Assembly (NCBI RefSeq): GCF_000017545.1
Contig: NC_009718.1
Location: 1,612,001-1,676,000 of the forward strand
Origin: Fervidobacterium nodosum Rt17-B1
Lineage (GTDB): Bacteria > Thermotogota > Thermotogae > Thermotogales > Fervidobacteriaceae
Direction of reading: 5' to 3'
Length of the DNA: 64,000 bases
Positions 1 to 64,000 of the stretch are shown here, piece by piece. Below the pieces are notes generated by a model. That model was given only the letters and a program-made list of their open reading frames with translations. It did no database searches and was not told the origin of the DNA. Both the position numbers and the translations under genes were made by a program. Position 1 is the stretch's first letter. Every line of letters starts with the position of its first letter.

Positions 1-187
1 CCGAGATTTTAACTTTCCCGTTGACTACTAATGCGGGAGTAAACATGATATCGTATTCCATTATTTTGTCTATGTCTTGTACTTTTTCAATGTTTGTACT
101 GATTCCGAGTTCTTTTAGAGCTTCTTCTGTGTTTCTTTCAAGTGCTTTGCACTTTGGACAACCTTTACCTAAGATTTTGATATCCAT
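1..187 (-). CDS. thioredoxin-like small disulfide protein (partial, C-terminus off the left edge)
   Basis: The first 62 residues are visible and begin MDIKILGKGCPKCKALE. The CPKC motif at residues 10-13 sits after the first beta strand as in thioredoxin-fold 'redox-active disulfide protein 2' (thioredoxin_3) proteins, and FTPALVVNGK further on matches the cis-Pro region. The ATG at 187 follows a strong GGAGGTGG SD sequence. It is the last visible gene of the arsR-permease run, 32 bp after the permease. Proteins of this type commonly accompany COG0701 permeases, so a thiol-exchange role with that permease is inferred. The C-terminal end is outside the window. Confidence 0.85.
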   Translation of the reverse strand, partial: MDIKILGKGCPKCKALERNTEEALKELGISTNIEKVQDIDKIMEYDIMFTPALVVNGKVKIS

Positions 188-219
188 AAATTCCACCTCC
201 GTTGTTTTTCGCTCTTATC

Positions 220-1401
220 TTATGCTATTATACCAAATATGTAACCTGTAAGTGTTGCCATTATGATTACTAAAGCAACATATGTTGCTGTTTTTTTCCA
301 TCCTAAGACGCTGTTTATTACAAGCATATTAGGAAGACTTAGAGCTGGACCAGCTAATAGTAAAGCAAGTGCGGGACCTTGACCCATTCCAGCACCAAGA
401 AGCCCTTGCAGTATTGGAATTTCAGTGAGTGTTGCAAAGTACATGAATGCTCCAACAACTGAAGCTATGAAATTTGATAATAATGAATTGCCACCGACTA
501 TTGATGATATGTATTTAGATGGTATTATACCTGCATCAGTATTTGGGCGCCCCATGAAAAAGCCAGCTAAAAGTACGCCGATGAATAGCAACGGTACGAT
601 TTGTTTGGCGAAGCTCCAAGTTGATTCAAACCAAGAAGATATTTCTTCTTTTTTAAACCATATGTATATAATTAACACTAGGATTGCCAATAAAAATGTC
701 GTGATATACCACTTTATGTTGTACACCGTGCTGAAGAAACCGGTTTCTTGAGCAGGTTTACTCCAAGCTGCGAAAATTAATATGAGCACTAAATTGAATA
801 TGAAAATCATATCTTGATACAATTTCCTTCCTTTACTTTCTTCTGATGAGGAATTTGAACTAATTTGGTTCATTCTTTCTTTATCTTCTTTTCCATAAAT
901 AAATTCCATGATTAGCCCTATGACTATTGAAAATACTATGGCGCCGATCGCTCTAGCTAATCCTAATTTCCAACCTAGAATACGAGCTGTCATGATAATA
1001 GCAAGTACATTAATGGCAGGGCCAGAGTAGAGGAACGCAATTGCGGGACCAATTCCAGCTCCTCGTTTGTAAATTCCTGCAAAGAGTGGCAGTACTGTAC
1101 ATGAGCATACGGCTAAAATTGTACCTGATACTGAAGCAACAGCATACGCTAACCACTTTTTTGCTTTACTTCCAAGATATTTTATAACTGCATTTTGAGA
1201 GATAAATATAGATATCGCACCAGCTATGAAGAAAGCAGGTATAAGGCATGTTAGTACATGGAGCCTTGCGTATTCTTGGAGCATGTAAAGTGATTCAAAA
1301 ATAGCGCCTGTAAAGCGTTGGTTGGAAAGTGGCATATAGTAAGCGAAAAGGAAAATAGCGACTATTAATACAAATTTTTGCCATTCTTTAAGTTCTTTCA
1401 T
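220..1401 (-). CDS. ArsP/COG0701-family permease
   Basis: A 393-residue integral membrane protein with roughly ten hydrophobic segments. Residues 99-101 are CSC in the context LAVCSCTVLPLFAGIYKRG, followed by GPAIAFLYSGPAINVLA, the hallmark of the COG0701/DUF318 permeases that include the organoarsenical exporter ArsP. A second family-like repeat, MGQGPALALLLAGPALSLPN, lies near the C-terminus. A hydrophilic loop at about 175-195 separates the two halves. It lies 88 bp after arsR and just before a CPKC thioredoxin-like gene. Export of arsenicals or another thiophilic species is inferred from the neighbouring regulator; the substrate cannot be read from the sequence. Confidence 0.85.
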   Translation of the reverse strand: MKELKEWQKFVLIVAIFLFAYYMPLSNQRFTGAIFESLYMLQEYARLHVLTCLIPAFFIAGAISIFISQNAVIKYLGSKAKKWLAYAVASVSGTILAVCSCTVLPLFAGIYKRGAGIGPAIAFLYSGPAINVLAIIMTARILGWKLGLARAIGAIVFSIVIGLIMEFIYGKEDKERMNQISSNSSSEESKGRKLYQDMIFIFNLVLILIFAAWSKPAQETGFFSTVYNIKWYITTFLLAILVLIIYIWFKKEEISSWFESTWSFAKQIVPLLFIGVLLAGFFMGRPNTDAGIIPSKYISSIVGGNSLLSNFIASVVGAFMYFATLTEIPILQGLLGAGMGQGPALALLLAGPALSLPNMLVINSVLGWKKTATYVALVIIMATLTGYIFGIIA

Positions 1402-1489
1402 TTTTGCTTCCCCCTTTTTTTGAAGTTTTAGTTTCTGTTCCTCATACTTACACTTGTACAGAATGCTACCTCTACACTGAGATATTTTT

Positions 1490-1849
1490 CTAGTCTCCCT
1501 CTCTGATTTTTTGTTCGTCTATTTCAAAGTCTATTTCTGTTGACAAAGAAAATTTGCCTTTTAAATCTTCTTTAATTATGTTCGCAGCACATTTGAGAGA
1601 ATTCAATATGCAAGGTGTCTGTAATTTGTAATTTACTGTAAGCCCTTTCTTTTCACTTCTCACAATACCTGCATTCTTCAAGATGTTGAGATGTTTTGAA
1701 ACAGAAGGTTGATCTATATTAAGTTTTTGTGCGATGCTGCATACACATAATTCTCCATATTTTGAAAGAAGTTCTACAATCATTATTCTTTTTGGGTGGG
1801 CTAACGCTTTGAATATCGAAGCGTACATTTCATATGCATCTTCTTTCAT
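1490..1849 (-). CDS. arsR: ArsR/SmtB-family metalloregulator
   Basis: A 119-residue winged-helix repressor. Residues 33-38 are ELCVCS, very close to the ELCVCDL arsenite-binding motif of classical ArsR, giving Cys35 and Cys37; Cys80 and Cys87 are further candidate ligands. The recognition helix is DQPSVSKHLNILKNAG. The ATG at 1849 follows GGGAGAGG. A longer reading from 1969 would cross the promoter and operator at 1881-1923, so I reject it. The protein presumably represses its own operon (permease and thioredoxin-like gene) and releases DNA on binding As(III), Sb(III) or a similar thiophilic metal. Confidence 0.92.
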   Translation of the reverse strand: MKEDAYEMYASIFKALAHPKRIMIVELLSKYGELCVCSIAQKLNIDQPSVSKHLNILKNAGIVRSEKKGLTVNYKLQTPCILNSLKCAANIIKEDLKGKFSLSTEIDFEIDEQKIREGD

Positions 1850-1880
1850 TTTTTCCTCTCCCTTCTTTTTGATTTTTTTC

Positions 1881-1904
1881 TTATATTCCAATATTAGAAT
1901 ATAA
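1881..1904 (-). promoter_or_regulatory. ArsR operator palindrome
   Basis: TTATATTC and GAATATAA form perfect 8-bp arms around an 8-bp centre that is itself palindromic except for one pair. The 24-bp dyad covers the -10 box of the arsR promoter and ends 31 bp before the arsR start. That position and symmetry are typical of ArsR/SmtB autoregulatory operators. Binding is inferred. Confidence 0.75.
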
Positions 1905-1923
1905 TATAAATAAAAAATGTCAA
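1896..1923 (-). promoter_or_regulatory. arsR operon promoter
   Basis: On the minus strand TTGACA (1918-1923) is followed after 16 bp by TATTCT (1896-1901). The -10 box overlaps the left part of the operator palindrome, which fits steric repression. Confidence 0.65.
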
Positions 1924-1960
1924 GTAAGATTTTTTTTAAATGCAAGTTTAATACAAAGAA

Positions 1961-1992
1961 CAAAAGCACACCTCAAAGGTGTGCTTTTGTTT
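1961..1992 (-). terminator. intrinsic terminator after the phosphodiester-glycosidase gene
   Basis: AAAAGCACACCT and AGGTGTGCTTTT form a perfect 12-bp stem with a 3-nt loop, 23 bp beyond the stop of the minus-strand gene at 2011 and followed on that strand by T-rich sequence. It separates that gene from the arsR promoter. Confidence 0.85.
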
Positions 1993-2010
1993 AATTGCTT
2001 TGTAATCTTT

Positions 2011-3597
2011 TTATCTAACACCTAAAGCCACGGGGATGTTCCTTGGAGAATTGATTGTTACAAGTTTTCCAGCATACACCATTCCAGTGGACCCGCCACC
2101 ATCTAACATCATTGCGGATTCGTATCCTTTTGAAAGTAAGAACTGAGCTGCTTCGTCAAAATTCATGCCTGTTCCATTTGTGCCTTCTATCGTTATTAGA
2201 TGAACCTTTCCGTCCTTTATAGCAATTATTGTTCGTGAAGCTCTTGTTGTAGGTATTCCTCCACCATAACGTAGTTTTTCTTCGGCGGCATCTTGTATAA
2301 TTTTCTTATCTTGGATAAGCAACGGACCAGCACCTACAGCGTTTTTTACTTTATAACCGTTGTCTGTGTAGAGTTCAACACTTACGTCTGCTCCTACCGA
2401 TATTTTAGGAAGGTACTGTTTTTGAATATCGTTGCTTATAGCAATTACTAATGAATTATTTGGAACATATTCAACGTAGCCAACAGACGTTACTTTTCCG
2501 TTCTTAGCAACTATGTAATTTTTTGAAACATCTTTCGTGATTTTCATTTTATACTCATCTGTATATAAGCTAACCTCGTTGACGGTTTTTGTGTTTACGC
2601 TTTTTACCATTAGTAGTGTGTCGCCTATTCTAACGGTTATATCGATGTAATTTTTTCCAATAAAGACTTTATCATCTGTGGTTTCAATGAACATCGGTCT
2701 AAGCCCGTACCTATGTGATAGAACTTTACCACCAGAGATGATTATATCTATTGGCATTCCTGTAGCTGGGTCAAAGTAGTTTGCGTTGACACCGTGAATT
2801 AAACCATTTTGTGATAATATGGAAGAGAGTTGGGCAGTATATCCAATACCGTTTTTAGGTAATACTGGAACTAAATCAACAAATCTTGGATCGAGAATTA
2901 AATAATTAACGATGAATGTTCTTCCAGCAAATGTCTCTGTTTTCTTTATGTAATCTATTTTCTTAGATGTTGGTATAAGGAATATTTCTATTGTTTGATT
3001 TGTTATGGAAATTTCATATTTTTCAATATCTTTTTGGATTGATAAAATTAATGTGCCATTACTTTTAGAAGCGTTGATACCTTGTGGTATGTTTTTTGGT
3101 AAATCAAAAGGTGTAAGTTTTATTGTGATTTTCTTATCTAAAAGATTTATATTTACAAGTTCTTTATTTAATTGAGCAGAGGTATCTATTCTTATTACGT
3201 CGTTTGTGTAAGAAATAGAATTTATGGAAACTGGTTTGTCGAAAAATATGTTATTGGAGGTTTGCAATTTCAGTACGTTGATTAATGAGTCAATTTTAAC
3301 TAATAATTTCCCATTTGAAGTGGTGTATGCATTCGGTACGTACTGTTCAAAATCGATTATGAAATCTCCAGAAGAGCCTATTATGAGCTTTTTGTTATAA
3401 ATAAGATACATTCTCTCCGCTTTGACTATGTTAAAACCAATATCTTTGAGTTGATCTTCAGTGATATATCCATTTGTTAATGTATAGACTTTATTGTTAA
3501 AAAGCAAGACTTGAGAAAATATGACACTCGAATATAGGAGAATTATAGCGGAAAGAATGTTCAAATATCTTAATTTTTTTGTTCCATTTGCCAACAT
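2011..3597 (-). CDS. phosphodiester glycosidase (NAGPA-domain) family protein with N-terminal membrane anchor
   Basis: A 528-residue protein. Residues 10-30 are a hydrophobic signal or anchor. Residues 35-230 are a beta-rich region of unrecognised type, perhaps with copper-amine-oxidase-N-like character near residues 35-60. From about 240 onward it matches the NAGPA family: GVNANYFDPATGMPIDI, AVGAGPLLIQDKK, TTRASRTIIAIKDGK and the C-terminal ESAMMLDGGGSTGM. Members hydrolyse phosphodiester-linked sugars or act in envelope polysaccharide metabolism; the substrate here is unknown. It is probably secreted or membrane-tethered. The ATG at 3597 follows AAGGATG at a long spacing. It stands alone, with its own terminator at 1961-1992. 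Confidence 0.8.
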   Translation of the reverse strand: MLANGTKKLRYLNILSAIILLYSSVIFSQVLLFNNKVYTLTNGYITEDQLKDIGFNIVKAERMYLIYNKKLIIGSSGDFIIDFEQYVPNAYTTSNGKLLVKIDSLINVLKLQTSNNIFFDKPVSINSISYTNDVIRIDTSAQLNKELVNINLLDKKITIKLTPFDLPKNIPQGINASKSNGTLILSIQKDIEKYEISITNQTIEIFLIPTSKKIDYIKKTETFAGRTFIVNYLILDPRFVDLVPVLPKNGIGYTAQLSSILSQNGLIHGVNANYFDPATGMPIDIIISGGKVLSHRYGLRPMFIETTDDKVFIGKNYIDITVRIGDTLLMVKSVNTKTVNEVSLYTDEYKMKITKDVSKNYIVAKNGKVTSVGYVEYVPNNSLVIAISNDIQKQYLPKISVGADVSVELYTDNGYKVKNAVGAGPLLIQDKKIIQDAAEEKLRYGGGIPTTRASRTIIAIKDGKVHLITIEGTNGTGMNFDEAAQFLLSKGYESAMMLDGGGSTGMVYAGKLVTINSPRNIPVALGVR

Positions 3598-3665
3598 CTT
3601 ATCAACATCCTTATCTACGTTTGTTGTAAATTTTACATAAAAAACATTCTGTTTTTCTGTGATTA

Positions 3666-3693
3666 ATTATATCATACACTGGAAAAATTTCTA
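3666..3693 (-). promoter_or_regulatory. possible promoter of the phosphodiester-glycosidase gene
   Basis: A TATAAT box on the minus strand (3666-3671) lies 68 bp before the start codon at 3597. The best -35 candidate, TAGAAA at 3688-3693 with a 16-bp spacer, is weak. Confidence 0.4.
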
Positions 3694-3710
3694 TTTATAG
3701 TATTTTATAA

Positions 3711-5015
3711 TTATTTTACAATTGAAAGTATTATTGGTTTTACTTGAGGTTTTTCTTGAGAGATTTTGTAACTTTCTTCGAGTAATTTTACAGCATCGTT
3801 GATTTCGCTTTTCTCACTAACATACATTTTTGCAATTGTGTCACCAGGATGCACATAATCTCCTATTTTCTTTGTGATTTCTATTCCAACTCTGTAGTCT
3901 ATTGTATCTTCTTTGGTTTTCCTGCCTGCACCAAGGTAATTTGAAGCAATTCCGATTTTTTCGGTATCGATAGCTGTTATATATCCTTCAACTTTTGCTT
4001 TGAATTCAACTATATTGTCTGTCATTGGTAAAATTTCTCTTGGTCTATCAACAACTTCAGGATTGCCACCTTGGTATTTTACTAATTCGCGGAATTTGTT
4101 CAATGCAGCTCCACTTTCAAGAGCTTCTTTAGACATTTTCAGACATTCTTCAAATGTGCCTTTTTCCGCTAAGTGACACATCCAAGCAGATATGTTTAAA
4201 CACAATTCTGTGAAGTCATCTGGTCCATTGCATTTTAGTGTTTCAATAGCTTCCAGTACTTCTAGAGAATTTCCTACCATTTTGCCAAGTGGAACGTCCA
4301 TATTGGTTAGCACTGCCACAGCTTTTTTTCCATGAGATTTTGCTATATCCACCATCGCTTCCGCGAGTTCTTTTGCTTGTTCCAATGTTTTCATAAACGC
4401 GCCACTACCGACTTTTACGTCGAGAACAAATCCATCAGCTCCACCGGCTAGTTTTTTGCTCATTATACTTGCTGCGATAAGTGATACTTCATCGACAGTT
4501 GCAGTCGCATCTCTAAGTGCGTATATTTTCTTATCTGCTGGAACCAAGTTCGCTGTCTGACCAACTATCGCAATACCTATTTTTCTGACATTTTCAAAGA
4601 ATTCTTCCTCGCTAAGAGATGTTCTAAAACCTGGTATAGATTCCAATTTGTCGATTGTACCGCCTGTGTGCCCGAGTGCTCGACCAGACATTTTGGCAAC
4701 AGGTACACCGAGCGAAGCGACGATAGGTCCAACGACTAAAGTTGTCTTATCTCCCACACCACCTGTGGAATGTTTATCAATTTTTATACCTGGGATAGGC
4801 GAAAGGTCTATTTTATCTCCTGAATCTGCCATTACCTTTGTTAGTGTTGCCCTTTCTTCACTATCCATATGTCTAAAATAAATGGCCATTAAAAATGCGG
4901 CCATTTGATAATCAGGAATTTCACCTTTTACGTATCCATTTACCATGAACTCTATTTCTTCTTTTGTAAGTTTTCCACCATTTCTCTTTTTCAGTATTAC
5001 ATCGTACGCACGCAT
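3711..5015 (-). CDS. pdp: pyrimidine-nucleoside phosphorylase
   Basis: A 434-residue member of the thymidine/pyrimidine-nucleoside phosphorylase family, which splits uridine, thymidine or deoxyuridine with phosphate to give the base and (deoxy)ribose-1-phosphate. KHSTGGVGDKTTL (81-93) is the phosphate-binding loop and SGRALGHTGGTIDKLES (110-126) the family signature. Length matches the family. The ATG at 5015 follows GAGGAGG. It follows the histidine kinase gene by 27 bp and may be co-transcribed with it. Whether it prefers thymidine (DeoA) or is broad (Pdp) cannot be decided by eye. Confidence 0.93.
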   Translation of the reverse strand: MRAYDVILKKRNGGKLTKEEIEFMVNGYVKGEIPDYQMAAFLMAIYFRHMDSEERATLTKVMADSGDKIDLSPIPGIKIDKHSTGGVGDKTTLVVGPIVASLGVPVAKMSGRALGHTGGTIDKLESIPGFRTSLSEEEFFENVRKIGIAIVGQTANLVPADKKIYALRDATATVDEVSLIAASIMSKKLAGGADGFVLDVKVGSGAFMKTLEQAKELAEAMVDIAKSHGKKAVAVLTNMDVPLGKMVGNSLEVLEAIETLKCNGPDDFTELCLNISAWMCHLAEKGTFEECLKMSKEALESGAALNKFRELVKYQGGNPEVVDRPREILPMTDNIVEFKAKVEGYITAIDTEKIGIASNYLGAGRKTKEDTIDYRVGIEITKKIGDYVHPGDTIAKMYVSEKSEINDAVKLLEESYKISQEKPQVKPIILSIVK

Positions 5016-5042
5016 TTTTATTCCTCCTCGGTATTTTTGCCA

Positions 5043-6311
5043 TTATTTGTTTTCATCTGTAGTCTCCTGTGAGCTTTTTTTGAAATATACTCTAAACGTT
5101 GTGCCTTCACCTACTTTACTTTCGAACGATATTGTTGCATTATGCTTGTCAGCTATCATCTTAACAATTGACAAGCCAAGTCCTGTGCCTCCAACTTTTC
5201 TGCTTCGAGCTTTGTCAACTCTGTAAAATCTTTCAAATAATCTTTTTTGTGCATCTTCTGGTATTCCAGGGCCTGTATCTTGCACTTCAAAAACCAATTT
5301 ATCTTCCTTTCCATAGCATTTTACAAATACTTTTTTTTCTCCTGTTTCTTTTATCGATGTATATTTGACTGCATTGTCAACTAAATTTAATACAAGTTGA
5401 ACAAGTCTATCGAAATCTCCATAAACAGTAGATTTACATTCACATTTAGTGTAAAGTTCCACACCGTAATCTTCAGCGAGAGGTTCTAAGATTGTTACAA
5501 CTCTCTCTATAACTTTGCACATGTTAACATCTGAGAAGTTAAACTTCGCATCTCCAGATTCAAGCTTCTCAAGATCTAGTAAATCGTTTATTAACCTCGT
5601 CATCCTTGCTGATTCACTTTCTATTACACCAAGAAATTTTCTAACGAGCTCTTTATTTGACAAATCATCATCAAGCAAGGCCTCAGCGTAACCGTGAATG
5701 GATGTCAGAGGTGTCCTAAGTTCGTGAGATACATTTGATATAAATTCTCTGCGCAGTTTATCAAGTTGTTTTTCTTTTGTGGTATCATGGAGTACGATTA
5801 TATACCTTTCGCTTTCTTGATCAAATTTTATAGGCACGACTTTGGCATCATAGTATCGTGTTTCTCCATTTGTTTGCATCACTACATCGCCACTTTGTAT
5901 TTCCCCGGTTTCCAGTGCTTTTTCAAACATCTCGAGTAGGAAGTAATTTTCTACAACGTCATAAACCTTTCTTCCCTCTATGCCAGGTCTTGTGATATCT
6001 CTACCAGCAATATTGGCAAATGTAATAACTCCGTCTCCTCTTACGATGATTATTGGATCTGTTATATTGTTTAATATGGTGAAAATATTTCTTCTTTCTT
6101 TTTCGCTTTCAAATATTCTTTTTTCTAATTCTTCTATCTTTTTTCTAAGTCTTTCATAGATGTATAGAGGAGGTGTGCCAACCTCCTCCCCTATAGTAAT
6201 TGCAATTTTATCAAGATAACGAGAATATATACGTAAATTTTTTCGATTAAGAAAAAATAATATCGAAAAAATTAATGCTAATACTGTTATAAAAATTGCG
6301 TAAATAATCAT
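5043..6311 (-). CDS. PhoR-like sensor histidine kinase
   Basis: A 422-residue kinase with one N-terminal transmembrane segment (2-22), a short linker with a coiled-coil stretch (50-75), a PAS domain (about 75-180), a HisKA domain with the H-box FISNVSHELRTPL (phospho-acceptor His196) and a HATPase domain with DTGPGIPEDAQKRLFERF and GGTGLGLSIVKM. There is no extracellular sensor domain, so the PAS domain is the likely input. It lies 7 bp after the response-regulator gene and presumably phosphorylates it. The domain order matches PhoR of phosphate regulons, but no pst genes are in the window and the signal is unknown. Confidence 0.93.
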   Translation of the reverse strand: MIIYAIFITVLALIFSILFFLNRKNLRIYSRYLDKIAITIGEEVGTPPLYIYERLRKKIEELEKRIFESEKERRNIFTILNNITDPIIIVRGDGVITFANIAGRDITRPGIEGRKVYDVVENYFLLEMFEKALETGEIQSGDVVMQTNGETRYYDAKVVPIKFDQESERYIIVLHDTTKEKQLDKLRREFISNVSHELRTPLTSIHGYAEALLDDDLSNKELVRKFLGVIESESARMTRLINDLLDLEKLESGDAKFNFSDVNMCKVIERVVTILEPLAEDYGVELYTKCECKSTVYGDFDRLVQLVLNLVDNAVKYTSIKETGEKKVFVKCYGKEDKLVFEVQDTGPGIPEDAQKRLFERFYRVDKARSRKVGGTGLGLSIVKMIADKHNATISFESKVGEGTTFRVYFKKSSQETTDENK

Positions 6312-6318
6312 TTTTCAA

Positions 6319-7038
6319 TTATTCTTCCTTTCCTGGGTCTCTAAATTTATAACCTTTTCCTCTGACTGTAACAACGTATCTTGGATTTGATGGATCATCT
6401 TCAATTTTTGTTCTGAGTCTTCTTATGTGTACGTCAACAGTTCTTGTATCGCCGAAGTAGTCATACCCCCACAGTTTGTCAAGTAAAACATCTCTTGAAA
6501 ATACTTTCCCTTCGTTTTCGGCAAGGAATCTTAGGAGGTCAAATTCAAGTGGGGTAAGACTTACTTTCTTTCCCTTTACTCTTACTTCGTATTTGTCTAT
6601 ATCGATTTCCAAATCTTTTGCAACAATTTTCTTCGGTTTTTCTTCTTTTACAACCGTACCAAGTTGCATTCTTCTAAATACGGCTCTAATTCTTGCAAGA
6701 AGCTCTCTAACGCTGAATGGTTTTACTATGTAATCATCTGCGCCAAGTTCCAACCCAAGTACCTTATCAAATTCTTCACCTTTTGCACTAAGGAAGATAA
6801 CAGGCGTTAACTTATGTTTGTCTTTAGCTCTTATTGTCCTAACAAATTCGAAGCCGTCCATATTTGGAAGCATTATATCGACTATAAACATATCTACATC
6901 TTTTTCTTTTAATTCTTGAAGAGCTTTCTCAGCATCTTCTGCAGGGATAACGTCGTATCCTTCTTTCTGTAACGTAAAACTTACCAATTCCAGAATCTCT
7001 GGTTGGTCATCAATAATCATAATCGTTTTTTTTGCCAT
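6319..7038 (-). CDS. OmpR/PhoB-family response regulator
   Basis: A 239-residue protein. The receiver domain (about 1-120) has the acidic pair in MIIDDQPE, phospho-acceptor Asp54 in FIVDIMLPN, and Lys in DDYIVKPFSVREL. The C-terminal winged helix (about 140-235) ends DTRTVDVHIRRLRTKIEDD...VRGKGYKF, as in PhoB. The ATG at 7038 has GGAGGAG 5 bp upstream; a GTG at 7044 would overlap that SD and is less likely. It is the first gene of the unit with the kinase and probably pdp, driven by the promoter at 7077-7106. Confidence 0.95.
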   Translation of the reverse strand: MAKKTIMIIDDQPEILELVSFTLQKEGYDVIPAEDAEKALQELKEKDVDMFIVDIMLPNMDGFEFVRTIRAKDKHKLTPVIFLSAKGEEFDKVLGLELGADDYIVKPFSVRELLARIRAVFRRMQLGTVVKEEKPKKIVAKDLEIDIDKYEVRVKGKKVSLTPLEFDLLRFLAENEGKVFSRDVLLDKLWGYDYFGDTRTVDVHIRRLRTKIEDDPSNPRYVVTVRGKGYKFRDPGKEE

Positions 7039-7076
7039 AACCACTCCTCCTTAAATTAAAGTTGTTTTCTTTTACA

Positions 7077-7106
7077 ATTATATCACCAAAAGTTACCTTT
7101 TGTCAA
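7077..7106 (-). promoter_or_regulatory. near-consensus sigma-A promoter of the two-component operon
   Basis: On the minus strand TTGACA (7101-7106) and TATAAT (7077-7082) are separated by 18 bp, 39 bp before the response-regulator start. Both hexamers are perfect consensus. Confidence 0.85.
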
Positions 7107-7165
7107 AAAGTTTTTTGGTATAGTTTAATAAAGATTACATGTAACAATTTGAAGGAAAAAAATAA

Positions 7166-7196
7166 AAAGGCAAAACATCGAATGTGTTTTGCCTTT
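7166..7196 (-). terminator. intrinsic terminator after the beta-barrel gene
   Basis: AAAGGCAAAACA and TGTTTTGCCTTT form a 12-bp stem with a 7-nt loop. On the minus strand it is followed by a long T-rich tail, 43 bp past the stop of the gene at 7239. Confidence 0.85.
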
Positions 7197-7238
7197 AATT
7201 TAAATTTTTAAATGAATAAATTTTAATTTTGAAAGAAA

Positions 7239-8777
7239 TTAGAACGAAAATTCAGTATTTAGTGCTAAGATGTAATTTTGAAAATCTATAGTTTTATAAA
7301 ATATCGCGAAATTTTTCCAAGAAATTTTTGCAGTAAATATTTGATAGTTAGCTTCACCTGATTTTTCAGGAGTTGTTGCTCCAGACTCTGAAACGTTTCC
7401 TGTCCATCCATCCCAGAACCATTTCCATCTTATAGTGCCATTATCATTTACAAGACCTTTTATTAGATAATTGTATCTAAAATCGTAGGAAATGTCTAAA
7501 TTTTGCAGTGTGCCATTTATACCAAATGAAAACATTTTTGCGTCAGGGCCGTAAATAAACCCAAGAGGATAATCTAAAAGGAGCCTACCACCAGGATTAT
7601 TTTCTAAATCAAAATGTCTAACGTTTATTTTCAAGTATGGGAGATAGTTAGTGACATACATCCACTCGGATGTTTCTGAATACTCGAACCATATGTTTTG
7701 GCTGTATAAATTTAAAGATAGTCCTATATTTTTAGCATTTGCTCCTGGTTTATAATTCGAACCTGTTTCGGTAGGACTGTTGGCATCATCAAGTACAAAT
7801 TCACCATATATTTTAAGTATATTTGAAAGGTTCAAAGTAAAATCAACACTTCCAGTTACATTACTGAATCCTTCGCCGTAGGTATTATGGAATATCGTAA
7901 CAGGATTAAGATCTATTATATCAGGAAATTTACCACCAACCACGTTGAGCTCACCAAGACCTATTCTTAAGTCTGTATTCCAAGGCAAGTCTAATAGAAA
8001 ATCAAGTCTATGTGCGAAAATATACTTTGATGGTTCTGAGAAATATATGCCTGCTGTGTGTTGATCGGAATAATTTTTTTGTATGTACTCTTCTTGTTGT
8101 GAAAGTAAAGGGTAAGAAGTAATAGCATGGAATGCATAGCTTGCGTTTGTTGATTTTAAAGATATTGTAATGTTGTCCTGATAAGTTGTTGGAGAGATGT
8201 GGACTGGGTATTGAGCATCTCCCCATTTTAATGGGAATCTACCTATTGCAGCAAAAAGCCAATCATTCGCGTAATATAGGTAAGAGTACGTTGGAAAATT
8301 CAAATCCACAGATATTTTGGAAAAATCGAGAGGATTTGTTATGTTAAATGGAATATTGTTGCCTTGGTTTAGTGTTGCCAACTTGTTTCTCTTTTCTTTT
8401 TCGAAAGGTAATTCTATATAAAGTCCGATGTTTGGGATTTTCCAATTTAAAATTAATTTAAAAAAGGCTGGTATTTCATCTTGTAAATAGAAAACATTCT
8501 CAGCGGGATTGGTAGGGACACCTATCCATCTATCTCCCTTGGTTATAAGCTGAGAAGACCAAGAAGCTGTATAAAACGATGGAGAGAAAATTAATTTCAT
8601 ATTTTGCGCGTTAGGAATTTCATTGCTTGCCCATTCTAATGGGACCGGAAGGATTCCAACAACTTTCAATGACTCTGGTTTGTTATAGTAAAAGCTTGAA
8701 TACGCAAAAATCCATGTGTTTAAAAAAACTATCGTTATTATAACAAATTTTACTATATTTTTACTGGTAATTAGCAC
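7239..8777 (-). CDS. putative outer-membrane beta-barrel protein
   Basis: I do not recognise the family. The product is 512 residues with an N-terminal signal sequence (about residues 7-25, VKFVIITIVFLNTWIFA). The rest has alternating aromatic/polar strands, many Tyr, Trp, Asn and Phe, and ends in Phe (ALNTEFSF), the pattern of outer-membrane beta-barrels. Thermotogales have an outer 'toga' membrane, which fits. The start chosen is GTG 8777, one base after the upstream stop, with AGGAGGG lying inside the end of that gene; an in-frame ATG at 8798 lacks such an SD. This implies translational coupling to the 8779-9387 gene. A capsule-assembly Wzi-like barrel is an alternative that needs a profile search. 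Confidence 0.6.
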   Translation of the reverse strand: MLITSKNIVKFVIITIVFLNTWIFAYSSFYYNKPESLKVVGILPVPLEWASNEIPNAQNMKLIFSPSFYTASWSSQLITKGDRWIGVPTNPAENVFYLQDEIPAFFKLILNWKIPNIGLYIELPFEKEKRNKLATLNQGNNIPFNITNPLDFSKISVDLNFPTYSYLYYANDWLFAAIGRFPLKWGDAQYPVHISPTTYQDNITISLKSTNASYAFHAITSYPLLSQQEEYIQKNYSDQHTAGIYFSEPSKYIFAHRLDFLLDLPWNTDLRIGLGELNVVGGKFPDIIDLNPVTIFHNTYGEGFSNVTGSVDFTLNLSNILKIYGEFVLDDANSPTETGSNYKPGANAKNIGLSLNLYSQNIWFEYSETSEWMYVTNYLPYLKINVRHFDLENNPGGRLLLDYPLGFIYGPDAKMFSFGINGTLQNLDISYDFRYNYLIKGLVNDNGTIRWKWFWDGWTGNVSESGATTPEKSGEANYQIFTAKISWKNFAIFYKTIDFQNYILALNTEFSF

Positions 8778-8778
8778 T

Positions 8779-9387
8779 TTATACCCTCCTGAAAGCATCT
8801 AGCACAGCTTCGGCAACCGCTCTTTCGAAATTTCCTTCGTTAATAGCTGTGCCTATTATGCTTTCTTCTATTCCATTGTATTGTTTAGTTATGTGTACTA
8901 AAACGTATTTTTTACCAACGAAATAAACTTCTGCTACATCATCAAATGATAATGCAAAATCGTGGATTTCAGAGAGGGCATTTAGAACAGCATTTCCAAT
9001 GACTTTTGGGATGTTTCGCGTTGTCTTAGGACCAGAAAACTCTCCATAAAATTCTTCTTCGCCGTGTTCTATTGTTACGTTAACACGTACGTTTCTTTCA
9101 TCAATGGGTTCAACTTTCAAGTTTGTAAGTTGGTATGGAAGTATTTTTTGTGATTTAACATCGCCTTCAACTTGCGCGATTGATATTATTTTTCTATCGA
9201 GCCTCATCCCTGTGCTTGCCAAAACAACGGTTTCTATATCTCTCACAAGTTGCTTTGGGCTTTTATCACTTGAAGTTATTACGTGGATTTCACTTAAATT
9301 TCCACTATCCCCTACAACTTTCACAGCTTTAACCCCGGGTACTTTTGAAATTAGTTCTTCTATTTTCAAAACATCCACAGTAGGCAT
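8779..9387 (-). CDS. conserved hypothetical protein, 202 aa
   Basis: Not recognised with confidence. The N-terminal half (1-75) contains ISKVPGVKAVKVV...EIHVITSSDKSPKQLVRDIETV, which reads as a small alpha/beta (ACT- or ferredoxin-like) domain; the second half (95-202) looks like two related alpha/beta units, with VIGNAVLNALSEI and AVAEAVLDAFRRV each at a helix position. There is no signal peptide or membrane segment, so it is likely cytoplasmic. The ATG at 9387 follows GGGGGGAA. It is co-transcribed with the beta-barrel gene from the promoter at 9432-9459 and divergent from hslO. Confidence 0.6.
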   Translation of the reverse strand: MPTVDVLKIEELISKVPGVKAVKVVGDSGNLSEIHVITSSDKSPKQLVRDIETVVLASTGMRLDRKIISIAQVEGDVKSQKILPYQLTNLKVEPIDERNVRVNVTIEHGEEEFYGEFSGPKTTRNIPKVIGNAVLNALSEIHDFALSFDDVAEVYFVGKKYVLVHITKQYNGIEESIIGTAINEGNFERAVAEAVLDAFRRV

Positions 9388-9431
9388 AATATTCCCCCCG
9401 ATTAAATTAATAAATATTTTTGTGCATAATT

Positions 9432-9459
9432 ATTATATCACTGAATTTTTGTTTTTCAA
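9432..9459 (-). promoter_or_regulatory. promoter of the 9387-7239 unit
   Basis: On the minus strand TTGAAA (9454-9459) and TATAAT (9432-9437) are 16 bp apart, 45 bp before the start at 9387. Its -35 box overlaps the -35 region of the divergent hslO promoter. Confidence 0.65.
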
Positions 9460-9481
9460 AATTTGAAGTTGTTGATATAAT
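9453..9481 (+). promoter_or_regulatory. hslO promoter
   Basis: TATAAT at 9476-9481 lies 33 bp before the hslO start. A weak -35 (TTTTCA, 9453-9458) is 17 bp upstream and lies back-to-back with the -35 of the divergent promoter. Confidence 0.55.
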
Positions 9482-9514
9482 ATTTTAAGTGGTAAGCAAT
9501 TCGGAGGTGTTGTG

Positions 9515-10384
9515 ATGGGAAGATTGATATACGGTACAGCTTACGATGGGATGATAAGGTTCTCACTTATTGATTCTAAAGATATTGTAAGTGAGTTAAG
9601 GGAGAGACATAAATTAAGTTATCTTCCTACGGTTGTACTTGGAAGATTAACAACTGCCGCAGGATTGGTAATACCATGGTTGTCGGAGAAGGAGACGATA
9701 ACATTTGTAATTTCAGGTAACGGACCTGCTGGAAATGTTGTAAGTCAATCGAGTGCTAAAGGTACAGTTAGAGGATACATAACAAACAAAGATTTTGAAT
9801 TAGAACCAAATGAGATAGGAAAATTTGATGTGAAAAACGCAATTGGTCAAGGTGAATTGACTGTTGTTAGAGACGTTGGTTTAAGAACTCCATATGTCTC
9901 TAAAGTGCCTTTGATTTCAGGAGAAATAGCGGAGGACGTAGCGTATTACTATACAAAATCAGAACAAATTCCATCGGCATTTGCTCTTGGTGTACTTATG
10001 GAAAAAAATGGTGTTTTAACATCAGGTGGACTTGCTGTGCAAATCCTTGATAGACATCTTCCAAATGAAGTGATAATTAAAATAGAGTCAAATCTTAAAA
10101 ATTTTTCCATGACTCATTATTTGTTTGATAACATTCCTTTAGAAGAAATAGCAAGTTATGTACTTGGCGTTAATAATCTTATTTATGAGGAGACAAATGT
10201 TATTTTTAAATGCAATTGTAATAAAGAAAAAGCTTTCGAATCAATTATGATACTTGAATTGGAAGACTTGTACGAACTTCTCTCCGAGGAAAAAGCTGAA
10301 GTTACGTGTAAATGGTGTGGTTCGGTTTATCTATTTGATAAGGAAGATATAGAAAAAGCTATAGAACTAAAGAAAAAAGAGTAA
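9515..10384 (+). CDS. hslO: Hsp33 family redox-regulated chaperone
   Basis: A 289-residue Hsp33 homologue, an ATP-independent holdase switched on by oxidation. The N-terminal domain carries GRLTTAAGLVIPWL and ISGNGPAGNVV...KGTVRGYI. The C-terminal zinc site is intact: Cys233-x-Cys235 and Cys265-x-x-Cys268 (CNC and CKWC), the usual CxC-CxxC pattern. The ATG at 9515 has GGAGG 7 bp upstream; a GTG one codon earlier is possible but closer to the SD. It is the only plus-strand gene in the first 40 kb, monocistronic, and convergent with the capD-like gene whose stop is 11 bp away. Confidence 0.95.
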   Translation: MGRLIYGTAYDGMIRFSLIDSKDIVSELRERHKLSYLPTVVLGRLTTAAGLVIPWLSEKETITFVISGNGPAGNVVSQSSAKGTVRGYITNKDFELEPNEIGKFDVKNAIGQGELTVVRDVGLRTPYVSKVPLISGEIAEDVAYYYTKSEQIPSAFALGVLMEKNGVLTSGGLAVQILDRHLPNEVIIKIESNLKNFSMTHYLFDNIPLEEIASYVLGVNNLIYEETNVIFKCNCNKEKAFESIMILELEDLYELLSEEKAEVTCKWCGSVYLFDKEDIEKAIELKKKE

Positions 10385-10395
10385 TAGCGCTTTAT

Positions 10396-12216
10396 TTAGT
10401 TTATTTCTAATATTTCGTAAAGCATATTTTCTGCTTCTCTTTCATGGCCTTCTATGTATTTGTTCATAATTTCTAAGATTTTGTTTTCAAATTCTTCAGG
10501 GAGTATTTTTTTTAAATTATTGTATTCTACACGCATTATTTTTGGATGTTGTGTTTTTTCTGGTTTTTCGTATTCGTAGAAAAGTTCTTCCTCAAGCTTT
10601 TCTCCTGGAATTGCGCCCGTGTATTTTATTTTTATATTTTGTTTTCCCATAATCTTGGCAAGGGCTTTTGCTACTTCTTCAACGGGAATCTGCTCTCCCA
10701 TATCAAGGACGTATAGTTCTCTATTTGTGGATAAAGCTCCCGCTTGAATTACGAGTGACACGGCTTCTGGGATGCTCATCCAATAACGTTTCATTCTTGG
10801 ATCAGTTATTGTTACAGGTTCATCGTTTTCTATTTGTTTTTTGAATTTCCAAAGCACACTGCCTCTGCTGCCTATGACATTTCCGAATCTTACTATCGAA
10901 AAATCTGTCTTGCATGTATCTGGTATTGAGAGTAAGTAAAGTTCCGCTAATCTTTTACTTGTACCCATATATGAAGTTGGATGAACTGCTTTGTCGGTGG
11001 ATATAAACACGAATTTTTCAACATTGTAGTTGCAAGATAATTTTGCAAGGTTTATGGTGCCTAATACATTTACTCTAAGTGCTTCGTAAAGATTGTTTTG
11101 CATAAAAAATACATGTTTGTGTGCAGCGGCGTGGAAGACAATATCCGGCCTATGAGTTTTGAAAATTTTTTCCATCATGTTTTTGTCTGTAACGTCTGAT
11201 ATTATTGGCACTATATCGAGTTCGTAATATTTCTCTTTCAATTCGTTGTAAATTTCATATATGCTATTTTCTCCTCGCCCAACTAAGACTACTTTTTTTG
11301 GAGAAAACTTACAAACTTGCCTTGAAATTTCAGAACCGATACTACCACCGGCGCCGGTTATTAGAATTGTTTTTCCTGTTAAGTATTTGCTTATAGAGTC
11401 TATGTCAACACTTACTGGTTCCCTTCCAACAATATCTTGTAAGGAAATTTCACGTAAATCTGTTATTGTTGGATTTCTATCTAAAAATTCGGTTATTGAA
11501 GGGAAAGTTTTTAGTTTAACTTTTTCTGTATCTATTGTTGAGATTATTCTGCTCATGACTTGTTTTGAAGCAGAGGGTATAGCTATTAGTATTTCATCAA
11601 TTTCAAGCTTATCGATGTAATTATTTATTGAGTCTACAGAGTCCAAAACCTTTACACCGGCAACGTATTTTCCTATTTTTTGTGTATCGTCATCGAAAAA
11701 GGCGACAACGGTACCGTAGTTTGTTCTTTTTATTTCGTTTAATAATATGACACCAGCATCACCGGCACCTATTATAGCTATTCTTTTTTCGCTTTTTCGT
11801 TTCCAACTTAACAGATATTGATAAATTATCCTTGCACTTAATAGGAGAAAATAGCTACCAAGGAAGGTAAGCATTCCAACGGAACGTGGAAGAACGACCA
11901 ATCTTGTGAAATGTATGAATATTAGTGTGAAAGCATAACCAATAAACAGACCTCTTAGTAGAACAATCAAATCTTTTGGTGTTGCATAACGCCAGACAAT
12001 GCGGTAAGTACCATTTAAAAGGTTCGATATAATTGTTATTATTACAAGGACAAAAACCCCGGATGAATACTTTGACATTTCTAAAAAGTCGAATCCAAAT
12101 CTTACAAACAATGCATTCAAGCCAGCTAATGTTAAAAGCGTGATATCTATTAGAAAGAGCAAAAAATTTCTACTCGAAAAGAGTTTTAGAAAATTATCAA
12201 TTTTTTTAGACTTCAA
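10396..12216 (-). CDS. CapD/FlaA1-type nucleoside-diphosphate-sugar dehydratase/epimerase (membrane-bound)
   Basis: A 606-residue long-form enzyme of the WbpM/PglF/CapD class. Four or five transmembrane helices occupy about 15-135, a CoA-binding-like Rossmann domain starts at RIAIIGAGDAG, and the catalytic extended-SDR domain starts at ILITGAGGSIGSEISR. The catalytic region reads STDKAVHPTSYMGTSKRLAE: Met replaces the SDR Tyr (MxxxK), as in SMK-type UDP-GlcNAc 4,6-dehydratases. A role in making a modified amino-sugar for surface polysaccharide is inferred. The start is a TTG overlapping the murA stop, with GGAGGTG inside murA. It is the last gene of the long minus-strand run. Confidence 0.88.
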   Translation of the reverse strand: MKSKKIDNFLKLFSSRNFLLFLIDITLLTLAGLNALFVRFGFDFLEMSKYSSGVFVLVIITIISNLLNGTYRIVWRYATPKDLIVLLRGLFIGYAFTLIFIHFTRLVVLPRSVGMLTFLGSYFLLLSARIIYQYLLSWKRKSEKRIAIIGAGDAGVILLNEIKRTNYGTVVAFFDDDTQKIGKYVAGVKVLDSVDSINNYIDKLEIDEILIAIPSASKQVMSRIISTIDTEKVKLKTFPSITEFLDRNPTITDLREISLQDIVGREPVSVDIDSISKYLTGKTILITGAGGSIGSEISRQVCKFSPKKVVLVGRGENSIYEIYNELKEKYYELDIVPIISDVTDKNMMEKIFKTHRPDIVFHAAAHKHVFFMQNNLYEALRVNVLGTINLAKLSCNYNVEKFVFISTDKAVHPTSYMGTSKRLAELYLLSIPDTCKTDFSIVRFGNVIGSRGSVLWKFKKQIENDEPVTITDPRMKRYWMSIPEAVSLVIQAGALSTNRELYVLDMGEQIPVEEVAKALAKIMGKQNIKIKYTGAIPGEKLEEELFYEYEKPEKTQHPKIMRVEYNNLKKILPEEFENKILEIMNKYIEGHEREAENMLYEILEIN

Positions 12217-13484
12217 ATTTCAGGAACACCTCCGGGGATATATTTTATGCTTGCACCTAATTTTGAGAACTTTTCAATCACGTTTTCGTAACCTCTGAAA
12301 ATATGTTCAACGCTTGTTACCTCAGTTCTATCTTCCGCAGCTAATCCTGCAATTACCAAAGCCGCTGTTGCTCTTAAATCGGTGCCCATAACTGTTGTGC
12401 CATATAACTTTTCGACACCATTTATAAATACTGTATTCTCGATAATTTTCATATTTGCACCCATTCTGACAAGCTCCGCAACATGAGCAAACCTTGTTTT
12501 AAAGACATTTTCCGTTACCGTGCTAGAACCATCAGCAAGTGAAAGGTAAACCAATATTTGTGGCTGAAGGTCTGTGGGGAAACCTGGATATGGTAATACA
12601 TTTATATCGCAACCATACCATTTATCCGGGGATTTTACTTCTACCTCATTTTCCCCCTTCTTAATAATTGCACCGGTTTTTTCTAAAACAAACCATAAAG
12701 CTTCTAAGTGTTCTGGTATTATATTTTTTACAATTCCTTCTCCTTTTGTTGCGAGTATGCCTATTATGTATGTTCCTGCTTCTATTCTATCTGGTATTAT
12801 TGTATGTTCACATCCGTGGAGCTTTTCTACACCTTCAACTATTATCTTACTTGTACCAGCGCCATAAACTTTTGCTCCCATTTTGTTCAGCAAATTTTGT
12901 AAATCAATTATTTCAGGTTCCATCGCTGCATTCTCTATAATCGTCTTACCTGGAAGTATGGCTGCGGTACTCATTATATGCTCTGTTGCTCCAACACTTG
13001 GAAATGGTAAATAAACTACACTTTCTTCCTCTTTTTTCCCTCTCTTAGCACGTATCTCGCCATGGTCAAAGCTTATTTCAAAACCAATTTTTTTAAGACC
13101 TTCAAGGTGAAAATCAACAGGTCTTGCCCCTATTGCACAACCACCAGGAAGGGGCGTGCTTGCTTCACCAACTAATGCGGCAATAGGGCCAAGGACGTTA
13201 AATGATGCACGCATTTTTCTAACAAGTTCGTACTGAATATGTGTTATTGAGATTTTACCTGAAATCTTTACAATACCTTTATGTTTGTCAAAAAAGACGT
13301 CTTTACCCGTAGTTCTGAGAATATCAATCATTGTTTCAACATCGGATAGAACTGGAACTTTGTAAAGTGTGACCTCTTCTTCTGTGAGCAAAGCGGCAGC
13401 CAAAAGAGGTAACGCAGAATTTTTTGCGCCCGATATCTCAACTTCACCAGAAAGTTTACTTCTTTCAACTATTATTGAACCCAT
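12213..13484 (-). CDS. murA: UDP-N-acetylglucosamine 1-carboxyvinyltransferase
   Basis: A 423-residue MurA, the first committed step of peptidoglycan synthesis (PEP + UDP-GlcNAc). The Lys-Asn pair in SGAKNSALPLLAA (Lys21, Asn22) and catalytic Cys116 in PLPGGCAIGARPVDFH are present. The Cys form is the fosfomycin-sensitive type. Length is normal. The ATG at 13484 has AAGGAG at a long spacing. It overlaps the capD-like gene by 4 bp and follows the degenerate GGDEF gene by 42 bp in the mre/mur cluster. Confidence 0.97.
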   Translation of the reverse strand: MGSIIVERSKLSGEVEISGAKNSALPLLAAALLTEEEVTLYKVPVLSDVETMIDILRTTGKDVFFDKHKGIVKISGKISITHIQYELVRKMRASFNVLGPIAALVGEASTPLPGGCAIGARPVDFHLEGLKKIGFEISFDHGEIRAKRGKKEEESVVYLPFPSVGATEHIMSTAAILPGKTIIENAAMEPEIIDLQNLLNKMGAKVYGAGTSKIIVEGVEKLHGCEHTIIPDRIEAGTYIIGILATKGEGIVKNIIPEHLEALWFVLEKTGAIIKKGENEVEVKSPDKWYGCDINVLPYPGFPTDLQPQILVYLSLADGSSTVTENVFKTRFAHVAELVRMGANMKIIENTVFINGVEKLYGTTVMGTDLRATAALVIAGLAAEDRTEVTSVEHIFRGYENVIEKFSKLGASIKYIPGGVPEI

Positions 13485-13526
13485 AATTTAATCATTCTCT
13501 CCTTTTTTATACATAGTTACTTTACA

Positions 13527-14108
13527 TTATTCTACAATTTTCATTAGCTCTTCTATGTTTGTTGAATCATCTGGATAATTTGAAATTTTTACTGTCGCTG
13601 GTATATTATGTAGTATGAGCGCATTTTCAATTCTTTCTTTAACTTTCATACTATTTTCCTTATTTACTTCTGTTAAGAGTACAATGAATTGATTTTCAGA
13701 GCTTCTTCCAACGCTGTCAAGAGGGACTCTTACAAGTTCTTTTAATAATTTTCCAACACCCAATAAGTTTTGTTCTTTTTCTATCTGTGCCATTTTGTCG
13801 AAATTACTAATGGTTACTGTTATAATGGCGTAGCCAAAATTTTCTTCAAACGCTTTTTGATGATAGTACGAAATGAGCTTTAACATATGTTCTTTTGAGT
13901 ATACTCTTGTCAGTGGGTCTATCATTCTCTTTGTCCCTACGTCTTTTATAAAATCATCAAAGACTTCAAACTGTTTTTTCATAATAGAAGAATATTCGGT
14001 GAGAAGCATTTCCAACTCGTTTTCACGCATCTTTAATTTTGATATTTCATCTTCTAACTCTCTTACTCTTTGGATTAACTCTTCTTTTGAAAGCTTTTCG
14101 TATTCCAT
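13527..14108 (-). CDS. coiled-coil protein with degenerate GGDEF domain
   Basis: A 193-residue protein. Residues 5-55 are a heptad-rich coiled coil. Residues 60-190 resemble a GGDEF domain: DPLTRVYSKEHM (64-75) corresponds to the D-x-L-T-x-L-x-N-R start, and RSSENQFIVLL (135-145) aligns with R-x-G-G-D-E-F-x-x-L. The catalytic GGDEF is SSENQ-F, so diguanylate cyclase activity is unlikely. It has no membrane segment. It lies 2 bp after mreC and before murA, so a scaffold or regulatory role in cell shape or division is a possible inference. Confidence 0.75.
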   Translation of the reverse strand: MEYEKLSKEELIQRVRELEDEISKLKMRENELEMLLTEYSSIMKKQFEVFDDFIKDVGTKRMIDPLTRVYSKEHMLKLISYYHQKAFEENFGYAIITVTISNFDKMAQIEKEQNLLGVGKLLKELVRVPLDSVGRSSENQFIVLLTEVNKENSMKVKERIENALILHNIPATVKISNYPDDSTNIEELMKIVE

Positions 14109-14110
14109 AG

Positions 14111-14818
14111 TTATTTCCCCCCGTTCGAATTATTTGAACCATCATTTATGGTGTAATCTTCTAAAAGCACTACGTACTTAGGAATTGTAGGAATTTTGAT
14201 TCTGAAGATACCATTGCTATACTCACCTATTGATATATTGTTATTTTTTAATAGTCGCCCGTATGGTATATATTCCGAGATATAGACTTTGCCATTTATT
14301 TTAATATTTGGGTCTGGTAAATCTATCCTATAGTTTGAATAATAACCAACCGTTTTTTTTGTGTACATTTCGTATGCTTGTGTATCTGTTGATTCTTTCA
14401 GTGTTTGAGTGGCCTCATTTGTGGATTCTATTGATTCAATAGTTACAGGGAATTCTTTCTCCCACCACTTTATCGCGTATCCAACGTTACCAGTTTTTTC
14501 AACAAAACCAATTAGCTCACCTGTCGTTGCGTCAACAACAATACCTTTTTTCTTTAGATTCAGAACATAAATTCCTTTAGAGTCTTCACTTAAAACTTCA
14601 AGAGCATTGGTAGTAGTATCTTTGAATAAAGTAACATTTAGAGTAATTTTTTCTTTTTCAAATAATTTTTCCAAATTTCTTTTTGAACTGTAAATTGGTG
14701 TAGAAGATTTATACAATATTGTATGTATTGAGTTAGCTATGGAGTTTTTTGAAAAAATATCGAGAAATAGTAAAAGCATGAGAACAAGAAAGACAATAAC
14801 TAATGTATTTAACTTCAT
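14111..14818 (-). CDS. mreC: MreC-like rod-shape protein
   Basis: A 235-residue protein with one N-terminal transmembrane helix (about 5-24), a short helical stretch (30-55), and a beta-rich extracytoplasmic part with [26 protein letters not shown]. The sequence is divergent. The call rests on this architecture and its place directly after mreB, with a 4-bp overlap. MreC links cytoplasmic MreB to the peptidoglycan machinery. It is shorter than many MreC proteins, and no mreD, rodA or pbp2 follows; the next genes are the GGDEF-like protein and murA. Confidence 0.75.
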
Positions 14819-15828
14819 TCTACGCTCTTCAACCTCACAAGTATATCCATTTTATCCAATACCATTCCTGCACCTTTTGCAACACAGCTCATTGGATCTT
14901 CTGCGCGTACTACTTTTATACCTGTTTCTTTTTCAAGTAGTTCGCAGATGCCCTTGAGTAATGAACCGCCACCAGCTACAACAATTCCCCGTTCTGTTAT
15001 ATCAGCAACGAGTTCCGGAGGAGTTTTCTCTAGAGTAGCTTTTGCAGTTTCGACAATTTGCATTGCTGTAGGTCTTATTGCTTCACGTATTTCTCCCCCA
15101 GTTAATGTTAATTTTTTGGGTAATCCACTTGATAATTCTATACCAACTATTTCAGTTTGTAATTCATCAAATTCTTTCAGAGGGTAAACGTTTCCAATTT
15201 CTATTTTTACACGTTCAGCTGTTCTTACACCGATTGTAACTCTGTAAACTTCTCTGACATATTGTATTATAGCTTCGTCGAATTCGTCTCCTGCAATTCT
15301 TGAGGAAGTTGCATTAACTATTGAACCAAGAGATATAACTGCTGCTTCCGTTGTCCCCCCACCGATATCTATAACCATATTTCCTTGCGGTTCTTCAACT
15401 GGAAGCCCTGCTCCTATAGCAGTTGCCATGGGTTCTTCTATTAAGAAAACCTTTTTTGCACCAGCTTCTTTCCCTGCTGTTAAAAGAGCTCTACTTTCAA
15501 CTTCCGTTACACCATAAGGCACACCGATAACTACACGTGGTTTGAAAAACGAGAAACTTTCTTGAGCCTTTCCTATGAAGTAGCTCAACATCGCTAATGC
15601 AACATCGTAATCTGCGATGACGCCATCTTTGAGAGGCCTGATAGCTTGGATAAAAGATGGAGTCTTACCTATCATTTTCTTTGCTTCCGCACCGACTTTT
15701 ACTATCTCTCCTGTGTCAACATTAATTGATATAACGGAAGGCTCGTTTATAACTATTCCTTTACCCCTCACATAAACTAAAGTATTTGCGGTTCCCAGAT
15801 CTATTCCAAGATCAGATCTGCCAAACAT
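14815..15828 (-). CDS. mreB: rod shape-determining actin homologue MreB
   Basis: A 337-residue MreB, the bacterial actin that organises lateral wall synthesis. Nucleotide-binding motifs are [19 protein letters not shown] at the N-terminus, [17 protein letters not shown] in the middle and [14 protein letters not shown] near the C-terminus. Its start ATG shares a base with the alaS stop, and it overlaps mreC by 4 bp, so the three genes are tightly coupled. Confidence 0.97.
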
Positions 15829-18431
15829 TACTGCACTTCCTTTCTGATTATTTTTTCGAATAATTCAGTGGCTTCGTCTATTTTCTCAATTAACTTTCCA
15901 CCAGCTTGAGCAAATGTTGGACTACCTCCGCCACCACCACCAAGTACTTTTGAAACCAATTTCGCTATGTTTCCGGCGTTATAATCTTGAGTAAGTTCTT
16001 TTGGAACTTTTACGGTCACAATTATTTTATCACTCATTTTAGATATAAGTAATACAATACCTTTTATTCTATCTGATATGTTATCTATAAGATCTTTTAA
16101 GATATCAGGTTCGACATCTTCAAGGACAGAGACTACATATTTTATATTGTTGTATTCTTTAACTTTTTTAGCGATCTCTTCAGGATTTATGAGTTTTCTC
16201 TTTATCTCCTGTATTTCTTTTTCTAAGTTCTTTTTCTCTTCCAAAATTTTTTGTATTTTTTCGACAATTTCACTTTTTGGAGCTTCGAGCAAAAGTTTTA
16301 ATTTTTCGAAAAGTTCCTCATCTGTTCTCAAATATTCAAGAGAATTTAAACCTGTTATAGCTTCAATTCTTCTAACCCCAGCACTAACAGCAGATTCTGA
16401 TACTATCTTAAATAGCCCTATTTCACCGGTATTTTTTACATGTGTACCACCACATAATTCTTCACTAAAATCGGAAACTTTTACGACTCTTACAAAATCA
16501 CCATATTTTTCTTCGAATAATGCCATTGCGCCTTCTTTGACAGCCTCATCGTAGCTTTTAATTTCTGTGACTACAGGTATAGCTTTTAGAATTACTTCGT
16601 TCACTATGTTTTCTATTTTTGTAATTTCATCTTTTGTTAATGCTTGATAATGTGTAAAGTCGAATCTTAGTCTTGTTGGTTCAACCAAAGACCCAGCTTG
16701 CCTTACATGTGAGCCAAGAACTTTTCTTAAGGCTGAGTGCAAAATGTGGGTTGCAGTATGATTTCTCATCGTTGATTTTCTCTTTATTTCATCAACTTGA
16801 GATTGTACTTTTTCATTTACTGATATTTTTCCATTTAGCTTACCTCTATGTACGATTATACCTTCAACTGGTGAATAAACATATTCTACCGTGAAAAGTC
16901 CATCCTGGGATTTTATTACTCCAGTATCTGCTACTTGGCCACCTTTCTCAGCATAAAATGGGGTTATATCAAGTATTAATTCGCATTCTAAATCGTTGCC
17001 CTCGGCTTTTTCAACAAATTCTCCATTTACCCTTATTTTCAATACAGAAGATTCTGATACTAGTGTATCGTAACCAACAAATACGGTTTCTATCCCTAAA
17101 TTTTCATACCCTGTTTTTTGGGCAAATTCTACTTCACCTTGAGCTTTTCTTGACCTTTCTCTTTGCTCTTCTAAGTATTTTTCAAATCCTTTTTCATCAA
17201 GTTCGTATCCATTTTCTGTAGCAATGTCTCTGAGTATATCAATTGGAAAACCATATGTATCGTACAATTTAAAAGCGTCTTCTGCACTTATTTTTCCAGA
17301 AGTGGTAACTATTTTTTGCACTATTTCAAGTCCTCTGGAAAGATTATTGATAAACTTCAACTCTTCGCTTTTTACTATATTTTCCACAAAGCTTTGCTTT
17401 TCAACGATTTCTGGGTAAATTTTCCCCATTTTTTGAACAACACTATCGACGATTTTGTATAAGAATGGTTCTTTTGCTCCTAATAATACTCCGTGCCTAA
17501 GAGCTCTTCTAAGTACCCTTCTTAATACATAACCTCTCCCTTCATTTGAAGGTAAGACGCCATCGGCAATCATAAACGTGACAGACCTTACATGGTCGGC
17601 GATAACCCTTATAGAAACGTCTTTTACTTTGTCGGATTTATAAGATACTTTAAGTACATTTTCAATGCTTTCTATTATGGGTTTGAACAAATCTGTATCA
17701 AAGTTCCAATAAACTCCTTGCATCATTGCGGAGATTCTTTCAAGACCAGCGCCAGTATCTATATTTTTTCTTGGGAGTGGATGAAGATTTCCTTCTTCAT
17801 CTTGGTAAAATTCAGTGAAGACAAGATTCCAAATTTCTATGTATCTTCCATCTGTATTTGCTGGTGTTGGGTCCTGACCTTCTGGTACCGGGACTTCAAC
17901 GCCCGTGTCGTAGAATATTTCAGAGCATGGACCACATGGACCTGTTGGACCTGCAGGTCCCCAAAAGTTATCTTCTTTGCTCATTCTTACTATTTTTCGT
18001 TCAGGTACACCTAGCTTGCGCCAAATTTCGTAAGCTTCGTCATCGTATTCGTAAACGGAAACCCATAATTTTTCTTCTGGCATCTCTAGTACTTTGGTCA
18101 CGAATTCCCAAGCCCATTCAATAGCTTCTTGTTTAAAGTAATCTCCAAAAGAGAAATTACCGAGCATTTCGAAGAAAGTATGATGCCTTGGTGTTCTACC
18201 AACATTTTCTATATCATTTGTTCTTACACATTTTTGGCAAGTTGTAACTCTTGGATATACTGGATCAACTTTGCCCCAAAAAATTGGTTTAAATGGTACC
18301 ATGCCTGCTACTGTAAACATCAATTGTGGATCGTCTGGAATCAAAGATGCGCTTGGTAATCTTTTGTGCCCTTTTTTCTCAAAAAAGCTAAGATATGCTT
18401 CCCTAATTTCATCACTTGTCATGAATTTCAT
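15828..18431 (-). CDS. alaS: alanyl-tRNA synthetase
   Basis: An 867-residue class II AlaRS, full length. The N-terminal catalytic core contains [19 protein letters not shown] and [19 protein letters not shown]. The editing domain has the zinc motifs NHTATHILH and CGGTHV, and the C-terminal DHHA1 region ends in a Gly-rich [15 protein letters not shown]. The ATG at 18431 follows GGAGGTG. Upstream is cdsA (45-bp gap), downstream mreB, an uncommon pairing that ties a tRNA synthetase to cell-shape genes. Confidence 0.97.
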
Positions 18432-18476
18432 CTATTTACACCTCCAAATTTATTCATTCTAGAATGGTCTTTTTTC

Positions 18477-19334
18477 TTAATAGAAAAGTTTTAAAATAAT
18501 ATAGACAACTGGAGTGATAAAGAGCAAACCATCGATTCTATCCAACATTCCACCATGACCCGGCATTAAATTTCCCATATGTTTGACATTGTAATGTCTC
18601 TTAATAGATGATTCGAATATATCACCAAAAGAGTCCATTAATCCTGTAAGAAAAGCGATTAAAAGTTCCAAAAAAAATGTTAATTTCATTTCTGAGTGGA
18701 AGAATGTGTTCGCAATTATCTGATAGATAATTATATAAACAAATGTTCCACCAATACCACCAAAGAAACCTTCCCAACTCTTGTTTGGACTGTAATGGCT
18801 TCCGAATTTGTGCTTCCCAAATAACATACCGAATGCATAGGCAAAACTATCGTAAGACCAAGAGAGCGTTAAAGTTAGCAAAGCAATTGCTGGTCCATAG
18901 ATATCGTAGAGTGGTATAAAGAAAGAAAGCAAAAATGATATGTATATTAAAGCAGTTGAATATGCGAAATAAACTTCCGTTATAATTTCCCGATTTTTGA
19001 TTTTATAAAGTGCTACAATTATTCCAGTCATATAAATTACGGCAAGAAGTTCCATGGGATGATTTCTAAAAGCAACACCGTACAATATCGGATAAACCGT
19101 TACGATGGCTGTGTATGTAAACGAAAGCCAAGTACTATGGCGTTTTATAGTTGTGAAAAACAACTCACTCGATGTTATCATAACTATCGTTGCGACTAAT
19201 CCTACTAAACTGCTGTAAGATATAAAGCACAATACAACGAATGGAGCAACTATAATAGCGCTTATGAATCTTTGAATCGTTTCCTTTTTTAGATTTTTCT
19301 GAGAATTGGTGTTTTTTTCAATTGTTTCTGGCAT
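18477..19334 (-). CDS. cdsA: phosphatidate cytidylyltransferase
   Basis: A 285-residue polytopic membrane protein with seven or eight transmembrane segments. The C-terminal signature is intact: SFGDIFESSIKRHYNVKHMG followed by PGHGGMLDRIDGL. It makes CDP-diacylglycerol from phosphatidate and CTP for phospholipid synthesis. It follows uppS with a 1-bp gap, the common uppS-cdsA pairing. Confidence 0.95.
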   Translation of the reverse strand: MPETIEKNTNSQKNLKKETIQRFISAIIVAPFVVLCFISYSSLVGLVATIVMITSSELFFTTIKRHSTWLSFTYTAIVTVYPILYGVAFRNHPMELLAVIYMTGIIVALYKIKNREIITEVYFAYSTALIYISFLLSFFIPLYDIYGPAIALLTLTLSWSYDSFAYAFGMLFGKHKFGSHYSPNKSWEGFFGGIGGTFVYIIIYQIIANTFFHSEMKLTFFLELLIAFLTGLMDSFGDIFESSIKRHYNVKHMGNLMPGHGGMLDRIDGLLFITPVVYIILKLFY

Positions 19335-19335
19335 T

Positions 19336-20052
19336 TTACTTTATTCCCCCAAACCTTCTATCTCTATTTGAGTATTCATCGATGGCTTTTTGGAGTTCTT
19401 CTTCGGTAAATTCAGGCCAAAGAAGTTTTGAAAAGTAAAGTTCGCTGTAAGCTATTTGCCAAATTAAAAAGTTACTTATTCTCATCTCACCAGAAGTACG
19501 TATCACAAGGTCTGGATCAGGTACATCCGGTGCATATAAATAATTTCTAAAGCTGTTTTCATCTAATTTATCTGGTGTAATATTACCTTTTTTAGTGTCT
19601 TCCATTAATCTTTTTATGCCATCGATGATTTCATTTCGACCACCATAATTAAATGCCATTATTACTTGTATACGCGAGTTATTTTTTGTTTTTTCTTCGT
19701 ACTCTAAACATTTGTCTTTTAAAGAACTTGGGAGTTTATCTATTCTCCCTATGAATCTAAGCCTAACGCCTTCTTTATTCATGCGTTCATAAAATTCATG
19801 AATTTTATTTTCCAAAAGACCGAATATGAAATTTACCTCTTCCATAGGTCTTTTCCAGTTTTCAGTTGAAAAAGCATAAAACGTGGTGTATTTTACACCA
19901 CGATTTGCACACCATTTGACAACATCTTCTATTTTGTATGCTCCAACGTAATGACCGTAAGTTCGTGGTTTACCTTGTTTTTTTGCCCATCGGCCATTTC
20001 CATCCATTATAAATGCGATGTGTATTGGTACATTATTAGTTGAATTGTTCAT
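19336..20052 (-). CDS. uppS: isoprenyl transferase (undecaprenyl diphosphate synthase)
   Basis: A 238-residue cis-prenyltransferase. The N-terminal HIAFIMDGNGRWAKKQG holds the catalytic Asp and diphosphate-binding residues; later motifs include FSTENWKRP and DLVIRTSGEMRISNFLIWQ. It builds the lipid carrier for cell-wall synthesis from IPP. The ATG at 20052 overlaps the frr stop (TGATG); a TTG one codon earlier is possible. The run frr-uppS-cdsA is a classic bacterial order. Confidence 0.96.
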   Translation of the reverse strand: MNNSTNNVPIHIAFIMDGNGRWAKKQGKPRTYGHYVGAYKIEDVVKWCANRGVKYTTFYAFSTENWKRPMEEVNFIFGLLENKIHEFYERMNKEGVRLRFIGRIDKLPSSLKDKCLEYEEKTKNNSRIQVIMAFNYGGRNEIIDGIKRLMEDTKKGNITPDKLDENSFRNYLYAPDVPDPDLVIRTSGEMRISNFLIWQIAYSELYFSKLLWPEFTEEELQKAIDEYSNRDRRFGGIK

Positions 20053-20606
20053 CAAAATTCCATTATCTCCTTTTCTTTTTTCTCGAAGAGTTTATCAAGT
20101 TCTGCAACATATTTATCTGTCAAGTTTTGAATTTCCTTCTCAAGTCTCTTTTCATCGTCTTCTGAAATTTCTCCTGCTTTTTTCTTATCTTTTATATCTT
20201 TTAAAATATCTCTTCTTATATTTCTCACTGCAACTTTACCTTCTTCAACTATTTCTTTGGCTTTTTTAACCCACTTTTGTCTTTGCTCAGTTGTCGGTGT
20301 TGGAAAGTTTATTCTTACGACGGTACCATCATTAACAGGCGTCAATCCGAGGTCACTTGCTAATATGGCTTTTTCAATAACATTCAGTAAATTTCTTTCC
20401 CAAGGTTTTATAACGAGTTGTCTTTCTTCTGTAGTTACTTGAGCGACTTGGAGAACGGGTGTTGGCACTCCATAGTAATCAATTTTAATTTCTTCAAGTA
20501 CAGCAGGGGTTGCCCTACCTGTTCTCAAATGTTTAAGTTCTTCAGCAATTTTTTCAACGGATTTTTTCATCTTTTCTTCTGTTGTCTTTATAAAGGAATT
20601 TACCAT
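20052..20606 (-). CDS. frr: ribosome recycling factor
   Basis: A 184-residue RRF that with EF-G splits post-termination ribosomes. Family motifs are [29 protein letters not shown] and GLTPVNDG. It is helical and Lys/Glu-rich. The ATG at 20606 follows GGAGGTG at 9 bp. It overlaps uppS by 1 bp and follows the ispF fusion gene by 26 bp. Confidence 0.97.
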
Positions 20607-20632
20607 ATCTCTGCACCTCCAAGTTATATGTT

Positions 20633-21613
20633 TTATATTTTATCAATATTACTTATGCATATTGCTGTTATACCTTTATTTTGCGATTCTGGATATACAT
20701 TGTTCCCACTTTTAAATTTAACCGAAACTTGACAATTAAGTATATTCTCAAGATTTTGAGTAATTTTTTCCCTATAGTCTTTTAATTTTATCGGAGAAAT
20801 TATAACACAATCTATTGAAGATGGAAAGAAGCCTGATGAAATAACATATTTTGTTACTTCTTCTAGCATATCGATACTTCTTCTGTCTTTATTTGACTCA
20901 TTTTCTGGAAACAGTACACCTATATCTTTTTTATGCGTTATTCCTACTATGCTGTCTATTATTGCGTGTGTCAAAACATCTGCATCTGAATGTCCTAATA
21001 ATCCCATGTTAGATTCTATATCAACACCGCCAATTACTAAATTTCTGCTTTCAACAAGAGGGTGTGTATCCCAGCCGATACCTGTAAAAGTCTGATAATC
21101 GCTTATTCTTGAAAAGCGTTTCATTTTTGGATGTACAGATTTTGATTCTTGGAATCCGAATTTTTCGAATATAGATGTTTTAAAGGTATCCACTATAATT
21201 TTCTTGTATCTGTTTTCTTTCATAAATTTATATAGTAAAAATTCCTTCATTTCACCTGAGAGAGATATTATGTAAAGATCATCCACAGAAAAATCCATCA
21301 ATATTCTCTCTATAATGTATATCATCTTCGAACCAACAGGAATTATCTTGAAGCCAAGTAATTTAAACCATTTTTGATAACCATGTCGAAAACCAGCTTT
21401 TGTTGCATAAAGTAAAACGCTTTTAATTTCTTTACCATCTGTCAATAGTAACATGTTCTGCTTGATAAAAGGTGGTATATCTTCTTCTAAAGCCTTTGAT
21501 ATATAATCTATAGCTTTATTGCCAAATAATTCATCAAAAAACTCAGACTTTTCAGAATATATTAATTCTGCTATTTTTTGTATATTTTCATTTGTTGCTT
21601 TTATTATGTTCAT
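20633..21613 (-). CDS. ispF: GNAT-like domain fused to 2-C-methyl-D-erythritol 2,4-cyclodiphosphate synthase
   Basis: A 326-residue fusion. Residues 177-326 are IspF (MEP pathway): TGIGWDTH (177-184) supplies metal ligands Asp182 and His184, and [17 protein letters not shown] (204-220) supplies His208. Residues 1-165 look like a GNAT acetyltransferase ([16 protein letters not shown] at the start, [11 protein letters not shown] near the end) but lack a clear RxxGxG acetyl-CoA loop. In usual IspF a TTE motif contacts the cytidine nucleotide; here the matching stretch is KSGNN (301-305). The start ATG 21613 follows GAGGTG. Normal IspF is about 160 residues, so the N-terminal half is extra. dxs of the same pathway is at 30988-32883. 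Confidence 0.85.
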
Positions 21614-21655
21614 AACGTTTGCACCTCTATAAAGATAGATAGATTATTTAAATTC

Positions 21656-22642
21656 TTATTTGGTGAAAATATAAATTATTATAAGAAGTGCCCCGGTTAT
21701 CAATAGTGTTGTCATAAAAGATATCAACAACTCTGAACCAGTTGTTGGTGGTATCTCAACCTTTATATGTTTAGGTAGTTCTTTCTGGGACTCTTTTTGT
21801 TGTTGAGTGTTGTATTTTCTCTTTTTTAAAAAGTAAGTTTCATCGCTGAGTATTTTTAGCGCAGGACTTACTAGTGTTTTACCTATAATTCCATCGCCGA
21901 TTTCAATTTTCACAAGAAATAAGTTCCCGCCTTTAACTCGGACAAGTTCTTTGCTAATTATTATGCCTTCTAAAGAAGACTTTTGCTTGTCGATCCCTGG
22001 ATATAATTCTCTAATTTGTTTTTCGTATTTCCCAAAATTTAAAATTACCACCGGTATTTTATCGCCGATATCGAATTGAATTATAGATGTGCCATTTATG
22101 GGATCGATAACTGGAAAAACTTCAGCGCAGTCTGCCACATCTGCTCTTGAATATATCTCAAGTACAGAACCATCTGAGAAATCTTCTTGAAGATTCATAA
22201 ATGTAAAGGCAGAATATTCTTCAAGGCTCATTGCGTGAAATTTAAATGAGACCTCCATTTTCGGGCTCCATTCTTCAAGTAAATCACTGAGAATAGTTTT
22301 GGTAACCTCTACATCATCGTCTTTTATCGCTGTTGAAAATTCAATGCCTAGAGGAATTTTACCCCTTCGATTCAGCATATTATTCAAGTATGCTAAAAAC
22401 GCTAATGTTATGTCGTAGATGCCCGGAATTTCTTTTATTTTCTTCTTTATATTTTCAAGTTTTTCTTTAAATTCATTTAAGTTTTCTTCTAAAGTTATAT
22501 CCTCTAATATATTTGAATATCTTAGAGGAACTACGACAAAATCATAATCCGGAGCATTATTGGTTTTTCCAAAAAAATACCCCACTATATCTTCAGCTGT
22601 TCCCTTGCTTTTAGCTCTAACTTTTATGAAATAAAGATCCAA
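21656..22642 (-). CDS. hypothetical protein with C-terminal membrane anchor
   Basis: Not recognised. It is 328 residues: a soluble alpha/beta N-terminal part (1-270), a short helix around residues 60-72 rich in Glu/Lys, a Gln/Lys-rich linker (275-300) and one transmembrane helix at 307-326, followed by a Lys at the C-terminus. The topology fits a tail-anchored cytoplasmic protein. The start is a TTG at 22642 behind GAGGAGGT. It lies between glgC and ispF in the long minus-strand run. It may be a lineage-specific family. Confidence 0.55.
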   Translation of the reverse strand: MDLYFIKVRAKSKGTAEDIVGYFFGKTNNAPDYDFVVVPLRYSNILEDITLEENLNEFKEKLENIKKKIKEIPGIYDITLAFLAYLNNMLNRRGKIPLGIEFSTAIKDDDVEVTKTILSDLLEEWSPKMEVSFKFHAMSLEEYSAFTFMNLQEDFSDGSVLEIYSRADVADCAEVFPVIDPINGTSIIQFDIGDKIPVVILNFGKYEKQIRELYPGIDKQKSSLEGIIISKELVRVKGGNLFLVKIEIGDGIIGKTLVSPALKILSDETYFLKKRKYNTQQQKESQKELPKHIKVEIPPTTGSELLISFMTTLLITGALLIIIYIFTK

Positions 22643-22671
22643 AAGTATACCTCCTCTAATTTATCTAAAGG

Positions 22672-23919
22672 TTATATTAAATATCCACCGCTGTCTATAA
22701 CAGTGTTAGCTGAAACAATTTTATCATTACCAATAACAACATTCTTACCTATTTTGCAGTTTTCTTCCACTATGCTATCCATTCCTACAACAGTTATAGG
22801 AGAGTTATATACCTTTTTATCGTATTTGCTCTCTGCAAAATGCCCGACTCCTATTTTACATCCATCTTTTATTATTGTGTTTTCCGCAATGATTGCATCT
22901 TCAATAATAACATTTTTCCCAACTTCTACTTTTGTCATTATTACGCTATTTTTTACTATTGCTCCTTCGTCTATAAAAACTCCTTGTGAAATTACACTAT
23001 TTTCTACACTGCCGTATATTTCACAGCCTTCACTGATGATGGAATTTCTAACATTCCCATTTTCTGAAATGTAAGCTGGATTCATTTCCTCTGAACGAGT
23101 GTAAAATCTCCAGTTAGGATCGTGTAGATTGAAAGGAGGTATTGGTCTTACAAGTTCAAGATTGGTTTCCCAGTACGATTGTATTGTTCCAACATCTTGC
23201 CAGTAACCTTCGAATGGATATGCATAAACTTTTCCAGTTGAGAGTATTTTGGGTATTATATTTTTTCCAAAATCGTGATCGCTTGAATTGTCTTTAGAAT
23301 CTTCTATGAGTACTTCTTTTATAAAATTCCAGGTGAAGACATAAATTCCAAGTGAGGCAAGGTTAGATTTTGGATTTTTTGGTTTCTCTTGAAATTCGAT
23401 AATTTTATTTTCGATATCTGTTACCATTATTCCAAATCTATGTGCTTCTGTTATAGGTACCTCCATGCAAGCGATTGTAGCTAAAGCACCTTTGGATATA
23501 TGGTAGTAAACAAATTCACTGTAATCCATTGAATATATATGATCACCAGACAATACTACAATATACTCAGGGTTGTATTCATCTACAAATTCAATGTTTT
23601 GATAAACTGCATCAGCTGTTCCTTTGTACCATACGCTTTCTGTAAGTGTTGAATATGGTTGAAGTATAGTAACACCGCCACCTTTTCTATCAAGGTCCCA
23701 AGGTTTACCTATGCCGATATGCTTATTTAAAAGGTGTGGTCTATACTGAGTGAGGACACCTATTCTATAAATACCAGAATTAACACAATTACTTAAAGTA
23801 AAATCTATTATTCTATATTTTCCACCAAATTGAACTGCTGGTTTGGGGATTTTCTCGGTCAATACTCCAAGTCTGGTTCCTTGACCACCTGCAAGAATCA
23901 ATCCTATAACGTTTTTCAT
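22672..23919 (-). CDS. glgC: glucose-1-phosphate adenylyltransferase, catalytic subunit
   Basis: A 415-residue ADP-glucose pyrophosphorylase for glycogen synthesis. The nucleotide-binding loop [12 protein letters not shown] is intact, followed by [19 protein letters not shown] and [14 protein letters not shown]. The C-terminal left-handed beta-helix spans about 290-415 with hexapeptide repeats. The ATG at 23919 follows GGGGGGAG; the frame runs further upstream into glgD but the SD decides this start. It follows glgD by 13 bp. Confidence 0.95.
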
Positions 23920-23932
23920 ATATCTCCCCCCT

Positions 23933-25048
23933 TTAAACAACCATCCATTTTTCCAAAATGACAGGTTCAAAATCGCCAACGAGCATTTGTTCTGCACGTA
24001 TCACGCAGTTCTTGTCTATTATCGCATTCTTTACAAAAGCGCCTTCTTCAATTACTGTATCTTGCATTATTATTGAATTTTCTACTCTTGCACCAGATCT
24101 AATAACGACTCCCCTGAATACTACAGAATTTTTAACACTTCCAGATATAATACAACCATCGGATATTATCGAGTTTGAAACTTTGGCTGTGCCTGTAAAT
24201 TTTGCTGGTGGGTAATCTTTAAGTTTTGTATATACTTTACCATTTTTTAAGAATAACTCTTCCCTAATTTTTCTGTTGTTTAAAACTTCCATGTTTGTTC
24301 TATAGTATTCATTTATTCCTTTTTTTACATTACGCCAGTAGCCGTTGAATTCATATGCATATACCCTGAGTTTTTTTAGATTTGGGACTATAACATCTAA
24401 GAGTAAATCGTATTTACCTGCTGGGACAGTATCGTATAGTAAATCTAATAGAAGATATTTGTTTACGAAATAAATTCCCAAAAATGCTTTTCTTGAAGGA
24501 GGATTTTCTACCTTTTCGTGTATCTCTACTATGCGACCGTCACTTTCTGTGACAACAAAACCATAATCTTTGTAATTATATGTGTCATCTAATTCTTTTA
24601 CTAGTAAAGTAACATCTGCGCCTTTTGAAAAATGATAGTTGAATAAATCGTTGTAAAGCATTTTATATATATGATCACCTGAACCAATTAATACGTAATC
24701 TTCATCACCACGCCTTAGCATAGTTGTATTTTGGAATATGGCATCAGCGGTACCACGATACCAATACTCTCCAGTCATGCTAAGATACGGTTGGAGTATG
24801 TACAAACCGCCATGTTTTCTATCAAGGTCCCATTCTTTACCCGAACCTAAATGGTCCATAAGACTTCTGGGATTATATTGTGTTAGAACCCCAACTTTGT
24901 ATATTCCAGAATTAACCATGTTACTCAATGTAAAGTCTATAGCTCTATATTTTCCGAAAACTGGCAAAGCAGCACTTGCCCTTTTGTAGACAAGTTTTCC
25001 AAGAGCTTCACTTTTCCCTCCAGCTAAAATAAGCCCCAAAACTTTCAT
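23933..25048 (-). CDS. glgD: glucose-1-phosphate adenylyltransferase subunit GlgD
   Basis: A 371-residue paralogue of the adjacent GlgC. It keeps the overall fold ([36 protein letters not shown], a C-terminal beta-helix) but the nucleotide loop is [12 protein letters not shown], losing the GxGTRL motif. That is typical of the regulatory GlgD subunit of Firmicutes-type GlgCD heteromers. The ATG at 25048 follows AAGGTGA. Gene order is deoC, glgD, glgC. Confidence 0.92.
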
Positions 25049-25108
25049 TTGGGTTCACCTTCTTTCTTTGGGTTTCTACCCACGTATAAATAACAAAAAT
25101 AACAACAT

Positions 25109-25843
25109 TTAGCGTTTTACTATGTTAGTACCAGAGCTTGTACCAACTCTTGTTGCGCCGGCTTTTATCATATTTATGGCATCTTCGTATGTTCTAATTC
25201 CACCAGATGCTTTTACTTCAATCTCGCCATCTACTGCCCAATACATTAATTGTACATCTTCAACTTTTGCTCCAGCTGTTCCGAAGCCAGTCGATGTTTT
25301 TACAAATTTCGCGCCAGCAAGTTTTGAAAGTACGCAGGCCGCAACCTTTTCTTCGTCTGTCAAATAGCATGTTTCTATTATTACTTTTACAGGTACTTTT
25401 GCGGCATCGACAACAGCTTTGATATCGTTGTAGACATATTCATAATCCTTTTCTTTTAGTTTGCCAATGTGTATCACCATGTCAACTTCTTGTGCACCAT
25501 TCTCGACTACCCATTTTGTTTCAGAGACTTTTGAAGCGGTACTTGTGGTTCCAAGCGGGAAACCAACTACTGTAACTGTTAAAACGCCACTGCCTTTTAG
25601 AATATCAGAAGCAAGAGGAACAAAAGATGGATTAACACAAACTCCTTTGAATTTGTATTCAAGTGCTTCATTGCAAAATTGCCTTATATCATCAGATGTG
25701 GCAGTTGGTTTCAAATTTGTATGGTCTATATATCGATTTATGTTTAGATTATCTAAATCAATACTCAATGTTTTTGGCTGATAATCTTTCAGAAATTTTT
25801 CTATCTTTTCTTCTACAAATTTAACAATATCCATAATTCTCAT
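25109..25843 (-). CDS. deoC: deoxyribose-phosphate aldolase
   Basis: A 244-residue class I aldolase converting deoxyribose-5-phosphate to glyceraldehyde-3-phosphate and acetaldehyde. The Schiff-base Lys lies in FVKTSTGFGTAGA, and VKVIIETCYLTDEE and VKASGGIRT are present. It acts downstream of nucleoside phosphorylases such as the one at 3711-5015. The N-terminal 35 residues are extra compared with short DeoC forms. ATG 25843 or the in-frame ATG at 25834 could be the start; AAGGGAG is compatible with the latter. Confidence 0.95.
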   Translation of the reverse strand: MRIMDIVKFVEEKIEKFLKDYQPKTLSIDLDNLNINRYIDHTNLKPTATSDDIRQFCNEALEYKFKGVCVNPSFVPLASDILKGSGVLTVTVVGFPLGTTSTASKVSETKWVVENGAQEVDMVIHIGKLKEKDYEYVYNDIKAVVDAAKVPVKVIIETCYLTDEEKVAACVLSKLAGAKFVKTSTGFGTAGAKVEDVQLMYWAVDGEIEVKASGGIRTYEDAINMIKAGATRVGTSSGTNIVKR

Positions 25844-25879
25844 TCTCCCTTCACTTTTTTATTTCCTAACTTTATATCT

Positions 25880-26329
25880 TCATCTGTTATATTTTAGATA
25901 TTCCTTAATCCTTTTTTGTGTTTCTTTTTTCTTTATTTCTTCTCTCTTATCATAGCTTTTCTTGCCTTTTGCGATTGCTATTTCGACTTTTACTTTTCCC
26001 TGATTGTTGAAGTATATTTTTGTTGGTATGACAGTATAGCCTTCCAGTTTTAACTTGCTCCAAATGCGATCTATTTCCTTTTTATGTAAAAGTAATTTTC
26101 GTGGTCTTTCTGGATCGTGATTGTAAATGTTACCGTGTTGGTATGGCGGAATATGAAGATTTAACAACCAAATCTCTCCTTCTTTAACTCTGCAAAAAGA
26201 ATCTTTGAAGCTAGCACCGTGTTCGCGCAGTGATTTGACTTCTGTTCCAACAAGCACGATTCCAGCCTCATATGTTTCATCGATTATATAATCAGTATAA
26301 GCCTTTTTATTCGTAGCTATTATCCTCAA
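25880..26329 (-). CDS. smpB: SsrA-binding protein SmpB
   Basis: A 149-residue SmpB, partner of tmRNA in rescue of stalled ribosomes. Motifs include ATNKKAYTDYIIDETYEAGI, VGTEVKSLR and AKGKKSYDKREEIKKKE; the basic C-terminal tail is complete. I choose the TTG at 26329, which overlaps the yraN stop and has AGGGTGG 8 bp upstream. A GTG at 26341 has no SD. The tmRNA gene itself is not in the window. Confidence 0.94.
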   Translation of the reverse strand: MRIIATNKKAYTDYIIDETYEAGIVLVGTEVKSLREHGASFKDSFCRVKEGEIWLLNLHIPPYQHGNIYNHDPERPRKLLLHKKEIDRIWSKLKLEGYTVIPTKIYFNNQGKVKVEIAIAKGKKSYDKREEIKKKETQKRIKEYLKYNR

Positions 26330-26727
26330 GTGAAATCCCACCCTACATTTTCATAATGCTTTATATTTCCATTAATTATTTCAATTACGTCTATTTGTGA
26401 AATTTTGTAATTTTTATTTTTGAGATAAAATTCAAGATAAAACTCAGCGCTCTTAACTATCTTTAAATATTTTTTATCGTCCACTCTTTCAGATGGTTGT
26501 ATTCTTATTCCTTTTCCCGATTTGACTTCTACAAAAATAATAATGTCTTTTTTATTGGCAATTATATCGATTTCTCCGTAAGGAGTTTTAAAATTTTTTT
26601 CAAGGATCTTATATCCTTTTTCTTTTAAATATTTTACGGCTAATTCTTCTGCGATTTGCCACTCTTTCTTATTCCAGCTTTCTGAATTATTGCTTGATTT
26701 TTTAATGTGTTTAAACATATTAACCAT
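26326..26727 (-). CDS. yraN: YraN/UPF0102 family putative endonuclease
   Basis: A 133-residue protein with the restriction-endonuclease-like fold of UPF0102: AEELAVKYLKEKGYKILEKN, then YGEIDIIANKKDIIIFVEVKSG with the E-x-D...E-x-K pattern of the nuclease core. Its biological role is unsettled; a DNA processing role is inferred from the fold. It overlaps gatC by 8 bp at its start and smpB by 4 bp at its end. Confidence 0.85.
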   Translation of the reverse strand: MVNMFKHIKKSSNNSESWNKKEWQIAEELAVKYLKEKGYKILEKNFKTPYGEIDIIANKKDIIIFVEVKSGKGIRIQPSERVDDKKYLKIVKSAEFYLEFYLKNKNYKISQIDVIEIINGNIKHYENVGWDFT

Positions 26728-27007
26728 ATATTCCCGGGACTTTTATAAGTCTATCGACTTTTTCAGGGAAATTTTCGATGATTTCATTTATATTTTCATT
26801 TGTTGTTGGATTTGCTATTCTTGGTTCAAAAGGTTCTTCAATTGGAGTGTACATAGGTTCGATATTTTCGGTGTTAACTTCTGAAAGTATCTCAAAGTAG
26901 TCAATGATTTTTTGCAAGTCTTTTTTTAATTTTTCCGTATCTGAAACTGTTAATCTTGAAAGCTTTGATAGATGATCGATAAGTTTATCATCTATTTTTA
27001 TTGACAT
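26720..27007 (-). CDS. gatC: Asp-tRNA(Asn)/Glu-tRNA(Gln) amidotransferase subunit C
   Basis: A 95-residue GatC, the small subunit bridging GatA and GatB. The N-terminal helix pattern [20 protein letters not shown], then [10 protein letters not shown]-like helix ([19 protein letters not shown]) and the TP...E-P-F-P tail are characteristic. The ATG at 27007 follows GGAGGTAC and lies inside the end of csrA (20-bp overlap). gatA and gatB are not nearby. Confidence 0.9.
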
Positions 27008-27239
27008 TTTTAAGTACCTCCTTTAGATGTTTCAAATCATCAGGACTATTTACTATTTCACTAATAGTTTTTTTATTTTGCTCAGCAACTGTTTGATAAA
27101 TCTCTTGCCGGTATATTTTTACATTTGTTGGTGCTATTATTCCTATTTTTACAGTTCCGCTTTCTATTTTTAAAACTTTTACTTCGATATTATCACCTAT
27201 AATTATACTTTCTCCAATTTTTCTCGAAAGAACCAGCAT
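26988..27239 (-). CDS. csrA: carbon storage regulator CsrA
   Basis: An 83-residue RNA-binding translational regulator: [30 protein letters not shown] and VKIYRQEIY, with the N-terminal LSR and the R-x-E region needed for GGA-RNA binding. It has a C-terminal helical tail longer than the 61-residue E. coli protein. It lies 21 bp after fliW, its protein antagonist, and overlaps gatC. Flagellar and glycogen genes elsewhere in the window are plausible targets by analogy with other bacteria. Confidence 0.95.
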
Positions 27240-27260
27240 CTAATCACCACTTTTCAAAAA

Positions 27261-27701
27261 TTATTTCAATTCATCATTATTGGTATTAGGGGAAATTATT
27301 GGATATTTCAAGTCGTAATTTTCTAGTATTATTTGCATGCCAATGCCTGATTTAAGATTAATAATTATCGGTGCTCTTAAGTTAACTGTAGCTTCTTGAG
27401 GTTTGCCAAATGGTATCGTAACAACACTCCAAATAACTATATCACTAGGATCTTCTACACTAAGTATTTTAAGTTCGTCTTCCGAAAGTTCTATTTCATA
27501 ATCCTCTTTGATTAGCCATGGATCAATGATTGGTAAAGCGATAGTTTCATCTTCTAAGCTTACCAACCAAAATATTGGTTTAGTTTCTTCAAGTGATATG
27601 ACAGCAAATTTTTTAAGACTTTCAAATCCTGGAATACCGTTAGGGAATGTTATGATTTCATTATCTTCTAATTCAAATTCTCCTAATCGTGTTTTGTACA
27701 T
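27261..27701 (-). CDS. fliW: flagellar assembly factor FliW
   Basis: A 146-residue FliW: ITFPNGIPGFESLKKFAVISLEE, FWLVSLEDETIALPIIDPW and an ending stretch of APIIINLKSGIGMQIIL. In other bacteria FliW binds flagellin or CsrA in a partner switch that tunes flagellin synthesis. The ATG at 27701 has AGGAG 10 bp upstream; the GTG at 27710 abuts the SD and is unlikely. It is adjacent to csrA. Confidence 0.93.
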   Translation of the reverse strand: MYKTRLGEFELEDNEIITFPNGIPGFESLKKFAVISLEETKPIFWLVSLEDETIALPIIDPWLIKEDYEIELSEDELKILSVEDPSDIVIWSVVTIPFGKPQEATVNLRAPIIINLKSGIGMQIILENYDLKYPIISPNTNNDELK

Positions 27702-27756
27702 GTGGACCACTCTCCTAAATTATAAAAAATTATAATATAGTGCTTGATATCAGTGT

Positions 27757-28509
27757 TTATTGTTTTATAATTTCAACAATTTTTTGATGGAAGTTTTCAC
27801 CATAATCTGGGTCTTCGAAGAGTTCGTGATACCCTCCTTCAAATTCTTCTATATACTTGTTAGTTTTTAATTCTTCGTAAAATCTTTTCGCACCTTCTGG
27901 AGGTGTAACTTTATCCTCTGTGCCTATTAGTATGCTTGTCGGGCATACTATTCTTTCAGCTTGTTGATGAGCTAATTCAACATTTTTTAACATGCTCTTA
28001 CCAAGTTTGATAGAGATTCTATCGTGAACAAATGGATCGGATATATATTTTTGAACAGCTTCTTTGTTTCGTGAGAGTAAATTTGGATCTATTCCGTTGC
28101 TAACCGTCAAAGAAGGCATAATTATGGAAAAAATGTTTACCATTACTTTTTGTGAAGTTTTTGGTTTAAGATATAATGCTGGCGAAGAAACAATTAATTT
28201 ACTTACTTTTTGAGGTCTCGTCTCAGTGTAGCGAATGCTTATTAACCCTCCGAGACTATGGCCAAATAGTATGAAGGTATTTATATCTTTTGTAAGTTCG
28301 TCTATTAAATTTAATATTTCTTCTATTGAAGTATGACCACGTTTTCCGGAACTTTTACCGTGACCTGGCAAATCAAAACCAACAACACCGTAACCTTCTT
28401 TCGTAACTATATTAATCAATTTTTCGTACCGACCTATATGCTCGCCCAAACCATGTACAATGACCACCCAACCATTAATTGGTTCTCCCCTTCTGAATGT
28501 GTAAATCAA
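27757..28509 (-). CDS. alpha/beta hydrolase, monoacylglycerol-lipase-like
   Basis: A 250-residue serine hydrolase. VHGLGEHIGRYEKL is the oxyanion-hole region, FDLPGHGKSSGKRGH matches lysophospholipase/monoacylglycerol-lipase types, and FGHSLGGLISIR holds the nucleophile Ser. Asp in GTEDKVTPPEGA and His in GGYHELFEDP complete the triad. No signal peptide, so cytoplasmic. The start is TTG 28509 behind GGGGGGAG. The natural ester substrate is unknown. Confidence 0.87.
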   Translation of the reverse strand: MIYTFRRGEPINGWVVIVHGLGEHIGRYEKLINIVTKEGYGVVGFDLPGHGKSSGKRGHTSIEEILNLIDELTKDINTFILFGHSLGGLISIRYTETRPQKVSKLIVSSPALYLKPKTSQKVMVNIFSIIMPSLTVSNGIDPNLLSRNKEAVQKYISDPFVHDRISIKLGKSMLKNVELAHQQAERIVCPTSILIGTEDKVTPPEGAKRFYEELKTNKYIEEFEGGYHELFEDPDYGENFHQKIVEIIKQ

Positions 28510-28547
28510 AATACTCCCCCCTAAGAATATTTACTCAAGAAGATTTA

Positions 28548-29000
28548 CTATAAATTTTCATCTTTTTCGTTTTGGAATAATTGTGTTCCAACAGATCTTT
28601 TTACATCTGTTATCTCTATTTTGTATTTCTTATCGAACAATCTTGTTAGTAAGAATCCTGCACCAGCAAAACCTATTCCTACAGCAAATGATATAATATC
28701 GCTGAATTTCATTAAATAGCTAAGTAAGACGCCAGTTATAAAACCAAGTAGCGGAATTCCATAAACTATTAACGAAAGCACAGCTTCGTTGTACTTTAAA
28801 TCAACAACAACAATATCTCCTGGTAATATTGGTAAAAGTTCTGATTTTATGGATTTTTTCTGAATTTTTATATCTTTTTCGTTTCCTTTTACTGAGCATG
28901 TTCCTGAGAGTGCACAAGCGGAACAAGTTGCTTCGTTTACCATTAAAGTTAAATATACATACCTATCATCAACATTTCTTACTTGCATTAATTCTTTCAT
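28548..29000 (-). CDS. RseC/MucC-like membrane protein
   Basis: A 150-residue protein with a Cys cluster CSACALSGTC (about 24-33), a PGDIVVVDLKYNEAVLS segment and two transmembrane helices (about 80-125). This is the SoxR-reducing-system RseC architecture. ATG 29000 has AAGGAG at the right distance; an upstream in-frame start at 29024 has no better SD. RseC relatives often accompany Rnf complexes, which are not in the window. It follows fakA by 20 bp. Confidence 0.82.
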   Translation of the reverse strand: MKELMQVRNVDDRYVYLTLMVNEATCSACALSGTCSVKGNEKDIKIQKKSIKSELLPILPGDIVVVDLKYNEAVLSLIVYGIPLLGFITGVLLSYLMKFSDIISFAVGIGFAGAGFLLTRLFDKKYKIEITDVKRSVGTQLFQNEKDENL

Positions 29001-29020
29001 TCTTGTTCTCCTTTCAAAAA

Positions 29021-30634
29021 TCATTCAACCATCATTAAAAATGGGTAATGTGGTTGACCACCATCAAGAAATTCAATTTGGATATTCGGATATTTTTTCT
29101 TTGTGTATTTTTCAACGATACTCTGTTCTATTGGGGTGGCATCTGAGCCTATAAATACAGTGAGTATTTCTCGTTCCTGTAAATTACACTTTTGGTATAT
29201 CTTATCAAGGACATTCGCCAAGTTTCTGTGATGTGCTACAAGCTCTTTCCCAATAAATCCAAGATATTCGTTTTTCTTTATTTTTTCTCCGGCATATTTT
29301 GAATCTCTAACCGCTATGGTTATTGAAATCGCTATAGTTTTCGCTATACTTTCACTTATGCTTTTGACTATATCTTCAATCTCTTCGCCTGTTCTATAAA
29401 TCATTGCCATTATATTTTCCTGTACATTTCTTGATTTGATTACATAAACCTTTATACCTTCACTTTCAGCAACTTTAGAGGCTTGTTCTGCGGCGAGTAT
29501 GATATTAGCATTGTTTGGGAATACTATTACGTTTTCTGCGTTGACTCTCCTAATTCCATTCAATATATCCGCCATGCTGGGATTCATTGATTGCCCACCG
29601 GATATGATTTCATCTACTCCCAAGTCTTTGAGTACTTTTGATAACCCATTACCCGGTGAAACTGAGACGAAACCGATTTTTTTCCTTTCTTTTTTTGTAT
29701 ATTCTCCTACCACATGTTCGTGTTGCATCTTCATATTGTCTATTTTAACTTTTACAAGGTCACCGTACTCAAGGAACTTTTCAATTACACTACCTGGATT
29801 ATTTGTGTGAACATGCAATTTTATTATGTCATCTTGCACAAAAAATACCACAGAATCCCCGATTTCGTTTAAATATGATTCCATTTTTTGCTTATCGTCT
29901 TCGTTTATTTTTTTCCTAGATTGCAATATAAGCTCTGTACAATATTGGAACTTAAGTTCTTCAAGAGCTATTGATATTTCATCAGCTGGCCTCGTTTCTA
30001 CTCCCTCAAGGTTTATTTTTTTATCACCAAGAATATACATTTTAAACCCTTGAATAATATAGTAAAGTCCCTTAGCTCCTGCATCAACAACATTTGCTTC
30101 TCTTAACTTTGGAAGCAGAGAAGGTGTCTTTTTAACTGCATCGAATGATATTTCTTCCATTTTTTCAAAAAGCTCTTCAAAACTTTCAAGTGTTGATAAT
30201 TCCTTCGAATGCTCATCTAAAATTCTGACAACTGTGAGAATAGTCCCTTCCACTGGTCTCAAAACAGCTTTATACGCAATTTCTTTAGCGCCTTTTATGC
30301 CTTTGACGAAATCTGAAACTGTTAATTTGTTTTTTTTATCTAAAGTCTCACAAAAACCTCTAAATATTTGAGAGAGTATAACACCTGAATTTCCCCTTGC
30401 TCCCATCAAGGTGCCCTTTTTTATGGCATCAAGTACGTTTTTTAACTTTGTGTCAGTTATGTTTTCAAGATACTTACATGCCTCAAGCATTGTTGAGCTC
30501 ATGTTTGAGCCTGTATCACCATCTGGCACAGGAAATACATTAAGTGCGTTAATTTCATCCCTATGAGACAACAAATTTTCGGCACCTTTCATAAAGATGC
30601 CTTTCATTTCTGCACCATTTATTACTGTCGTCAA
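29021..30634 (-). CDS. fakA: DAK2/DegV-like fatty acid kinase subunit FakA
   Basis: A 537-residue YloV/FakA homologue. The N-terminal DhaL/DAK2 domain has NVFPVPDGDTGSNMSSTM and MGARGNSGVILSQIFRGF for ATP binding; FakA_middle and C-terminal DegV-like parts follow (SVSPGNGLSKVLKDLGVDEII, FPNNANIILAAEQA). FakA phosphorylates fatty acids bound to FakB (DegV) proteins; no fakB is in the window. The start is TTG 30634 behind GAGGTGG. It follows an Asp23-like gene, the usual pairing. Confidence 0.9.
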   Translation of the reverse strand: MTTVINGAEMKGIFMKGAENLLSHRDEINALNVFPVPDGDTGSNMSSTMLEACKYLENITDTKLKNVLDAIKKGTLMGARGNSGVILSQIFRGFCETLDKKNKLTVSDFVKGIKGAKEIAYKAVLRPVEGTILTVVRILDEHSKELSTLESFEELFEKMEEISFDAVKKTPSLLPKLREANVVDAGAKGLYYIIQGFKMYILGDKKINLEGVETRPADEISIALEELKFQYCTELILQSRKKINEDDKQKMESYLNEIGDSVVFFVQDDIIKLHVHTNNPGSVIEKFLEYGDLVKVKIDNMKMQHEHVVGEYTKKERKKIGFVSVSPGNGLSKVLKDLGVDEIISGGQSMNPSMADILNGIRRVNAENVIVFPNNANIILAAEQASKVAESEGIKVYVIKSRNVQENIMAMIYRTGEEIEDIVKSISESIAKTIAISITIAVRDSKYAGEKIKKNEYLGFIGKELVAHHRNLANVLDKIYQKCNLQEREILTVFIGSDATPIEQSIVEKYTKKKYPNIQIEFLDGGQPHYPFLMMVE

Positions 30635-30661
30635 ATTACCACCTCATTTCGCTTACCATTA

Positions 30662-30991
30662 TTACTTCACACCTATGATGTGAACGTTGACGTCTACGTT
30701 CTCACAATTCGCTAAATATTGCAGTTTGTGCCTTACGTTTTCTTCGATGTTTCTTCCTACCTCTGTTACCTTTGTGCCGTATTCTACCTCGACAAAAATA
30801 TCAATATTTATGTGGCCGTATTCATCTTCTTCGACTTTTATCTTTCCTTCTTCAGAAGAAAACCATTTCGAGAACCAATTATCTGAACCTATACTTATAG
30901 GTCCGTAAGTTTCCATAACTGCTAAGTATGTCAATTTTCTTAGCGCATTAACTGTTATTTCAACTTCACCGTATTCTGTTTGAAATTTCAT
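30662..30991 (-). CDS. Asp23/Gls24 family protein
   Basis: A 109-residue Asp23-family protein: FQTEYGEVEITVNALRKL, GHINIDIFVEVEYGTKV and a C-terminal VDVNVHIIGVK. Such proteins often sit before fakA. In Firmicutes they act in envelope stress. The ATG overlaps the dxs stop by 4 bp, so it is translationally coupled to dxs. Confidence 0.88.
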   Translation of the reverse strand: MKFQTEYGEVEITVNALRKLTYLAVMETYGPISIGSDNWFSKWFSSEEGKIKVEEDEYGHINIDIFVEVEYGTKVTEVGRNIEENVRHKLQYLANCENVDVNVHIIGVK

Positions 30992-32883
30992 AGTCTTTTC
31001 ACTCCTTTCAAATCGAATTTTTCTACGTATTTTTCAACATATTTTTTAATGCTTTCACTATCTAGTCCAACTAACTTGATGAGTTCATAGCGGGTACCAT
31101 GAGTTATAAATTCGTCTTTAATGCCTATATTTTTAATCTTTACATTGGTAATTTCATCAGAAAGATTTTCGTTGATATAACTTAGAACACTTTCTCCAAA
31201 GCCACCATTAATCATACCTTCTTCAATTGTGAAGATAAAACTATGATTTGAAATTATTTCTTTTAATGACTCTTCATCCAGGGGCTTCACACTTCTAACA
31301 CCAACTAATGTCCAATTTTTTTCTTTACACATTTCTATATACTCTTTTGTGAGTGTTCCAACACTTAACAGTGCTATATCTTTTCCACTGTTAATATATT
31401 TCCATTTAAATGGACTTTCATATTCTATTTTACCATAAATTTCGTCTAAATTTCCAAATTCTACATCGCGTGGGTACCTTATTGCGATAGGGCCGCTGTA
31501 TTTATTGCGTTGTTTAATTATTGTATACAACATATTAGCCAAATCTTTTGCATCAATCGGGGTTAATATTTTCATATTTGGGATTGATTTTAAATAACAT
31601 ATATCAAAAACACCGTGGTGAGTTGGTCCATCTGTTCCAACAAGTCCTGCTCTGTCTATTGCGAATAAAACACTTAAATTTTGAAGAGCTATGTCGTGAA
31701 TTATTTGGTCGTACGCTCTTTGCAAAAATGTCGAATATATAGCAACAACGGGTTTATACCCAATTGTTGATAGACCGCCAGCGTATGTAACAACTGACTG
31801 TTCGGTTATTCCAAGGTCTACAAACCTGTCTGGAAATTCTTTTGAAAATTGTGTTAAACCTGTGCCATCAGGCATCGCGGCTGTAAGTGCAACCACCTTG
31901 TCGTCTTCTTCAGCTATCTTAATCAATGTTTTTCCAAAAACCTCACTATATGAGTATGAATTCTCTGGTTTTTCAAAGTATCCAGTATCGGGATCAAATT
32001 TTTCCACACCATGGTATTTTGTTGGATTAGCTTCTGAGTAATGGTAACCTTTCCCTTTTGTTGTAAAAACTGTGAGAACTGTTGGATAAGGATATGCTTT
32101 TATTTGTTTTAGAGCCTCTTCAAGTGTTCTTATATCATGGCCATCTATAGGACCGAAATGTTTAAGGCCTATTGATTCGAAGAAGTCTTCACCAACTAAT
32201 GCTACTTTTAGCGCTTCTTTTATCTTTTTTAATTCAAATTCGACTCCTTCATTCATACCTTTTTTTATTCTTTCTTTTAATGTTATATATAACTTGCTGG
32301 TTCTTAGTGACTCAAGAAGTATAGATAAGCCGCCGACGTTCTTTGCTATACTCATACCATTTGAATTTAATATTATTTTTATTTTCGAATTTTGACTCTT
32401 TACTTGATTTAAAGCTTCAAGAGCTTGTCCACTTGTAAGTGCCCCGTCACCAATTACAACAACAACATTGGCTTCTTTTTTCGATAAATTAAGTGCTTTT
32501 TCGATTCCTAATGCAGCTGCTATAGAAGTACCAACATGCCCAGCGCCGAATCTATCAACTGAATCTTCGAATATATTAGTAAATCCGGAGATACCTCCGA
32601 ATTTCCTTAATGTTTTGAATTCTTCCCAACGACCAGTTAACAGTTTATGAGTATATGCTTGATGACCTGTATCCCAAATTATATAGTCTTCAAATGGATC
32701 AAAGACACGGTAAAGAGCAATTGTTAACTCCACCGTGCCGAGATTACTTGCAAGATGCCCACCGTTTTTTGAGACGACATCTATCATATAATTTCTTATC
32801 TTTTCAGAAAATTCATATAGCTCATCGTAATTCATATTTTTTACTTTGTCCAATAATTCTCGTTTCGCTGAGAAATCAAGCAT
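30988..32883 (-). CDS. dxs: 1-deoxy-D-xylulose-5-phosphate synthase
   Basis: A 631-residue thiamine-diphosphate enzyme, first step of the MEP isoprenoid pathway. GDGALTSGQALEALNQ is the ThDP-binding motif, HGVFDICYLKSIPNM the second-domain motif, and RYPRDVEFG precedes the C-terminal transketolase domain. Length matches. The ATG at 32883 follows AAGGTG. ispF of the same pathway is 9 kb downstream in the same run. Confidence 0.96.
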   Translation of the reverse strand: MLDFSAKRELLDKVKNMNYDELYEFSEKIRNYMIDVVSKNGGHLASNLGTVELTIALYRVFDPFEDYIIWDTGHQAYTHKLLTGRWEEFKTLRKFGGISGFTNIFEDSVDRFGAGHVGTSIAAALGIEKALNLSKKEANVVVVIGDGALTSGQALEALNQVKSQNSKIKIILNSNGMSIAKNVGGLSILLESLRTSKLYITLKERIKKGMNEGVEFELKKIKEALKVALVGEDFFESIGLKHFGPIDGHDIRTLEEALKQIKAYPYPTVLTVFTTKGKGYHYSEANPTKYHGVEKFDPDTGYFEKPENSYSYSEVFGKTLIKIAEEDDKVVALTAAMPDGTGLTQFSKEFPDRFVDLGITEQSVVTYAGGLSTIGYKPVVAIYSTFLQRAYDQIIHDIALQNLSVLFAIDRAGLVGTDGPTHHGVFDICYLKSIPNMKILTPIDAKDLANMLYTIIKQRNKYSGPIAIRYPRDVEFGNLDEIYGKIEYESPFKWKYINSGKDIALLSVGTLTKEYIEMCKEKNWTLVGVRSVKPLDEESLKEIISNHSFIFTIEEGMINGGFGESVLSYINENLSDEITNVKIKNIGIKDEFITHGTRYELIKLVGLDSESIKKYVEKYVEKFDLKGVKRL

Positions 32884-32928
32884 TAATCCACACCTTTCGT
32901 ATTCTTTTATTTTTGAATTCGCCCACTT

Positions 32929-35261
<2,333 letters not shown>

Positions 35262-35292
35262 GTGTTTGCCCTCCTTATTCTTTGAACTTTGA

Positions 35293-36335
35293 TTATTGTA
35301 GAAAATCTTTTCTAAAATTTTCAAGTCCAGAACTTTCACCAAATAATATTATTTTATCTTTTGAATTTATAATATAGTCTTTTGACGGTCCCATTAAAAA
35401 TTTTTCGTTGTTTATAACACCTACGATAAAAATGTTGTATTTTTCTTTTAACTTTAAATCTTTAATTTTTTCGTCGGAAAGTTTTGTGTTTTCAACATCT
35501 ACAATTTCTACCCTGAAAGTCTTATCTTTTATATTAAGAATGTCAATAACGTTTTCTTTAGGCTTGTTTCCAATCACCGTTTCAACAATTCTAATACTCG
35601 CTATTTCTGCAGTAGCTATTGGATAATCAACTCCTGCGTAAATGAACTTTGTTAAATTAGCAAGATTATTTATGTTAGACACAATGTAAATTTTATTGTT
35701 CAAATTTTTAGCAGTTAACGCAACAAATACATTTAATGAATCGTCTGGAAGAGTAGTTATGAGCGCTCGAGCTTCGCGAAGTCCTGCTTTTAAAAGAGTT
35801 TCTTCGTTTGTGGCATCACCATTTATTAGTATTAGTTTTTCTCTATTACCATGTATTCTTTCAAAAAATGCATTTTCATTTACTTCTTTATCTATAGCTA
35901 CAACTTTTTCATCGTACCTTAATAGTTGGTTGACGACATGCGTGCCGATATTTCCAACACCAACTACTATGATATGGTTTTTCATCTTTGATACCCTTCT
36001 TTCAATTCTTTTTGTTTTAAAGAATTTGTTAAGTTCACCTTCAACGAGTATGGCTGTTATATACGATATACTGTACAAAACGAAAGATAAACCTATTAAA
36101 ATAAGAAATATTGTGAATAGCTTGCCAAATGTAGATAATTCCTTTGGTATTCCGTACCCAACTGTTGAAAGTGTTATCGCAGTAAAAAAGATTGACTCTA
36201 AGAGTGAGTACTTCTCGAAGAAAAAATAATAGAAAGTCCCTACTAAGAATACAACAAGAATACCAATTATTGAGATTGTTATTCTTCTTAAAAATGTTTT
36301 TCAAAAGTTTTTTCTTGAGAGCTATTAGTATTCAT
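35293..36335 (-). CDS. two-TM potassium channel with RCK (TrkA-N) domain; reading frame interrupted near 36290
   Basis: The C-terminal part (from about 35985) is a TrkA-N/RCK domain, starting [19 protein letters not shown], followed by a TrkA-C-like part. Upstream in the same frame, codons at 36151-36165 encode TVGYG, the K+ selectivity filter, between two hydrophobic helices. That frame has no ATG, GTG or TTG upstream and meets a stop at 36301-36303. A second frame starts at ATG 36335 and reads [15 protein letters not shown] before a stop at 36288-36290. One extra base in the T-run at 36290-36294 would join them into about 347 residues. A real mutation, sequencing error or -1 slippage at U-UUU-UAA are all possible. 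An ATG at 35985 behind AGGGT could make the RCK domain alone. Confidence 0.75.
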
Positions 36336-36396
36336 TATTTACACCAAGTCCAATTCGAGTGAATTTAATTAAGTTTATAATCCTTATGTCTAAAAA

Positions 36397-37383
36397 TTAC
36401 TTAGCAATCTGGCTTTTATATTTGATTTCTATTTTAGACTTTTTCAAGAAATCTTCAAAATCTTTTGCGACTTTATCTTTTACTTCTTTTTGTTTAGTTG
36501 AGACAAGTTCCTTCTTAATTTCTTCTTTCACTTCATCTAAAGATTTTTGACTACCTGGTTTTACATCTCTTACCCTTATGATATAGTATTCGTTATTTAT
36601 TAATTGTGCAGGTAATATAGTTCCTTTTGAGACGCTTGTGATTATAACCCACAAGTTTTGTGGAATTTTTTCCATATCACCTTGTGTTACTAAGCCATTA
36701 ACATGTGGACTTAGATTATATTTTTTTGATATTTCTTCAACCGAAATATTTTTTGCTACATCTTGACGTATACTATCAGCCATGGCCTTATCTTTCGCTT
36801 TGAAAATAAGCAAGTCGTACTGTGTGGGTACGGTGTATTTTGCCTTGTTTTTTTCGTAATAAGCTTTTATTTCTTCTTCCGAAACCGTTGCATTTTTCAA
36901 ATAGTATGTATAAACATTTGCCAGAGATAATGAATAAGTTCGCTGTAAATAAAGTTTTTGCCTAAAATCTTCCAATTGTCCCATTCCAAGTTGCATTAAA
37001 TAATCATTTAACTGTGTTTCGGTCATTTTCAAATCAACCAGCATCTTTTTAATCTCGTTGTCGACATCGTTTTTAACAGTTTGTGGATCAGGCTGAACTT
37101 TTAAACTTTCAGCAAATTGTATGAAGGCTATTTTTCTTATCAATGTATCTAGCACCTTAAGTTTGTATTTTTCAATCAAAACAAGACCTTCTTGCGTTGT
37201 CATAAGTATTTGATAGAATGTTTCGTTTGAATTTTGAATTTCTAACAAAAGTTTTTGTACATTCGCTTCTCTGTTCCACTCATCCATTGTTATACTGCGA
37301 CCATTTACAACCGCTACAATCTCTTGCTGAGCAAAGACAAAAAAACTTATTAACAAGACTAGAAATATACATACTTTTTTCAC
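36397..37383 (-). CDS. SurA/PrsA-like peptidyl-prolyl isomerase (parvulin-type foldase)
   Basis: A 328-residue exported protein. A signal peptide (KVCIFLVLLISFFVFAQQ) is followed by a SurA-like N-terminal helical domain beginning EIVAVVNGRSITMDEWNRE. Residues about 180-285 form a parvulin-like domain (YDLLIFKAKDKAMADSIRQD...NGLVTQGDMEKIP...YYIIRVRDVKPG), though divergent, so isomerase activity is uncertain. The C-terminal helix is Lys-rich. The start is GTG 37383 behind GGGGGG. It follows leuS by 44 bp. A periplasmic chaperone for toga proteins is inferred. Confidence 0.82.
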   Translation of the reverse strand: MKKVCIFLVLLISFFVFAQQEIVAVVNGRSITMDEWNREANVQKLLLEIQNSNETFYQILMTTQEGLVLIEKYKLKVLDTLIRKIAFIQFAESLKVQPDPQTVKNDVDNEIKKMLVDLKMTETQLNDYLMQLGMGQLEDFRQKLYLQRTYSLSLANVYTYYLKNATVSEEEIKAYYEKNKAKYTVPTQYDLLIFKAKDKAMADSIRQDVAKNISVEEISKKYNLSPHVNGLVTQGDMEKIPQNLWVIITSVSKGTILPAQLINNEYYIIRVRDVKPGSQKSLDEVKEEIKKELVSTKQKEVKDKVAKDFEDFLKKSKIEIKYKSQIAK

Positions 37384-37427
37384 AGTAAGCCCCCCTTTAC
37401 ACTTTTGATTAAATATTTATCAGTCTT

Positions 37428-39887
37428 TTATTTGATTACTATATTAACCAATTTTCCCTTGACGTATATCGTATTAACTATAGTTTTTCCTTCAAGAAAT
37501 TTACCTGCATTTTCAACAGCTCTGTTTTTGATTTCTTCTTCAGAAGCATCCGCTGGAACGGTAATTTTACCTCTAACTTTACCATTTACTTGAACAACGA
37601 TAGTTAATTCATCTTCCTTTAGGGCTTCTGGATCGTACTCAGGCCATTTTTCTTCAACAATAAGTGTTTCTTTGCCAAGGTCATGCCACATTTCCTCCGC
37701 CATATGTGGCGCAAATGGTGATAATATCAAAACAACCTTTTCTGCAATTTCTCTTAAAAGTTTTTTATTAGGTGACTTTGTGTTTTCAAGGTAATCTGAA
37801 AGTTGGTTGTTGAATTCCATAAGGCCAGCGATTGCCGTATTAAATTTAAATCCACCTTCGATGTCTTCTTTTATTTTCTTTATCATTGCGTGTAATTTTC
37901 TTCTAAGGTTTTTCTCTTCTTTTCCAAATTCATTTTCATTTTTTGTGTCATTGCTGTTTATTATGTCTAATATTTTGTAGTAATTGTTCCACAACCTCTT
38001 TATGAACCTATTTACTCCGTCGATGCCTGCATCATTCCATTCCGCATCCTTTTCAGGTGGTGCCATGAATAGTATGTACATTCTCAGTGTATCTGCACCG
38101 TACTTGTTTATCATATCGTCAGGTGACACAACGTTTCCCTTCGATTTGCTCATCTTCCAACCATCTTTGTAAATCATCCCTTGTGTGAAGAGATTTTCAA
38201 ATGGTTCATCGAATTTCAGGTATCCGAGGTCGTGAAGTACTTTTGTTATGAACCTTGAGTAGAGAAGGTGGAGAACTGCATGTTCAACGCCGCCTATGTA
38301 TTGGTCAACAGGTAACCAATAGTTCACATCATCTGATTCAAATGGCTTGTCGTCTAATTTTGGGTTGACATATCTGAGGAAATACCAAGAACTATCGACA
38401 AATGTATCCATCGTTTCCACTTCTCTATGAGCTGGTCCTCCACATTTTGGACATGTTGTATGTTTGAATTCTTCGCTCAATGTTAATGGTGATTGTCCCG
38501 TTGGTAAAAATTCGACATTTTCTGGAAGTCTCACGGGTAAATCTTTTTCTGGGACAGGTACTATACCACATTTTTCACAGTAAACAATGGGAATAGGAGC
38601 ACCCCAGTATCTTTGTCTTGAGATAAGCCAATCTCTAAGCTTGTATTGAACACTCTTTTTTCCAAAACCTTTCTCTTCAATGTATTTCGTTACTTCTTCA
38701 ATACCCTTTGAACTTTCAAGTCCATCAAATGGGCCACTATTAATCATTATTCCTTCTTCTTCGTAAGGTCTTTCGTTTATATTCCATTCGCCATCTTTTG
38801 GTTTTATGACCTGTTTTATTGGCAAATTATAAGTTTTCGCAAAATCATAGTCCCTTTGGTCGTGTGCTGGGACAGCCATGATAGCACCTGTCCCATATTC
38901 GTAAAGTATATAATTTGCGACATAAATTGGTATTTTTTCGTTTGTTAAAGGATTTATCGCGTATCTTCCTAAGAATACGCCTTCTTTTTTGGCCTCAACG
39001 CTCGTTCTTTTGAATCTATCTTCAAGAGCTACTTTCGCTAAAAATTCTTCGACTTCCTTCTTTTTATCTTCAGTGACCAACTCCATTACAAGTGGTGATT
39101 CTGGGGCAATTGCCATAAATGTGACACCGTAAATCGTATCCGGTCTGGTTGTAAATATTCTTATTTTTCTATCCATTCCATCTACTGGGAAATCAACTTC
39201 AGCACCGGTACTTTTACCTATCCAGTTTCTCTGCATTGTTTTAACATGTTCTGGCCATCCCGGTAATCTATCTAAACCTTCCAACAATTTTTCGGCGTAG
39301 TCTGTTATTTTGAAATACCATTGTTCAAGATATTTCATTGTAACTGTTGTACCGCATCTTTCACATTTTCCGTCTTTTACCTGTTCGTTCGCAAGAACTG
39401 TTTGACAACTTGGACACCAATTTACAGCACCAGGTTTCTTATATGCTAAGCCAGCTTCGTATAATTTTAAGAATACCCACTGGGTCCATTTGTAGTAATC
39501 TTCCGTACAGGTTATTACTTCTCTATTCCAATCGTAACTTATTCCTATTTTCTTTATTTGGCCACGAATCACATTGATATTGTCCAACGTCCATTTTTTC
39601 GGATGTATTTTGTGAGCAATAGCAGCATTTTCCGCAGGCAATCCAAAAGCATCATAACCAAATGGATGGAGAACATTATACCCTTGCATTCTTTTGTATC
39701 TTGCGACTATATCACCGATAACGTAATTTTTTACGTGACCAACATGTAGTGTTCCAGAAGGATATGGAAACATTACAAGCGCATAGTACTTTTTCTTATC
39801 CGAGTACTGTGGAGTTTCAAAAACTTTTTTTTCAGACCAAACACCCTGCCACTTGCTTTCTATTTCTTGTGGCTTGTATTCTTTCAT
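37428..39887 (-). CDS. leuS: leucyl-tRNA synthetase
   Basis: An 819-residue class I LeuRS. HVGHVKNYVIGD is the HIGH motif, KMSKSKGNVVSPD the KMSKS loop, and the CP1 editing domain (about 220-415) includes TTRPDTIYGVTFMAIAPE. Two zinc-binding Cys clusters are visible: CPSCQTVLANEQVKDGKCERC in CP1 and CPKC further on. ATG 39887 follows GGAGGGATATACC. It is the first gene of the long minus-strand run. Confidence 0.97.
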   Translation of the reverse strand: MKEYKPQEIESKWQGVWSEKKVFETPQYSDKKKYYALVMFPYPSGTLHVGHVKNYVIGDIVARYKRMQGYNVLHPFGYDAFGLPAENAAIAHKIHPKKWTLDNINVIRGQIKKIGISYDWNREVITCTEDYYKWTQWVFLKLYEAGLAYKKPGAVNWCPSCQTVLANEQVKDGKCERCGTTVTMKYLEQWYFKITDYAEKLLEGLDRLPGWPEHVKTMQRNWIGKSTGAEVDFPVDGMDRKIRIFTTRPDTIYGVTFMAIAPESPLVMELVTEDKKKEVEEFLAKVALEDRFKRTSVEAKKEGVFLGRYAINPLTNEKIPIYVANYILYEYGTGAIMAVPAHDQRDYDFAKTYNLPIKQVIKPKDGEWNINERPYEEEGIMINSGPFDGLESSKGIEEVTKYIEEKGFGKKSVQYKLRDWLISRQRYWGAPIPIVYCEKCGIVPVPEKDLPVRLPENVEFLPTGQSPLTLSEEFKHTTCPKCGGPAHREVETMDTFVDSSWYFLRYVNPKLDDKPFESDDVNYWLPVDQYIGGVEHAVLHLLYSRFITKVLHDLGYLKFDEPFENLFTQGMIYKDGWKMSKSKGNVVSPDDMINKYGADTLRMYILFMAPPEKDAEWNDAGIDGVNRFIKRLWNNYYKILDIINSNDTKNENEFGKEEKNLRRKLHAMIKKIKEDIEGGFKFNTAIAGLMEFNNQLSDYLENTKSPNKKLLREIAEKVVLILSPFAPHMAEEMWHDLGKETLIVEEKWPEYDPEALKEDELTIVVQVNGKVRGKITVPADASEEEIKNRAVENAGKFLEGKTIVNTIYVKGKLVNIVIK

Positions 39888-39983
39888 GGTATATATCCCT
39901 CCGTTTGTAATAGTATTTTTTGTGAAATGGTTTTTAATAAATTATATCACAAGTTTTTTTATATTTGTACTGTGTTTTGTTTT

Positions 39984-40047
39984 TTGAAGTTTTTAGATAA
40001 GATACATTCACACACAAAGTTAAAACTTTATTTAACCAAAACTTCAA
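39984..40047. repeat. nested inverted repeats upstream of mgtE
   Basis: TTGAAGTTTT (39984-39993) and AAAACTTCAA (40038-40047) are perfect 10-bp inverted arms 44 bp apart. Between them AAAGTTAAAACTTT (40016-40029) is a perfect 14-bp palindrome apart from its 2-bp centre. They end 30 bp before the mgtE -10 box. Confidence 0.7.
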
Positions 40048-40076
40048 GAAACTTTGGGTAACAAGTACCATTATTT

Positions 40077-40085
40077 TGGTATAAT
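40077..40085 (+). promoter_or_regulatory. extended -10 promoter for mgtE
   Basis: TGGTATAAT provides a consensus -10 (40080-40085) with an upstream TG. No good -35 is seen; GTAACA at 40058-40063 is at 16-bp spacing. The predicted transcript starts near 40092 and has a leader of about 170 nt. Confidence 0.6.
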
Positions 40086-40093
40086 TAATTAAA

Positions 40094-40125
40094 AGAAGCA
40101 ATTTGTTTTTTGCTTTTATTTTTTT
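40094..40125 (+). terminator. terminator-like hairpin in the mgtE leader
   Basis: An 8-bp stem built on AAGCAA (40096-40101) and TTGCTT (40110-40115), including one G-U pair, is followed by a T-rich tract to 40125. It lies between the promoter and mgtE, with no plus-strand gene upstream to terminate, so an attenuator role is possible. Confidence 0.45.
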
Positions 40126-40177
40126 AGGTTTCTTTTGTCTTAAAAATCAAAACGAGGGCGAAAGGCGGTGAGTAACT

Positions 40178-40234
40178 GTGGAATATCCGAGTTATTCGTG
40201 TAATTCGTCAAATTCTACAACAAAACCACCATAG
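40178..40234 (+). CDS. possible 18-codon leader peptide upstream of mgtE
   Basis: A GTG-started ORF, MEYPSYSCNSSNSTTKPP then TAG, preceded by AAAGGCGGTGAG (40161-40172), close to the ideal SD, at normal spacing. It ends 31 bp before mgtE, with Lys-Pro-Pro immediately before the stop, a context that slows ribosomes. It may be a regulatory leader or a chance ORF; only the SD strength and position support it. Confidence 0.35.
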   Translation: MEYPSYSCNSSNSTTKPP

Positions 40235-40265
40235 CAAAAAACTGAAAAGGGGAGGTCTGTTATGA

Positions 40266-41609
40266 ATGAAGGTCAAACTCCAGGTTGATATTAAAAAGCT
40301 CATCGAACGTGGTGATTTTCGAACGTTAAAGCTTTTGTTAGAAGACCAAGATCCAAATGTTGTATATGAAATGATCGAAGAACTTGAAACCTCGGAAAAA
40401 GCTATTGTCTTCCGCTTGTTACATAAAGATATAGCTGCGGAGGTCTTTTCCAAACTTGAGCCAGATGAACAACTTGAACTTGTACGAATGTTAACAGATG
40501 AAGAGATAAAATCTATTATAAGGAACATGGACCCTTCGGATCGTGCTGAACTTTTTGATGAACTTCCTGCCGATGTTGTTACCAAGCTTCTTTCTTTCCT
40601 TCCAAAGAGTGAAAGAGAACAGACGATAGAGATATTAAATTATCCTGAAAACTCAGCGGGTCGTTTAATGTCTCCATATTTCGTCTATGTAGTAAGAAAC
40701 ATGACGGTTGAAGAAGCTTTAGCAAAAGTGCGCAAGTTTGGAAAAGACGCTGATACAATATACACGATATTTGTAGTTGAAGAGGATAAGACTTTGATTG
40801 GTACACTTAGCTTGGAAGATTTGATATTTGCTGAACCTGATACACTTGTTGATGAGATATTCACTCCAGATCCTCCTTACGTAAAAACTACAACGGACCA
40901 AGAAGAAGTCGCGGAATTGATGAAACGATACGATTTGAATGCTATTGCTGTTGTTGATAACGATATGAGACTCGTTGGCGTGGTAATTATAGATGATATC
41001 GTAGACATCATCGAAGAAGAGGCGACGGAAGATATTCACAGGATGGCTGGTATGAATGTAACTACAACATCTTACTTTCATACATCGCCGCTTGTTTTTA
41101 TAAAGAACCGTCTCCCTTGGCTAGTTGGATTATTACTTTTAGAAAGTGTTAATGCATTTATAGTTCACAGATATGAAGATTTTCTTGCAGCAATACCAAT
41201 AGTCGCGGCGTTTATGACCACAATGGTTGATGCTGGAGGTAATGCCGGAGGTCAAAGTAGTACGTTAATAATAAGAAGTATGGCACTTGGTGAAGTTGAG
41301 CTCAAAGACTGGTGGAAAGTTTTATTAAGGGAATTGTATGTTGGAGCACTTTTAGGCGTAATTCTTGGTATAACACTCTTTTTAAGGGGATTCATGGTTT
41401 CAAACAATATCATTGTTAACTTTTCCGCGGCAATTTCTCTTTTCTTAATAATAGTTTTTGCAAATGTAGTTGGAGCTATGTTACCTTTCTTTGGGAAACT
41501 TTTACATATTGACCCAGCTTTGATGTCCGGACCACTTATAACGACTATTGCGGACCTTGGTGGAATAATGATTTACTTTGCTATAGCACATTCTATGTTA
41601 AAGATGTAA
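40266..41609 (+). CDS. mgtE: magnesium transporter MgtE
   Basis: A 447-residue MgtE. The N-terminal superhelical domain (about 1-125) is followed by two CBS domains (about 130-250), the linker helix, and five transmembrane helices from about 280 with the pore motif DAGGNAGGQSSTLIIRSMA. The N and CBS domains gate Mg2+ or Mn2+ flux in response to cytosolic Mg2+. The ATG at 40266 gives an N-terminus aligned with the known family. A second, out-of-frame ATG at 40262 lies closer to the GGAGG (40251-40255) and opens an 8-codon ORF. It is first in a plus-strand run with the next gene 35 bp on. Confidence 0.95.
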   Translation: MKVKLQVDIKKLIERGDFRTLKLLLEDQDPNVVYEMIEELETSEKAIVFRLLHKDIAAEVFSKLEPDEQLELVRMLTDEEIKSIIRNMDPSDRAELFDELPADVVTKLLSFLPKSEREQTIEILNYPENSAGRLMSPYFVYVVRNMTVEEALAKVRKFGKDADTIYTIFVVEEDKTLIGTLSLEDLIFAEPDTLVDEIFTPDPPYVKTTTDQEEVAELMKRYDLNAIAVVDNDMRLVGVVIIDDIVDIIEEEATEDIHRMAGMNVTTTSYFHTSPLVFIKNRLPWLVGLLLLESVNAFIVHRYEDFLAAIPIVAAFMTTMVDAGGNAGGQSSTLIIRSMALGEVELKDWWKVLLRELYVGALLGVILGITLFLRGFMVSNNIIVNFSAAISLFLIIVFANVVGAMLPFFGKLLHIDPALMSGPLITTIADLGGIMIYFAIAHSMLKM

Positions 41610-41644
41610 TTTGAATTTTTTGAGCTTTTTCAAGGGGGGATTAT

Positions 41645-41995
41645 ATGGAGCGTGAAGAGATCGAAAGGAAGCTTTTAGAGACTATTGAAAAAATAGAATC
41701 TCATATTGAAAGATATGAGAAAGATATCGAGGAACTTAACATAAAAATAAATAGGCTTACAGATGATTTAGATGATACGTGGTCAGCGTTTAGAAACGCT
41801 TTTATAACTATAGTTACCATGTTTATAATAATGACGATTACTTGGTTTTTCCCATTTCAAGTGAGAGCTTACGGTTATCTCTCGGTAGATGATGTTAGGA
41901 GAAAGTTAATAGCACTGAGCGTTGAGGCATTAGTTTTTGGAATAATTATGCTTTTAGTACTTGGAACGGTTCTAACGAGGAGGTTTAGAAGATAA
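41645..41995 (+). CDS. small coiled-coil membrane protein, function unknown
   Basis: A 116-residue protein: residues 1-42 are a charged coiled coil ([20 protein letters not shown]), then two transmembrane helices at about 49-68 and 93-110, and a basic tail (TRRFRR). I recognise no family. The ATG at 41645 follows AAGGGGGG. It sits between mgtE and uvrA; its end carries AGGAGG that may serve uvrA. Confidence 0.7.
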
Positions 41996-41999
41996 TACA

Positions 42000-44777
42000 A
42001 TGGAAAAAATTGTTGTAAAAGGTGCAAGGGTACATAATTTGAAAGGTATCGATGTGGAGATACCGAAGAACAAGCTCGTTGTCATTACTGGACTTTCGGG
42101 TTCTGGTAAGAGCTCTTTGGCAATGGATACTATTTTTATTGAAGGACAAAGAAGGTATTTGGAAAGTTTATCAACTTACGCAAGGCAATTTATAGGTGAG
42201 TTGAAAAAGCCAGATGTTGAAAGTATCGAAGGTCTATCTCCTTCTATAGCTATAGACCAGAAAAGCGTCTCTCACAACCCAAGGTCGACTGTTGGAACTG
42301 TGACTGAAATATACGATTATCTAAGAGTTCTGTACGCTCAAATAGGTGTTCCACATTGTCCACATTGCGGGCGAGAATTACAAAAGATGTCCGTAGACGA
42401 AATTGTAAATAATATGCAAAAGCATTTTGAAGGCAAAAGAGTTTTAATTCTTTCCCCAATTGCCCGTGAGAAAAAAGGGACTTTCAAGGAAGAATTCAAT
42501 GAATTTATAAATCGTGGTTATACAAGAGTAGAAGTTGATGGAAAGGTTTACAGACTTGAGGAAGTACCAGAACTTAATAAAAATATTAGGCACAATATTA
42601 ATTTAGTTATTGACAGAATATATTTGAGCGAAACTGATCCACATAGGTTGTTTCAGTCAATTGAACTTGCACTTAAAGAGGGTAATGGTTTTGTTTTAGT
42701 GAAAACAGAGGATGGAAGTCATGAACATCTTTACTCTGAAAAGTTGTCTTGTCTATCTTGCGGTTTCTCAATGCCCGAAATTACACCTAAACTATTTTCT
42801 TTTAACAGTCCATATGGTGCGTGTCCTGATTGTCATGGCCTTGGTTTTAAATTAGAAGTAGATGAAGATTCTTTATTCGAAGAAGACAAATCGGTAATTG
42901 AGGGTTTAAGGATTGGTCATAAAGCGGATGGATGGCTCCCAAGAAGACTTGAAAGAATTGTTAGAGAGTACCATGGTGATTTAAATAAACCATTTTATGC
43001 TCAACCAGATGAAGTTAAAGAAGCTATTTTGTATGGTACTGAATATTTCGAAGGTATAGTTACTCTTGTCAAGGAAAGATACGAAGAGTATACCTCGGAA
43101 GAGACTCGTGAGTGGCTTGTGGAGAATTTCTTTGTTGAACGAACCTGTCAGTCGTGTAAAGGTAAAAGATTGAGACCGGAAGCATTGAGTATAACAATAA
43201 ACGGTTTGAGTATAATCGATTTTACAGAATTACCCATTTCCAAAGAACTCGCGGTTATAAGGAAGTTACCGGAGGTTATAACACCTAAGCAATACGAAGC
43301 TATAAAAGAGTTGCTGAATGAAATAGAAAAAAGGTTGGACTTTCTTGAGCAAGTTGGTTTAGGATACATATCACTTTCAAGAAACGTGCGTACACTATCT
43401 GGAGGAGAAGCTCAGAGAATACGTTTGGCAACGCAGATAGGTTCAAAGCTGACAGGCGTTATATATGTTTTAGATGAACCTACGATAGGATTGCATCAGA
43501 GAGATAACGATAGATTGATAAATATGTTAAAGCAACTTCGTGACCTTGGAAATACAGTTCTCGTTGTTGAACATGACGAAGATGTTATAAAAAATGCAGA
43601 TTATGTTATAGACATAGGGCCTCGCGCTGGTGTAAACGGTGGAGAGGTTGTATTTGCTGGTACTGTAGAAGAAATTATGAAATCAGATAAATCTTTAACT
43701 GGTAAGTATTTATCAGGTAAGATGAGGATAGAAATACCACATCAAAGGCGAAAGGGAAATGGTAAATCTATAAAGTTAATTGGTGCAAGACATAATAACT
43801 TGAAAAACATAACAGTAGAGTTCCCACTTGGGACTTTCATAGTTGTTACAGGTGTTAGTGGTTCTGGGAAAAGCTCACTTATCTTAGATACACTTTATCC
43901 TGCGATAGCAAATAAACTTTACAAAACTAAATACGAAACGGGTGAGTACAGTAAAATAGAGGGAATTGAAGAAATCGATAAGATTATTGCGATAGACCAA
44001 TCACCTATAGGAAGAACACCACGTAGTAATCCGGCAACGTATACAAAGGTTTTTGACGCTATTCGAGATTTATTCGCAATGACTCCGGAAGCCAAAGCGC
44101 GTGGATATGACAAGGGAAGGTTTAGTTTTAACGTGAAAGGTGGAAGATGTGAAGCTTGCGGAGGGCAAGGTGTAGTTAAAATTGAAATGATGTTCTTACC
44201 AGAAGTTTACGTTGAATGCGATGTTTGTAAGGGTTCACGATATAATTCTGAAACGCTTGAGGTTACTTATAAAGGGAAAAATATAGCCGATGTGCTTAAT
44301 ATGACTGTAGATGAAGCTCTCGAATTTTTTGCAAATATACCAGCAATAAGAGATACACTGCAAGTATTATCAGACGTTGGATTAGGTTACATAAAACTTG
44401 GTCAACCAGCAACGACTCTTTCCGGTGGTGAAGCTCAAAGAGTTAAGCTTGCATCTGAATTAAGAAAGAAGGCAACAGGTAGAACGCTTTATATTCTTGA
44501 CGAACCAACGGTTGGATTACATTTTGACGATGTGAAAAAACTGATAGAAGTTTTGAATAGACTTGTAGATAAGGGTAATACAGTAATTGTTATAGAGCAC
44601 AATTTAGATGTTATAAAATCTGCAGATTACATAATAGACCTTGGACCAGAAGGTGGCGAAGAGGGAGGATACATTGTTGCGACCGGTACACCTGAAGAAA
44701 TAGCGCAATGTGGTGATTCTTGGACTGGAAAATATTTGAAAGAAGTACTTAAAATCTCTGAAAGAACCACTGCTTAA
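42000..44777 (+). CDS. uvrA: excinuclease ABC subunit A
   Basis: A 925-residue UvrA, the damage-recognition ATPase of nucleotide excision repair. Two ABC modules: Walker [15 protein letters not shown] and [14 protein letters not shown], signatures [14 protein letters not shown] and [14 protein letters not shown]. The zinc modules are visible as CPHC, CLSC...CPDC, CQSC and CEAC...CDVC. Its ATG is 4 bp after the preceding stop. Full length for the family. Confidence 0.98.
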
Positions 44778-44819
44778 ATAATTAATAATTTTATGAAATA
44801 ATTTCTTGGAGGGATTGGT

Positions 44820-45422
44820 TTGGGTTTTAAAATTTTCATGGCAAGTAAAAATGCGCATAAATTACATGAGATTAAATTGATTATACCTGATTTTGTTGAA
44901 TTATTGAGTATAGATACAGAAATGGACGTTGTTGAAGACGGAGAGACTTTTTTGGAAAATTCTGTTATAAAAGCCATTGAGTATGGAAAACATATCGATC
45001 AACCGGTTATAGCTGATGATTCGGGTTTATCTATTGACAGTCTGGACGGTTTTCCTGGAGTTATGTCTGCGAGGTATATGGAAAATGCAAGTTATGTAGA
45101 GAAGATGGAAAGTATTTTGCAACTTATGAAAAACTTTAGAACACCAGAAGAAAGGAAGGCAAGATTCGTTTGCTCAGCTACATATTTTAATCCATTAAAC
45201 AAATTCTTAATTTCCGTAGAAGGTTTTGTTGAAGGAACTATAGCAACTGAAATACGTGGCAGTCATGGATTTGGGTATGATCCAATATTTATCCCAGCAG
45301 GATACGATAAGACTTTCGGAGAACTCGGAGAAGAAGTGAAGAAGAAAATTAGTCATAGAAGTGTGGCCTTTAAAAAGCTTTTCGATATGTTGATAAAAAT
45401 TGGGGAACTTCGACAAATTTAA
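44820..45422 (+). CDS. rdgB: XTP/dITP diphosphatase (RdgB/HAM1 family)
   Basis: A 200-residue non-canonical purine NTP pyrophosphatase that removes d[20 protein letters not shown] at the N-terminus binds triphosphate, then [22 protein letters not shown] and [13 protein letters not shown]. The C-terminal [13 protein letters not shown] is typical. The start is TTG 44820 with GGAGGG 5 bp upstream. It lies 42 bp after uvrA. Confidence 0.95.
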
Positions 45423-45461
45423 TTGTTCAAAATAGTTAAAATGTTTAAAGAGGTGTTCTAT

Positions 45462-46655
45462 GTGCTAACGATTCATGCTGAAAGATTAATTACCCCTATT
45501 AAACAGCCAGTTAAAGGCATAGAAATGAAAAAAATTGAGGAATTATTTGATGTTGATATAGTTATAGAAGGTAAAAACGTTATCGATATAAGAAAACACA
45601 AAAATGCTGATATAAAAGCTAAGATGGTAACGCCTGGATTTTTTGATGCACACACTCATATCCCATTTGTGGGCTCACGTTCGAAAGAGTTTTTGATGAG
45701 AGCACGTGGGAAGAGTTACATTGAGATACTAAAAGCTGGTGGAGGTATTCACTTTACATCTGAATTAGTTAGAAAAAGTACAGAAACAGAATTATTTGAG
45801 CAAGGAAAAAAGCAAATCAAAGAACTTACGAAACACGGAGTTATAGGTATTGAGTGCAAGAGTGGTTATGGGCTTGATATAGAAAATGAGTTGAAGCAGC
45901 TTAGAGTAATTAAAAAACTTAATCATGAGATGAAAAATAAAATTGTTGGTACGTTTCTTGGGCTTCATGCAAGACCAAGAAGCGATTCAGGTAAGACAAC
46001 GGAAGAGTATATCTCTGATATGAAATCAATATTGACGTTAATTAAAAAAGAGGAGCTTGCGGATTTTGTCGATGCGTTTGTTGATAAAGGGGTATTCTTA
46101 CCTGAAGAAATCAAAGATTTTATTGTTGAAGCGAAAAATTTGGGCTTTAAGATAAGGCTTCACGCAGATGAAATTGAGAACGTTGGCGCGGCGAGATTCG
46201 GAACGCAAATCGGAGCTGTGAGTGTTGACCATGTTTTAAAAATAAACGATGAAGATATTTGGGTACTTTCAGAGAATGAAACTTTTGTTACTTTAATGCC
46301 TTCTACGAGTTTTTATCTTGGTGAATCATACGCACCTGCGAGAAAAATTATCGATAGTGGTATAGGAGTTGCGTTGGGCTCGGATTTCAATCCCGGTTCA
46401 TCACCTATTTACAATCCAGCGTTTGTTATGCATCTTGCCATAAGATTTTTGAGTATGGAACCAGAGGAGGTTTTAAATGCGTACACTGTGAATAGCGCAT
46501 ACGTGCTCGGTTTAAAGTCTGGAGTTGTAAAGCCTGGGTATCCTGCGGATCTTATTTTATGGAATACAAACGAATTTCTTGATATACCATACATGTTCCA
46601 AACGAATTTTGTTGATAAAGTTGTCATTGATGGGGATATTTTAAGTAAGGAGTAA
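45462..46655 (+). CDS. hutI: imidazolonepropionase (HutI-type amidohydrolase)
   Basis: A 397-residue amidohydrolase. Metal-binding His residues lie in TPGFFDAHTHIPFVGSR, then EILKAGGGIHFT, IECKSGYGLDIENELKQLR, FLGLHARPRS and LGSDFNPGSSP, all in HutI order. HutI hydrolyses imidazolonepropionate in histidine breakdown. I chose GTG 45462, preceded by AGAGGTG; the frame is open from 45423 without a good SD. No hutH, hutU or hutG is in the window, so a related cyclic-amide substrate is possible. Confidence 0.87.
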   Translation: MLTIHAERLITPIKQPVKGIEMKKIEELFDVDIVIEGKNVIDIRKHKNADIKAKMVTPGFFDAHTHIPFVGSRSKEFLMRARGKSYIEILKAGGGIHFTSELVRKSTETELFEQGKKQIKELTKHGVIGIECKSGYGLDIENELKQLRVIKKLNHEMKNKIVGTFLGLHARPRSDSGKTTEEYISDMKSILTLIKKEELADFVDAFVDKGVFLPEEIKDFIVEAKNLGFKIRLHADEIENVGAARFGTQIGAVSVDHVLKINDEDIWVLSENETFVTLMPSTSFYLGESYAPARKIIDSGIGVALGSDFNPGSSPIYNPAFVMHLAIRFLSMEPEEVLNAYTVNSAYVLGLKSGVVKPGYPADLILWNTNEFLDIPYMFQTNFVDKVVIDGDILSKE

Positions 46656-46661
46656 TATTAG

Positions 46662-47033
46662 ATGCGTAAGGATTTTAAAAAGGCGGATTTTGTAATCTTT
46701 GTGGTTGTTTTATCTATAGCGGTTATTTTTTTAGTAGGTAAAATCTTTAGAAAAGTCGATAATTACAAAGGGGTAGTTGTTAGAATTTCTGGAAAAGAGA
46801 CGTACTATTTTGATAAACCAGGTGAATGGAAAATTAATAACGAAGATGGTAAATATATAACCACTTTACACTATGATGGGAATTTTATTTGGGTGACGGA
46901 ATCGAATTGCCCAGATAAAATATGTGAAAAGACCGGAAAAGTTAAACCTGGAGGAAGTATAATATGTGTCCCCAACAGAACGATAATAGAATTCAAAAAG
47001 GTAAATCAGAATATAGACGTCGAAACGTGGTGA
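46662..47033 (+). CDS. NusG domain II-containing membrane-anchored protein
   Basis: A 123-residue protein with one N-terminal transmembrane helix (about 8-28) and a NusG-domain-II-like beta domain ending in SNCPDKICEKTGKVKPGGSI and ICVPNRTIIEF. The Cys residues of the CPDKxC pattern are present. Such proteins often neighbour Gx transporters and ApbE/Rnf genes. The true NusG is a different protein. Its 3' end overlaps the next gene by 70 bp in another frame. Confidence 0.85.
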   Translation: MRKDFKKADFVIFVVVLSIAVIFLVGKIFRKVDNYKGVVVRISGKETYYFDKPGEWKINNEDGKYITTLHYDGNFIWVTESNCPDKICEKTGKVKPGGSIICVPNRTIIEFKKVNQNIDVETW

Positions 47034-47500
47034 TATTCGGCTTATTTATTGCGATTAGTAGTGTTGTTTATGTTGTTGAAGGTATAATCCCGTTTCCAGT
47101 TCCTGGTGGGAAGTGGGGATTTTCAAATTTTATAGTTTTATATCTATCTTATTATAGTTCCTTATCAGATGCTTTACTTCTTGCGGTTTCAAAATCACTT
47201 TTGGGCTCCATTCTCTCTGGTACCATATTCACACCAGGTTTTTTTATGGGTTTTTTTGGAAGTATTGCTTCTGCCATGGTACAGAGTTTGGTTTCAAAAA
47301 CAAAAATATTTGGGATAACAGGTATAAGTATAATAGGAATGGTTGCGAATAACATAACACAATTTTTTGTTGGTAGTGTTTTAATAAGTTCGAAAGCTAT
47401 TTACAGTTTGTTACCGATAGTACTTTTCTTTGGTAGTTTTTCAGCGATTGCAAACGCTTATTTGGCGCTTCAAACAGCACGATTAGAAATAAAGAATTAG
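46964..47500 (+). CDS. Gx transporter family protein (heptaprenyl diphosphate synthase component I-like)
   Basis: A 178-residue polytopic membrane protein: GLFIAISSVVYVVEGIIPFP, PGGKWGFSNFIVLYL and SLLGSILSGTIFTPGFFMGF are typical of the PF07456 family, now called Gx transporters. ATG 46964 has GGAGG (46950-46954) 9 bp upstream, inside the preceding gene, so the 70-bp out-of-frame overlap looks real. The first 20 residues are basic and hydrophilic. Substrate unknown; an ECF-like uptake role is inferred from family descriptions. Confidence 0.83.
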   Translation: MCPQQNDNRIQKGKSEYRRRNVVIFGLFIAISSVVYVVEGIIPFPVPGGKWGFSNFIVLYLSYYSSLSDALLLAVSKSLLGSILSGTIFTPGFFMGFFGSIASAMVQSLVSKTKIFGITGISIIGMVANNITQFFVGSVLISSKAIYSLLPIVLFFGSFSAIANAYLALQTARLEIKN

Positions 47501-47534
47501 ATCTTATTGGATTTTTGATATTGGGGGTGAGAAT

Positions 47535-48851
47535 ATGATAAAACGTTCAGATTTTCCGAAAGATTTCTTGTTTGGAACAGCGACTGCAGCGTATCAAATA
47601 GAAGGTGCGGCAAAGGAAGATGGTAAAGGACCATCTATTTGGGATGTTTTTTCCCATACACCAGGTAAAACATTCAACGGTGACACTGGTGATATTGCCT
47701 GTGACCATTACCATAGATTTAAAGAAGATGTAGCTATAATGAAGGAAATAGGTCTTAACGCTTATCGTTTTTCAATTTCTTGGCCTAGAGTTATGCAAGA
47801 TGGGAAGAACATTAATCAAAAAGGTATCGATTTTTACAATCGACTAGTGGATGAACTTTTAGAAAACGATATCATTCCATTTATTACTCTTTACCACTGG
47901 GATTTACCTTACGCCTTGTACGAGAAGGGTGGATGGCTTAACGACGATATAGCAATGTACTTTAGAGCTTACGCAACACTCATGTTTAATGAACTTGGAG
48001 ATAGGGTAAAACATTGGATTACGTTAAACGAGCCATGGTGTTCATCTTTCCTTGGATACTTTACTGGTGAACATGCGCCAGGTCATCAAAATTTGCAAGA
48101 GGCTTTGATAGCAGCACATAATCTTTTGCGTTCGCATGGGCATGCTGTACAAGCATTTAGAGAAGAGGTAAGAGATGGAAAGATAGGACTTACGAACGTT
48201 GTTACGAAAGTGGAACCAGGTGATTCAAGACCGGAAAGTTTCTTTGTAGCTAGTTTGGTTGACAAAGTAATCAACGCATGGTTCCACGATCCTGTTATCT
48301 TTGGAAAATATCCTGAAGAAGCTGTTAAAAATTACGTTGAGATGGGGCTTAATGTTCCTGATAACGATTTTGACATTATATCAACACCTATAGATTTCTT
48401 TGGTGTTAACTACTATACTCGAACTCTTGTTGTGTTTGATGAAACAAATCCAATGAAATTTTCTTATGTTAGCGGTGATTTACCAAAGACGGAAATGGGT
48501 TGGGAAATTTATCCACAAGGTTTATTCGATATGTTAATCTATCTCAAAGAAAGGTATAGGTTACCACTTTACATAACAGAAAATGGTATGGCTGGACCAG
48601 ATAAAGTTGAAAACGGTAAAGTTATAGATGATTACAGAATAGAATACCTGGAGAAACACTTCGAAAAAGCACTTGAAGCTATAAATGCTGGTGTTAATTT
48701 GAAAGGATATTTTATTTGGTCGCTCCTTGATAACTTTGAGTGGGCTTATGGGTATTCAAAAAGATTTGGTATAGTTTACGTAGATTACAATACGCAAAAA
48801 AGAATTCTGAAAAAGAGTGCACAATGGTTGAAAGAGTTCTTGAGAAGCTGA
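47535..48851 (+). CDS. bglA: GH1 beta-glucosidase
   Basis: A 438-residue family 1 glycoside hydrolase. FPKDFLFGTATAAYQIEGA is the N-terminal signature, TLNEPWCSSFLGY carries the acid/base Glu, and YITENGMAG carries the nucleophile Glu. No signal peptide, so intracellular, cleaving imported cellobiose or similar beta-glucosides. ATG 47535 follows GGGGGTGAG. Last gene of the plus-strand run. Confidence 0.96.
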   Translation: MIKRSDFPKDFLFGTATAAYQIEGAAKEDGKGPSIWDVFSHTPGKTFNGDTGDIACDHYHRFKEDVAIMKEIGLNAYRFSISWPRVMQDGKNINQKGIDFYNRLVDELLENDIIPFITLYHWDLPYALYEKGGWLNDDIAMYFRAYATLMFNELGDRVKHWITLNEPWCSSFLGYFTGEHAPGHQNLQEALIAAHNLLRSHGHAVQAFREEVRDGKIGLTNVVTKVEPGDSRPESFFVASLVDKVINAWFHDPVIFGKYPEEAVKNYVEMGLNVPDNDFDIISTPIDFFGVNYYTRTLVVFDETNPMKFSYVSGDLPKTEMGWEIYPQGLFDMLIYLKERYRLPLYITENGMAGPDKVENGKVIDDYRIEYLEKHFEKALEAINAGVNLKGYFIWSLLDNFEWAYGYSKRFGIVYVDYNTQKRILKKSAQWLKEFLRS

Positions 48852-48873
48852 AATCATAGATAAAATGATGAAT

Positions 48874-48905
48874 AAAATCGGTCGGTTTTTCTACCGACCG
48901 ATTTT
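48874..48905. terminator. bidirectional intrinsic terminator between bglA and fliY
   Basis: AAAATCGGTCGGT and ACCGACCGATTTT form a perfect 13-bp stem with a 6-nt loop; A- and T-runs on both sides let it work for both convergent genes. Confidence 0.9.
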
Positions 48906-48911
48906 GTTTAT

Positions 48912-49985
48912 TTACTTCAATCCATACAGCCTTTCTTTTGGACTGACGATTTCAGTAATTCTTACACCAAAGTTTTCATCTATGACAACTACTTCTCCAC
49001 GTGCGATAAGTTTGTTGTTTACGTAAATATCAACCGGTTCACCAGTAAGTTTGTCAAGTTCAATCAATGACCCAACTCCCAATTCCATAATTTCTTTAAG
49101 AGATAGTTTTGTTCTACCTAATTCAACAGATACGTTTAGTGGTATATCAAATAGCAATTGTAATCTTTCATCTATAACTTGCGTTTGTTCTTGAGCTGAT
49201 GGGACTTTTCCAAAGTCCTCAAATTGTACAGGTTTTGCCGCGACCGCTGTTTTTTCCTTGGGAATAGAGGGGCTTGGAACACTTTGCGTTGGTGTTTTTT
49301 GAGTTTGAGAAGTTGCTGTTTGTTTTTCAGTTTTACCGAATATCATTTCGTACATTTTTTTCACAAATGGTATAGGCATCGCTAGGAAAAATTTTGCAGG
49401 CTCTAAATCTTCTATCGACATTGTGAAATTAACTTTTGCCACTTTATCAGCATCTTCCCCGATTGGTGGAAATTTTGTTTCCGCGTTGTCAAAATTAAGA
49501 ATTTCAATGGTCGGAGGTGTTATATTTACGCTTTTTTTAATCATGTCAGAGAGGGATGTAGCAGCAGACCCCATCATTTGATTCATCGCTTCGCCGACTG
49601 CGCTTAATTTCATTTCATCGAGTTCGTCACTCTCAACTTTTCCAAGTCCACCCATCATAATATCAGCTATTTCAGCGGCGGTCTTTTTTTCAAGAACAAG
49701 AGCATTTAATCCTTCAACCGCTCCTTCGAAATGTATTATAACGGTGACTTTTTCACCTGAGACTTCACTTCTTAAATCTTTAAGAGTTTTCACCTCGACT
49801 TCAGGTGTTGAAATGTCAACCTTTCTTCCGAGTATACTTGAAAGAGCTGTAGCACCACTGCCAAGGATTATGTTGCCGACTTCACCTATCATGTCTTTTT
49901 CTATATCAGTTAGTGATTCTTCACTTGTTAATTGTCCCAATAATGCGTCTAACTCTTCTTGAGAGAGGAAATCGTCTGCTATCAT
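48912..49985 (-). CDS. fliY: flagellar motor switch phosphatase FliY
   Basis: A 357-residue protein: N-terminal DDFLSQEELDALLGQL, two CheC-type motifs (EVGNIILGSGATALS and AVGEAMNQMMGSAATSL), a Gln/Thr/Pro/Ser-rich linker (about 225-265), and a C-terminal SpoA/FliN domain (VSVELGRTKLSLKEIM...KLIARGEVVVIDENFGVRI). FliY dephosphorylates CheY-P and forms part of the C-ring in Firmicutes and Thermotogales. It overlaps fliM by 4 bp and ends at the terminator. Confidence 0.95.
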   Translation of the reverse strand: MIADDFLSQEELDALLGQLTSEESLTDIEKDMIGEVGNIILGSGATALSSILGRKVDISTPEVEVKTLKDLRSEVSGEKVTVIIHFEGAVEGLNALVLEKKTAAEIADIMMGGLGKVESDELDEMKLSAVGEAMNQMMGSAATSLSDMIKKSVNITPPTIEILNFDNAETKFPPIGEDADKVAKVNFTMSIEDLEPAKFFLAMPIPFVKKMYEMIFGKTEKQTATSQTQKTPTQSVPSPSIPKEKTAVAAKPVQFEDFGKVPSAQEQTQVIDERLQLLFDIPLNVSVELGRTKLSLKEIMELGVGSLIELDKLTGEPVDIYVNNKLIARGEVVVIDENFGVRITEIVSPKERLYGLK

Positions 49986-50971
49986 TCTTCTTCACCTTCC
50001 TCGATAACTTTGGTGATTTTTACTGCGTAGTTACCCTTAAACTGCCCAGGTTTGCCAAGGAACTTGGTTTTACCATTTACTTCTATTTTTATTGGTTCAT
50101 CGTAGTGTTCACGCAATCTAATTACGTCACCTACTTCCAAGGTTAATATTTCACCTAGCGTTAGTTTAGTTTCTCCAATTTTAGCAATGACATCCAACTT
50201 AGCTTTTTTTATGTTAAGCTTAAGATTTTCTACTAATTCTTGTGTAACTTCTTTCTGTTTTATTTTAAACCAACTTTGTGTTGTTAATTTTTCACCTATT
50301 GGTTCAATTACAGAAGATGGCCAACATATGCTCATGTATCCTTCGATTTTTCCAAAATTCACGAAAAAAGTCACCGCAAGTACCATTTCATTGCTTGGAA
50401 CAACTTGAACAAATTGTGGATTTGTTTCCGTTGACTCAACGACAGGTATAAATGGGTGAACGGAAGCCCAAGCTTGTGAAAGAGAAGTTAAAATATTAAC
50501 TATTTCCTTTTTTATAATTCCTATTTCGATTTCCGTTGGTACTCGCTTAGCATCGATAACTTCCCCAGGTCCACCGAGCAATACGTCCAATATACCATAG
50601 AATATCTCTAAATTAATGTTCAGAATAGAGCTTCCAACGAATTCCCTAGCTGTGAAGATGGTTATAAATGATGGGTTTCCAATCGATTTCATGTATTCAT
50701 CGTATGTTAGCTGATCTATTCCAACGACATTTACAGATGTGAATGACCTTAACTTTCCTGAAAGATAAGTGGAAACGCTTCTAGCAAAGTTTTCATGAAT
50801 CATTTGAACGGTTCTAATTTGCTCCTTTGAAAACTTTTGAGGGCGCAAAAAATCATAGGTACGGATTTTTTTCTCTTCGCCCTCCTTTTTTACTTCCTCT
50901 ATATTAACTTCTCCTTGAGATAACGCAGCCAATAAACGGTCTATTTCTTCCTGGCTGAGAACATCTGACAA
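49982..50971 (-). CDS. fliM: flagellar motor switch protein FliM
   Basis: A 329-residue C-ring protein. The N-terminal DVLSQEEIDRLLAAL is the CheY-P-binding peptide; the middle domain is CheC-like and the C-terminal SpoA domain has DVIAKIGETKLTLGEILTLE. I choose the TTG at 50971 (7 bp after AGGAG); a GTG at 50980 overlaps the SD. It precedes fliY. Confidence 0.95.
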   Translation of the reverse strand: MSDVLSQEEIDRLLAALSQGEVNIEEVKKEGEEKKIRTYDFLRPQKFSKEQIRTVQMIHENFARSVSTYLSGKLRSFTSVNVVGIDQLTYDEYMKSIGNPSFITIFTAREFVGSSILNINLEIFYGILDVLLGGPGEVIDAKRVPTEIEIGIIKKEIVNILTSLSQAWASVHPFIPVVESTETNPQFVQVVPSNEMVLAVTFFVNFGKIEGYMSICWPSSVIEPIGEKLTTQSWFKIKQKEVTQELVENLKLNIKKAKLDVIAKIGETKLTLGEILTLEVGDVIRLREHYDEPIKIEVNGKTKFLGKPGQFKGNYAVKITKVIEEGEEE

Positions 50972-51016
50972 ACAAATCACTCCTGTTTTATTTTCTTAAT
51001 TTTTAGGTTTTATGCT

Positions 51017-51541
51017 TTATTGAACACTGCTTATTGATTTGATATATATGTATACATTAATTACCCCAAATTTTTCCTTTTCACCTGTAAATCCTGTTAT
51101 TTCATTTACCGCTTCCCTGATTTGTTTTTTCAATAAATCAATACCTGCAGGTGTCGTTAACTCGAATCTTTCTTTGCTTAGAAAAATTATGCTCAACGCA
51201 TCCATTATTTCGTCATTTTTTTCAGCAACTGCTGCACGACAAGGTTCGCTACCAACGAGAAGTGTTAATGAATCGATTACAACAACATCTCTTCCACCCT
51301 TTAACATAAATGTTTGAAATTTTCCAGCTTGAATCACAACGGCTTTGATTTGAGTTGGAGCTGTTACCTGTTGTTGTTCTTGTTGTTGTTGTGGTTGTTT
51401 ATTTTGGCCAAGAAGAAAGAATACTGCTAAAGTAACGACCAACGAAACTATCAAAGGTATTCCTACCAACTTTAAAATTCCCATTATCGGATTAGGTTTT
51501 TTACCACCTTGTTCTTGTTGTTGTTCCATTTCTTCTGGCAT
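51017..51541 (-). CDS. fliL: flagellar basal body-associated protein FliL
   Basis: A 174-residue single-pass membrane protein: a short cytoplasmic N-terminus, a helix at about 30-46, then a Gln-rich linker (QPQQQQEQQQV) and the FliL domain with VVIDSLTLLVGSEPCRAAVAE. It supports stator function. It lies 2 bp after motB and 45 bp before fliM. Confidence 0.92.
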   Translation of the reverse strand: MPEEMEQQQEQGGKKPNPIMGILKLVGIPLIVSLVVTLAVFFLLGQNKQPQQQQEQQQVTAPTQIKAVVIQAGKFQTFMLKGGRDVVVIDSLTLLVGSEPCRAAVAEKNDEIMDALSIIFLSKERFELTTPAGIDLLKKQIREAVNEITGFTGEKEKFGVINVYIYIKSISSVQ

Positions 51542-51543
51542 CT

Positions 51544-52416
51544 TTATCCACCTCTCGTTTCTCTTTTTATCATTATTTCGATTTTCCTATGTTTTCTCCT
51601 TGTATTTTCTATATCATCATTGTATTTTGACGTAATTTGTGCCCTTTTTGTTTGATATTCTTCTAATGATATTTTACCATTTGCATAATCATTTTGAAGT
51701 TTTGAAATATCAAAATCAAAGTTTGCTTTTAAAGATTTCAACTCCTTGTTAACATCTACATCGCCTTTTCCAATTGGTACAAATCTGTCTGGAGCATAAA
51801 AATAATCAATGTCAAACAATCCAGAGCGAATATCAGCAAGCCTCAATACGTATCTTTTTTGTTTAAGTTCAGTGAGCATGAAATTAACAACGGTAGAGGC
51901 ACGTGCGCTACTTAAATGCCAATTTGATGGGTATATCGAATCAGGCGTCAGAGGTCTATCATCGGCATATCCGCGAACTTCAATAATATTTGAAGTGTGT
52001 TCGATTATTACCGCTCCTAACTTTTCAATAATTTCTTTGGCTTCTGCTGTAAGTCGTGCACTTGCTGGTTCGAATATTTTAAAATTTGTCAAAGTTATTA
52101 AAGTACCTTCATCTTTGTCTTCTATAGTTATTTTTCCCTTATATTCTTCTGAGATTCTTAATAATTCTTGATAAACCCCTGGTTTACTTGAGATAAGCGC
52201 CTCTTCGCTAAGTGTTTGACCACCTGTCAAAACACTTGGTGGATTACCTTTTAACGCAACGGTTATACCTACAACTACCTGTTGGAATTTACCGGGAGTT
52301 ATTGTCGACATTGAGAATAACAAAACGAAGAACGTCAAAAGTAATGTAACCATATCTCCATACGTATTAAGCCATTCAGGAACGGACTTACAAACACACT
52401 TTTCCTTTTTAGCCAC
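51544..52416 (-). CDS. motB: flagellar motor protein MotB
   Basis: A 290-residue stator subunit. The single membrane helix includes WLNTYGDMVTLLLTFFVLLF with the essential ion-channel Asp (in YGD), and the OmpA-like peptidoglycan-binding domain includes IIEVRGYADDRPL and WHLSSARASTVVNFM. An insertion rich in charged residues lies near the C-terminus (about 235-275). Cys7 and Cys9 at the N-terminus are unusual. The start GTG overlaps the motA stop (TAGTG). Confidence 0.94.
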   Translation of the reverse strand: MAKKEKCVCKSVPEWLNTYGDMVTLLLTFFVLLFSMSTITPGKFQQVVVGITVALKGNPPSVLTGGQTLSEEALISSKPGVYQELLRISEEYKGKITIEDKDEGTLITLTNFKIFEPASARLTAEAKEIIEKLGAVIIEHTSNIIEVRGYADDRPLTPDSIYPSNWHLSSARASTVVNFMLTELKQKRYVLRLADIRSGLFDIDYFYAPDRFVPIGKGDVDVNKELKSLKANFDFDISKLQNDYANGKISLEEYQTKRAQITSKYNDDIENTRRKHRKIEIMIKRETRGG

Positions 52417-53207
52417 TAAGCACCAGCTCCTTGGACTTGTGCTTCATACTTTGTCCTTTCCTGAGATGGTAAATAAGATTTCAACTTTTCCTCAAGCACT
52501 CTTGGGTTTTCCCCAGCTTGTATAGATATGATGCCTTCTAAAATCATTCTTTTGAAAACTTCCAAATCAGCCGCCCTTTTAGCAATTTTTTCTGCAACTG
52601 GTATTCCAACAATGTTAGCAAGGATAGAACCATACAATGTTGTTATAAGCGCAACCGCCATCGATGGTCCCAACGTTTCAGGGTTGTTCAAACTTTTAAG
52701 CATTTGTATAAGACCAACCAAAGTACCTATCATTCCAAATGCTGGTCCAAATGTTCCAAGTGAGTCAAAAAAAGCTTTTTGGTCCATCATTTCTGCTGTT
52801 GCCATATCAATTTCGATTTCCATCATGTTCCTCAAAACTTCGGGCTCAGTTCCATCAACGACAAGTTGAATGGCTTTTTTAAAATATGGATCTTGGATTT
52901 CTTCTATGTTAGCCTCAAGTGATAGTAAACCTTCCCTTCGAGCTTTTTCGGAAAAACTAACAAGCGTTCTCAACGTGCCAACGTAATCTATCTTTGGCTC
53001 TTTTATAGCTCCCATTATAACTTTTACTATACCAAAAACAACATTCTTTTTGTTTGCTGTAATGGCAGATGAAATAGCACCACCCACTGTAATTACTAAT
53101 GATGGTATATTAATAAATGTCGCAAAGTCACCTGAACCACTTATTATACCATAAACCATCATTCCAAATCCTAAAACAACACCTATAAGAACAGTTATAT
53201 CCACCAA
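52416..53207 (-). CDS. motA: flagellar motor protein MotA
   Basis: A 263-residue stator subunit with four membrane helices: two near the N-terminus (about 3-50) and two in the C-terminal half with FGTFGPAFGMIGTLVGLIQML-type sequence and ALITTLYGSILANIVGIPVAEK. Residues around LVSFSEKARREGLLSLE form the cytoplasmic loop that contacts the rotor. The start is TTG 53207 or GTG 53204; both lie close to AGGTGATG. It is followed at once by motB. Confidence 0.95.
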   Translation of the reverse strand: MVDITVLIGVVLGFGMMVYGIISGSGDFATFINIPSLVITVGGAISSAITANKKNVVFGIVKVIMGAIKEPKIDYVGTLRTLVSFSEKARREGLLSLEANIEEIQDPYFKKAIQLVVDGTEPEVLRNMMEIEIDMATAEMMDQKAFFDSLGTFGPAFGMIGTLVGLIQMLKSLNNPETLGPSMAVALITTLYGSILANIVGIPVAEKIAKRAADLEVFKRMILEGIISIQAGENPRVLEEKLKSYLPSQERTKYEAQVQGAGA

Positions 53208-53250
53208 ACATCACCTACCGTATGATACATATAATGTTTTTTCGATTAAA

Positions 53251-53454
53251 CTATTCTTCTGAAGGTCTTGGTGGTAAAATTATTTTTTTCTTATACTCAA
53301 GCACTCTTTTTACTACTTCTTCAACAGGTTCGGCAACGATGTATTTTTTTCCATTAAATAATGTAATTGTCGTATCCGGATTTGCTTCTATCTTCTCAAT
53401 GTATTCAGCGTTCAAGTAAAATTCTTTTCCATTAAGTCCTGTAAGTCGAATCAT
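53251..53454 (-). CDS. flbD: flagellar FlbD family protein
   Basis: A 67-residue FlbD: MIRLTGLNGKEFYLNAEYIE, PDTTITLFNGKKYIV and VEEVVKRVLEYKKKI. In many bacteria this small protein sits between flgE and motA, as here. The ATG at 53454 follows GAGGAT. Molecular role not established. Confidence 0.92.
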   Translation of the reverse strand: MIRLTGLNGKEFYLNAEYIEKIEANPDTTITLFNGKKYIVAEPVEEVVKRVLEYKKKIILPPRPSEE

Positions 53455-53499
53455 AATTATCCTCCGTATATGATTCTAAGATATTTTAAGCTATTTTCA

Positions 53500-55812
53500 T
53501 TATCTTCTGAGGTTTACAACCTCTTGTAGAATTTGATCTGCTGTTGTTATTGTTCTAGCGTTTGCTTGGAAACCTCTTTGAGCAATTATCAATTTTGTGA
53601 ATTCTTCCGAAAGATCAACATTTGACATTTCAAGCGCACCTGCTACAAGTGAGCCAAAACCACCTTTGCTTGGCTGACCTATCCTTGCTGTACCACTATT
53701 TGCACTTTCACCGTATAGTGAGTTTCCAAGTTCTAATAAACCTGCTGGGTTGTTAAATGTTGCAAGTGCTACTTTTCCAAGTACGTCAACAAGTCCGTTT
53801 GTGAACGATCCGATTATGTCACCATTTTCTGATATTGAGAAAGATTCAAGTACCCCTTGTGCATTACCATCTTGGTTTTTTACGAATGCATCGGCAAGGG
53901 CTGCAAATTGAGTCATACTGTTTAAATCAAGTTTTATCTTAACAATACCGTCTCCATTTTCGCCAGCATTGAACAATATAGCATCTACATTTTCACCTTC
54001 CGAAATTCTACCAGTTGATGGATCAAATGAATTAACTCCAAGAAGTCTACCAGTTTTATCGAATCTTAATACTCCACAAGTACCACCGGTGATTTCGGTT
54101 GCTGTATCATAATTAGATAGGTATTTTATGTTTTCACCAGATGCGCTTCTGATTCTAAATGCCCAAGCATTTTCATGGTTTCCATACACAGATGCAAGTT
54201 TCACAAAATCGATATAGAGTGTGTATGGATTACCTAACGAATCGTAAACTTGGGTTGATGTTGTGTAGAACGGGGATTTAAATGAAACAACAGAGAAATT
54301 AGTTGGATTATCTGCTTCATAGAATCTTGGCTCACCAGCACCTGGTATTGTTATCATATCAACCTTTGAAGGTTGATATATTTCGTCGATGTAAGAATTA
54401 CCACTTATAAAATTATCATCGTATATCGTATTTGCACCGTTTGTTAAAAGTACGTTATAAGTTCCTATAACATTTCCGGAAACGCTGTCTCTTACTGTTC
54501 TTATAACACCGTATTTTCCTTGAGTATATTCAAATGATATACGACCATTAGCACCATCAGTTGTCGCTGTTACAACTTCTGAACCAAAGACTTTACCGTT
54601 TATCATAACCTTTACCCTATATTGTGTTCCTGGGGTCAAAGCTGCATCTGATATACTCTGAGTCCCAGAACTTGTTATATTTTGTGGTGCTATAGCCACA
54701 GGTGTTCCATCAAGGTTTTCAACTACGTATTGAACTGTAAAATTATTTGAAAGTTGACCATTTGCTGTTGATGCTACTGTTTGGTAATCAAATTGCATAT
54801 CAAGTGGAACCACTTCTTGTGTTGACGCGGCAATTTCTACACTGTAAGTTTGACCATCAACAAGTTTTTCAGATGTTATGGCTTCTGTGACCGAACCATT
54901 TAAAACGTTCCTTGATAATGTGTCAACAATTTTTCCATTGCTATCTCTGATAATAAACAAATAGTTTCCGTCTTGTTGTTGAATAGGATTAGTTAAGGTC
55001 AAAGCTCCACCGGAAGCTGTACCCGATAATTTTTGTTTAATTGCTCCAGCATTTACAACATTACCAAATTTGTCAAATTTTATATAAACTTTCCCATCTA
55101 CTTTATCGTCCAAATTCGCATCTATTTTCCCTAAGTACACTTGATAATCGCTAAAAGTATCTTGAAGTGCTCCAAAGTCTCTTTCAAACGAAACTTTCGT
55201 GTTTATGGTTCTACCACCGTAACCGTTTATTGCAATGACAAATTTTTCAGGGCCAACGCGCGCATCCAAATTGCCGGCCATGGTCATTCTTGTTGTTTGC
55301 TTGGCTGCCATACTTAATCCGGAAGAAATTTGTATGTTACTAATGGGCTTATTAGTATCAACGTACCTTCTTCCAGACATGGGATCTACTTCTGCAACCC
55401 AACCTTGTAATTTTAACCCTGTTGTTGGTTGAACAATGGTACCGTTCAAATCAAGGTCAAAGTTACCGGCACGTGTGAAAAATTGTCTTTGCCCGTTTGA
55501 AAGTATAAAGAAACCCTCGCCTTGAATTGCTAAGTCTGTCTTTTTACCAGTATTTTGGAAACTTCCCTGGTTCATTATTTTATCGATAGAAGCTACTCTT
55601 ATACCGTAACCTATCTGTTTTGGGTTTGTTCCACCTGTATTGTCTGTTGCTCTTCTTGACATATCGAGAATTTGAGAAAAGTTAGTTGCGTAGGTTACAC
55701 GTGCGCCTTTAAAACCTATTGTATTTACGTTTGAAATATTGTTGCTCACTACATCAATTTCCTGTTGGAATCCTTGTAAACCTGAAACACCACTGTAGAG
55801 CGATCTCATCAT
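53500..55812 (-). CDS. flgE: flagellar hook protein FlgE
   Basis: A 770-residue hook protein, longer than the roughly 400-residue enteric form because of a large insertion of beta-rich D2/D3-type domains (about 150-560). The conserved D0 ends are intact: N-terminal RSLYSGVSGLQGFQQEIDVV and C-terminal FTKLIIAQRGFQANARTITT. Also MNQGSFQNTGKKTDLAIQGE and VDPMSGRRYVDTNKP. The start ATG has a second ATG next to it, behind GAGGGGTG. Confidence 0.95.
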   Translation of the reverse strand: MMRSLYSGVSGLQGFQQEIDVVSNNISNVNTIGFKGARVTYATNFSQILDMSRRATDNTGGTNPKQIGYGIRVASIDKIMNQGSFQNTGKKTDLAIQGEGFFILSNGQRQFFTRAGNFDLDLNGTIVQPTTGLKLQGWVAEVDPMSGRRYVDTNKPISNIQISSGLSMAAKQTTRMTMAGNLDARVGPEKFVIAINGYGGRTINTKVSFERDFGALQDTFSDYQVYLGKIDANLDDKVDGKVYIKFDKFGNVVNAGAIKQKLSGTASGGALTLTNPIQQQDGNYLFIIRDSNGKIVDTLSRNVLNGSVTEAITSEKLVDGQTYSVEIAASTQEVVPLDMQFDYQTVASTANGQLSNNFTVQYVVENLDGTPVAIAPQNITSSGTQSISDAALTPGTQYRVKVMINGKVFGSEVVTATTDGANGRISFEYTQGKYGVIRTVRDSVSGNVIGTYNVLLTNGANTIYDDNFISGNSYIDEIYQPSKVDMITIPGAGEPRFYEADNPTNFSVVSFKSPFYTTSTQVYDSLGNPYTLYIDFVKLASVYGNHENAWAFRIRSASGENIKYLSNYDTATEITGGTCGVLRFDKTGRLLGVNSFDPSTGRISEGENVDAILFNAGENGDGIVKIKLDLNSMTQFAALADAFVKNQDGNAQGVLESFSISENGDIIGSFTNGLVDVLGKVALATFNNPAGLLELGNSLYGESANSGTARIGQPSKGGFGSLVAGALEMSNVDLSEEFTKLIIAQRGFQANARTITTADQILQEVVNLRR

Positions 55813-55846
55813 ACATAGTTCACCCCTCTATAAGATTTTTATTATT

Positions 55847-56503
55847 TTACGCATGTATTTCGGAAATTTCGGATATGTCATATATTTTGTTGCTAACTAT
55901 AACATTTATTTTATTTCCATCAAATTGAACACCTGATACAATTCCACTCTCAACACTTGGGATTTCTTCATATCCGCCATCTGGAGTTGTTTTTAATATC
56001 TTAAATGTGTATCTACCATCTTTTACTTTTGTGCCATTTTCGTCTTTTCCATCCCAAGCGAAGAGTTGCATTCCTGCCTCAACTTGACCAATTTTCTCTT
56101 CTTTTATTAATTTCCCGTTTGAATCAAATATTTTTATTACAATGTTCGCTGGAGAATCTAAATTAAATACTTTTGATTCGGGGACACCGTTTTCAACATT
56201 GATAACATTTGTTTTCACAACTGCGGTCTTACCAATCATAGATACAGCTTGCGTTCTGTAAAGTTGAGCGGCGGTGTCAACGAAACTTTGGACCGATTTA
56301 CTCATGTTCATAACCTGCTCAAGTGATGATAATTGAGACATTTGAGCTATGAAGTCTCTATCCTTCATAGGCTCGAGAGGATCTTGGCTCTTGAGTTGTG
56401 TGATTAGCAACTTTAAAAAAGCTTCTTTATCTAAATCTTTTTTCGTGGTTCGATCGGTTGACGTTGAGAATAGATTAGACATCGAGTTTACGTTCATCAT
56501 CAT
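55847..56503 (-). CDS. flgD: flagellar hook assembly (cap) protein FlgD
   Basis: A 218-residue FlgD. N-terminal EAFLKLLITQLKSQDPLEPM and DFIAQMSQLSSLEQV are the export/capping region; the C-terminal part has the FlgD FnIII/Ig-like repeat with IKIFDSNGKLIKEEKIG and FAWDGKDENGTKVKDGRYTF. The ATG at 56503 follows GAGGTGATT. It overlaps fliK by 29 bp in another frame. Confidence 0.93.
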   Translation of the reverse strand: MMMNVNSMSNLFSTSTDRTTKKDLDKEAFLKLLITQLKSQDPLEPMKDRDFIAQMSQLSSLEQVMNMSKSVQSFVDTAAQLYRTQAVSMIGKTAVVKTNVINVENGVPESKVFNLDSPANIVIKIFDSNGKLIKEEKIGQVEAGMQLFAWDGKDENGTKVKDGRYTFKILKTTPDGGYEEIPSVESGIVSGVQFDGNKINVIVSNKIYDISEISEIHA

Positions 56504-59015
56504 CTTCAATCACCTCTTCGTAGGTGTATTTTCTTTTTTGATTTTCTTCATTTCGTTGTTGTTGTGAATTTTGATGGTCATTTCTTTCATGTTCGTAATA
56601 TTTTTCTTCTTCCTTGGTTTTAATCTCTACATTTTTTACTTCAAGATCTAAGTTACTTAATCTATCACGCAAGATGTGTATATTCTTCTCGATTGTATCT
56701 TTAGCTTTTTCATTTTCTGCTATGAAAAGAAGTGTTATTTGTTTACCTTCTTTTCTCATTTCTATATCGAGATTTCCAAGATTTTCTGGTAACAATTTCA
56801 TTTGGACTCGTTCCTCAATTCTATTTGATAATGAAAATTCTCTAATCTTTTCATAAATTTGCTCAAGGTTTCTTGAAGATTGAAGTCGTTCTGCTAACTC
56901 AAACCTATTAGTTTGAGTAGTAGATGATACGTCATTTTTTTGCTCTAAATTTCTGTAAGTCATTTCCGCAAGTCTTTCTATGAATTTGTTTGAAACTTTT
57001 GGTCTGTCTTCATAATTTGATTTTTCAATATCTGATTCCATTTTTTGCTGATTTTTATTGTTGTACTCAATCTTTAGAGATTTTACTTCTAAATTATTTT
57101 TCGATGTTTCGTAGGTGTTATTCCTTAATTCATTTTGAAAATCATTTTTAGAATTGTCAGAATATGGGTTTATTTGTGAATTTTTTGAATTATTTAAATT
57201 ACCACTTGAAAAATCTGTAGAATTTTTGATAATGGTTGAATGTGGATTAATAATAAAAGTAGGGTCACTCGTCTTAACGCTCGTTTGGAAAGATGATTTT
57301 GAGTCTGTATATTTGGTGTTTTTAATATTTAAATTTTCTAAGTTAGCTATATCTACAATGGCTTTAAGTTGAATTATCGATTTTGAAAGATCTGAAATTA
57401 TTTCATTGTCTTCATATTTCTCTTGGACATTTTGTGCAAGATTCTTAGGTTTTATATTAGTATTTACACTTAAATCTAGAATATTTGAATTTTGTTGTTT
57501 CTGTTCCTGTTTGGTGATTTCATTAACATAGTTGGCAACATAGTTGAGAATTGTTTTATTTTTTAGATTGCTTTGATCTGCTTGGTTGGTTTGGGATGAC
57601 ATATTGAGATTATTAAAAGCAATAACAATATTGTTTATTTCATTTAGTACATTTTTGATGTCATTGTTTGATGTTATCAAATCGTTTTGCTTAACATAGT
57701 TTTCTTTTTTGCCATTTGAACTTTGAGATTGGTAGTTAACGTTGATATTGATATTACCAACTTTAGTGTTTTGAATCGTATCTTTTTGTGTATTAGATGA
57801 GGTTGATATATTGGTAATATAGCTTGTTGAAAATTGCGAAATGTAATCTTTCTTATTTTCATTTGTTGTTTTTTGGTTAGGTTGCTTAATATAGTCTTCT
57901 TTATAAATTATTTTTGATTTTTCTTTTGTGAGTGTTTCTGGAGAATTGGTGTGGATTTTCTCAAGTTTATCTTGTGAGCTATTGACTTGAATATAAGCTT
58001 CTTGATTTTTGTTTTCATTCGACTTTTCTAATAAATTCTCATTTTTCTGTGGGTTTTTGTTTGAAGCTACTTTTACTTGATTATTCTGTATATTTTTCGT
58101 TTCATTTTTTGGGTTTTTGGTTTCAGAATTATTGCCATAACTTTTTGGAATTCTATTGACTAATTTATCCATATTCTCTTTTGTGTATTTTTGATTATCA
58201 AGCACAAAAAAATTATCTGTATTTTTATCTAATACAGACTTATTATTTGACTTTTCCATAACGCCATTTTCTTTTTTAGGATTTTTATCAACGTTTTGAG
58301 TTTCTACTTTTTCTGGTTTTTCTGGTGTAATATTTATCTTTGAAACTTGTTTTTGATTAGGGATTTGTAATTTTTCCTCTGCTTTTTCTGTAAGTGCGTT
58401 ATAATCGTTTTGTATGATAGCACTTTGGTTTGTTTGCGTTTTTGGTTCAAACCTTTCGGAAGAAGCAATTAGTATGGGCTTGCGGTCTGTTTTTTCAGTT
58501 TCACTTTGTAATTTTGATAATTCCTTATTTAAAAATTCAATATCTTTTTCCGTTAACTTAATTTGTTGTTCCATTTCAACACTATTTTCTTCATTTTTAT
58601 CCTCGTTATATATTTTCATCGGTTCCATTTGCTCAGATTTTTCAGTGATTACATTTTTTTCTAAGGTTTCTTTTGTAGTATTCTCCATTTCTTTAGAATT
58701 TTCATTACTTTTTAAGATATTTTTATTCTCAAATATGCTATCTATTTCATTTTCATTTTTTGCCTTATCGACTTGCAATTTATTAATTTCAGAAGAATTC
58801 TTTTCAAGTTTATTAGCTTGAATGTTTTGTTGAACACTTTGATATTTTTTAGTTTCTTCTTTTGTGGAATTTAGCTGTTCTATTATTTCCTTAAGAATTT
58901 CTTCAAATGGTTTATTACCATATTCTTTTTGATTTTCTAATTTTTTTAATATCTCATTGGCAACCTCTGGTGGTTGAGATTGAATCAACTTTGTTAAATT
59001 TACAATGTTAATCAA
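56475..59015 (-). CDS. fliK: flagellar hook-length control protein FliK
   Basis: An 846-residue protein, very long for FliK. Residues 30-690 are low-complexity, rich in Asn, Lys, Glu, Gln and Ser with few hydrophobics, probably disordered. The conserved C-terminal Flg_hook domain (about 720-805) has RVQMKLLPENLGNLDIEMRK and KAKDTIEKNIHILRDRL. The assignment rests on this domain and the place between the motE-like gene and flgD. Length of the disordered part may relate to the long hook protein. It overlaps both neighbours by a few bases. Confidence 0.9.
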   Translation of the reverse strand: MINIVNLTKLIQSQPPEVANEILKKLENQKEYGNKPFEEILKEIIEQLNSTKEETKKYQSVQQNIQANKLEKNSSEINKLQVDKAKNENEIDSIFENKNILKSNENSKEMENTTKETLEKNVITEKSEQMEPMKIYNEDKNEENSVEMEQQIKLTEKDIEFLNKELSKLQSETEKTDRKPILIASSERFEPKTQTNQSAIIQNDYNALTEKAEEKLQIPNQKQVSKINITPEKPEKVETQNVDKNPKKENGVMEKSNNKSVLDKNTDNFFVLDNQKYTKENMDKLVNRIPKSYGNNSETKNPKNETKNIQNNQVKVASNKNPQKNENLLEKSNENKNQEAYIQVNSSQDKLEKIHTNSPETLTKEKSKIIYKEDYIKQPNQKTTNENKKDYISQFSTSYITNISTSSNTQKDTIQNTKVGNININVNYQSQSSNGKKENYVKQNDLITSNNDIKNVLNEINNIVIAFNNLNMSSQTNQADQSNLKNKTILNYVANYVNEITKQEQKQQNSNILDLSVNTNIKPKNLAQNVQEKYEDNEIISDLSKSIIQLKAIVDIANLENLNIKNTKYTDSKSSFQTSVKTSDPTFIINPHSTIIKNSTDFSSGNLNNSKNSQINPYSDNSKNDFQNELRNNTYETSKNNLEVKSLKIEYNNKNQQKMESDIEKSNYEDRPKVSNKFIERLAEMTYRNLEQKNDVSSTTQTNRFELAERLQSSRNLEQIYEKIREFSLSNRIEERVQMKLLPENLGNLDIEMRKEGKQITLLFIAENEKAKDTIEKNIHILRDRLSNLDLEVKNVEIKTKEEEKYYEHERNDHQNSQQQRNEENQKRKYTYEEVIEDDDERKLDV

Positions 59016-59956
59016 AATCTCACTCCCTTGTTTATTATTTCTATAAATAGTTGTTCGTCGTTGTCTTTAATGTCTTTAAGTAACCTAACCATTGTTTGGT
59101 GGTCGACGTTCGATAGTAAATAAAATACTAAATCCGGTCTTGATTTTATCTTCAAGATAAAATTCCAGAGTTCCTCATAACTCATTTTATTCAAGAAAGA
59201 AGATAAACCTTTACTAAAACCACTGAGCGTAACTAATTCTGCTTCTGTATTTACCAAATCGGAAATTGTGTTTTTTAATTCTTCTATTTTGAAATCTATA
59301 TCGCTTATTATTTGGTCTACTCCTCCCATTTTTTCTAAAACTTGAGCTGCTTTTACAGGATTTACTGCTGTAAGTTCTTGTACCATTTCTGCCCTTACAT
59401 CGGGAGCTAGTTTTGAAAATACAAGCGCGAGTGTATCTACTGACATATTATCTGCGTTCATAAGTCTTCTCAACTGTGCCGCATCTGAATTCACAAATGT
59501 ATCAACTATGTCTTGCAATCTTTTTAGACTAATCGTATCTTCAACCTTGCTTATTTCTTCCTTAAGCTTTTTTTCCTTCCAACTTTCCTCTATAGCCTTT
59601 ATTGAATTAATCAAATTATCGACTTTGGCTTCTTTTGATGAAAGTTCTTTTTCTCTGTTTTCGATTTCTTTTATTTTTTCCTCTAGTTGTGCACTGTAAT
59701 TTTCATATATTTTTTCGAAATACTCTCTAGCGGTCATTACTTCTAAACCTTCGTAATTTATAAAATTTTTTACAAATGGTATTTTGGAGAAAAGATAACT
59801 CACATAACTTCTCCACCCTTGGAATACACTTGCGCCTTCTCCGTAAATTTGTTTTTCAAGGAAAGTTGAATAACCGTATAAAAATAATATAAAGACAAGA
59901 GCTATAGCGAAAATAATACCGAAAAGTATAGTTAAAATTTTTGCTCTTTTTTGCAT
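59012..59956 (-). CDS. MotE-like flagellar protein with MgtE_N-type domain
   Basis: A 314-residue protein. One N-terminal membrane helix (about 5-27), an extracytoplasmic or periplasmic coiled coil (about 85-145), then an MgtE-N-type alpha repeat: MSVDTLALVFSKLAPDVRAEMVQELTAVNP and VLEKMGGVD. A second half of helical sequence follows. This is the MotE/YlxF layout, a stator chaperone in other bacteria. The ATG 59956 follows GAGGTG; an upstream in-frame ATG at 59983 lacks one. It is the first gene of the flagellar operon, overlapping fliK by 4 bp. Confidence 0.75.
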   Translation of the reverse strand: MQKRAKILTILFGIIFAIALVFILFLYGYSTFLEKQIYGEGASVFQGWRSYVSYLFSKIPFVKNFINYEGLEVMTAREYFEKIYENYSAQLEEKIKEIENREKELSSKEAKVDNLINSIKAIEESWKEKKLKEEISKVEDTISLKRLQDIVDTFVNSDAAQLRRLMNADNMSVDTLALVFSKLAPDVRAEMVQELTAVNPVKAAQVLEKMGGVDQIISDIDFKIEELKNTISDLVNTEAELVTLSGFSKGLSSFLNKMSYEELWNFILKIKSRPDLVFYLLSNVDHQTMVRLLKDIKDNDEQLFIEIINKGVRF

Positions 59957-60033
59957 AAATTCACCTCGAATTGCTCCTTTCAATTTAACTTTTTAGACTT
60001 CTCCACATTTAATTTTCTTGCTTCATACCGTTA

Positions 60034-60053
60034 TTTCCTAAAAGATTAGGAAA
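60034..60053. repeat. inverted repeat ahead of the flagellar operon
   Basis: TTTCCTAA and TTAGGAAA, perfect 8-bp arms with a 4-nt centre, 78 bp before the first flagellar gene and 5 bp from the EF-G terminator. It could be an operator or part of a tandem hairpin. Confidence 0.6.
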
Positions 60054-60058
60054 ATAAA

Positions 60059-60084
60059 AAACGGGCTGAAAAATCAGCCCGTTT
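60059..60084 (-). terminator. intrinsic terminator of the EF-G-like gene
   Basis: AAACGGGCTGA and TCAGCCCGTTT form an 11-bp stem with a 4-nt loop, followed on the minus strand by a T-rich tract, 23 bp after the stop at 60108. Confidence 0.9.
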
Positions 60085-60107
60085 GAAATAAATTATGATA
60101 ATTATTA

Positions 60108-62165
60108 TTATTCTTCAGCTTGTTCTTCAAGATATTTCTTACGTTCGGCTATAATTTTTTCTTGGATATTTGGTGGAACAACGTCGTACTTTTCAAATTT
60201 CATAGTAAAGTATCCTCTACCACTTGTTATTGATGAAAGCCTTCCTTGGAAATCTAACATTTCCGCAAGTGGTACTTCTGCTTTTACAACGGTAATACCT
60301 TTACCCGCAGGTTCCATTCCCATAGGTCTTCCTCTTCTTGAGCTGATATCGCCCATGACATCTCCCGCATTTTCATCTGGTGTAAATACTTCTACGTACA
60401 TCACAGGTTCAAGTAAAACAGGCTTTGCTTGTTGCATACCTTTTTTGAAAGCTTGTATAGCGGCAATTTGGAATGAAATATCTGAAGAGTCAACTTCGTG
60501 GTATGAACCATCGAAGAGTGTAACTCTGACATCGACGACAGGGTAAGCCGCCAATACACCTTTCTTCATAGCTTCTCTAATACCTTTTTCAACGGATGGA
60601 ATAAAGTTTCTTGGTATAACTCCACCAACGATCTTATCAACAAATTCAAAACCGGTTCCTCTTTCAGCTGGTTCGAGCAATATTTTTACGTGTCCGTATT
60701 GACCATGTCCACCAGATTGTTTTTTGTGTTTGTGTTCGGATTCCGCTCTACCTAAAATTGTTTCTCTGTATGCTATCTTTGGTTTACCAACTTCGACATC
60801 GACACCAAATATGTTCTTCAATCTTTCAACCATTACGTCAAGGTGCATTCCACCGATACCTGAAATAACAGTTTCGGATGTTTCTGGGTCAAATTCCCAT
60901 GCAAACGTTGGGTCTGAATCGGCAAGTCTGCTAAGACCGTTACTGATTTTATCTATATCTGACTTTGATTTTGGATTGACACTCTTTGAAATCATTGGTT
61001 CTGGATATTCTGGAGAAATTATCGTAAGTTTTCTATCTTTGTGTGTTATTGTGTCTTTAACTCCGCTATCCTTTAATTTTGGAAGAACAACGATATCACC
61101 ACATGAGACTTCTTCTATTTCATATGTTTCCTTACCTTTTGCAAAGTATAAGTGGCCTGCTTTTTCTTGAGTCCCTCTTGTAACGTTGTTGAATGCATCT
61201 CCAGGTTTCATATTTCCAGATATTATTTTAATAAAACTCAACTTACCAACAAATGGGTCAACAACCGCTTTAAATGTGTATCCTACAAGCGGATCTGTTT
61301 CCGATGGAATTATTTCTACTTCATCGCCACTTTCCAATTTCGCTTTGTAAGGTTTGACTTCAAGAGGTGATGCACCTAGTGCGTTAATCGCTTTAAGTAA
61401 GAAATCAACTCCTATGTTTTTCTCAGCTGAACCTGCGAAGATAGGTACAATTTGTCTTTCAATAAAACCTTTTCTCAAAGCATTCCAAAGCTCTTCCGCA
61501 GATATTGGTTCTTCTGCAAAATATTTTTCCATCAACGCATCGTCAAGAGAGACAATGTCTTCCATTATTGACATTTTAACTTCTTCTACTTTGTCTTTCA
61601 AATCTGCAGGGATATCTGTTTCTTTGGCCTTTCCATTTTCATATATATAGGCTTTTCCTGATAGTAAGTCAACGATACCTTTAAAACTTGCTTCTTGACC
61701 TATTGGGTAAACAACTGGAACTATTTTAGCTTCAAATCTTTCTTTCAATGAAGCAATGGAATTATCAAAGCTTGCTCTTTCTTTATCCATTTGGTTGACA
61801 AAAACCATAATGGGCTTTTCCATTTCATTTGCTAGAGCCCATGTTCTTTCTGTTTGAATTTCAACGCCAGCTGTTGCGTTTACAACACTTAGAACGTTTT
61901 CTGAAACAAATACCGCGCTTATAACTTCACCTATAAAATCACTGAAACCCGGTGTATCAATCAATGTAATTTGTTTGCCTTCGTATTTAAATGTTCCAAC
62001 ATGCGAGTTAATACTTGCTCCTCTTTGGACTTCAATAGGATCTGAATCGATATCTTTTTTTGTTACGTTAAAACCTCCGAGGTTTAACGCGCTAACCATT
62101 AAAGCAGATTTACCGGAACCGTTATGCCCTACAAGCACTACTGTGCGTTTATCCTTCGCAACCAT
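60108..62165 (-). CDS. elongation factor G-like GTPase
   Basis: A 685-residue EF-G paralogue with all five EF-G domains, but its G1 loop is GHNGSGKSALM instead of the canonical GHxDxGKTT. G3 is DTPGFSDFIGEV, G4 NQMDKERA. Domain IV has SGGHGQYGHVKILLEPAERG, and domain V ends in SITSGRGYFTMKFEKYDVVP. Similar second EF-Gs exist in Thermotogales and several other phyla; they are usually of unknown or accessory function. It ends in acidic residues. The ATG follows GGAGGTGG. Confidence 0.88.
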   Translation of the reverse strand: MVAKDKRTVVLVGHNGSGKSALMVSALNLGGFNVTKKDIDSDPIEVQRGASINSHVGTFKYEGKQITLIDTPGFSDFIGEVISAVFVSENVLSVVNATAGVEIQTERTWALANEMEKPIMVFVNQMDKERASFDNSIASLKERFEAKIVPVVYPIGQEASFKGIVDLLSGKAYIYENGKAKETDIPADLKDKVEEVKMSIMEDIVSLDDALMEKYFAEEPISAEELWNALRKGFIERQIVPIFAGSAEKNIGVDFLLKAINALGASPLEVKPYKAKLESGDEVEIIPSETDPLVGYTFKAVVDPFVGKLSFIKIISGNMKPGDAFNNVTRGTQEKAGHLYFAKGKETYEIEEVSCGDIVVLPKLKDSGVKDTITHKDRKLTIISPEYPEPMISKSVNPKSKSDIDKISNGLSRLADSDPTFAWEFDPETSETVISGIGGMHLDVMVERLKNIFGVDVEVGKPKIAYRETILGRAESEHKHKKQSGGHGQYGHVKILLEPAERGTGFEFVDKIVGGVIPRNFIPSVEKGIREAMKKGVLAAYPVVDVRVTLFDGSYHEVDSSDISFQIAAIQAFKKGMQQAKPVLLEPVMYVEVFTPDENAGDVMGDISSRRGRPMGMEPAGKGITVVKAEVPLAEMLDFQGRLSSITSGRGYFTMKFEKYDVVPPNIQEKIIAERKKYLEEQAEE

Positions 62166-62229
62166 TTCCCCACCTCCAACAGTTTATATAGTTAGAATTA
62201 AAAATAAAATGTTAATAACTATCTTATGT

Positions 62230-62258
62230 ATTTTACCAGATTATTTATCTTTTTTCAA
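62230..62258 (-). promoter_or_regulatory. promoter of the EF-G-like gene
   Basis: On the minus strand TTGAAA (62253-62258) and TAAAAT (62230-62235) are 17 bp apart, 65 bp before the start. Confidence 0.65.
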
Positions 62259-62299
62259 ACATCCGTTTAATTTTTCAGAATGAAGGATAAAGATTAAGT

Positions 62300-62821
62300 T
62301 CAGTATTTTATAATGTAATGTATGTTTATTGTCCCAACATCGTTCAATTTCCTTATATTTTGTAGAATTAAATCGAATTTTCTTGTGATTTCATTGGAAA
62401 ATAAGTAAAAATTGCCGGGTAAAATTACAGGTTCAATGGTAAGATGGATGTCAGTAACTATACCTTCATTTAGAAATTGAGTGAAAACACTTTGACCACC
62501 AATAACGCAAATATCATTATATCCCATCTTATTTAATGTTTCAACCGCCTCACGAGAACTACAAGATAGTATTAAATCAGGTTTATAATCTAAATTTTCA
62601 AAATATTCAATTGTTTTTTTAGTCAACACAACATTAAATCTATTAGGGAGTTTTTTTCCAATGCTTTCAAATGTCTTTCGCCCCATAACTACAACGCCAG
62701 AACTTGTGGTAATTTCTTTAAATAAAGCCTTATCTTCTCTACTCCCCCAACTAATGTCATCGCTTTCCATTGTAGCTATAACACCGTGGATATCTGTGAC
62801 AGCTAAAAGCCTTACGCGCAT
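62300..62821 (-). CDS. folA: dihydrofolate reductase
   Basis: A 173-residue DHFR. It strongly resembles the Thermotoga maritima enzyme: VVVMGRKTFESIGKKLPNRF, NVVLTKK, VIGGQSVFTQFLNEGIVTDI and the ending KLNDVGTINIHY. DHFR reduces dihydrofolate to tetrahydrofolate with NADPH. The ATG 62821 follows AGGTGAAG; the frame is open to 62989 through the groEL terminator, so the longer form is rejected. A RibD-C-type reductase is an alternative by fold. Confidence 0.88.
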   Translation of the reverse strand: MRVRLLAVTDIHGVIATMESDDISWGSREDKALFKEITTSSGVVVMGRKTFESIGKKLPNRFNVVLTKKTIEYFENLDYKPDLILSCSSREAVETLNKMGYNDICVIGGQSVFTQFLNEGIVTDIHLTIEPVILPGNFYLFSNEITRKFDLILQNIRKLNDVGTINIHYIIKY

Positions 62822-62878
62822 AGCTTCACCTACTTTTTGAAAATATATTCCAATTAATTTTACCATAAAGAATGAAAA

Positions 62879-62905
62879 AGCGCCGAGGAACATTTCCTCG
62901 ACGCT
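62879..62905 (-). terminator. intrinsic terminator of groEL
   Basis: AGCGCCGAGGAA and TTCCTCGACGCT form a 12-position stem with one mismatch and a 3-nt loop, followed on the minus strand by a T-rich tract; 32 bp beyond the groEL stop. Confidence 0.85.
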
Positions 62906-62936
62906 GTTATTATTAATATTTTTTAAGTATTTAGTA

Positions 62937-64000
62937 TTAATATTCTGGCATTTCAGGTGCTGCTGGTTTCTTTTCTTCTGGTTTTTCAACTACGAGCACT
63001 TCTGTTGTAAGGAGCATACCCGCAATTGATGCTGCGTTTTGTAGAGCGCTTCTTGTAACCTTTGCTGGGTCGATAATTCCACGTTCGTACATGTTACAGT
63101 ATTCACCTTTAAGGGCATCAAAACCGTATGCTACATCATCTTTTGAAAGTACGTTGTGGATAATTATTGCACCATCGTAACCTGCGTTGAGAGCGATTTG
63201 TCTAATTGGTGCTTCGAGAGCATTGTAGACTATTTGAGCACCGAGTTTTTCGTCACCGGTAAGTTCATTGAGAACTGGTTCAAGAACTTTTCTTGCTCTA
63301 AGTAATGTAATTCCACCGCCAGGGACGATACCTTCTTCAACAGCTGCTCTTGTTGCGCTGAGTGCGTCTTCAATTCTGTGTTTCTTTTCTTTAAGTTCTG
63401 TTTCTGTTGCTGCACCAACCTTAATTACTGCGACACCACCAGCTAATTTTGCCATTCTTTCTTGGAGTGTTTCTTTTTCGTATTCGCTTGTTGTTTGCTC
63501 GATTTGTGCTTTGATTTGTGCAACTCTCTTCTTGATTTCTTCTGGCTTGCCTTTTCCGCCGACAATTATTGTTTCGTCTTTCTTAACTCTTACAACGTCT
63601 GCTCTACCAAGGTCTTGGAGTGTGAGGTCTTCGAGGTTAATTCCAACTTCTTCGCTTGCTACAATACCACCTGTGAGAATTGCTATATCTTGTAACATTG
63701 CTTTTCTTCTGTCACCGAAGCCAGGAGCTTTAACTGCTACGGTGTTAAGTGTTCCCTTGAGTTTGTTGAGAACTAACGTTGTGAGAACTTCACCTTCAAC
63801 ATCTTCTGCGATAATTACAAGTGGTCTTCCTGTTTGAGCTACTTTTTCAAGAATAGGGATGAGCGGTTTAACGTTTGAAAGTTTTCTATCTGTGATGAGT
63901 ATGAATGGTTCATTGTAAACGACTTCCATCTTTTCTGGGTCTGTTACAAAGTATGGTGAGATGTAACCTCTGTCGAATTGCATACCTTCTGTAAATTCAA
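62937..64000 (-). CDS. groL: chaperonin GroEL (partial, N-terminus off the right edge)
   Basis: The C-terminal two thirds of GroEL, 353 visible residues plus stop. It begins within the apical domain: [56 protein letters not shown] (ATP-binding equatorial domain) and [20 protein letters not shown]. The tail is [10 protein letters not shown], lacking the usual GGM repeats. The N-terminus and any groES lie beyond 64000. Confidence 0.97.

Follow-up and report, generated by a model that had tools for sequence, protein, structure and literature searches.

How a potassium-channel gene comes to be read in a frame that lacks its own start codon is the question raised by one locus of the thermophilic bacterium Fervidobacterium nodosum Rt17-B1. 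The window analysed, a stretch of 64,000 nucleotides whose numbering is used throughout, comes from a genome assembled as a single contig of 1,948,941 bases, and the gene lies within it on the minus strand, in the order leuS-PPIase-channel-mtnA-serS. The channel frame (35293..36300; 335 codons plus a stop codon at 35293) encodes a first transmembrane helix (TM1), a pore helix, the selectivity filter TVGYG (36151..36165, read from the sequence), a second helix (TM2), a linker and an RCK domain; upstream it opens directly after a TGA (36303-36301), and its first ATG, GTG or TTG is the TTG at 36078, already within TM2. The start codon of the gene, ATG 36333..36335, sits instead in a neighbouring frame that reaches a TAA (36290-36288) after 15 codons. 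This 5′ piece (36288..36335) and the channel frame together make 347 amino acids, as many as the unbroken orthologue of the congener G002 has, and the context of the ATG, GGTGTAAA-N-ATG, is common to G007 and similar in G004. The coordinates, the lack of a start codon in the channel frame and the restored length of about 347 residues had all been given correctly in a preliminary description of the locus, which left three outcomes side by side: a lost channel, an assembly indel, or expression through frameshifting.

By its sequence, the broken gene is an ordinary member of the prokaryotic 2TM-RCK (MthK/Kch-type) family of potassium channels. Pfam models placed on the start-less frame are all above their cut-offs (Ion_trans_2, residues 14-86; TrkA_N, 110-228; TrkA_C, 264-333), and the best NCBIfam match is the E. 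coli Kch model PRK10537.1 (E = 8e-28), which at 97.6 bits stands far below its cut-off of 425. E. coli Kch has six transmembrane helices, whereas the F. nodosum channel has only two. In that respect it is closer to MthK, the calcium-gated potassium channel of Methanothermobacter (PDB 1lnq, 3rbz), with which residues 11-330 align in phmmer (E = 3e-24) and which likewise joins a two-helix pore to a single C-terminal RCK domain. The F. nodosum frame has the two helices around a P-loop with TVGYG, albeit without its start codon, and the C-terminal RCK domain with TrkA_N and TrkA_C; it differs from MthK in being broken near the N-terminus, so that the single continuous frame from a start codon is missing here, although it is present in six orthologues. 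A literature search for a Fervidobacterium potassium channel found nothing.

Those six orthologues, four from the same genus (G002, G004, G006 and G007) and two from its sister genus (G009 and G013), run as one open frame from the matching N-terminus. The 15-codon piece of F. nodosum aligns with MNKDTTTFEGRLKRRIKIS of G002, and the match resumes at equal spacing in the channel frame as FLRRITIS, both flanks of the break thus being homologous to the G002 protein (TFEGRLKRRIKIS on the channel-frame side). Because the relatives’ genes are single-frame and align on both flanks, the F. nodosum break can be read as a derived net loss of one base. That loss necessarily lies within 36288..36303 (minus strand), between the channel-frame TGA and the start-frame TAA, in the sequence AAAAACATTTTT. 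The preliminary description had placed a missing base in the five-T run; the net loss of one base stands, but since the interval holds both an A5 and a T5 run, the T-run is merely one candidate site, and in the DNA alignment the only single-base gap in F. nodosum falls within AAAAAC-ATTTTTAAG, between the two runs. On this comparison, the F. nodosum state is a derived one-base loss, which means a young mutation or a misread base and not a new route to making the protein.

The same alignment bears on whether a full-length channel might nevertheless be produced by a −1 frameshift on U_UUU_UAA, with slippage in the P site at the stop codon, or by slippage of the polymerase. Such recoding has some attraction, in that UUU could re-pair after the −1 step, the zero frame reaches its stop codon at the slip site and the downstream channel frame is conserved; this last feature is also accounted for by the recent loss that we favour, as a young break would leave the downstream homologous frame intact. 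Neither the break nor the slip site, however, occurs at the matching place in any relative: when homologues were compared, as the preliminary description had proposed, those of the genus began in the channel frame itself and had no slip site, so that a new break would have had to land by chance on a working one. The stimulators that might accompany a programmed −1 frameshift were likewise not seen. RNA downstream of the slip site folds no better than shuffled sequence (z = −0.37, in a test of folds other than pseudoknots), and inspection of the sequence found no Shine-Dalgarno-like (SD-like) element just upstream of the site. A run of five Ts is short for transcriptional slippage, and such runs are commonplace. 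We therefore consider recoding unsupported and very unlikely, and of the three outcomes first proposed it is frameshifting that falls away, the lost channel and the indel standing together.

Two further routes were rejected. As no ATG, GTG or TTG precedes TM2 in the channel frame, reinitiation after the 15-codon piece cannot yield a pore. Phase variation would require more of the T-run than its five bases offer: phase-variable homopolymer genes share with this one a frame broken by a single base close to a T-run, but here the run is short, common and not conserved in relatives.

Whether the genus needs the channel can be judged from its other genomes. Among the nine genomes sampled, six carry the gene (F. 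nodosum, G002, G004, G006, G007 and G008), and the order leuS-PPIase-channel-mtnA-serS is constant across the channel-bearing loci compared. In G001 and G003 (loci L136 and L135), PPIase is followed directly by mtnA and the channel is cleanly absent, while genomes of the sister genus retain it between these two genes, which implies that its loss is tolerated. In G008 (L009:1364-2448) the gene has a one-base frame break of independent origin, located at a T-run immediately ahead of the pore helix. TrkH and two TrkA-like genes are found elsewhere in the F. nodosum genome. On these comparisons, the channel gene is dispensable in Fervidobacterium. A wider search of contigs with a single-protein query returned no match, and an alignment query returned 80 loci, most of them distant.

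How old, then, is the break? Amino-acid relative-rate tests against G002 with five outgroups showed no significant acceleration on the F. nodosum branch in either the transmembrane or the RCK part (counts of 34 v 22, 33 v 24 and 28 v 30; χ2 at most 2.6), and the 335-codon channel frame contains no further stop. In simulations of decay, about 0.08 neutral substitutions per site left the frame free of stops in only ~4% of runs; synonymous divergence from G002, the nearest relative, is ~2.2, a saturated and hence rough value. The relaxed selection or additional lesions by which a pseudogene is usually recognized are missing, as expected of a very young break. With no excess of change and no second stop, the break is either very young, spanning at most a few per cent of the branch by this estimate, or not real.

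Since it would have to be so young, an error of sequencing or assembly becomes about equally plausible, with the organism’s gene intact and the record one base short amid A and T runs. The apparently undiminished purifying selection on both parts of the protein, the absence of any other lesion over so long a frame and the location of the break between homopolymer runs all suit such an error, as does the count of two fresh-looking breaks, in F. nodosum and at the G008 T-run, among six gene-bearing congeners, which is many for real mutations. Against it, the genome is a single contig, and in a scan of ~450 kb of it none of the candidate places read proved to be a genuine frame break within a gene, which argues that the sequence is not generally error-rich. 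That scan, which is blind to breaks in the first codons and hence to the channel gene’s own, gave eight candidate rows, from which six places were read (a second copy of a repeated element and a pair of matches below 30% identity were left out); all six were antisense or non-coding open reading frames, CRISPR repeats or a repeated element with an intact frame. Nor is the context of the break error-prone in itself, since T5 runs are very common (2832 in 400 kb of F. nodosum). Separately, a transposase-like element is repeated in the genome, in three or more nearly identical copies (L161:8455-9404, L171:5135-6084 and L171:14969-15918); the two copies read are identical in the stretch compared.

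The two explanations, a genuine break of recent date and an error in the record, thus come out nearly equal, both of them tentative. The reading we favour, at a probability of roughly 0.48, is that a dispensable channel gene recently broke in this lineage alone, when it lost a net one base somewhere between its ATG and TM1, with no programmed recoding involved. Ribosomes starting at ATG 36335 would then halt after 15 codons, so that no pore would be made; a Trk uptake system remains, and translation from a methionine in the linker may still yield a free, soluble RCK domain. The break itself is of minor consequence, marking one gene of a reference genome for rechecking; the more useful result of the comparison is the ribosome-binding site in that linker.

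From the candidate internal start ATG 35983..35985 (minus strand), which has AAGG 9 nt upstream, F. nodosum as sequenced could still make a free RCK protein of 230 residues. A linker methionine in Kch-type proteins has been noted earlier (PMC2920069), and in MthK the known free product, M107-A336 (PMC2573919), is of the same length and starts from a linker methionine at a similar position. Outside Fervidobacterium, most orthologues of the Thermotogales have a methionine seven residues before the first histidine of the RCK domain, with AGGAGG or AAGGAGG 9-12 nt upstream; across L010-L031, the conserved AGGAGG and methionine lie within coding sequence, in the pore-RCK linker just upstream of the RCK domain. 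Of 19 sequences, 15 code the linker Arg-Arg pair as AGG AGG, a spelling used by 12 of the 130 Arg-Arg pairs that lie outside the linker in those loci (P = 3e-10, ignoring relatedness); the linker pattern is seen in six of seven genera. Similarly, SD matches of at least 6 bases precede 27 of 85 linker methionine codons, compared with 8 of 564 other internal ones. These patterns suggest that the Thermotogales linker likely carries an internal ribosome-binding site from which free RCK subunits would be made. Deliberate production of such subunits has been disputed since work on E. coli Kch that PMC2920069 cites; the conserved linker site offers sequence evidence that bacteria make them purposefully, as proposed for MthK.

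In Fervidobacterium the linker methionine comes four residues later, its SD element is weaker and G004 has ATA in its place. That the F. nodosum gene has been converted into one for free RCK alone, starting at ATG 35985, would accord with its AAGG and with the strong SD and methionine of most Thermotogales orthologues. A pure RCK gene, however, would not need its transmembrane part, which is conserved as well as the RCK part, and with so weak a linker SD and no methionine in G004 such a conversion seems improbable in the extreme. Scarcely better, and well below simple recoding, is a scheme in which a −1 slip at U_UUU_UAA would make the full channel and the linker start the free RCK protein, so that the slip rate would determine how many RCK subunits of the gating ring are tethered relative to those that are free.

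Two minor features of the wider family emerged alongside. The last glycine of the filter is replaced in many orthologues of the family and order, an unusual change for a potassium channel: L011, L013-L018 and L020 read TVGYT, TVGYE, TVGYN or TVGYS instead of TVGYG. In L031 (G032, of the same order and a different genus), the channel orthologue is broken within the RCK domain, into frames 1453-1857 and 1961-2491 of the reverse complement.
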